This document shows, piece after piece, positions 1-33,541 of a stretch of 33,541 nt of DNA. Position 1 is the first letter of the stretch. Every line of letters starts with the position of its first letter. The notes beneath the pieces are model-generated. The model searched no databases and was not told the origin of the DNA. It was given only the letters and a program-made list of their open reading frames with translations. The translations under genes were made by a program, and so were the position numbers. The DNA comes from Methanosarcinales archaeon (GTDB taxonomy: Archaea; Halobacteriota; Methanosarcinia; Methanosarcinales; Methanocomedenaceae): assembly GCA_021108405.1 (NCBI GenBank), contig JAIOQW010000028.1:1-33541 (forward strand). Direction: 5' to 3'.

Positions 1-206
1 GGCACTGTACCATTTTCCAGTTATTTTTCAGACACGGATTTACACGGATTAACACCGATTTGATTTTGATCAAATACTTTCTATCACAAACTTAATGGAA
101 TCTTATGATATCGACCACAACAACCTTAAATCCGTGTAAATCTGTGTCTATGCAATTATCGATTAAATAATCTTCTATTAAAATAACTGGTTTTTAGGAT
201 AGTGCC
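1..206. mobile_element. MITE-like element with nested inverted repeats
   Basis: The first 27 bases (GGCACT...CCAGTTATTTT) are matched by the reverse complement of 180-206 (GGCACT...CCAGTTATTTT). Both ends of the arm are identical and the central ~10 bases diverge. Inside this lies a second inverted pair: GACACGGATTTACACGGATT near 31-50 against AATCCGTGTAAATCTGTGTC near 128-148. No transposase is encoded, so this looks like a non-autonomous miniature element or a large hairpin repeat. The left flank is outside the window, so a target duplication cannot be checked. A solo copy of the same end lies at 18652-18681. Confidence 0.6.
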
Positions 207-249
207 CTTGATATACTAGAAAAAAAATGAATTACCCACGTTCAAGTGA

Positions 250-747
250 TTATACAAGCTTAGGTGAGTAATATTTCTTTATTGTTGTACCACACTGGTT
301 ACATGATATTAAAAGCCAGTCGCCCATTTCATGTTTCTCAAAATGGTCAAAGATGGATGATCCACAAGACGGGCACATATAATATTCCTTGAAATAGTAA
401 TTGTAGAATTCCGGTGTTGCCTTTAACCATTCCAGGGTCTTTAACAATAATTCAAGATAACGCTGGTTCAGTCCGTTAGACTTCATTTCATTATGTAGGC
501 GATCACTTACTTCACGTATCTGACGTCCGGATTCACGCTGTATCTTCTTGTAATCAGTAAGGTACTTACTGCTTTTTTCAAGATATCTCAGATATCCTTG
601 ATATACATCACTTCCCTTGTGTTGAATAGTACGAAGGAAATATTCACTCATCAGGTCTTCAAGTAGATCATGACAGGTTGTGCAGATGTTATATTTTGGA
701 TAATGCTTAGTATCCTGCAATTCCCCGCATATTACACAGGTATCCAT
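250..747 (-). CDS. zinc-ribbon protein of unknown function
   Basis: This 165-residue protein has two paired-cysteine motifs, CVIC...CTTC near residues 4-25 and CPSC...CNQC near 124-151, which frame a charged, mostly helical middle. The pattern suggests that the two ends bind zinc. I recognise no named family. It lies 14 bases downstream of the DUF22-like gene on the same strand, so the two are probably co-transcribed. The start ATG is preceded by GGAGGAAGTA, a good Shine-Dalgarno site. A nucleic-acid or protein-protein adaptor role is possible but unsupported. The gene call is firm and the function is unknown. Confidence 0.75.
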   Translation of the reverse strand: MDTCVICGELQDTKHYPKYNICTTCHDLLEDLMSEYFLRTIQHKGSDVYQGYLRYLEKSSKYLTDYKKIQRESGRQIREVSDRLHNEMKSNGLNQRYLELLLKTLEWLKATPEFYNYYFKEYYMCPSCGSSIFDHFEKHEMGDWLLISCNQCGTTIKKYYSPKLV

Positions 748-761
748 ATACTTACTTCCTC

Positions 762-1181
762 CTACTCAACTGGCATAGGTATTGTTGCATCCCTGGTGAA
801 CATTATCGGGAATACATTAAAGACAGCAAGAAGATCACCTTTCTTGATCTCTCCTGAACTGATCCCCATAATATATGCCATTTCTACATACCTATCTCTT
901 TCCACAGGGGTAGAACTTTCGCTTTTTCCAGCCAATTTAACTACTGATGCAAGTGCATGATGATTAAAAGCACATGGAAGAGCAAGGGTGTCTTTATGGA
1001 TCTTGATCTGTTTGATCTTGATCTTTTCAAATCTGCCTGTGCCAATTGTCATATCTTCATCTGCGATCACCATTTCCCATTTGGCTCGAGTAGCCATGGT
1101 AAATTCGTATGGTGTTGCTTCGACTTTCGTTGATTTGATTTCTCCTTCTTGTGTTGAAACAATGTTAATAATACCAGACAT
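762..1181 (-). CDS. DUF22-like archaeal protein
   Basis: About 139 residues. The sequence is compact and beta-rich, with segments such as AKWEMVIADEDMTIGTG and TLALPCAFNHHALASVV that I associate with the archaeal DUF22 family, whose function is unknown. The ORF track begins at a GTG at 1190, but that GTG is part of the Shine-Dalgarno sequence AGGTGA. The ATG at 1181, five bases downstream of that site, is the better start (MSGIINIVST...). There are no membrane segments or signal peptide. It leads a two-gene unit with the zinc-ribbon gene and is divergent from hisG. The family assignment is from memory of the sequence pattern and is moderately sure. Confidence 0.6.
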   Translation of the reverse strand: MSGIINIVSTQEGEIKSTKVEATPYEFTMATRAKWEMVIADEDMTIGTGRFEKIKIKQIKIHKDTLALPCAFNHHALASVVKLAGKSESSTPVERDRYVEMAYIMGISSGEIKKGDLLAVFNVFPIMFTRDATIPMPVE

Positions 1182-1338
1182 ATTTTTCACCTGCTCTAAT
1201 TAAACGTTAATCTATAAGTTGTTTATCTATTAATAATTTATCATTTTTAATAATGATATATTTTGGTAAATGGTATTTGAATAGATATCTTAATAACCCT
1301 CTATTCAAATCATGTATCCTTACATTAGAGGATTTAAT

Positions 1339-2214
1339 ATGATCGATATTGTTATACCAAAAGGCAGTCTTGAAGAGCAGACATTATTATTGTTCAAGCA
1401 GGCAGACCTTCCAATAAAAAAAACAGATAGGGAATACAATCCAAAAATAAATGATCCGAGGATCAATAAAGTAAAGATCCTGCGCCCACAAGAGATCCCT
1501 AAATATGTGGAGGAAGGATATTTTGATCTGGGGATAACCGGTTTGGACTGGGTATATGAATCTGATAGTGATATTGTGGAGATCGCTGATCTTCCATATA
1601 GTAAACAAGGTGCAGGTAATGTCAAGATCGTTATTGCTGTTCCTGCTAGTGATGAATCTATTCACAGCGCTGCTGATATTAAACCACATAGCAGGTTATC
1701 TACGGAATATCCCAATCTGACAAAAGCATTCTTCGATAAACTGGGCATCCCGGTTGAGATAATATTTTCATATGGTGCCACTGAAGCCAAGGTACCTGAA
1801 CTGGTGGATGCTGTAGTTGACCTGACCGAAACCGGATCCACACTTAAGAAGAATGGGTTGAAGATAGTTGATATAATTACTGAATCTTCTACCAAACTTA
1901 TTGCCAATAAGAAAAGCTGGGATGGCCCTGATAAACGCAAAGATATCCGGGAGATCAAAACACTGCTATTGGCTGTCATTGAAGCCAGGGGAAAGGTCCT
2001 CATTGATCTTAATGTACATGAAAAAAACCTTGAAGCTGTGATCGAAGCCCTGCCTGCAATGAAAAAACCAACAGTAAGCAAACTCTATAAATCTGATTTT
2101 TATGCTGTCGAGACTGTTATCAGTAAAAATAATATAAATATCCTCATACCAAAACTAAAAGCCCTGGGCGCTGAGGATATACTTGAACTTGATATTTCCA
2201 AAATTGTTCATTAA
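1339..2214 (+). CDS. hisG: ATP phosphoribosyltransferase, long form
   Basis: HisG catalyses the first step of histidine synthesis, joining ATP and PRPP to give phosphoribosyl-ATP. About 291 residues, the long form that carries its own C-terminal regulatory domain and does not need HisZ. Visible motifs are the N-terminal IPKGSL, FDLGITGLDWV near residue 65, and the PRPP-binding DLTETGSTL near 165. The last ~75 residues match the ACT-like histidine-feedback domain. The ORF track starts at 1312, but the ATG at 1339 follows AGAGG and starts the conserved MIDIVIPKGSLEEQ. It converges on tpiA with three bases between the stops. No other his genes are in the window. Confidence 0.93.
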   Translation: MIDIVIPKGSLEEQTLLLFKQADLPIKKTDREYNPKINDPRINKVKILRPQEIPKYVEEGYFDLGITGLDWVYESDSDIVEIADLPYSKQGAGNVKIVIAVPASDESIHSAADIKPHSRLSTEYPNLTKAFFDKLGIPVEIIFSYGATEAKVPELVDAVVDLTETGSTLKKNGLKIVDIITESSTKLIANKKSWDGPDKRKDIREIKTLLLAVIEARGKVLIDLNVHEKNLEAVIEALPAMKKPTVSKLYKSDFYAVETVISKNNINILIPKLKALGAEDILELDISKIVH

Positions 2215-2217
2215 CGG

Positions 2218-2886
<669 letters not shown>

Positions 2887-3078
2887 TTAAATTACCCCAT
2901 AGGTAATTGGATTTTCCAACTAAATAGTTATGGTTTAAAGGAAAACCAAAAAATTATTCGAAGATACTGGTATAACCACAAGATTTAAGTTAAATGAAGT
3001 ACACATATATACATCACATAATAATGATGAGCATTATTAAGCATAATAGATCACTCTAAAATGGGGGAGTGGAAATTC

Positions 3079-3104
3079 AAGGGGGAAAATTCCCCCTTTT
3101 AATT
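3079..3104 (+). terminator. GC-rich hairpin with T-run
   Basis: AAGGGGGAAAATTCCCCCTTTT forms a strong hairpin followed by a T-rich stretch. It lies between tpiA (minus) and the IorA-like gene (plus), which read away from each other, so it does not end either of them. It may end a short transcript that starts nearer 3010, or act as a stable RNA element. The rest of the 308-base gap holds a TATA-like CATATATAC near 3003 and a small AT-rich hairpin around 3020-3037, but no convincing gene. Confidence 0.4.
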
Positions 3105-3162
3105 TTATTAAGGAATTACACATATTTCTCAAGAAGCAATATTTCATTAATAATACTAGTGT

Positions 3163-3170
3163 CTTAAATA
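3163..3170 (+). promoter_or_regulatory. TATA box of the IorA-like gene
   Basis: CTTAAATA lies about 25-32 bases upstream of the ATG at 3195, and there is no Shine-Dalgarno sequence before that ATG. This fits archaeal promoter spacing for a leaderless mRNA that begins at or near the start codon. It is inferred from spacing only. Confidence 0.4.
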
Positions 3171-3194
3171 CCACCAGTAATAATTAAATCACTA

Positions 3195-4688
3195 ATGTCA
3201 AATTCATATACTGGTACAGAGGCTCTGGTGCTGGGTGCTCTTGACTCTAAAATAACTTTTGCCACAGGTGTTCCGGGTTATCCTATCACTAAAATTATGG
3301 AACAACTGATGGACTCAGCAATTGAATCCCGTTGGTCTGTTAACGAAAAAGTTGCCCTTGAGGCAGCCCTTGGCGCTTCTACTGTTGGACGCAGGGCAGT
3401 TGTAATTATCAAACACGTGGGCATGAACATCCTGGCCGACCCACTTATCACTTCAGCTACACATACTATCGGAGCCGGGGTGGTAATTATTGCCGGAGAT
3501 GACCCCGGAGTCAAAATGAGCCAGAACGAACAGGATTCACGCTATTTTGGCCTGCTGGCAGAAGTACCGGTATTTGACCCTGATACGCCAGATGCAGCAT
3601 ATGAATGTATGCGCAACGGTTTTGCATTATCTGAAAAAGTAAGTACACCTGTAATCATCCGAATAACAGATAGATTGAACACATCAAATTCGGATGTTAA
3701 AAGGACAGTGTCAAGTTCAACAGACTTCCCGGTATTTAACCGTAGTATCTGGTCTTATAGCTTAAAGGGCAAACACCAGCGTTTTCATTTGCAGTCATAT
3801 CCGCTCATGCTGGAATTATCTGCCACATATAAGATGAATATTCTTCATAAGAGGGAGAGTAATATCGGTGTTATCTCATCAGGATATATCTCCACTCTGG
3901 TAGAGAAGGTCATATCCGATAGGTTTCGGGATGTCTCTCACCTATCACTTACGATGATAAACCCGCTGCCAGTTGGCCTTATTAGTAGTTTTATCAAACA
4001 GCACTCAAAGGTGTTGATCATAGAGGAGACCGAACCTGTTATCGAACAACAGGTTTCGTGTAGTGGAGTACTGGGAAAACATACCGGTCACGTAGGATAT
4101 GGAAAAGTAGAGATCAGTGATATTATCCGGGCACTGGAACATATCGACAAGGAGAAAACCAATTACATGCAAAGCCCGGAGACATTGACCAGCCGCGGGT
4201 ATTCAAGAGGTACATGTGAGGACTGTCCATATAATGTTCTATATAATGAGCTTAAGAAACTTTCAGTGCCTATAGCCGGAGACCTGGGATGTTCGATAAG
4301 GACTGCACCACCGCCCATGGAAATCGCAGATACGGCATATTCGCTGGGCTCATCCATAGCTACCGCGACAGGCTTTGATAATAAAGGTGTGGCCCTTATA
4401 GGTGATTTCGGACTGGTCCATACCGGACTGCAGGGTCTTATAGAAGCAGTATTTCACAAGAAGGATGTGCTGGTGATAGTATTGCTAAATAGCATATCTG
4501 CCCTTACCGGCGGACAACAAGTACCTGATATCACCTGTTTGGTACAGTGTCTCGTACCCGGGACTATAATACTTGATATGGAAAAAATCAATAAAGATGA
4601 ACTGTTTATGATCCTCTTAAGCGAACTTGATAAGAAGGGAGTATCAGTAATTCTTGCTCGTGGGCAGTGTACAAAACATAATCCATAA
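3195..4688 (+). CDS. IorA-like TPP enzyme lacking the ferredoxin domain
   Basis: A 497-residue relative of the alpha subunit of indolepyruvate:ferredoxin oxidoreductase. The N-terminal pyrimidine-binding domain has NEKVALE (Glu51, the likely cofactor-activating glutamate), KHVGMN and SQNEQDSRYF. A middle domain follows, then the thiamine-diphosphate domain with GDFG at 403-406 and NS at 432-433, a divergent form of the usual GDG...NN. True IorA continues for about 100 residues with two [4Fe-4S] ferredoxin motifs. This protein ends cleanly at ILARGQCTKHNP, where that part would begin. No iorB is nearby. The neighbours are aksA and aksD. It may be a separate 2-oxoacid decarboxylase or a divergent oxidoreductase subunit. 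The family is sure and the substrate unknown. Confidence 0.8.
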   Translation: MSNSYTGTEALVLGALDSKITFATGVPGYPITKIMEQLMDSAIESRWSVNEKVALEAALGASTVGRRAVVIIKHVGMNILADPLITSATHTIGAGVVIIAGDDPGVKMSQNEQDSRYFGLLAEVPVFDPDTPDAAYECMRNGFALSEKVSTPVIIRITDRLNTSNSDVKRTVSSSTDFPVFNRSIWSYSLKGKHQRFHLQSYPLMLELSATYKMNILHKRESNIGVISSGYISTLVEKVISDRFRDVSHLSLTMINPLPVGLISSFIKQHSKVLIIEETEPVIEQQVSCSGVLGKHTGHVGYGKVEISDIIRALEHIDKEKTNYMQSPETLTSRGYSRGTCEDCPYNVLYNELKKLSVPIAGDLGCSIRTAPPPMEIADTAYSLGSSIATATGFDNKGVALIGDFGLVHTGLQGLIEAVFHKKDVLVIVLLNSISALTGGQQVPDITCLVQCLVPGTIILDMEKINKDELFMILLSELDKKGVSVILARGQCTKHNP

Positions 4689-4696
4689 TCTTTTCA

Positions 4697-4860
4697 TAGT
4701 ATATCAAGTATAACTTGAATCGAAAATACTTCGTATTTTCTAATTTTCAACTCCTTCTGAGTTTCAGTATCGAAAATGCTCACTCAGTTCACATTTTCTA
4801 ATCTTCAGTTCCTTTGGATCTTCAGTCAAGAAAATCCGAGCGCTAGCGAGGATTTTGTTC
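4697..4860 (-). repeat. tandem hairpin repeat cluster overlapping the aksA stop
   Basis: Read on the minus strand, this stretch holds three successive imperfect units. Each has a hairpin of the form AAAAT...ATTTT (AAAATCCTCGCTAGCGCTCGGATTTT, AAAATGTG...GCATTTT, AAAATACGAAGTATTTT) followed by a purine-rich spacer such as ACTGAAGATCCAAAGG or ACTGAAACTCAGAAGG. It ends in CGATTCAAGTTATACTTGATATA. The first unit begins inside aksA and supplies its last five codons and stop. Related copies are at 15452-15507 (same terminal sequence) and, more weakly, 7842-7866. Confidence 0.6.
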
Positions 4861-6018
4861 TTTTTTTATGATCTCTTGAACGAAGTCTTCCAGTACATTA
4901 CAGGGTATGCCGCGTTTAGCCTGGTAACAGTCTTTTACCTTATCCAGCAGTTTGCACAATTGGTCATGGTCCAGGTCATGTCCCATGGTCTGCACAACTC
5001 CTTTCAATGCCTTGGTACCTGTATGTTTACCTATGATCAGGCTGCGTTTTGCTCCTACCATTTCAGGGGAAAATAACTCATAGGTACTGGGTTCTTCCAA
5101 AATAGCAGCAACGTGGATTCCACTCTCATGGGCGAATGCCAATTCCCCGACTATGGGTTTATTCTTTGCTACATTTACACCCGCGTATTCCACCACCATT
5201 TTTGATAGCTTCATCAGACCTGAAGTATTGTACTTATCAATATCATATAGAACCAGTAGTGACATTAACAGTTCTTCCAGTGAAGCATTACCTGATCTTT
5301 CACCTAAACTATTAACAGTTGTATGCAACTGTTTTGCTCCTGCCTCTGCCGCTGCAATAGTATTGGCAGTAGCCATACCCAGATCATTGTGGCAGTGAAT
5401 GCCGATATCTGTCTTGATCTCTTTTTTAATTTCACTGACAAGATAATAAGTGGTACTTGGATTTAGTATCCCGACCGTATCAGCTATACTTACATAATCG
5501 GCATGTCTCGCTTCAGCTTCTTTATATATACGCTTTAGTGTGTTAATGTCTGTACGCGTTGCGTCTTCTGCAGCAAACCGTACAATTAACCCGTGGTCTT
5601 TGGCATACTCCAGGGCATCATAGGCACACTGTGTTGCCTCTGCGCATGTTTTATGATATTTATATTTCAGGTGAATATCAGAAGTTGCAATAAAAATACT
5701 GACCATATCCACATCACAATCAATAGCAGCATCTACATCAGGTATTATCGAGCGAGCTAAACAACATATCTGGGCATTAAGGCCCATATGAGCAACTTCA
5801 CGAACTGCAATGCGTTCAGCCCTGGAAACTACAGGAAACCCGGCCTCTATCACTTCGATACCAGTCTTATCAAGTTCCGCTGCTATATTTTTTTTCTCTT
5901 CCAGAGTAAAAGCTGTCCCTGGTGTCTGTTCTCCGTCCCTTAGTGTAACATCACATATTTCGATGTTCGTAGGCTTCAGTCCAACGAGATCGACTAGTTT
6001 ATTCCTGGAGTACTGCAT
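4843..6018 (-). CDS. aksA: homocitrate synthase family protein, AksA type
   Basis: A 391-residue DRE-TIM metallolyase. The barrel shows TLRDGEQTPG near residue 26, the metal-binding HCHNDLGMATAN near 204, and GERSGNASLEE near 238. It lacks the ~120-residue regulatory domain of leucine-type isopropylmalate synthase, as expected for AksA/NifV-type homocitrate synthases. In methanogens AksA condenses 2-oxoglutarate with acetyl-CoA and then lengthens the chain for coenzyme B. The divergent aksD 126 bases away supports that role. NifV-like homocitrate supply to nitrogenase is an alternative. The start follows AGGTGAT at good spacing. The final codons (EQNPR) come from an intergenic repeat. Confidence 0.85.
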   Translation of the reverse strand: MQYSRNKLVDLVGLKPTNIEICDVTLRDGEQTPGTAFTLEEKKNIAAELDKTGIEVIEAGFPVVSRAERIAVREVAHMGLNAQICCLARSIIPDVDAAIDCDVDMVSIFIATSDIHLKYKYHKTCAEATQCAYDALEYAKDHGLIVRFAAEDATRTDINTLKRIYKEAEARHADYVSIADTVGILNPSTTYYLVSEIKKEIKTDIGIHCHNDLGMATANTIAAAEAGAKQLHTTVNSLGERSGNASLEELLMSLLVLYDIDKYNTSGLMKLSKMVVEYAGVNVAKNKPIVGELAFAHESGIHVAAILEEPSTYELFSPEMVGAKRSLIIGKHTGTKALKGVVQTMGHDLDHDQLCKLLDKVKDCYQAKRGIPCNVLEDFVQEIIKKEQNPR

Positions 6019-6144
6019 ATATTATCACCTAAAAATTCCTACGGATAGTTTAATCACATAATAAGTAAGGTTTTCTATAATAAAGTTTCATAAAATTGAT
6101 TTAATATTGGTATATCTATAAGGATTATTAAGGAGATCACGTTA

Positions 6145-7380
6145 TTGCCTACAATTAGTGAAAAAATATTAAGTAAAGCATCAAATTCGACCGCAGTAGC
6201 TGATGATTTTGTTATTGCGGATATTGACTGTGCTATGGCACATGACGGTACCAGTGTACTGGCAGTCAAAGCATTCACTGAAATGGAAGTCCCGGGTGTA
6301 TGGGACCCGGAACGTATCATTATCCCGTTTGATCACATAGTGCCCGCAAGTACTGAAACGGCTGCTAATCTTCAGCACTCGATAAGGCAATGGGCACATG
6401 AACAGAACATCTCTAATTTATATGATGTCGGTGAAGGTATCTGTCATCAGGTACTGCCTGAGAAAGGTTTTGCTCTTCCCGGCAGACTGATAGTAGGCGC
6501 TGATTCTCATTCATGTACTTATGGTGCCTTCGGAGCTTTTGCTACTGGTGTGGGTGCGACTGATATGGCTGAGATATTTGCCTCAGGGAAATTATGGTTT
6601 AGAGTACCTCATACCATAAGGGTCACAGTTGAAGGAGATATGAAGAACCCTGTTTCTGCAAAGGACCTGACACTTCATGTGATCAAACATATAGGTACTG
6701 ACGGTGCTACATATAAAGCCCTGGAATTCTACGGCTCTGCTATTGAAACCTTAAATATATCAGGCAGGATGACGCTGTGCAATATGGCAATTGAGATGGG
6801 AGCAAAAACAGGGATCGTGCCCCCTGATATAAAGACAGATATATTCCTTAAAGGCAGGGCAGTGGAACCCTATACTCCGGTCTATGCAGACGAGGATGCT
6901 AATTATATAGAAGAATTACACTTTGATGTGGATGATCTACCTCCCCAGGTGGCAAAACCACACAGTGTGGATAATGTCTGTGATGTGGATGAAGTATCAG
7001 GTATTAAAATAGATCAGGTGTTTATAGGGTCCTGTACCAATGGCAGGGTGGAGGACTTAGAAGCAGCAGCAAGAATCCTTAAGGGACGTAAAGTAGCTGT
7101 TCGTACCATTGTAATACCTGCTTCACGTACTGTACTCACAGAAGCAATAGATAAAGGATATATATCTGCTCTTGTTAAAGCGGGCGCAATGATAGCTCCC
7201 CCCGGATGCGGGCCGTGTTTGGGTGCCCATCTGGGAGTACTGGCAGAGGGTGAGGTATGTGTGTCTACTTCTAATCGTAACTTTAAGGGCAGGATGGGTA
7301 AAGGTGGCCTGATCTATCTGGCATCTCCACAGACTGCTGCGGCATCTGCACTTAAGGGTGAGATTGCTGATCCAAGGTAA
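6145..7380 (+). CDS. aksD: homoaconitase large subunit, AksD/HacA type
   Basis: A 411-residue aconitase-superfamily large subunit. The [4Fe-4S] cysteines are in GSCTNGR near residue 295 and PGCGPC near 353. [20 protein letters not shown] near 118 is the substrate-site segment. In coenzyme B synthesis AksD pairs with the small subunit AksE to isomerise homocitrate and its longer homologues. LeuC is the close alternative, but the adjacent AksA favours homoaconitase. The small subunit is not in the window. The start is TTG at 6145, supported by AAGGAG nine bases upstream. It is divergent from aksA and is followed by SRP19 after 46 bases. Confidence 0.87.
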
Positions 7381-7426
7381 AACCAAACAAAAACTTGATG
7401 TCATATCAGTGATATATATAGATTCC

Positions 7427-7717
7427 ATGCTGCGTGATAGGGATAAATATGTGATCTGGCCTGCCTATATCAATAAGGCGAATAGCAGGAATGGTGGGCG
7501 TATCATTCGAAAAAAGCACTCGATCGGATCACCTGAGATAAAGGAGATCGAACAGGCGGCTGTGGAGTTGGGACTTAATCCAATTGTTGAGACAGATAAG
7601 AAATATCCCAAATCCTGGTGGGAGGCCAGCGGTCGAGTATTGGTTGATAAAAAGGGTGTCAAATCTGATATTGCCAGACAGATCGCTAAGAAAGTCGTAC
7701 AGATACGTAAGGGATAG
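7427..7717 (+). CDS. srp19: signal recognition particle 19 kDa protein
   Basis: SRP19 binds the tips of SRP RNA helices 6 and 8 and prepares them for SRP54. About 96 residues from the ATG at 7427, the family's usual length. Matching segments are KYVIWPAYINKANSRNGGR, NPIVETDKKYPKSWWEASGRVLV and the basic tail. The ORF track adds 23 residues at the N terminus that overlap aksD and are not typical. The RNA it binds is encoded 8 kb away at 15677-15999 and the SRP receptor at 26499-27566. It follows aksD closely and is possibly co-transcribed with it. Confidence 0.9.
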   Translation: MLRDRDKYVIWPAYINKANSRNGGRIIRKKHSIGSPEIKEIEQAAVELGLNPIVETDKKYPKSWWEASGRVLVDKKGVKSDIARQIAKKVVQIRKG

Positions 7718-7841
7718 AATTCATTTTAATATGAAAAAAGAAGTAAATAAATTCGATGGTTATTTATAGAATAAATCACCCAACTCTTTTAGCTAGAAGG
7801 TTTTATAGTAATCGGCAGATTGGATAAAGTTTTCAATATAA

Positions 7842-7866
7842 AACAAAATCCTCCTTCGGGTTCCAT
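7842..7866 (+). repeat. partial copy of the dispersed hairpin repeat
   Basis: ACAAAATCCTCCTTCGGGTTCC resembles ACAAAATCCTCCCTTCGGTCGG at 15454-15475, including the CC-TTCG-GG hairpin tip. The longer tail seen in the other copies is missing. It lies in the gap between SRP19 and the surface-protein gene. Confidence 0.35.
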
Positions 7867-7919
7867 TTACTAAGATATATTCACTAAGAATAATTGCAAA
7901 AACAAATTGAGAGATTGAA

Positions 7920-10900
7920 ATGAAAAAATGTAATCGATTTTTAGTCTTACTACTGATAATATTATTATGCATAACATCTGTAAGTACAGGACTCCCATCT
8001 ATCAGCGAACCGGAAGATCAGGTGATTGAACTGGGTGCTGCCGGGGAAATAATATGGACAATAACAGATGAGAATCCTAATAATTACTGGGTATTAACAA
8101 ATACTAGCCAGATAGTTGTACCATCGCCCTATGAAAGTGGCGAAGATATCATAGTCCCGATAGATACTTCTATAACAGGTATCCGGGATTATGTTATATT
8201 TGCAAGTGATGCTACAATGAATGTAACAAGTGACCTGGTGGAAGTTACCGTCCGCGATACATCCGCACCTGTAATAACCAACCCGCCTGATCAGATTATT
8301 GTAAAGGGAACCGAAGAGAATATTATATGGGCCATAACAGAATTTGAACCTGGTATATACTGGATAGAAAAAGACGGAGAAGAAATTGTATCTCCACAAA
8401 GCTATGAGGATGAGTTATGGATTTATGCAGAGATAGATACATCTACAGTAGGTACATTGTGCTATACTATTTTTGCCACTGATTTATCAGGAAATGAAGC
8501 AAGTGATGAAGTGGAGATTTCAATCCATGATCCGACCATACCTATTATAACCACTCCCTTTGACCAGGTCATTGAGATAGATAGTGAAAGTTATATTCAG
8601 TGGACTATAACAGAACCTGACCCTGGTATGTACTGGGTGCTTAAAGACGATGAGGAATTCGTATCTTCTCAAAGTTATTATGATGGTGAGGAAATAACTG
8701 TCCTGATAGATTCATCTATAGCAGGTACGTGGAGCTATACTATTTTTGCCACTGATGAATCAGGAAATGAAGCAAGCGATGAAGCGGAGGTTGTAATCAA
8801 TGAAGCACCATCACCACCTATACTGACAACTCCTCCTGACCAGTTTATTTATCAGGGAGATACAGGGACTATTGTGTGGACAATCACCGAATCAGACCCT
8901 AATATGTACTGGGTATATAAGGACGGTGAAGAGGTTGTATCTCCACAAAGTTATTATGATGGTGAAGAGATCACTGTTCAGATAGATAGTTCTATTGCAG
9001 GTAGACAGACCTATTCTATATTTGCCAGTGATACATCAGGTGATGAAGCAAGCGATGAGGTGGATGTTACTGTTACAATTACTTTCAGTGATGATATCGC
9101 ACCTGTAATAACCCACCCTCCTGATGTGACTATTGATCAAGGGGATGAGGGGGATAGTATTGTATGGACAATCACCGAATTAAATCCTGATATGTGCCGG
9201 GTTTATAAAAACGGTGAAGAGTTCATATCTCCACGAGAATATTACGATGGTGAGGAGATCACTGTCTCGATAGATACTTCAGCGACAGGTACACAGATTT
9301 ATTCCTTATTTGCCACTGATACATCAGGAAACGAAGCCAGTGACCAGGTGGAAGTTATTATCAGCGATACAGATGATCCTGTAATAACACATCCTCCTGA
9401 TGTGACTATTGATCAATTGGGTGAGGGGGGGAGTATTGTATGGATAATCACCGAACCAAACCCTGATAGGTACTGGGTACATAAAAACGGTGAAGAGTTC
9501 ATATCTCCCGAAGGGTATTACGATGGTGATGAAATAACTGTCTTGATAGATACTTCAGCAACAGGTACACAGACTTATTCCTTATTTGCCACTGATACAT
9601 CAGGAAATGAAGCCAGTGACCAGGTGGAAGTTATTATCAGCGATGTGAACGGACCTGTAATAACCACCCCTACTAATGTGACTATTGATCAATGGGATGA
9701 GGGGGGGAGTATTGTATGGACAATAACAGAACCAAACCCTGATAGGTACTGGGTACATAAAGACGGTGAGGAGTTTATTTCTCCCGGGGGGTATTCCGAT
9801 GGTGATGAAATAACTGTCTCGATAGATACTTCAGCAACAGGTACACAGACATATTCCTTGTTTGCCAGTGATACATCAGGAAATGAAGCCAGTGGCCAGG
9901 TGGGAGTTATTATCAGCGATGCAGATGAACCCGTAATAACCACTCCTCCTGATGTGACTATTGATCAGGGGGATGAGAAAAGTATTGTATGGACAATCAC
10001 CGAATCAAACCCTGATAGGTACTGGGTATTAAATAACAAAGAAGAAGTTGTATCTCCACAAGATTATCATGATGGTATGAATATCACTATCCGGATAAAT
10101 ACTTCTTTAGCAGGTATACAGAATTATTCCTTATATGCCAGTGATAAGTCAGGAAACGAAGCCATCGACCAGGTAAAAGTTATTATCACCGATACAGTTG
10201 CGCCTATAATACATTCAATACCTCTTAAAAAAATAAAAATAGGTACTACAGGCAATATTACCTGGATCATTAATGAAACAAATCCGGGGAAGTACTGGAT
10301 ATTGAATAACAGTGGTGAAATTAAACCCCCGGAAAGTTATTATAACGGTTGTAATATTAATGTCACACTAGAACCTACAGAGTTAGGCACGTTGAGTTAT
10401 ACTTTATTTGCAAATGATACTTCCGGTAATACTGCCAGTAACCAGATGAATATTACTGTTCAGAATACAACCCCACTCACCATTACTTATCCTCGCGATC
10501 GTGATTCAACGACTTTATTTTCCATATATATCAATGGGACAGCGGAAGGAATACGTTCAATACCAGTAGTGGAAATAACAGCAAATGAAAAAACTGAAAC
10601 TGCAAAACTTGAGTTAGGTGATGATAATTTTGTATCATTCTCACATAAGATCCCGTTATCTATCGGAACTAACACTATAACAGTTACTGCAGATTATGGA
10701 AATGATGAACCCGATTCTTTGACATTAAAGATAATAAGAAAAAAAGAATATAATAATAAACAAACAGGTGGAGGCAGTGGTGGCGGCTCGACGAGTGAAG
10801 ATTTACAAAATATATTGCTTAAAGAGATCCAGCGAGAATTTGTTGCCAAGGATGAACGGGTATGCTACCATTTTGTTTCAGAAGGCAATATAATCAGCAT

Positions 10901-11459
10901 GATCAACTTCACCGGTATGAGAACTTCAGGGATAATACCTGCAAAAGTAGAGATACTTAATCATACTTCTTCATTAGTGAACTATGCTCCACTGGATCTG
11001 GTATACAAGAACCTCAATATCTGGGTTGGCAACCTTGGCTGGGCAAGCTCACAAAATATTGCTAATGCTACTATCAGTTTTAAAATTGAAAAATTATGGG
11101 TTACCCAGAACAATATTGATAAGTCTTCTATTGGATTGAATCGATATGAAGATGGTGAATGGAATATGCTTGTAACTTCATTAATCGGTCAAGATACTCA
11201 ATATTTCTATTTCAAATCCGAGACACCGGGTTTTTCTAATTTTGTAGTAACAGGAAAGCAGGAATATATTGGCGATCCTGGTAGTGAAGGAATTGATAAT
11301 AAACCACAAGATGATATCAATGAAAACCCAAATGATATTTCAGATTCTATAAATACTACTACTGAAGAAGATACAGGGATTCCAGGTTTTAATGTAATTG
11401 CTAATTTATTTATTCTATTGATTGTAGTACAATTATTGAGAAAAAAAGAGGATAAATAG
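7920..11459 (+). CDS. repeat-rich surface protein with PGF-CTERM tail
   Basis: A 1179-residue exported protein. Residues 1-24 form a signal peptide with a long hydrophobic core. Residues 26-849 hold nine tandem Ig-like beta-sandwich repeats of about 92 residues, each with a WTITE...YWV core and ending IFATDTSGNEASD-VEV-I. Residues 850-945 look like another beta-sandwich. A Gly/Ser linker (GGGSGGGS) follows, then a PGF-pre-PGF-type domain near 965-1120 (FTGMRTSGIIPAKVEILNH). The tail is IPGF, a hydrophobic stretch and RKKEDK, the PGF-CTERM pattern processed by an archaeosortase that replaces it with a lipid anchor. Many NxS/T sites suggest glycosylation. A role in the cell wall or adhesion is likely. 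No archaeosortase is in the window. Confidence 0.88.
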   Translation: MKKCNRFLVLLLIILLCITSVSTGLPSISEPEDQVIELGAAGEIIWTITDENPNNYWVLTNTSQIVVPSPYESGEDIIVPIDTSITGIRDYVIFASDATMNVTSDLVEVTVRDTSAPVITNPPDQIIVKGTEENIIWAITEFEPGIYWIEKDGEEIVSPQSYEDELWIYAEIDTSTVGTLCYTIFATDLSGNEASDEVEISIHDPTIPIITTPFDQVIEIDSESYIQWTITEPDPGMYWVLKDDEEFVSSQSYYDGEEITVLIDSSIAGTWSYTIFATDESGNEASDEAEVVINEAPSPPILTTPPDQFIYQGDTGTIVWTITESDPNMYWVYKDGEEVVSPQSYYDGEEITVQIDSSIAGRQTYSIFASDTSGDEASDEVDVTVTITFSDDIAPVITHPPDVTIDQGDEGDSIVWTITELNPDMCRVYKNGEEFISPREYYDGEEITVSIDTSATGTQIYSLFATDTSGNEASDQVEVIISDTDDPVITHPPDVTIDQLGEGGSIVWIITEPNPDRYWVHKNGEEFISPEGYYDGDEITVLIDTSATGTQTYSLFATDTSGNEASDQVEVIISDVNGPVITTPTNVTIDQWDEGGSIVWTITEPNPDRYWVHKDGEEFISPGGYSDGDEITVSIDTSATGTQTYSLFASDTSGNEASGQVGVIISDADEPVITTPPDVTIDQGDEKSIVWTITESNPDRYWVLNNKEEVVSPQDYHDGMNITIRINTSLAGIQNYSLYASDKSGNEAIDQVKVIITDTVAPIIHSIPLKKIKIGTTGNITWIINETNPGKYWILNNSGEIKPPESYYNGCNINVTLEPTELGTLSYTLFANDTSGNTASNQMNITVQNTTPLTITYPRDRDSTTLFSIYINGTAEGIRSIPVVEITANEKTETAKLELGDDNFVSFSHKIPLSIGTNTITVTADYGNDEPDSLTLKIIRKKEYNNKQTGGGSGGGSTSEDLQNILLKEIQREFVAKDERVCYHFVSEGNIISMINFTGMRTSGIIPAKVEILNHTSSLVNYAPLDLVYKNLNIWVGNLGWASSQNIANATISFKIEKLWVTQNNIDKSSIGLNRYEDGEWNMLVTSLIGQDTQYFYFKSETPGFSNFVVTGKQEYIGDPGSEGIDNKPQDDINENPNDISDSINTTTEEDTGIPGFNVIANLFILLIVVQLLRKKEDK
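7995..10466 (+). repeat. nine tandem ~275-bp coding repeats
   Basis: Nine in-frame units of about 92 codons make up the body of the surface-protein gene. Units 5 to 8 are the most alike at the DNA level. For example, units 6 and 7 share long runs around CCAAACCCTGATAGGTACTGG and GATACTTCAGCAACAGGTAC. Units 1, 2 and 9 are the most diverged. This is the pattern expected of recent expansion in the middle of the array by unequal recombination. Confidence 0.85.
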
Positions 11460-11463
11460 CATA

Positions 11464-12006
11464 CTATTTAACAAGCAGTTGATCTTTTATTTCTCTTACT
11501 TTTTTCTCATTGGTAAGTCTAAGTAGAATAGTTAATGCAAACTCTATAGCTGTACCAGGACCCTGGGAGGTTATTATATCCTGATCCTCTACAACTGATC
11601 TATTAACATACTTTGCATTTTTTAACAAATCTTCCATTCCTTTATAAATAGTAGCTTTCTTTTTCTCAAGGATACCTGCCTTTGCCAGAACAGATGGTGC
11701 AGCGCATATAGCAGCTACTATTTTTCCTTTTGAGTAGTATCTATTCACCAGATCCAGGACCCGCTTATCGTTACCGAGATTAATATAGCCAGGAGACCCA
11801 CCTGGTAAAATTATAGCATCAAATAACTCATCAATGCTATCCAGTGGTACATCAGGTTGTATTTTCATTCCTCTGGATCCTGTTATTAATCCACTACTCA
11901 GACCTGCAATTGTTACAGGGATATTACCTCTTCTTAGTATATCAACAATACTTGAAAGTTCGATCTCCTCAAATCCCTGTGCCATTAGAACCAGTACTTT
12001 TACCAT
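11464..12006 (-). CDS. DJ-1/PfpI family protein
   Basis: About 180 residues with the DJ-1/PfpI fold: VLVLMAQGFEEIEL at the start with the conserved glutamate, DAIILPGGSPGYINL in the middle, and the nucleophile elbow AAICAAPSVLAKAG, whose cysteine is near residue 106. ITSQGPGTAIEFAL completes the family pattern. Members include glyoxalases, deglycases and proteases, and this one most resembles the DJ-1/YajL branch. The substrate cannot be told. The ATG at 12006, after GTGA, is preferred to the GTG at 12015 used by the ORF track. It is convergent with the surface-protein gene, with four bases between stops. Confidence 0.85.
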   Translation of the reverse strand: MVKVLVLMAQGFEEIELSSIVDILRRGNIPVTIAGLSSGLITGSRGMKIQPDVPLDSIDELFDAIILPGGSPGYINLGNDKRVLDLVNRYYSKGKIVAAICAAPSVLAKAGILEKKKATIYKGMEDLLKNAKYVNRSVVEDQDIITSQGPGTAIEFALTILLRLTNEKKVREIKDQLLVK

Positions 12007-12169
12007 TATTTTCACTACCTGAATTGTTTATGATTCTATTGATTTACTGCTTCTGATAAAGATGTTTGCATGTTATACTGATTATTTAATATTGAAATAA
12101 GTGATGAATGATACAGTCTCCAATTAATAGTATAAGGTATAATATGAATATTTGAGGAGAGTCTTAAGA

Positions 12170-13174
12170 ATGGAATGTACATATCTGGCTGCGGTTGATA
12201 TTGGCGGGACTAAGATGACTGTGAGCCTTGCAAATAAACGGGGATTTATAATCAAGGTCTACCAGCATATACAGCTTACAGGTAATAACACTGCAATTCC
12301 GGAACAGGTTGATTTTTTAATAAGTTATATGTGTAGAAAAGCAAAAATCCAAAAGGATGAGATAGATGCTCTGGGAATTGGTAGTTGCGGTCCTTATAAT
12401 AAAGACCAGGGTCATCTGGTGGTCGTGGCACCTAATCTGTGTGGTGGGCTGGTAGAGCGAAGAGAAATTATTCCGAATGATTGGACAGGGATACCTCTTG
12501 AGCAGGTATTATCTCAAATCTATAACAATTTGAAGATCGATAATGATGCTATTACCGGTGTTATGGCTGAGCGGCTATTTGGAGCAGGCAGAGGTGAGGA
12601 TAATCTGGTATATGTTACATGGAGTACCGGAATAGGCAGCGGTGCTTTTGTTGATGGAAGATTAATAAAGGGTAAAAATGGAAATGCTCCACATGTTGGC
12701 CATATTTATTTGGTGGAAGACGGGCCTCAATGTGGATGCGGTAATTTCGGTGATATGGAATCGTTGTGTTCCGGTGGGGCTATTGCAAGAGATTATGGAA
12801 ACGGAGCAACTACCGTGATGGTCTTTTTGGCTTTTAATAATGATGATCCGAAGGCAAAGATAGTAATAGCAAAGGCTGCAAAGAATTTTGCAAGAGGACT
12901 TGTTTCTATTAATGCTGTTCTGGATACAAAGGTCTTCATTATCGGTGGGAGTGTGTTCATGAATAATATTGATATCCTATTGCCTATGATAAAGGATGAA
13001 TTTTACCGCTCATTTCCGGCTTTATCAAAGAATGTGGAGTTCAGACCGTCTGCCCTTGATAAGTATCTGGTTGACCTGGGAGCGTTAAGTCTGGTAATGC
13101 CAGAGGAGTGGATTGTAGACTGGCAAAAGAAAAGGCCATGGGAATATGCTCCGGAGGCGATTGTGTTAGAGTGA
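12170..13174 (+). CDS. ROK family sugar kinase
   Basis: About 334 residues. The phosphate-binding motif VDIGGTKM is near residue 10, and VTWSTGIGSGAFVDGRL and GNAPHVGHIYLVEDGPQCGCGNFGDMESLCSG carry the ROK signature. The usual zinc motif CxCGxxGCxE here reads CGCGNFGDME, with aspartate in place of the third cysteine. Such kinases phosphorylate glucose, fructose or N-acetyl sugars; the substrate is not clear here. The ORF track starts at a TTG at 12152, but GAGGAG at 12154-12159 places the start at the ATG at 12170. It probably stands alone. Confidence 0.83.
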   Translation: MECTYLAAVDIGGTKMTVSLANKRGFIIKVYQHIQLTGNNTAIPEQVDFLISYMCRKAKIQKDEIDALGIGSCGPYNKDQGHLVVVAPNLCGGLVERREIIPNDWTGIPLEQVLSQIYNNLKIDNDAITGVMAERLFGAGRGEDNLVYVTWSTGIGSGAFVDGRLIKGKNGNAPHVGHIYLVEDGPQCGCGNFGDMESLCSGGAIARDYGNGATTVMVFLAFNNDDPKAKIVIAKAAKNFARGLVSINAVLDTKVFIIGGSVFMNNIDILLPMIKDEFYRSFPALSKNVEFRPSALDKYLVDLGALSLVMPEEWIVDWQKKRPWEYAPEAIVLE

Positions 13175-13410
13175 TACATGGTTCACCTATCCGCAAAGCA
13201 GCCGAGATTTCCATGATTGCAAGACCCAAATTCTTACCAATGGATATTATTGTACGTACACCTTTTGAAATTGAAGAGGTTGTCCAACAATCACCGCCAG
13301 TAAGAAATCTCTTCCTTCCTAAAAATGGATTCACATCACGATTTATAGAGATGATGGATACTAAGGTGGTAATTGGATGGAGTTTGCAGGATATTTTGAT
13401 AATAAAATAA
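13175..13410 (+). pseudogene. remnant of a MNT-type nucleotidyltransferase
   Basis: The reading frame running through the end of the ROK gene continues as HGSPIRKAAEISMIARPKFLPMDIIVRTPFEIEEVVQQ...NLFLPKNGF, ending at 13410. The segment PMDIIVRTPFEIE and the following tail resemble the C-terminal half of small MNT-type nucleotidyltransferase domains (antitoxin or toxin partners of HEPN proteins). The N-terminal GSxxRG...SDxD active-site half is absent, and no HEPN gene lies beside it. The upstream part of the ORF only overlaps the kinase gene. This is best read as a decayed fragment; the family call is by pattern only. Confidence 0.5.
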
Positions 13411-13476
13411 ACTGTGTGTCATATATGGAAACCTTTTTTATCCATCCGGTTATCTAAGGTGCAAGACGTGAACATA

Positions 13477-14163
13477 ATGACGATAAAAGAAGGAGATTTT
13501 ATTAAATTATCATATACTGGTAAATTGGATGATGGTAGTATTTTTGATACTACTGATGAGGAATTGGCTAAGGCTAATGACATATTTAATGAAAATGCCA
13601 TATATGGTGGTGATATAATCATAATTGGCGCTAAACAGACGATCGAAGGTCTTGAGGAAGATATCAAGAAGCATGATATCGGTTATGAAGGTACGATCGA
13701 GATCCCGCCTGAAAAGGGTTTTGGAGAAAAAAACCCATTACTGATAAAAAGTATCCCGGTTAAGCGATTCGAGCAAAAACCACATGAAGGTATGCAGGTA
13801 CAGATAGATGGACGTGTCGGCCTTGTGATGAGAGTGATGGGGCGTCATGCAAGAGTAGATTTCAATGCTCCTATGGCCAGTAAAACCATATATTATGATT
13901 ATAAGATCAATGATGTACTTGAAAATATAAAAGACAAAGCCGTAGGTCTAAGTACACTGTATACGGGAAAAGAGATGGATATTGAGATAGACGGTACTAT
14001 AGCAAAAGTCCAAGTACCATTAGAGTATAGTTATAATCAGCGATGGCTGTATTCAAAAGGTCAAATGTCAAAGGATCTGTTAAAAAATACTGAACTAACT
14101 GAAGTTCAATTGATCGAGACATACACAATGGATTTTTTAAAGGATACACCTGAAAAAGAATAA
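13477..14163 (+). CDS. FKBP-type peptidyl-prolyl isomerase, archaeal long form
   Basis: About 228 residues. An FKBP/SlyD-like domain starts at GDFIKLSYTGKLDDGSIFDTT. It is interrupted by the insert-in-flap segment (GYEGTIEIPPEKGFGEKNPLLIKSIPVKRFE...) and resumes at ARVDFNAPMASKTIYYDYKI. A C-terminal extension of ~75 residues, seen in archaeal long FKBPs, follows. The protein catalyses proline isomerisation and acts as a folding chaperone in the cytoplasm. The ORF-track start at 13414 is too early. ATG at 13477, preceded by GTGA, begins MTIKEGDF; the GTG at 13468 is an alternative after AAGGTG. The tRNA-Ser gene follows 22 bases later. Confidence 0.88.
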   Translation: MTIKEGDFIKLSYTGKLDDGSIFDTTDEELAKANDIFNENAIYGGDIIIIGAKQTIEGLEEDIKKHDIGYEGTIEIPPEKGFGEKNPLLIKSIPVKRFEQKPHEGMQVQIDGRVGLVMRVMGRHARVDFNAPMASKTIYYDYKINDVLENIKDKAVGLSTLYTGKEMDIEIDGTIAKVQVPLEYSYNQRWLYSKGQMSKDLLKNTELTEVQLIETYTMDFLKDTPEKE

Positions 14164-14185
14164 ACCAATTATAAATCCTTAATAT

Positions 14186-14270
14186 GCTGAGGTAGCCAAG
14201 CGGACCACGGCGCCGGTCTTGAAAACCGGTGGCGCACAGCGCCTCGGGAGTTCGAATCTCTCCCTCAGCG
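14186..14270 (+). tRNA. tRNA-Ser (anticodon UGA)
   Basis: An 85-nt cloverleaf with acceptor GCTGAGG/CCTCAGC and discriminator G. The anticodon loop CTTGAAA gives UGA. A long variable arm (GGCGCACAGCGCC) marks it as serine type, and the T arm is GGGAGTTCGAATCTCTC. CCA is not encoded. A run of eight T follows directly as terminator. Confidence 0.95.
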
Positions 14271-14280
14271 TATTTTTTTT
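14271..14280 (+). terminator. T-run terminator after tRNA-Ser
   Basis: TATTTTTTTT directly follows the tRNA. Archaeal RNA polymerase stops at such T-runs. Its last two bases are also part of the stop codon of the convergent lipoprotein gene. Confidence 0.5.
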
Positions 14281-15346
14281 AATCCATGTAAAAATATTCT
14301 TTACTCACAGGGTCAATAGCTATTTTTTTTCCTTCGGGATTACCATTAAATCCCGGATAACCATATTTACCGGCTGTCGGGTCAAGTACAATACAGTCCT
14401 GATCATTTGCTTTATAATATACTATTTCCTGATCATCAAAGAGGTTATCAGGTGAATAACAGAAATAGAATTTAATATTTACATCAACAATGGCATCCAT
14501 ATTTGGATCCATATACTTATTATCATTCTCCAGTATCAAACCTCCGTGATTCTGCAGATTATTACAAGAATCGGATATTTCCAAACTTTTTTTTTGATTA
14601 CATGATGGGTAGGTAGCAAATTCACGTCCCAAAGTCATTAATTCATAATCTTTTCCGGAAGGAACTACATAGAGTGACAGCGGGACAGATGAAGTTATAT
14701 TATACTGTACGTTCATATATTTGATACTAGAATTAAATTTTGTACCATCACCACCATAATAAAATATCTCTCCGGGCTGTAATACAAATGTCTGCTGTTT
14801 TTCCTGTACAATGAAAATGTTACCTTTATCCATTATCACATTCAGGCTTTCATTTTGACCAAGGTCTTTTGAAGCCTGGATCAATATTGATTCTTGAATA
14901 TACTGCCACAGATTTTCTGTGTCTATATCACATGCCAGACAATATGCATGGTCTGGTGTCAGGACAAAATATGTTTTTATACCAAGGTTTTCTAACAGAG
15001 AGACAAGAACAATTGTAAGGTCTTCACAATCACCTCCTCGTATTTGCATTGTTTCTGCAGGAGATTGTATGAATTCCCCGGTTCTCGGGTCACTATAATA
15101 ATCATAATTTTCGACTACGTAGCGATATATCTTATTTACCTGGCATTCCTTATCTCCCGTAGGGCATTCACTAACTATAGAAACAGCCTGTGCCCTAAGT
15201 TCAACATCATTTAAATTAATTTCATTTAGATACGGTTGGGCCCTGGTAACTACAGGGTCATCATTGTGAAGACAACCACTTAAAAAAACGATATTTAATA
15301 TGATCATTATAATTAAACCGGTGGTTTGATAGTGTTTTTTTTTCAT
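14279..15346 (-). CDS. transglutaminase-like lipoprotein
   Basis: About 355 residues from the ATG at 15346. A basic N terminus and hydrophobic stretch end in the lipobox FLSGC (Cys25), so the mature protein is probably lipid-anchored outside the cell. A transglutaminase/cysteine-protease-like core follows, with IRGGDCEDLTIVLVSLLENLGIKTYFVL (catalytic Cys) and PDHAYCLA (catalytic His). The C-terminal part contains DCIVLDPTA. Activity may be peptide cleavage or cross-linking; the substrate is unknown. The ORF-track start is 18 residues further upstream and would spoil the signal peptide. The stop codon lies in the T-run terminator of the convergent tRNA-Ser. Confidence 0.78.
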   Translation of the reverse strand: MKKKHYQTTGLIIMIILNIVFLSGCLHNDDPVVTRAQPYLNEINLNDVELRAQAVSIVSECPTGDKECQVNKIYRYVVENYDYYSDPRTGEFIQSPAETMQIRGGDCEDLTIVLVSLLENLGIKTYFVLTPDHAYCLACDIDTENLWQYIQESILIQASKDLGQNESLNVIMDKGNIFIVQEKQQTFVLQPGEIFYYGGDGTKFNSSIKYMNVQYNITSSVPLSLYVVPSGKDYELMTLGREFATYPSCNQKKSLEISDSCNNLQNHGGLILENDNKYMDPNMDAIVDVNIKFYFCYSPDNLFDDQEIVYYKANDQDCIVLDPTAGKYGYPGFNGNPEGKKIAIDPVSKEYFYMD

Positions 15347-15451
15347 ATAGGAAAGTTTATGCTTTCCTATATACCTGAAAAATGTGAATAAACTAAACAT
15401 TTTTTTTTAATGATCCACTCCATACAGCCGACAATATCTCTTCTTTAGCTA

Positions 15452-15507
15452 GAACAAAATCCTCCCTTCGGTCGGATTTTCGATTCAAGTTATACTTGAT
15501 ATATTAT
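15452..15507 (+). repeat. dispersed hairpin repeat, single unit
   Basis: GAACAAAATCCTCCCTTCGGTCGGATTTTCGATTCAAGTTATACTTGATATATTA. The AAAATCC...GGATTTT stem has a CTTCGG tip. The tail CGATTCAAGTTATACTTGATATA is identical to the end of the minus-strand cluster at 4697-4860. It lies between the lipoprotein gene and tRNA-Ser(GCU), whose 3' end it follows on the opposite strand. Confidence 0.6.
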
Positions 15508-15512
15508 AAAAA

Positions 15513-15597
15513 CGACGAGAGGGGGATTCGAACCCCCGAGGTCAAAACAACCACAGGATTAGCAATCCTGCGCCATACCAGGCTTGGCTATCTCGTC
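15513..15597 (-). tRNA. tRNA-Ser (anticodon GCU)
   Basis: On the minus strand, GACGAGATAGCCAAGCCTGG starts an 85-nt cloverleaf with acceptor GACGAGA/TCTCGTC and discriminator G. Anticodon loop ATTGCTAAT contains GCU. The long variable arm and T arm GGGGGTTCGAATCCCCC fit serine. CCA is not encoded. It is the second serine tRNA in the window. Confidence 0.95.
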
Positions 15598-15676
15598 ACT
15601 TATTGAGCTTTATGTATATTATATCCTATATAATGCTTTTCAATGCTCGGGATTGTTAGGGAGGATTTAGTTCTTT

Positions 15677-15999
15677 AGTGGCAGACACACCTCTGGTTGT
15701 TGTATCTCATACCACTCAATGATCTGCAGTTTATCCTCCATCCCGCTTCCCCATGAGCGATAATTGCTCAAGGTAAGTCTGCTCCCTTCCGGGCCTGGAC
15801 CGATTCTCTTAATTAAATTATAGTGACATTCCATCAGGAAAGCCACTATAATAACGTCATCCCCATGGGACGGAATTTCTCAGTCAAATCCGCAGGTTGA
15901 AGAGGTAATTGATAACATCTTCCATTGGCTTCGCCCCCCGCATATCGGCGGTTTCGGGTTACAGGTAACGCCTAACTACCCGGGCTAGTCTGCCAGCCT
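15677..15999 (-). ncRNA. ffs: signal recognition particle RNA (7S)
   Basis: On the minus strand this ~320-nt region carries the invariant SRP RNA helix 8 core CCAGGCCCGGAAGGGAGCAG. The ends pair (TGGCAGACTA near the 5' end with GTGTCTGCCA near the 3' end), giving the archaeal helix 1. The length fits the archaeal type with Alu and S domains. The exact ends are estimated from this pairing. A TATA-like GTTTATTG lies about 25-30 bases upstream. It partners SRP19 (7427-7717). SRP54 is not in the window. Confidence 0.9.
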
Positions 16000-16084
16000 T
16001 CATTATATCACCAGGATACAATAAACTTATCCATATGGTAGACTATTATTATAAGTGAATTATACGTAAATTACAGGTGATATT

Positions 16085-16327
16085 ATGGATAACATGATCG
16101 GATTTGTATCAGGTAATGATAAACGTGAGAGGTTACTTGGATTACTTGGGTCCCAGGGCGAAATGGATAAGAAATCCATATCAAAACGAACCCATATGAT
16201 TCCGCAAACGGCTGCCAAGATACTTGAGGAACTTATTGATAAAGGATTGGTTGAGGAAAATAATGATCTGTTCTCACTGACAGAGATAGGCGCTGAAGTG
16301 GAAAAAAAAATGAAAGGGTTAGTATAG
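16085..16327 (+). CDS. small winged-helix transcription regulator
   Basis: 80 residues that appear to be a single winged helix-turn-helix: RERLLGLLGSQGEMDKKSISKRTHMIPQTAAKILEELIDKGLVEENNDLFSLTEIGAEVEKKM. The helix-turn-helix is followed by the recognition helix and a short wing, as in small archaeal MarR/ArsR-like regulators. There is no ligand-binding domain. The start follows AGGTGAT. It lies between the SRP RNA and tRNA-Pro, both on the other strand. Its targets are unknown. Confidence 0.8.
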   Translation: MDNMIGFVSGNDKRERLLGLLGSQGEMDKKSISKRTHMIPQTAAKILEELIDKGLVEENNDLFSLTEIGAEVEKKMKGLV

Positions 16328-16335
16328 AAACCGAA

Positions 16336-16410
16336 TGGGGCCGCGGAGATTTGAACTCCGGTCACAAGACCCCCAGCCTTGCAGGATGGTCCAGGCTACC
16401 CTACGGCCCC
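16336..16410 (-). tRNA. tRNA-Pro (anticodon GGG)
   Basis: On the minus strand GGGGCCGTAGGGTAGCCTGG starts a cloverleaf with acceptor GGGGCCG/CGGCCCC and discriminator A. The anticodon stem CAAGG/TCTTG encloses CTGGGGG, anticodon GGG. The T arm is CGGAGTTCAAATCTCCG. CCA is not encoded. Confidence 0.9.
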
Positions 16411-16503
16411 TCGAAAGGTATAGGGTGGTCTTAGTATTATCTTTGAGTACTTTACTTTTTCTAATAAACACGCTTTAAGTACTATTATTATCTTTTATAT
16501 ATC

Positions 16504-17349
16504 ATGTCCTCATTAATTGATCAAATTATGATATTGCAATTGACAACGGTTGTTTATTATTTAATGATGCTATTATTTCTTGTTCTGGTGTTAATGATCG
16601 CAATTTCGTTCTACCAGAATAGAAAGGCACAAAAAAAATTATCACTGCTTAAACCTATTTTCATTAAGTTCCTGCAGGATAATACGGGTGAGTTAGCAAC
16701 TACTATACAAGTATCCAATCCTGTGGGCGACCTTATGGATATGGATGTCCCAATGTATATGATAGAGAAAATACGTCGTGAGACTCTAAATAGTACTGAT
16801 CGTAAATACCAGTTGTGGATGTCCATACTGGTATGTTGCGCATATGAGGAAGATAAGGGTATTAAAGATGAGATGGTGCAATTAATAAAAAAAGACATGG
16901 AATCAGCAGGATCACATGAAGATGCAGAATTGCTTGCACCATTATGTAAATATATTATTTCACCTTTTAATCTTTTTAAGATTATTATATGTTTAGTAAA
17001 TGAAAAAATGCAGGATTCGGTCCTTAATTCATCATTTAAAGAGATTAATAATTATGTTGACACTTATAAAATATCAAGTGATATAAAAGTTGTTAACAGA
17101 TTTAAGCTGGTAATTAAATCCATACCATATATTGCTGTAGCAGTGGTTGGTTTTATTATCTCATGGTTGATGTATTGTTATAATGACATGTTACCTGGTT
17201 TTCTATATTGGATAATGCTATTGATAATGGTTATTGTTGTTGCTGTTATATCAGTAGTATTATGGTGGATTATCGGACAACCGGCAAAACATCCTTCTTG
17301 TGAAGAAATTGAAGAAGGTATCCTGGCAGACATTCCTGCTTTATTCTAA
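16504..17349 (+). CDS. membrane protein of unknown function
   Basis: 281 residues. One strongly hydrophobic segment lies near residues 14-37 and two near 203-225 and 235-258. Between them is a ~165-residue mostly helical cytoplasmic or external domain rich in charged residues (EEDKGIKDEMVQLIKKDME, SFKEINNYVDTYKIS). The C-terminal tail contains CEEIEEGILADIPALF. I recognise no family. No clear Shine-Dalgarno precedes the ATG. It overlaps the end of the convergent small membrane-protein gene by four bases. The gene call is good and the role unknown. Confidence 0.7.
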   Translation: MSSLIDQIMILQLTTVVYYLMMLLFLVLVLMIAISFYQNRKAQKKLSLLKPIFIKFLQDNTGELATTIQVSNPVGDLMDMDVPMYMIEKIRRETLNSTDRKYQLWMSILVCCAYEEDKGIKDEMVQLIKKDMESAGSHEDAELLAPLCKYIISPFNLFKIIICLVNEKMQDSVLNSSFKEINNYVDTYKISSDIKVVNRFKLVIKSIPYIAVAVVGFIISWLMYCYNDMLPGFLYWIMLLIMVIVVAVISVVLWWIIGQPAKHPSCEEIEEGILADIPALF

Positions 17350-17645
17350 CCTTCATATCTTGTTTTACCCATAAACCTGTCCAGTGTCCCGGCATCCCCG
17401 AACACATCCTCTCTTGGCCCCTTTTTATTAATAAACATGCCAATAAACACCAGTAACAATCCCAGTTCAGCATTGGATTGTACTATGACTGCCCCTAATA
17501 GTACCACTATCATAGCAACCATACCTTTCAGTGCCCCACGCCTGTATGAATTCAGTTTGGTACGCCTGAAAATGCGAATATCCCGGATAGTAAGAAATAT
17601 CACCACTAGATAAGCTGCTGCTGAAATTACGAAATATAAATACAT
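17346..17645 (-). CDS. small membrane protein, three predicted segments
   Basis: 99 residues: a hydrophobic N-terminal segment near 2-20, a basic loop (RDIRIFRRTKLNSYRRGALKG), and two further hydrophobic segments (MVAMIVVLLGAVIVQ and LGLLLVFIGMFI). A polar tail KKGPREDVFGDAGTLDRFMGKTRYEG follows. I do not recognise the family. The basic loop places that side in the cytoplasm under the positive-inside rule. It is convergent with, and overlaps, the preceding gene, and is divergent from fdhD. Confidence 0.65.
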   Translation of the reverse strand: MYLYFVISAAAYLVVIFLTIRDIRIFRRTKLNSYRRGALKGMVAMIVVLLGAVIVQSNAELGLLLVFIGMFINKKGPREDVFGDAGTLDRFMGKTRYEG

Positions 17646-17737
17646 TGATCTCTTCTATAATTGAGAGATACAAAAGCCTTGCTATATATATACCTATAAT
17701 AATCCATAATTAAAAATAAAAACAGGAAAAAAGTCCG

Positions 17738-18442
17738 ATGTATTTAAAAGAGTATAAGATCACCCATATCAATACAGTTAAATCTTATAGGTCCACGTTC
17801 AATGTAGCTGTGGAAGAGACAATTTTACTTTATGCAAACAATAAACAAATAGCTACTTTGACGTCGACTCCCGAGCAGTTAGAGCAACTGGCAGTAGGAC
17901 ATCTTATATGCGGGGGATCGGTAAACTCTATCCATGACATCAAGGATATCATGATCGACAACAGCAACCGGATTTATTCCAGGATCACTCCTGCGGATCA
18001 GCATAATGATATAAAGGTCAGATCAGATACTCATTTTAATTATGAAATTATCATGGGTTCACTGCACCATCTTGAATCAAAAGTGTATCATCAAACAAGG
18101 GGCACACATGCTGCCTGTGTTATTAGCAGTAGTGGCAGATGCATAGCCAATGCAGTGGATATAGGACGTCATAATGCTGTGGATAAAGTCATCGGTCAGG
18201 CTCTAATGGATGGATTCGACCCAGATGAGCATTTCCTACTTTCCTCTGGGCGTCAACCTGCTGATATGGTATTAAAGGCAGCACGGGTTGGGATCCCTGT
18301 GATAGTCACCAAGGCCGCACCATTAAGCAGCGGCATTGTAAGTGCTTGTGATACAGGGATATGCTTAATAGGATTTGCCCAAAAAAACTCTATAAGCGTC
18401 TTTTCTCATGAGTGGCGGTTGGATGGATCATTCCAGGTTTGA
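17738..18442 (+). CDS. fdhD: FdhD family protein without the CxxC motif
   Basis: 234 residues of the FdhD/NarQ family, whose bacterial members pass sulfur from IscS to the molybdenum or tungsten cofactor of formate dehydrogenase. Conserved parts are VEETILLYANNKQIATLTSTPEQLEQLAVGHL, the RGTHAAC segment, DIGRHNAVDKVIG, and SSGRQPADMVLKAARVGIPVIVTKAAPLSSGI. In E. coli FdhD a CGxCG motif just before the THAA segment carries the sulfur. The same place here (FNYEIIMGSLHHLESK) has no cysteine. It may serve formate or formylmethanofuran dehydrogenase by another mechanism. AGGA precedes the start. Confidence 0.87.
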   Translation: MYLKEYKITHINTVKSYRSTFNVAVEETILLYANNKQIATLTSTPEQLEQLAVGHLICGGSVNSIHDIKDIMIDNSNRIYSRITPADQHNDIKVRSDTHFNYEIIMGSLHHLESKVYHQTRGTHAACVISSSGRCIANAVDIGRHNAVDKVIGQALMDGFDPDEHFLLSSGRQPADMVLKAARVGIPVIVTKAAPLSSGIVSACDTGICLIGFAQKNSISVFSHEWRLDGSFQV

Positions 18443-18594
18443 ACAGTCAATTCATAACGATTTTTCGTGTGTAATACAGCCCAATTTTGAAAATTTTTTA
18501 CACAGATGCCATAATATTATATGTAATGAAGTATAAATATATTATTAGCGATAGATAAATATGTGTCGCTGTATAGGTCGAATAGTAAGTCAGC

Positions 18595-18622
18595 CGGTAT
18601 CCGTAAATTCTTGCGGATACCG
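18595..18622 (+). terminator. strong hairpin downstream of fdhD
   Basis: CGGTATCCG and CGGATACCG form a perfect 9-bp stem with a nine-base loop. It lies about 150 bases after the fdhD stop. A weaker hairpin AGCGA...TCGCT lies just before it. No clear T-run follows, so it may belong to an RNA element or to the repeat border rather than to a terminator. Confidence 0.3.
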
Positions 18623-18651
18623 ACAATAGAATATTTCTAATATATCAAGTA

Positions 18652-18681
18652 GGCACAGTTCCATTTTCCAGTTAATTTTTA
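18652..18681 (+). repeat. solo copy of the MITE-like element end
   Basis: GGCACAGTTCCATTTTCCAGTTAATTTTTA matches the left end of the 1-206 element (GGCACTGTACCATTTTCCAGTTATTTTTCA) with only a few changes. The preceding TATATCAAG also flanks the right end of that element in inverse orientation (CTTGATATA at 207-215). No matching opposite end is seen nearby. Confidence 0.55.
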
Positions 18682-19008
18682 GCGCATAAACCCGGTGATG
18701 ATAGCGAAAGCACCATTGTAAGTAGTAGTAGTAGAAGAAGCAGCAACGGGCCTTATATAACCTCTATGCCAACGGTACTGGCAACGGAAGTGCAAACGGT
18801 TGTACCTGTGAGTGGAGATGATTATACATCTGCGTCGACCAGGATAGAGACTGAAGATGATGAGGTGTTCGGACATGGAGTGGATACTGGTACAGATGAG
18901 ATTCCACCTGCGCAGACCGGGAATAAAGGGCTGCTGTTATTTGGTTTGGTGGGTGTGATTGTCGGTATTATAATTATAGTATTGGTGATACGGCGTAAGA
19001 ATGAATGA
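18682..19008 (+). pseudogene. C-terminal remnant of a membrane-anchored surface protein
   Basis: The open frame runs from immediately after the repeat end (HKPGDDSESTIVSSS...) through the ATG at 18766 to the stop at 19008. It gives a low-complexity Ser/Thr/Asp-rich stretch, then GNKGLLLFGLVGVIVGIIIIVLVI, a membrane anchor, and RRKNE. This is the usual tail of an archaeal surface protein, but no signal peptide or folded domain is left. The frame opens right at the repeat, so the upstream part was probably lost when the element inserted or recombined. The anchor is not of PGF type. Confidence 0.6.
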
Positions 19009-19197
19009 AATATTCGCTGCTGTCCATCCTTATTTGACGGTAATGGCAGGACAACCAGGCGGCTGGTTAAACGGCTTCCAATCTGATAGAAGGGGGAATA
19101 AAGAGAAAATGATATTTATTTATAAATCCCTTCCTTTCGTCCAATCCTCAAAACCCTGATTTAATTTTCATAGAAACTTATATTATATCCTACGAAA

Positions 19198-19211
19198 ATC
19201 ATACGTATGAT
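19198..19211 (+). promoter_or_regulatory. perfect 14-bp palindrome at a toxin-antitoxin promoter
   Basis: ATCATACGTATGAT is a perfect palindrome. It lies 15-20 bases downstream of the TATA-like CTTATATTATAT (19177-19188) and ends four bases before the ATG at 19216. That is where a repressor would block transcription. Autoregulation by the zinc-finger antitoxin is the likely use. This is inferred from position and symmetry. Confidence 0.5.
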
Positions 19212-19215
19212 ATGA

Positions 19216-19488
19216 ATGCTAATACAGAGAATACTTATGGCACCAGAAGTTGCAACGAAAATTAAATATAAACATGGTCTTGACCCAATTGTTGCAAAAA
19301 ACGTTTTGGAAGAGTATAACACTCATTACATAGAAAAAGTAGGTGGTGGTCACTATATGGTTATCGGATCGTCTCATGCAGGATGTGTAACTGCATTTTT
19401 TGAATATGAAGAAGGGACTGCTGAGATAAAAACCGCATACTCATCGTCTAATTGGCAGATTGATCTTTACAAGAGAAAAAGAGGATAA
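19216..19488 (+). CDS. BrnT/DUF4258-like small toxin candidate
   Basis: 90 residues. IKYKHGLDPIVAKNVLEEY followed by GGGHYMVIGSSHAGCVTAFFEYEEGTAEIKTAYSSSNWQIDLYKRKRG resembles the compact RelE-like fold of BrnT and DUF4258 proteins: KHG near the start, a V-I-G strand, and a basic C terminus. Such proteins are usually ribonuclease toxins. The next gene starts two bases after the stop and carries a YgiT-type zinc finger, the usual partner of DUF4258/MqsR-like toxins. The ATG at 19216 suits a leaderless transcript from the TATA box near 19182; the ATG at 19237 is an alternative. The family call is by pattern. Confidence 0.65.
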   Translation: MLIQRILMAPEVATKIKYKHGLDPIVAKNVLEEYNTHYIEKVGGGHYMVIGSSHAGCVTAFFEYEEGTAEIKTAYSSSNWQIDLYKRKRG

Positions 19489-19490
19489 TT

Positions 19491-19916
19491 ATGAAGACGA
19501 AAACAAAGGAAATGGATTATGAAAATATCGGAACAGATGAATTAACAGGAGAAGAGGTGACATTTGAAGTTCAATTAGATTCGAAAACTCCTGCATATTG
19601 CATAGACTGCCACATCAAAATGGAACCCATAGAAATCGATGTCAAAAGAGGCAATCTGATGATTCTGAATGTGAATGCCTATAAATGCCCAACGTGTGGA
19701 AAAGAGCTATTAGACGTTGAAACTGCATCACAAGTAGAGCGAGAGTTCGCATTAAGGCATGCAGAAGGAATAAAAGGTTACGAAGTAAAAATATCATCAG
19801 ATGGAAGAAATTACCTCATACGGTTCCCGAAAGAACTTTCGGATACCCTATCAAGCAAAAAAACCGCAAAAATACTGCCTATAGATGTTGATGAGTTTAT
19901 GATCAAGGTCGCATGA
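19491..19916 (+). CDS. YgiT-type zinc-finger antitoxin candidate
   Basis: 141 residues. The central part has CIDC near residue 38 and CPTC near 66, spaced as in YgiT-type (MqsA N-terminal) zinc fingers, followed by LLDVETASQVEREFA. The C-terminal ~45 residues (GYEVKISSDGRNYLIRFPKELSDTLSSKKTAKILPID) look like an AbrB/SpoVT-type DNA-binding element rather than the helix-turn-helix of MqsA. It lies two bases after the toxin-like gene, so toxin comes first in this operon. It probably neutralises the toxin and represses the promoter at the 14-bp palindrome. Confidence 0.7.
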   Translation: MKTKTKEMDYENIGTDELTGEEVTFEVQLDSKTPAYCIDCHIKMEPIEIDVKRGNLMILNVNAYKCPTCGKELLDVETASQVEREFALRHAEGIKGYEVKISSDGRNYLIRFPKELSDTLSSKKTAKILPIDVDEFMIKVA

Positions 19917-20131
19917 CCAAACACTTCAGCCATGGCGCACATTATAGTGCGGTGCAAGATGGAAGGGATATGTATATCCGCCTCGCCAGAAGCCGTACAT
20001 CATTGCAACACAGAACTATGTTCTCTTTTTAGATCATCTATAGGTATATAATTCGGGCGTAAGTATAGCTCGGAATTAGTGTAACTGAAACTTCCCTATT
20101 GCCTCCTTGTCCCTTTCATTCCGTAGATAAT

Positions 20132-20140
20132 TTTATAAGC
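20132..20140 (+). promoter_or_regulatory. TATA box of the AbiE pair
   Basis: TTTATAAGC in the 247-base gap before the AbiEi gene lies 24-32 bases upstream of the ATG at 20164, which has no Shine-Dalgarno sequence. This suggests a leaderless transcript. The rest of the gap shows no gene. Confidence 0.4.
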
Positions 20141-20163
20141 ATAGTACCCTTATATAGTAGAAT

Positions 20164-20952
20164 ATGGACAAAAATATCTATCTGAGCAAACGAGAACAGA
20201 TGATATTCAACATAACATCCTCTATTGACATAGCTTATACCGACGAAATAAGAGATCTCTTTTTTAATCTAAAGCCCTATCAAATAAATAAAATCTGTCA
20301 CAGCCTCTCTTCAAAAGGATATCTCCACAGGCTGAAAAAGGGAGTCTACCTGATTCAAAAAAAGCCATCCGATAAGCCTTTGATAAATAATCCATATAAA
20401 ATTGCTTTGGCATTATTTAAAGGCTATATCGGCTTTTCCTCTGCACTCAGGATTTATGATCTGTTGGATTACGAGCCCTTCACCATATTCGTTGTGACAA
20501 AGAACAGGTCAATGGAAAAGAGGATGGGAGAATACACATTCAAATCTGTGGCAATGGGTAAGAGAGCTACAGGAATAACACATTATAAAGATATTTACAT
20601 ATCCACTATAGCGAAGACATTCTTCGATTGCTTTTATAAACCGCAGTACGGAGGGGGTTATTCAACGATAACGGAAGCATTGTATGATGCGGATATGGAT
20701 TGGAACGAATTTACAGGATATTTTGAACTCGCATCAAGTTCCCTTTGCCAGAGAACCGGATATGTTCTGGAGTTGTTTGGGGATAAGACAGATAAAATTC
20801 CGGAGGAGGTTTTGCAATACTTCAAAAAGAGGATTAAGAACAACACGAAATTACTACCCTCCGGAAGGCGTACTGGAAAATACAACAAACCATGGATGTT
20901 ACTTGATAATCTCGGAAAAGAAAATATACTGTCGTGGTGGTACCATGGTTGA
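20164..20952 (+). CDS. abiEi: AbiEi family antitoxin
   Basis: 262 residues. An N-terminal winged helix (NITSSIDIAYTDEIRDLFFNLKPYQINKICHSLSSKGYLHRLKKGVYLI) is followed by the AbiEi domain with the typical YKIALALFKGYIGFSSALRIYDLLD and KDIYISTIAKTFFDCFYKPQYGG. AbiEi proteins repress their own operon and counter the AbiEii nucleotidyltransferase in type IV abortive-infection systems. It overlaps the downstream AbiEii gene by eight bases, a sign of tight coupling. It lies in the middle of the toxin-antitoxin island. Assignment is good. Confidence 0.87.
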   Translation: MDKNIYLSKREQMIFNITSSIDIAYTDEIRDLFFNLKPYQINKICHSLSSKGYLHRLKKGVYLIQKKPSDKPLINNPYKIALALFKGYIGFSSALRIYDLLDYEPFTIFVVTKNRSMEKRMGEYTFKSVAMGKRATGITHYKDIYISTIAKTFFDCFYKPQYGGGYSTITEALYDADMDWNEFTGYFELASSSLCQRTGYVLELFGDKTDKIPEEVLQYFKKRIKNNTKLLPSGRRTGKYNKPWMLLDNLGKENILSWWYHG

Positions 20953-21727
20953 TCAGGAGATCTTAAGGCACATATCTGTAAAGACCGGTCTCGGTCTGAA
21001 GTATCTGTCAAAGGACGAAAAAGTCTCAATCGTTCTGGAACAGCTCAGGGGGTTGTTTCCGGAAGTCATTTTGAAAGGAGGAACTGCTTTAAACAGGGCG
21101 TACCTGGCGAGATTGGGGGTTAGCAGATTCTCTGAGGATATTGATCTGGATTTTGTTTCGGATCATAGTCTTGATGAAAAGATCTCTGCGATCAGGGAAA
21201 GAGTTGCGGAAATAACGGATTTTGATGTACAGGGTCCGAGGATTCTTCATAGAACCTTGAGGTTCGATTGTTACTACATGAATGAGTTTGGTGATATGGA
21301 CCGGGTCCGAATAGAATTCTATCTCACCAGGACCGAATCCCTGAAGGTGGAGGATGCACTGGTAAAATCTCCTTTCATAGAGACGCATCCGACCATCTTC
21401 AGGGTTTATTCACTGGAAGACCTGATGGCAAGGAAGTTCATCGCTCTGTACAATAGGATGGAAGGAAAAGACATCTATGATATATTCTACTGCCTGGATC
21501 TGGATTTTAATGGGGGGGATCTGTTTAAGGCATTGGACATCATGCTCGACTTTTACAGGATAAACCAACAGGGGTTTTCGGATGATCTTCTGTTGAGACT
21601 GAAGGCCGCAAAAGAAAATAGTTATTATATAGGAAACGCAGCCAATCACTTCATACCAAGAAACCTGCGACCAGACTGGAATATATTTATTGATACATTG
21701 ATCTTGAAAGTCGGGAGGATATTTTAG
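20945..21727 (+). CDS. abiEii: AbiEii family nucleotidyltransferase toxin
   Basis: 260 residues from the ATG at 20945, which overlaps the AbiEi stop. The ORF track starts 87 codons earlier inside abiEi, which is not credible. The nucleotidyltransferase core is visible: LKGGTALNRAYLARLGVSRFSEDIDLDF, with the KGGTAL glycine motif and the DxD metal site. LEDLMARKFIALYNRMEGKDIYDIFYCLDL carries the conserved K...R...KDIYDI motif. Known AbiEii proteins transfer nucleotides, in some cases to tRNA, and stop growth. All key residues look intact, so this pair is probably active. Confidence 0.87.
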   Translation: MVDQEILRHISVKTGLGLKYLSKDEKVSIVLEQLRGLFPEVILKGGTALNRAYLARLGVSRFSEDIDLDFVSDHSLDEKISAIRERVAEITDFDVQGPRILHRTLRFDCYYMNEFGDMDRVRIEFYLTRTESLKVEDALVKSPFIETHPTIFRVYSLEDLMARKFIALYNRMEGKDIYDIFYCLDLDFNGGDLFKALDIMLDFYRINQQGFSDDLLLRLKAAKENSYYIGNAANHFIPRNLRPDWNIFIDTLILKVGRIF

Positions 21728-21827
21728 GTCTCGTGCGACATAATAATCGTATCCCTTTCAAAAAGTAGGCCAATAAAAGTTATATGGATCATTGTTTATA
21801 TTATCTACCACAGAGAGCACTTAAGGA

Positions 21828-21849
21828 CACAGAGAAGAAAAACTCTGTG
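21828..21849 (+). repeat. CACAGAG/CTCTGTG hairpin repeat
   Basis: CACAGAG-AAGAAAAA-CTCTGTG is a perfect 7-bp stem, preceded by CCACAGAGAGCAC. Such ACAGAG motifs are a common kind of intergenic repeat. It lies in the 257-base gap between the AbiE pair and the UPF0175 gene and could act as a terminator for the former. Confidence 0.4.
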
Positions 21850-21984
21850 CCCGTTTGTGAAGAATCTTCCAAGACTCCGGAAAGAATACCATGAAATAAA
21901 AAGGATACTGGTTTATTGCTTTAAGGGACAACTATATTAACGAGTAGTTAATGATAAATTAATAAAAGAATCGAGGCGATAATA

Positions 21985-22245
21985 GTGAGTACGCTTATAT
22001 TGAAGATACCTGATGATATTGTAGATGCGATCCGTTTACCTCCAGCAGAAGTGGATCGGGAACTGCATAAGGAACTAGGATTAGCATTATATCAGCGAGG
22101 AGTGCTTTCATCTGGGAAAGCATGTGCTCTTGCCGGAATAACTCGATGGGAGTTTGAGGAACTTATGAGACTGTATAAGATCCGTCGCCATTATACAGTA
22201 AATAATTTAGAAGAAGATATTGATTATGCCCGAAGCAATCAGTGA
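21985..22245 (+). CDS. UPF0175 family antitoxin
   Basis: 86 residues: IPDDIVDAIRLPPAEVDRELHKELGLALYQRGVLSSGKACALAGITRWEFEELMRLYKI. The helix-turn-helix-like segment with LSSGKACALAGITRWEFEELM is the hallmark of UPF0175, a family usually coded just before a DUF3368 PIN-domain protein. That partner overlaps it by 20 bases here. It probably acts as antitoxin and autorepressor. The start is GTG/ATG-proximal at 21985, preceded by GAGGCGAT. Confidence 0.85.
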   Translation: MSTLILKIPDDIVDAIRLPPAEVDRELHKELGLALYQRGVLSSGKACALAGITRWEFEELMRLYKIRRHYTVNNLEEDIDYARSNQ

Positions 22246-22726
22246 TTCTTCAACTTTGATCCATACTGCAGGAATTGGACGTATGGATGTTTTAAAAGGG
22301 TTTTATGAGAAAATTCTTATTACGCCTGGTGTGTAGAAGGAAGTAGTTGAGGAAGGACATGGCAGGCCTGGTGCTCTTGAGGTAAATAAAGCCTACAGTA
22401 CAGGTTGGATTGAGGTAATGGCACCTGCTAATGAATCTGTAGTTAAATTGCTTAAACGGGACCTACATAAGGGAGAAGCTGAAACTATCGCACTGGCTGT
22501 TGAGCAGCATCTCGATGTGGTTCTTCTGGATGAGTCTGAAGCAAGAAAAGTAGCAAAACTGTATGGATTACCTATGACCGGAATTATTGGGATTTTAATC
22601 CGTGCAAAGTTTGAAGGTAAAATAAGTTCTCTCCGGAAGGAATTAGATAAACTTCGTAACGAGACCGGATTCTGGATAGATGATGAATTATACCACAAGG
22701 CCTTGCATGTAGTAGCAGAGGAATGA
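22226..22726 (+). pseudogene. DUF3368 PIN-domain toxin with in-frame TAG
   Basis: From the ATG at 22226 the frame gives MPEAISDSSTLIHTAGIGRMDVLKGFYEKILITPGV, then TAG at 22334-22336, then KEVVEEGHGRPGALEVNKA... to the stop at 22726, 166 codons in one frame. PIN motifs are intact on both sides of the stop: SDSS near residue 7, KGEAETIALA, and LLDESEARKVA. Relatives have Trp or Tyr where the TAG lies (VWEEV/VYEEV), so a TGG-to-TAG change is the simplest cause. TAG is a common stop here, which argues against pyrrolysine read-through. The ORF track shows only the downstream part from 22418. Confidence 0.8.
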
Positions 22727-22874
22727 CACAGCAACATGGTGTGCAGGGTCTGCTATACGGATGAATCGCAAAAATTATATTTTTACAGGCATACCCTACT
22801 TTTTGAAATGGATACAAATCCTCGCTATATACCTGATATACTATCAAAATAAGAGATTAATAAGGAATAATATC

Positions 22875-23987
22875 ATGAATAAACCATATTTATTATCCAC
22901 CACAGCCATAATAAAACCCGGATCATATACTTTTCTAATTCTTCTAATAATACTGACAATCCTATCAGCATCACATCCGGCATCTGCCCAACCCCGGGTT
23001 GAAATAATATCCCTTTTTTCCGATGAGAATAGTATGGATATAACACTACAATCCCAAAGCCCCATAGAAAACGGACACATCGAATTAACCCTATCACAAC
23101 AGGACGATATTATCCGGACCCGGACAATAGACCTGGATATGCCCGAAGATAGTCAGCTCACTAAAGTAATTATATGGGACACTAAGCTCCACTCAAATGC
23201 TAAAAGCTATACTGCCTCGGCCAGTATTTATAGTAATGATGAACTAATTAATGAATCCTCATATAAATTCTCATATGGGTTCGTAACACTCCCCAGATTT
23301 AAAGTAATTGATCTAAGTGCCACAAGCAGTGGTGCCAGTGTGCTATTAAGTCCAAGAAAATTATCAGATCCGACTGTTGCTGATATTACCTTCGAATTGA
23401 TCCACAGAAATGAGATCATTTATTCAAAAACAAAAGAAGACATCTCTATTATCCAGTCCACTCCACTTTCAATTAACTGGCCTATACTGCTAAAAGACAA
23501 TACAGATTATATTGTACGTGTCAAGGCCTACTCTCATACACCGCAGATCACATCATCTTATATAACTGAGTTCACATCATGCCAGGATATCGAAATCGAT
23601 GACAATGATGTGGATGTTGATGACTTTGGTGCCAGTGTGACCTTATTCGGCCGCTCACAGGTACCTTTTGACGGCAAAGTGGAAATTGAACTTAGACAGG
23701 AAGGTGCAGAGCCGCTTATTTATTCAGACCGATCAGAAATACTTACACTGAACAGGGATGATACAGTAGGAATTATCTGGAACGATCTTGATCCGGGGGT
23801 ATATAAAGTGTTCATACTGGTAAAAACCCTTAAAGGAGATATACTGGATAGGTATGAGACCGTATTGCTCATACCAGAACCTATAAATCCAATAAGTAAT
23901 CCTACTGAGCAAACTACACCCGGATTTAACATTATCCTGAGTCTGGCTATGATCGTTGTCAGTTTCACACTTGTTAGAAAAAGTTAG
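22875..23987 (+). CDS. secreted beta-sandwich protein with PGF-CTERM tail
   Basis: About 370 residues from the ATG at 22875, preceded by AAGG. A signal peptide (FLILLIILTILSASHPASA) is followed by three beta-rich domains of ~100 residues that begin RVEIISLFSDENSMDITL, RFKVIDLSATSSGASVLL and DIEIDDNDVDVDDFGASVTL. They look like diverged copies of one fold. The C terminus is TTPGFNIILSLAMIVVSFTLVRKS: PGF motif, hydrophobic stretch and basic end, the archaeosortase signal. The ABC permease gene begins directly after the stop, so the protein is probably an external partner of that transporter. The ORF-track start at 22761 adds a non-typical leader. Confidence 0.8.
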   Translation: MNKPYLLSTTAIIKPGSYTFLILLIILTILSASHPASAQPRVEIISLFSDENSMDITLQSQSPIENGHIELTLSQQDDIIRTRTIDLDMPEDSQLTKVIIWDTKLHSNAKSYTASASIYSNDELINESSYKFSYGFVTLPRFKVIDLSATSSGASVLLSPRKLSDPTVADITFELIHRNEIIYSKTKEDISIIQSTPLSINWPILLKDNTDYIVRVKAYSHTPQITSSYITEFTSCQDIEIDDNDVDVDDFGASVTLFGRSQVPFDGKVEIELRQEGAEPLIYSDRSEILTLNRDDTVGIIWNDLDPGVYKVFILVKTLKGDILDRYETVLLIPEPINPISNPTEQTTPGFNIILSLAMIVVSFTLVRKS

Positions 23988-23999
23988 GTGGTGCAACTA

Positions 24000-25118
24000 T
24001 TGTTTGATATAATCCTGCGAAACCTAACTCAGCGAAAGATAAGAACAGGACTGACTATATCTGGCATAGGTCTTGGGATTTTCGCAGTGATCGTGATGGG
24101 AGGTATGTCAGAGAACTTTAACCAGACATTCGAGAAATCATTTTCACTAACAGCCGAAAAGATACGGGTTTTTAGTTCAGTAGGAGTATTCGGAGGTGGG
24201 GTGACAAATAGCAAAGTTGCAGAAGTACGAAAAGTACCTGGTGTAGAGGATGCATACGGAATGCTAATGGCACCATTAGAAGAAGGCGGAGGAATGAGTT
24301 TTGGTGGAAACCAGGTTACAGGTATCCGTCCCGAGAAATCCCAGGTTGCTTTGACACCAATCAAGGTTAAAGATGGCAGGTTCTTGATGAGAGGAGATAG
24401 GTACGTAACTGTCATAGGCAGCAGCATAGCCACACAATATAATATAGGGGTGGGAGACAAACTTGAAATAGAGGATAAGAATTTCACAGTAGTAGGAGTC
24501 CTGGAATATACCGGTAGTTTCTTTGATGCTAATGCAGCCATTCCTCTTGATATAGCCCAGGATATCTATGACATGGGCGATACGGTCTCTTTGATCTTTG
24601 CTCTTCCACAGGAAGGTGTGGACGGTGAGCTGCTTGCCAAAAGGATCAAACTCAGTGTGGACGGAGTAGATACACTCTCACCAGGCGAGTTGAAGAAGGA
24701 GGCAGAGCAGAATTTGAGGATATTCTCTGTCATCACTGTCAGTGCTGCCGTTCTGGCTGCTCTTATAGGGGGACTGAGTGTTATGAATACAATGCTCATG
24801 TCAGTAATGGAACGAACAAAGGAATTCGGGATATTAAAAGCCTTAGGGGCGCAGCAGCGCGATATTCTATTAATGACTGTAGGCGAAGCCTCTATAATGG
24901 GACTGATAGGTGGTTTATTGGGATTGGCCAGCGGTTGGGCGGTTATTTACGGAATGAACCTGTGGCTGGCCGACCAGGGCATCGTACTGTTCCTTATCAC
25001 TCCACGTCTTGTTGCTGTCGCCATGCTGTTCGCCATTTTGCTGGGTACAGCCTCTGGCATCTATCCGGCGATAAGAGCTACCAGGATGAGCCCTATGGAG
25101 GCCCTGCGCTATGAATGA
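24000..25118 (+). CDS. MacB/LolC-type ABC transporter permease
   Basis: About 373 residues. One N-terminal membrane segment (GLTISGIGLGIFAVIVMGG), a ~220-residue external MacB-like core domain (KIRVFSSVGVFGGG...), then three C-terminal membrane segments with the FtsX signature SVMERTKEFGILKALGAQQRDILLM, ending ATRMSPMEALRYE. Members move lipids, lipoproteins or peptides by pulling on external partners. The ORF track starts at the GTG at 23988, but AGGTGG at 23986-23991 points to the TTG at 24000, giving MFDIILRNLTQRKIRT, the usual family start. It overlaps the ATPase gene by eight bases. Confidence 0.9.
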   Translation: MFDIILRNLTQRKIRTGLTISGIGLGIFAVIVMGGMSENFNQTFEKSFSLTAEKIRVFSSVGVFGGGVTNSKVAEVRKVPGVEDAYGMLMAPLEEGGGMSFGGNQVTGIRPEKSQVALTPIKVKDGRFLMRGDRYVTVIGSSIATQYNIGVGDKLEIEDKNFTVVGVLEYTGSFFDANAAIPLDIAQDIYDMGDTVSLIFALPQEGVDGELLAKRIKLSVDGVDTLSPGELKKEAEQNLRIFSVITVSAAVLAALIGGLSVMNTMLMSVMERTKEFGILKALGAQQRDILLMTVGEASIMGLIGGLLGLASGWAVIYGMNLWLADQGIVLFLITPRLVAVAMLFAILLGTASGIYPAIRATRMSPMEALRYE

Positions 25119-25851
25119 TATGAGGAATAACAATGATGTGGGTGATATAAGTGATATAGATGATATGAGTGGAGATATTATATTAAAGACCAGGGACTTA
25201 AAAAAGACATTTATGCAGGGAAAGATACCTGTTCATGCACTGCGTGGAGTGGATATTGATATCAAGCGCAGTGAACTGGTAAGTATTGTCGGGCCTTCCG
25301 GTTCTGGAAAATCCACTATGCTCTCTATTATCGGTATGTTAGAAAAACCTACACAAGGAAAAGTATTCATTGACAACATCGAAGTAACAAAGGCTAAAAA
25401 TAAGGATATTCCAAAGTTGCGTCGTGAGAAGATCGGTTTCGTATTCCAGCACTTCAATCTGCTAAGTGTCCTGAGCGCTCTTGGTAATGTAGAGATCGCC
25501 ATGAGGTTTGCCAGAGTACCCAAGAAAAAACGCATGACCAGAGCTAAGGAAGTCCTTACTGAGATGGGGCTTGGCGACCGGCTGAAGCATAAACCTTCAG
25601 AACTTAGCGGCGGAGAACAGCAAAGAGTAAGTATTGCAAGAGCACTGGCAAACAGACCTGCCATCATACTGGCAGATGAACCAACCGGTGAAGTGGATAC
25701 CAAAACCCGCGAGCTGATCATTAATATCCTGCGAAGACTATCTGATCATGGTCAAACCGTGATTATAGTAACACACGACCCCTGGGTAGCAGAAAGAACG
25801 GACCGGACCATCAAACTGGTGGATGGAAAAATAGAAGATCTATTAAAGTGA
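25111..25851 (+). CDS. ABC transporter ATPase, MacB/LolD family
   Basis: 246 residues. Walker A GPSGSGKST near residue 61, the Q-loop FVFQHFNLL, the signature LSGGEQQRVSIARAL near 165, Walker B IILADEPTG near 188, and the H-loop IVTHD near 220. It has the LolD/MacB-type short length and no membrane domain. The first ~22 residues are an acidic, Asn/Asp-rich extension before DIILKTRDLKKTF, where the domain begins. It powers the permease coded just upstream. The cargo is not known; the PGF-CTERM neighbour suggests a cell-surface substrate. Confidence 0.93.
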   Translation: MNDMRNNNDVGDISDIDDMSGDIILKTRDLKKTFMQGKIPVHALRGVDIDIKRSELVSIVGPSGSGKSTMLSIIGMLEKPTQGKVFIDNIEVTKAKNKDIPKLRREKIGFVFQHFNLLSVLSALGNVEIAMRFARVPKKKRMTRAKEVLTEMGLGDRLKHKPSELSGGEQQRVSIARALANRPAIILADEPTGEVDTKTRELIINILRRLSDHGQTVIIVTHDPWVAERTDRTIKLVDGKIEDLLK

Positions 25852-25855
25852 CACG

Positions 25856-26497
25856 ATGGTTTGCCTGATCCTCCCCACAAAGAATGAAGAAGCCTGTATA
25901 GGCGCTACAATAGAGCGGATCAGGGAGATATGCAGCCATTTGCGTATAGTAGTTGTAGACGGAAATTCTACAGATAGGACTGTTGAGATTGCCAGTCAGC
26001 TAGACGTTGAGGTTATCTTTGATAGCGGCCTGGGAAAAGGCGAAGCCTTACGAAGTGCTTTTAATTATGTTGAGGATGATGTGGTATTCTTGGATGTGGA
26101 TGGTACATATCCAATTGAACTAATTCCTGAATTTATCAAAGCTCTTGATAAATATGATCTGGTTGTAGGTGAAAGAGTAGAATTCACAGGAGATTCCCTG
26201 CCAAAAATTTTTCTTATTGGAGATGCTCTATCCAGAGGATTATTCCATTTGCTTTATTCCAAAAAAGTGGATAACCTATCAGGAATGCGGGCAATAGGAA
26301 AACAAGCCATACACAATATGTCCCTGGAATCGGATGGTTTCGGAATAGAGACCGAGATCACTGCAAAGGCTGTGCGGATGGGACTTGGAATAACAAAAAT
26401 ACCTATAATTTACAGGGCACGTACTGGTGGTTCCAAGTTCAGGCCGATACACGATGGTATGGTTGTCCTGGGAGCATTGATCAGGTATAGGTTGTAA
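25856..26497 (+). CDS. family 2 glycosyltransferase, DPM1-like
   Basis: 213 residues. GT-A fold with LILPTKNEEACIGATIERI at the start, VVVDGNSTDRTVEIA near residue 33, and DVDGTYP, the metal-binding DxD. The set resembles dolichyl-phosphate mannose or glucose synthases without a membrane anchor. SGMRAIGKQA and FGIETEITAKAVRMGLGITKIPIIYRAR continue the family pattern. It likely makes a lipid-linked sugar for glycosylation of surface proteins or lipids. It follows the ATPase gene by four bases and ends the operon, convergent with ftsY with one base between. Confidence 0.87.
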   Translation: MVCLILPTKNEEACIGATIERIREICSHLRIVVVDGNSTDRTVEIASQLDVEVIFDSGLGKGEALRSAFNYVEDDVVFLDVDGTYPIELIPEFIKALDKYDLVVGERVEFTGDSLPKIFLIGDALSRGLFHLLYSKKVDNLSGMRAIGKQAIHNMSLESDGFGIETEITAKAVRMGLGITKIPIIYRARTGGSKFRPIHDGMVVLGALIRYRL

Positions 26498-26498
26498 T

Positions 26499-27566
26499 TT
26501 ACTCAAATAATCTATCAACCAGCCATTCAGGGTCAAATTTGATAATATCATCATATTCCTGGCCCACGCCCAGGAACAGTATAGGTTTGCCGGTAGTGTG
26601 TGCAATGGAAATAGCTGCACCCCCTTTGGAATCGGCATCAGCTTTTGTCAGTATAGTGCCGTTTATAGGTACTGTTTGGTTGAAAATATTTGCTCTCTCT
26701 ACCGCATCATTACCGGCAATAGCCTCATCTACAAATATTACAAGATCGGGTGGAGCCACTCTACATATCTTCTTCATCTGGTCCATCAGGTTGATATTCG
26801 TATGCATCCTGCCTGCTGTATCTGCCAGTACAACATCTTTATGTCTGGCTTTAGCATATTCTACAGCATCAAACACTACTGCAGCAGGGTCTCCGCTTTC
26901 CTTATGTTTTATTATCTTCGTACCAAGATTGTCTGCATGACGCTCTAATTGGTCAATAGCACCTGCCCGGAAGGTATCGGCAGCAGCCATTACTACTGAG
27001 TATCCACTATTTTGAAGATAATTTGTTATTTTGGATATAGTCGTTGTCTTTCCAGTACCATTGACACCTACAAATGCTATGGTGACAGGCTTATTAGCAT
27101 TTTCGATGAATTCATCAAAATCAAGTTTTTCCACACTCAATACATTGATCAAGGCCTCTCTTAAGGTTTGCTCAACAAGGTCTGTCTTATTCTGTCTGAT
27201 CTTTAGTCTGTTTCCCTTAAGTTGCGTTTTTACATATTCTACGATCTCTTCTGCTACCTGGAGGGCTACATCACTTTCAAGCAATGCCATTTCCAGATCC
27301 CATAAGGGTCCTTCCAGTTTCTTATCATCAATAATGAACTCTCGATCGATTAATAGAGCCTTTGCCTTCTTTCCAATCCCTACAGACTCTGGTTTTGTTT
27401 TTTTGTTTTTTTGTTTTTTTGATTCCTTCTTTAGTTCATCCTTTGTCTTATCATTAACAGGCTCTATTTGTTCTGCGTTGTCAGGATTATGTTTAACCTG
27501 TCGGTCGAGTACATTTCCTAAAGAAGATTTAATATTCCCAAGTTTGTCTTTTAAATTATTAAACAT
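26499..27566 (-). CDS. ftsY: SRP receptor GTPase FtsY
   Basis: FtsY receives ribosome-SRP complexes at the membrane. 355 residues with a charged linker (residues ~20-60, DRQVKHNPDN...KKESKKQKNKKTKPE), then the helical N domain and the GTPase G domain: GVNGTGKTT at 167-175, DTFRAGAIDQL near 197, DTAGR at 249-253, TKAD at 307-310 and GVGQEYDDI near the end. The linker is encoded by an imperfect (TTTTTTTG)3 tract on the plus strand. The order LX, prefoldin alpha, ftsY is a common archaeal arrangement. It begins nine bases after the prefoldin stop. Confidence 0.95.
   Translation of the reverse strand: MFNNLKDKLGNIKSSLGNVLDRQVKHNPDNAEQIEPVNDKTKDELKKESKKQKNKKTKPESVGIGKKAKALLIDREFIIDDKKLEGPLWDLEMALLESDVALQVAEEIVEYVKTQLKGNRLKIRQNKTDLVEQTLREALINVLSVEKLDFDEFIENANKPVTIAFVGVNGTGKTTTISKITNYLQNSGYSVVMAAADTFRAGAIDQLERHADNLGTKIIKHKESGDPAAVVFDAVEYAKARHKDVVLADTAGRMHTNINLMDQMKKICRVAPPDLVIFVDEAIAGNDAVERANIFNQTVPINGTILTKADADSKGGAAISIAHTTGKPILFLGVGQEYDDIIKFDPEWLVDRLFE
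27398..27421 (-). repeat. poly-A/C tract in the ftsY linker
   Basis: On the plus strand the sequence GTTTTTTTGTTTTTTTGTTTTTTTG repeats an 8-base unit three times. It codes for KKQKNKKTK in the FtsY linker. Eight-base units are not a multiple of three, so gain or loss of one would shift the frame. Confidence 0.6.
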
Positions 27567-27575
27567 CTATGTGCC

Positions 27576-28052
27576 CTACATAGGAATCTGTTGTTGTTGT
27601 TGCTGCTGCATTTGTATTTGCTGTTTTTGTTTATCTGCAACTGAAGATACTATAGCTTCGATCTCTTTCATTTTAGCTACCAGTTCATTCAGGTCAGTTT
27701 GTAATTTTTCGTGAAATTTAGTAAGCTCTTCTTTTCGAGCTATTAAATTCTCCCTTGCCTCATCTAAATTTTTTTCAACATTGACACCCGCACCTATTTC
27801 GATGATCACTTTATCAGCTTTGATGATCTTTGCCATAATATTGGCACCTGACCCTATTGGGATTAACATCTCATGTTCTTCTTCAATACCTTCTAATTCA
27901 GTGATAGTATAGATGGCTTTATTACAATCATCTATGGATGCTTTGACCAGATTTATCTGCTGGGCTATGGCCTGGGCCTGATATTCCATTTGTTGATGCG
28001 AAACAGCCATTTTCTGGATATCTTCTTCTGATAGATTTTGATCAGATGTCAA
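27576..28052 (-). CDS. pfdA: prefoldin alpha subunit
   Basis: 158 residues. Two long coiled-coil arms (NLSEEDIQKMAVSHQQMEYQAQAIAQQINLVKASIDDCNKAI and LDEARENLIARKEELTKFHEKLQTDLNELVAKMKEIEAIV) surround the beta hairpins (MLIPIGSGANIMAKIIKADKVIIEIGAGVNVEK). It joins beta subunits in the jellyfish-shaped chaperone that hands unfolded protein to the thermosome. The start is TTG at 28052, supported by AAGGAG nine bases upstream, which overlaps the end of the LX gene. The C terminus is a glutamine tract (QQIQMQQQQQQQIPM) encoded by CAG/CAA codons. Confidence 0.93.
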   Translation of the reverse strand: MTSDQNLSEEDIQKMAVSHQQMEYQAQAIAQQINLVKASIDDCNKAIYTITELEGIEEEHEMLIPIGSGANIMAKIIKADKVIIEIGAGVNVEKNLDEARENLIARKEELTKFHEKLQTDLNELVAKMKEIEAIVSSVADKQKQQIQMQQQQQQQIPM

Positions 28053-28058
28053 AAAACT

Positions 28059-28235
28059 TCACTCCTTAATAATGGACTCAAGTTTGATCAAATTACGTTT
28101 TAGACCGTGTTCACTCCCAATAAGAGAATACACTTTTTCCCTGGCATTAGATTCATTCTGACTGGTTATTGTTTTGGTGAAGTGTTCCCATGAATGTCCT
28201 GCTTTAAAAGTACCTGATATAATAAATTGCTGCAT
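28059..28235 (-). CDS. rplX: ribosomal protein LX (L18Ae/L20a)
   Basis: 58 residues: MQQFIISGTFKAGHSWEHFTKTITSQNESNAREKVYSLIGSEHGLKRNLIKLESIIKE. FIISGTFKAG and the REKVYSLIGSEHGLKRN segment match the archaeal LX family of the large ribosomal subunit. The gene is missing from the ORF track because it is short. The ATG at 28235 follows AAGGAG nine bases upstream. Its stop overlaps the Shine-Dalgarno site of the prefoldin gene. It leads the operon with prefoldin alpha and ftsY. Confidence 0.9.
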   Translation of the reverse strand: MQQFIISGTFKAGHSWEHFTKTITSQNESNAREKVYSLIGSEHGLKRNLIKLESIIKE

Positions 28236-28260
28236 ATATTTAATCTCCTTAGTAAATCTG

Positions 28261-28290
28261 ATAATAATATTAATAATAATATTAATAATG
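28261..28290. repeat. AT-rich 12-bp tandem repeat before LX
   Basis: AATAATATTAAT occurs twice in tandem with a further partial copy, upstream of the LX operon. It is very AT-rich and probably part of its promoter region. Confidence 0.4.
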
Positions 28291-28349
28291 TTTCTTTGTA
28301 AGAATGTATCTTAAATCTCTTTTGCTGGTTAAATAGTTTATTCAACCTA

Positions 28350-29300
28350 TTACATATTCAGTTCTTCTTTAAGTTCCCCAAGAGTGGCTATGCGTTCGGC
28401 AAAGGCATTATGGGTATGGATACTTTCTTCATTTATCTGTTTGATGGTTATAATAGAGTCGTCCGGTAGGTATGAAAATTCCATTACTATCTTCTTTGCC
28501 ATTGTTCGTACACAATCCTCTACGAACTTGGGGTTCTTGTGGGCAGTTTCTACCAGTTGAGCTTCATCATTGCGTTTAAGTAATTCATAAATACTGGAAC
28601 TCATGGATTCTTCAATTATCTTAATGATCTTATCAATTGAGACTTTATTGACAGTAGAAACCTCTATAGTTATAATCCCTCTCCCTCGCTGGTTATGTGT
28701 AACAGTAGGGACAACTTTTAAAAATTTATAAATTGTCTCGATATCTACATTCAATTTCTTCAATTCTGCAATAGCCTTATCCCTCGATATCTCCTGTGCA
28801 CATGGACAGGCTGTTATACCTATTACCTCTGCACCAACCATTTTCTTAACTAGTATATTTCCATTGTTCTTCCGCTGTGCTGTGGCTTCTGCGAAGATAT
28901 CTACAACCTGCTGGCATTTCACTTTATTTACAGGAGTAATACGTCTAACAATATATTCGCTGTTCATTATGACCTCTGCCCTTGTGGCATATTCATGCCT
29001 TTTCAGTAGTCTTCGCGCAACTTCACTACATAGCTCTTCTATTTCCCATACAGGTGAAGTAATGGATTCATCAATGACTTCATCAATAGCTTCAAAATTA
29101 CGGGACAAATTTGCACCTTTGCGATCTGAAGGAAGATCAACAAATATGTCAAAATTTGATATTAAAATTATGGGTCGTTTCTCTGCCCGGGACACTTCAA
29201 CAAGTTTCTTCACACCAGTTACACCAACTCTCGTAAGTGTAATAGATATATCAGGTCTATTAGCCTGCACATCAGGTAAATGTATTAAGGGTATATCCAT
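28350..29300 (-). CDS. mptA: GTP cyclohydrolase MptA (FolE2 family)
   Basis: MptA opens GTP to give 7,8-dihydro-D-neopterin 2',3'-cyclic phosphate, the first step of methanopterin synthesis, and needs Fe(II). 316 residues with the family start [29 protein letters not shown]. The metal-site region is [14 protein letters not shown], and [15 protein letters not shown] and [18 protein letters not shown] are conserved. The length is typical. The pathway marks a methanogen, methanotroph or related archaeon. It lies between the coiled-coil pair and the LX operon on the same strand, with gaps of about 45 and 115 bases. Confidence 0.93.
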
Positions 29301-29343
29301 CTGACCATCTCAATGGCATCATTATATTTCTTAAAGATAATGT

Positions 29344-30273
29344 TTACGATTCTTTTTCGAACTTTATCTCATCGTTTTCCATCAACAATCTTAGATCTTC
29401 TAAACTCATCCGACCTGACTTGTTAAACTTTTCCTTTGCTTCTATTCGTTTTTTATCTTCTTTTGTCTTATCTTTAACAAGCTGGATCTCTGACAGACGA
29501 TCAAGATAAATAGTAAGTTCCTCTCGAATACCAGAGAGACTTTTCTTTAATACATCAATTTTATCTTTAATAGGGCGTGTAATCTTATAGGTCTCTACAA
29601 GACGTCGATGGTATTCATCGGATTGTTTTTTAAACTCATCTACTTCATTAAAAAACTCTAACATTTTCACATGATTTTCTTGTGATTCACTGGCCAGGTC
29701 GCGGATCAAAGCACTAATGGTATCAAGGTCGCCTTTGAATTCATTTACTTTTCCGTATACATCACCCATTTCATTATGTATAATATTGGCTTTGTATATA
29801 GCCTTAAGTCGATCACCTAATTCGTGTAAACTTTCAAATAGTGATTGCTCATACTCAAGAGGAATGTCAATAGTAGAAAACTTATCCAGTTGATCCTTAT
29901 ATGCCTTATTAAGAAATTCAATACGTCCTCTGGCTATCTTATTCAGGTCATCACGTTTTTTTTTCAATTCACTTATTTTATCTGTATAGGTATTCTGATG
30001 ACTTAACATCTCATTTCTTTGCTGTTTCAATTCAGCGATCTTCTTATTAACCTCATCTCGTTTATTCCGATACTCCATTGCAGTCACGCGCAGGTCTTTT
30101 ACACGCTTGTTGAGTTCATCACGTTTGTCCCTGAGTTCATTTGTACCTTTATTATGAAGATTCATCTCTTTGAACAGACCCTTGATCTCCCGGTCTTTGG
30201 AATCGATTTGCTGTCTTAAAAAATTTATCTTGTGTTTTAATTCACTTTCAGAGAGATTTGATATATCATTCAT
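29344..30273 (-). CDS. coiled-coil protein, COG1340 type
   Basis: 309 residues, nearly all one coiled coil: repeated stretches such as NELRDKRDELNKRVKDLRVTAMEYRNKRDEVNKKIAELKQQRNEML and EFKKQSDEYHRRLVETYKITRPIKDKIDVLKKSLSGIREELTIYLDRL. The C-terminal KEKFNKSGRMSLEDLRLLMEND is typical of a conserved archaeal coiled-coil family (COG1340) of unknown function. There is no membrane segment or catalytic motif. It overlaps the preceding coiled-coil gene by eight bases, so the two proteins are probably made together and may interact. AGGGGG precedes the start. Confidence 0.8.
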   Translation of the reverse strand: MNDISNLSESELKHKINFLRQQIDSKDREIKGLFKEMNLHNKGTNELRDKRDELNKRVKDLRVTAMEYRNKRDEVNKKIAELKQQRNEMLSHQNTYTDKISELKKKRDDLNKIARGRIEFLNKAYKDQLDKFSTIDIPLEYEQSLFESLHELGDRLKAIYKANIIHNEMGDVYGKVNEFKGDLDTISALIRDLASESQENHVKMLEFFNEVDEFKKQSDEYHRRLVETYKITRPIKDKIDVLKKSLSGIREELTIYLDRLSEIQLVKDKTKEDKKRIEAKEKFNKSGRMSLEDLRLLMENDEIKFEKES

Positions 30274-30943
30274 GTTTTATACCCCCTGATCTCATTTTTC
30301 CCCAGTAATCCAAAGCATCCGTATGAAGCTTTATTCTGCGATTTAACCAGTCACGACGAGGTTCAAGCTCTTCATATTCCTGTTTAAGTGAATCGGATTC
30401 ATTTTTCTGGCCTTTGGGGGCAGACTCTATTTCTTCAAGTTCTTGTTGGGCCATCCTGGCAGTTTCCAGCAGGTCAATGACCGAAGATCCAATCAACTTT
30501 CCTTCAGTATTGGTATCCGGAATTATTTCCTCTATTTCCTTTATCAATGTCACAATCCTATCAATATGACTATATTCGTCATTAGAAGAAATATTGGTAT
30601 TTTGCAGTTTATTTAAAATATTATTAATTTCATCCGTTGTAGGCTTGATTTGGTTGCTGTCTTTGATTATAATAATCAGTTTTTCATATAGTTTCTTAAC
30701 TTGATGATAAAGTTGGTGACGTTTTTCCCTGAGTACAATAATTCGTGATTCCAGTGCTTCCAGTTCTTTTACAATACGCTGATGACTGGAACGACCGGTG
30801 TCGATCTTTTCATCCAATACATGAAGCTCATCGCTATAGTCTTTAATAAACTTTTCGTGTTTTATATTAACGAGTTCTAATAGTTGCTCATCATTTAGTA
30901 TTGTAACTGGAGTGGTATTTATATCGTTTTCGATATTTTGCAA
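30266..30943 (-). CDS. second coiled-coil protein, translationally coupled
   Basis: About 225 residues from the TTG at 30943, preceded by GGAGG eleven bases upstream. The ORF track extends to 31075 but would overlap the divergent U32 gene and begins with a poor leader. The protein is largely coiled coil (VKELEALESRIIVLREKRHQLYHQVKKLYEKL, ETARMAQQELEEIES). Its C-terminal block EELEPRRDWLNRRIKLHTDALDYWGKMRSGG is well conserved-looking. The two coiled-coil genes overlap by eight bases. I do not recognise a named family; it could be a partner of the COG1340 protein. Confidence 0.7.
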   Translation of the reverse strand: MQNIENDINTTPVTILNDEQLLELVNIKHEKFIKDYSDELHVLDEKIDTGRSSHQRIVKELEALESRIIVLREKRHQLYHQVKKLYEKLIIIIKDSNQIKPTTDEINNILNKLQNTNISSNDEYSHIDRIVTLIKEIEEIIPDTNTEGKLIGSSVIDLLETARMAQQELEEIESAPKGQKNESDSLKQEYEELEPRRDWLNRRIKLHTDALDYWGKMRSGGIKHE

Positions 30944-31060
30944 TGTAGAATATTCCTCCAATGTATAAGTTAATAAGAATTCAGATATATAGTTTTTTCC
31001 AATTATTGATATTATCAAAAGATTTAATTCGATTTGTTCAAATATCGTATGCTTATAAGA

Positions 31061-33472
31061 ATGAATAAAAACCATACTATCCCGGAACTGCTGGTCCCTG
31101 CTGGCAGTATTGACGCCCTAAAAGCAGCAGTTGAAAATGGTGCGGATGCTGTTTATTTGGGTGCAAGTGAGTTTAATGCCCGTATAAATGCTGAAAATTT
31201 TACCATTAAAACACTAATGGATGCCATTGATTTTGCTCATTCAAGAGATGTATCAGCCTATATTACGGTTAACACTCTGTTTAAAGATCATGAACTGGAT
31301 AGAGTATTAAAATATCTGGAATTGCTATGTGATCATGGTGCGGATGCTGTGATAATCCAGGACATAGGATTGCTTGGAATAATAAAAAAGCATTTACCTG
31401 AATTGCCTATCCATGCAAGTACCCAGATGTCAATTCATAACAGTACAGGCATAGAACTGCTGGAATCAAATGGTATTAAACGGGTAGTACTGGCCAGGGA
31501 ATTAACCCTAAATGAAATAAATGCCATTCGCTCCGGAACTGATATCCAGCTTGAGGTATTCATCCACGGTGCCTTATGTATCTCATACTCAGGCAGATGC
31601 CTGATGAGCAGCTTTATTGGCGGACGTAGTGGAAATAGGGGTCGTTGTGCCCAGCCCTGTAGAAAGAGATATCAGTTGTTTACATCTAAAGCAATGAAGG
31701 ATGAAGGATACTTATTAAGTCCCATGGACCTGAATCTATCATCACGTTTAAGTGATCTTATTGCAGCAGGTGTGAACTCCTTTAAGATAGAAGGACGCAT
31801 GAAAAAACCTGAATATGTAGCTGTAGTCACAAAGACGTACAGAGATCTCCTGGATCGTTTGCGTGATGATCCTGATGCGAAAATCACTCACGAGGAACAG
31901 CAGCGTCTGGAGATTATTTTTAATAGGGGTTTCACTGAAGGATTTTTGGATGGGGATCCTGGTAAATCACTTATAAGTATAGGAATGCCCGGCAACCATG
32001 GTACCTTCCTGGGTATTGTAAAGAGATATGATCCTGGCCTTCGCAGGGTTTTTGTAAAACTTAGTGTTCCTGTTCATCAGGGCGATGGTATAGCAATTGA
32101 TAATACCGGTACATTGATCAACTCATTGTGTGTCGGTGGGCAGTATGTAAAAAAAGCACCTGGAAAATCTCAAATAAGTTTTCCCTTTAAAAATCCTGTT
32201 GCTGCTGGCATACCGGTTTATAAAACATTTGATTCCGGACTGATCGAATCTTCGAGAAAATCATATCGATCAGTAACACGGAAGATTTCTGTTTCTATAA
32301 TGGTCCGGGCAATAAAACATCATCCTCTGTTGATATGTATGAGTGACTCTATTGGAAATACTGTAGAGGTCTTATCAGAGACCGGGATCTCTGCTGCAAT
32401 ACAACAACCTATGGATAAACATTCATTAAAAAGACAGGTATGCAAATTAGGTGATACGGTTTTCAGGGCGGATTGCGTAGATATCAGGATGGATGATGAT
32501 ATTTTCATTCCTTTAGGAATTATTAACTCTTTGCGGCGCAGGGCAGTTGAAAAACTTACACAGTTGAGGATCAATAAATATTATAGAAAATGTGAAAGTT
32601 CCAGATTAGACAAAATTCCTGATATGAAGAATGTTAGGGAACAAAAACCAATATTATCTATCCGTGTAGCAGGTGTAGATTCTATTCTTGCTGCAGTTCT
32701 GGGTGGAGCTGATCGGATATATGTTACTCTGGAGAGTGTTATTGAGAATATATTCATAATAAATACTGTCATATCAAAAGCTCATAAAGCAGGTACGGAA
32801 ATTTTCATAAGCTTACCTGATATCATAAAAGACCATGAAAAGAAGGTAATTCTTAATGCACTTGAAAATATTGGCCGCATTGATGGTATTTTAGCATCAA
32901 GTACGGATCAAGTATACTTGCTAAAGAAAAAGCAGGATATTTCTTTGGTAGTAGATTACCCGGCAAATGCTTATAACCGTGAGGCGTTAGAGTTACTAAA
33001 ACATTTGGGGGTTGACTGCATCACTATATCTCCTGAACTTGCTCTTTTTGAGATTGCGGATATTTCTGCCTTCTATAGGGTAGAATGCCTTATCCAGGGA
33101 TCAATACAATTAATGGTTTCTGATCACTGCTTGTATAAGGGCATCAATGAATTCGATATCACGGATGAGAAAGGATTTGAATTTCCAGTACGAATTGATG
33201 ATGCATGCAGAACACATATCTTTAATTCACGTGAACTATGCATGATCGATCATATCCCTGATCTTTTTAAAATAGGGATATTTTCTATGAGAATAGAAGG
33301 AATGCTTTATAGTACTGAACAAATCAAAAAGATCACTACTCTATATAGAAAAGCTATAGACAGTTATCAGGATAGGCAGGATAAGTTCAATGGAAAAGGG
33401 TTTTTATCTGCAATAAAAAAGGCAAGTTCCCGGGGTCTGACTACAGGACACTATTTCAGGTCTATAGAATAA
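31061..33472 (+). CDS. U32 family protein with duplicated domain
   Basis: About 803 residues. The N-terminal U32 TIM barrel starts PELLVPAGSIDALKAAVENGADAVYLG and has the iron-sulfur cysteines in LCISYSGRCLMSSFIGGRSGNRGRCAQPCR and FKIEGRMKKPEYVA. A DUF3656-like middle region follows. From about residue 540 a second, diverged barrel (LSIRVAGVDSILAAVLGGADRIYVTLE...) runs to the end. Relatives such as bacterial RlhA and YegQ-type proteins hydroxylate RNA bases rather than cut peptides. The substrate here is unknown. ATG at 31061 is chosen; 31049 and the ORF-track start 31034 are alternatives. It is divergent from the coiled-coil pair. Confidence 0.88.
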   Translation: MNKNHTIPELLVPAGSIDALKAAVENGADAVYLGASEFNARINAENFTIKTLMDAIDFAHSRDVSAYITVNTLFKDHELDRVLKYLELLCDHGADAVIIQDIGLLGIIKKHLPELPIHASTQMSIHNSTGIELLESNGIKRVVLARELTLNEINAIRSGTDIQLEVFIHGALCISYSGRCLMSSFIGGRSGNRGRCAQPCRKRYQLFTSKAMKDEGYLLSPMDLNLSSRLSDLIAAGVNSFKIEGRMKKPEYVAVVTKTYRDLLDRLRDDPDAKITHEEQQRLEIIFNRGFTEGFLDGDPGKSLISIGMPGNHGTFLGIVKRYDPGLRRVFVKLSVPVHQGDGIAIDNTGTLINSLCVGGQYVKKAPGKSQISFPFKNPVAAGIPVYKTFDSGLIESSRKSYRSVTRKISVSIMVRAIKHHPLLICMSDSIGNTVEVLSETGISAAIQQPMDKHSLKRQVCKLGDTVFRADCVDIRMDDDIFIPLGIINSLRRRAVEKLTQLRINKYYRKCESSRLDKIPDMKNVREQKPILSIRVAGVDSILAAVLGGADRIYVTLESVIENIFIINTVISKAHKAGTEIFISLPDIIKDHEKKVILNALENIGRIDGILASSTDQVYLLKKKQDISLVVDYPANAYNREALELLKHLGVDCITISPELALFEIADISAFYRVECLIQGSIQLMVSDHCLYKGINEFDITDEKGFEFPVRIDDACRTHIFNSRELCMIDHIPDLFKIGIFSMRIEGMLYSTEQIKKITTLYRKAIDSYQDRQDKFNGKGFLSAIKKASSRGLTTGHYFRSIE

Positions 33473-33541
33473 TTATTAATGCTTATGCCGTTAGTTCCGA
33501 AAACGTGATGGTGCGACAATTAAGGCAAGCAGATAATAGCC

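Follow-up and report, generated by a model that had tools for sequence, protein, structure and literature searches.

What reaction would be catalyzed by a protein that resembles IorA, ends where the ferredoxin domain of IorA should begin, and is encoded beside genes for coenzyme B synthesis? The question is raised by the gene at the center of this study, which lies in a window of 33,541 nucleotides (the whole stretch of DNA analysed) from a Methanosarcinales archaeon. We use the name SF for the clade of short IorA-like proteins to which its 497-aa product belongs. Methyl-coenzyme M reductase, the enzyme that forms or consumes biological methane, depends on coenzyme B, and Methanomicrobium mobile cannot grow unless coenzyme B is supplied (Kuhner 1991, cited in PMC10658910). 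In 2023, the enzymes for 2-oxosuberate, 7-oxoheptanoate and the later coenzyme B intermediates were still given as unknown (PMC10384328), and an earlier survey of the Methanothermobacter genome listed two unknown coenzyme B proteins (Kaster 2011, PMC3087415). In the openly accessible literature searched, we found no paper that assigned SF or DUF7714, a protein family discussed below, to this pathway. Our analysis indicates that SF is probably a ThDP-dependent non-oxidative 2-oxosuberate decarboxylase of coenzyme B synthesis, and it appears to be the best candidate so far for the enzyme of the pathway that has no identified gene. A preliminary description of this locus had also proposed a decarboxylase. 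That conclusion is supported by the checks on iorB and on the neighbourhood, while the arguments from missing clusters and from domain loss needed repair.

Both ThDP domains of IorA were recognized in the protein (two Pfam TPP matches), no Fer4 match was found by Pfam, and the protein stops after the PP domain. The TIGR03336 IOR_alpha model matched residues 6-449 with 322.5 bits, below its equivalog cutoff of 650.9; because the model length is 595, such a match leaves out the ferredoxin part, as the preliminary description had stated. The same genome has a complete iorA-iorB pair on contig C33, and its full-length IorA (L002) is 607 aa long with Fer4 matches at 547-604. SF is a paralogue of different build, not the only IorA of its genome. 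SF shares with IorA (TIGR03336), the alpha subunit of the amino-acid-degrading indolepyruvate:ferredoxin oxidoreductase, both ThDP domains and the cysteine pattern of the proximal cluster, at 33-37% identity, and the middle domain is common to IorA and full-size SF. However, SF has neither the C-terminal two-cluster ferredoxin domain nor IorB, scores about half of the family cutoff and falls in a separate clade. The features of the IorA/OFOR superfamily found in SF are the two ThDP domains, the conserved Glu, GD..N and the cysteines of the proximal cluster. The coordinates are collected in Table 1.

Table 1. Positions of the candidate gene, its domains and residues, and the associated genes discussed in the text
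Feature	Position	Strand	Basis or remark
SF, short IorA-like ThDP enzyme, 497 aa, candidate 2-oxosuberate decarboxylase	3195..4688	+	intact ORF
N-terminal ThDP (PYR) domain, residues ~5-165	3207..3689	+	Pfam, alignment
Glu51, candidate catalytic glutamate	codon 3345-3347	+	E in 54/54 SF and 20/20 IorA rows
Middle domain, residues ~213-320	3831..4154	+	missing from Methanomicrobiales-like short forms
C-terminal ThDP (PP) domain, residues ~335-497	4197..4685	+	Pfam, alignment
ThDP/Mg motif, GD 403-404 and N432	in PP domain	+	alignment
C341 and C344 (CEDC), probable proximal [4Fe-4S] ligands	4215..4226	+	alignments
C366 (GDLGC), probable third ligand	4290..4292	+	alignments
C492 (RGQC), probable fourth ligand	4668..4670	+	alignments
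aksA-like gene, homocitrate synthase family, 391 aa, HMGL-like and HCS_D2	4843..6018	-	clusters with AksA of aks operons
aksD-like gene, homoaconitase large subunit, 411 aa	6145..7380	+	HacA_Meth 540.7 bits (cutoff 550)
DUF7714 gene, contig C9 of the window genome	L279:4897-5766		adjoins aksE/aksF
DUF7714 genes elsewhere	L213:5441-6247, L173:15666-16529, also L281, L284, L285		adjoin aksE and/or aksF

In the alignment, Glu51, Lys73, Asp103, Gly403 and Asp404 were present in all 54 SF candidates and Asn432 in 53 of them, which is consistent with a functional ThDP enzyme. The catalytic role of Glu51 is presumed here from general knowledge of ThDP enzymes. The main difference in the TPP motif is the third residue, SF having GD[FY]..N and ordinary IorA GDS..N. 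The divergent motif had been taken as a sign of a changed reaction, but IorA itself has GDS and not GDG, so the motif is not unusually divergent and this is weak evidence. The ~480-560 aa form of SF was found in 38 of 40 related genomes, and the two genomes without it were 80% and 56% complete. The loss of a domain and of the partner subunit might suggest that SF is a decayed paralogue of IorA that no longer catalyzes anything; against such invariance of the candidate catalytic Glu and of GD, and such retention of the gene among relatives, we give this explanation almost no credence.

In the tree of the 54 SF candidates and 20 IorA, 52 candidates formed one clade (support 100/99). L179 and L180, which had initially been counted as SF, were outside it and grouped with a Desulfobacterales protein. 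These two proteins (family f29, archaeal) and the Desulfobacterales L093 are IorA-like and lack the ferredoxin domain and an adjacent IorB, as SF does, but they form a separate tree group with other neighbours, and no aks genes were seen there. In f29, the neighbouring genes resembled those of an iron alcohol dehydrogenase and of a radical SAM protein. The SF clade ranges over Methanosarcinales, including ANME-2 and Methanoperedens, Methanotrichaceae and Methanocellales-like families, and was also found in a genome with a divergent, probably alkane-type Mcr (G237) and in a halophile-like genome (G156). The taxon labels of these genome families (f1, f2 and so on) were inferred from gene content.

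With a lower search threshold, a short form of ~390-445 aa was detected in six Methanomicrobiales-like families (f8, f16, f19, f24, f25, f26), and it was found in six further Methanomicrobiales-like genomes. It matched SF positions 2-212 and ~320-489 only, and because the match skips the positions in between, the short form is without the middle domain. SF and the short form made up one clade with support of 100/100, remote from ComDE; L177, L178 and the short forms were the most divergent rows of the tree, where internal support was moderate only. Neither form was found in the Mcr-positive genomes of ANME-1-like (f10), f12, f15, f20, f27 and Archaeoglobi-like (f9) families. Within the phylum of the window genome, to which this search was confined, SF was not found in every coenzyme B-dependent genome, and the idea that it is universal among Mcr-bearing archaea was rejected. 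Since these Mcr-positive families gave no SF match, organisms making coenzyme B can do without SF, and another enzyme must carry out the step there.

The preliminary description had noted that no iorB lies beside the gene, and this holds well beyond the window. In tblastn searches with the IorB of the window genome as query, none of the 54 SF loci had an IorB, but 62 of the 67 loci that carry another IorA did; in the window genome, the complete iorA-iorB pair lies only elsewhere. No IorB match was obtained in the whole genomes of G018, G021, G022, G026, G033, G156 and G280, all of which have SF; this absence is subject to the completeness of the assemblies, which is ~80% for G022 and G026. G017, G020, G025, G029 and G037 gave weak matches only, probably to other gamma subunits. 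Because seven SF genomes gave no match, SF must work without IorB there, and that SF borrows an iorB of the genome in trans is unlikely. The missing ferredoxin domain is another matter. Seven bacterial IorA of ~530-570 aa without this domain (L079, L091, L097, L117, L129, L136, L140) keep IorB nearby, so loss of the domain alone does not end oxidoreductase function, and we rejected it as a mark of a non-oxidative enzyme, for which it had been taken at first. These seven loci offer a ready comparison for IorAB with a single cluster.

It had further been argued that, without the clusters, SF could not pass electrons to ferredoxin in the usual way. This does not follow, as SF keeps the four cysteines of one OFOR-type proximal [4Fe-4S] cluster. 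C341, C344, C366 and C492 were invariant in 14 aligned relatives; of the 54 SF candidates, 53 had all four, as did 19 of the 20 IorA (one IorA was without C341) and also the short forms. The order CxxC...GC...C occurs in PorB of solved OFORs as well and fits the ligand pattern of the proximal [4Fe-4S] cluster of OFOR beta subunits. When the C-terminal half of SF was aligned by profile with a PorB (91.8% probability), C341, C492 and approximately C344 lined up, and C366 was out of register. SF should, judging from these residues, still hold one proximal [4Fe-4S] cluster. Two-subunit OFORs (Sulfolobus type) and PorB share this cluster pattern of the PP domain with SF, but in the OFORs a gamma/CoA-binding domain is present and the reaction is oxidative. 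In the halophile-like SF of L178, all four cysteines were lost together (P/N/S/gap), yet the protein ends a tight aks operon, which suggests that the four cysteines are one unit and dispensable for the aks-linked role in that lineage. Because one lineage lost the ligands and kept the operon, the retained site probably has a structural or regulatory role, and its retention in nearly all SF candidates hints at some redox or structural role.

Could SF still be an oxidoreductase, which would use the single proximal cluster to oxidise 2-oxosuberate or another 2-oxoacid, with free ferredoxin or some other partner as the electron acceptor? Two-subunit, single-cluster OFORs exist, the fold of SF is related to that of OFOR, and the conserved ligands, also in the short forms, and the bacterial IorA that occur with IorB but without the ferredoxin domain would fit such an enzyme. 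We nevertheless consider it unlikely, since the gamma/IorB partner is absent nearby and in several genomes is not detectable anywhere, the middle domain is gone from the short forms, and the L178 protein, with none of the four cysteines, is found in the tightest aks operon.

The position beside aksA and aksD, pointed out in the preliminary description, turned out to be conserved in many families and in independent arrangements. In the family of the window, SF and aksA are convergent, and aksD lies on the far side of aksA. The window genome carries aksE (YLRT), DUF7714 and aksF together on contig C9 and the gene for methanogenesis marker protein 11 (mmp11, TIGR03280) on C3; the whole known chain is present in this genome, though split. 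In the six Methanomicrobiales-like families, the genes are arranged on one strand, mostly overlapping, in the order mmp11, radical SAM, short SF, aksA, aksD, aksE, DUF7714 and aksF; at L211, L212 and L214, at least one frame of the operon was missed by crude ORF picking, and the matches and flanking order agree. L178 (contig C71 of G156) has aksA-aksD-aksE-aksF-SF with overlaps of 4 to 8 bp. SF is linked to aksA and aksD in f1, f7 and f14, and in the last two also to aksF: in f7 and f14 (f14 probably Methanocellales), SF, aksA, aksD and mostly aksE are followed by aksF and DUF7714 together. aksA adjoins SF in an f3 genome and in the Methanosarcina-like L163 and is linked to it in some f4 genomes, and no aks genes were adjacent to SF in f2, f5, f32 and most f4 and f6 genomes. 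The linkage of SF with aks genes is strongly conserved and recurs in independent lineages and arrangements.

Details of the aks genes bear on whether they serve coenzyme B and not leucine or lysine synthesis: the AksA-like proteins are short and have the HCS_D2 domain, and AksE of the SF-linked clusters has a YLRT or YLRS loop, compared with YLVI in a paralogue of G018 that is probably LeuD. We take YLRT to be the mark that separates methanogen homoaconitase from isopropylmalate isomerase. In the genome of Methanohalophilus mahii, aksE and aksF are two locus tags apart (PMC3017947), which is compatible with one gene in between, as observed here. Two other observations were made around these genes. 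In G237 (L218:6139-9327), the genes beside an AksA-like gene encode a full-length IorA, an IorB and a set like PorA/PorB, and homologues of aksD, aksE and aksF lie ~10 kb from it. Downstream of aksD in the window (7920-11459), a probably secreted protein of 1179 aa is encoded, with about eight repeated domains that start 'ITxPPDQxI'-like.

The domain make-up, the clade, the lack of IorB, the aks linkage and the probable ThDP and one-cluster residues were obtained directly; from them we infer which reaction SF would catalyze, on which substrate and to which product. SF would descend from an IorA-like ancestor. The chain-elongation cycle of AksA, AksD-AksE and AksF would deliver its end product, 2-oxosuberate, as the substrate of SF, which would convert it into CO2 and 7-oxoheptanoate; this aldehyde would later become 7-mercaptoheptanoate for coenzyme B. 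SF would act alone, with neither the CoA-binding gamma subunit (IorB) nor a ferredoxin domain. We favor this reading because a ThDP enzyme is encoded with a pathway whose next step removes CO2 from a 2-oxoacid, because both the domain that carries electrons and the partner that binds CoA were lost, and because the short forms are reduced to a PYR-plus-PP core. The stronger arguments are the absent gamma subunit, the middle domain lost in the short forms, the cysteines lost in the halophile-like SF and the aks operons.

From the common ancestry with indolepyruvate oxidoreductase, one could suspect that SF decarboxylates aromatic or branched-chain 2-oxoacids and is close to aks genes only by chance. 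The independent aks linkage in many families and the retention of SF in some genomes without a detectable IorAB pair make it very improbable. Another alternative is a decarboxylase whose substrate is a shorter product of the cycle, or one whose 7-oxoheptanoate serves pimelate and biotin and not coenzyme B; chemically, pimelic semialdehyde is one oxidation away from pimelate. It is the L178 operon that brings this up. Its genome, G156, is ~98% complete, with acidic halophile-like proteins and the aksA-D-E-F-SF operon, and neither mcrA nor mmp11 was found in it. For that reason the product of the operon is not obviously coenzyme B, and it may have a different use in this lineage. For SF as a whole we find such a role quite unlikely, given that mcrA is present in nearly all other SF genomes checked and that mmp11 is linked to SF in most loci of Methanosarcinaceae, Methanotrichaceae, Methanoperedens and the Methanomicrobiales-like families.

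The AlphaFold model of SF (pLDDT 89.7, pTM 0.89) was used for a Foldseek search, in which acetolactate synthases and ThDP decarboxylases were best by E-value and OFOR alpha subunits had higher TM-scores. The low TM-scores to the former reflect, in the model, a different domain placement, so the result supports membership in the ThDP superfamily only. A sequence search of the PDB with SF gave weak matches to OFOR alpha only. The proposed chemistry would parallel the decarboxylation of sulfopyruvate by ComDE in the coenzyme M pathway: hypothetically, both would decarboxylate an acidic 2-oxoacid by non-oxidative ThDP catalysis to an aldehyde that is later made a thiol, and the short form of SF has the same PYR + PP size. 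However, ComDE is very distant in the tree and is without IorA signatures. That SF is ComDE itself was rejected: ComDE is a separate gene of a remote clade, found in 7 of 10 SF genomes tested and, in the window genome, on contig C31. In coenzyme M synthesis, MMP16 is the coenzyme M synthase, with parallel chemistry in which a thiol replaces the aldehyde (PMC12068725).

The companion genes may point to the steps after 2-oxosuberate decarboxylation. mmp11 directly precedes SF in Methanosarcinaceae, in Methanoperedens and in most loci of Methanotrichaceae. Many loci (L161, L163, L154-L159, L151-L153, L165, L166, L210-L215) have it immediately or a short distance upstream of SF, often with a 4-bp overlap, and this arrangement suggests that mmp11 takes part in making coenzyme B. 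The radical SAM protein encoded between mmp11 and the short form in Methanomicrobiales-like operons (L213:10218-11183, L210, L211, L215) has weak LipS2 similarity, a CxxxCxxC motif and a C-terminal CxxCxxC; in the Methanocellales-like genomes (L174, L175), a radical SAM gene adjoins mmp11. The gene for DUF7714 (PF24830) adjoins aksE, aksF or both in genomes of ANME-2 and Methanoperedens and in Methanothrix-like, Methanocellales-like and Methanomicrobiales-like genomes. Its product carries several conserved cysteines and shows weak similarity to XcbA, a family that acts in coenzyme M synthesis in bacteria. We regard it as a candidate enzyme for forming the thiol of coenzyme B. Tentatively, and with more doubt than confidence, the operon from mmp11 to aksF could be read as an almost complete chain-making system for coenzyme B, in which SF would form 7-oxoheptanoate, DUF7714 and/or the radical SAM protein would add the thiol, and mmp11 would take part in a later step. 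If this is true, several missing steps of coenzyme B synthesis would be assigned at once.

With a candidate enzyme and a conserved operon, the old gap in the coenzyme B pathway after 2-oxosuberate becomes directly testable, and DUF7714, the radical SAM protein and methanogenesis marker protein 11 are indicated as companions for the remaining steps. SF itself would be an example of a redox 2-oxoacid oxidoreductase pared down to a plain decarboxylase.
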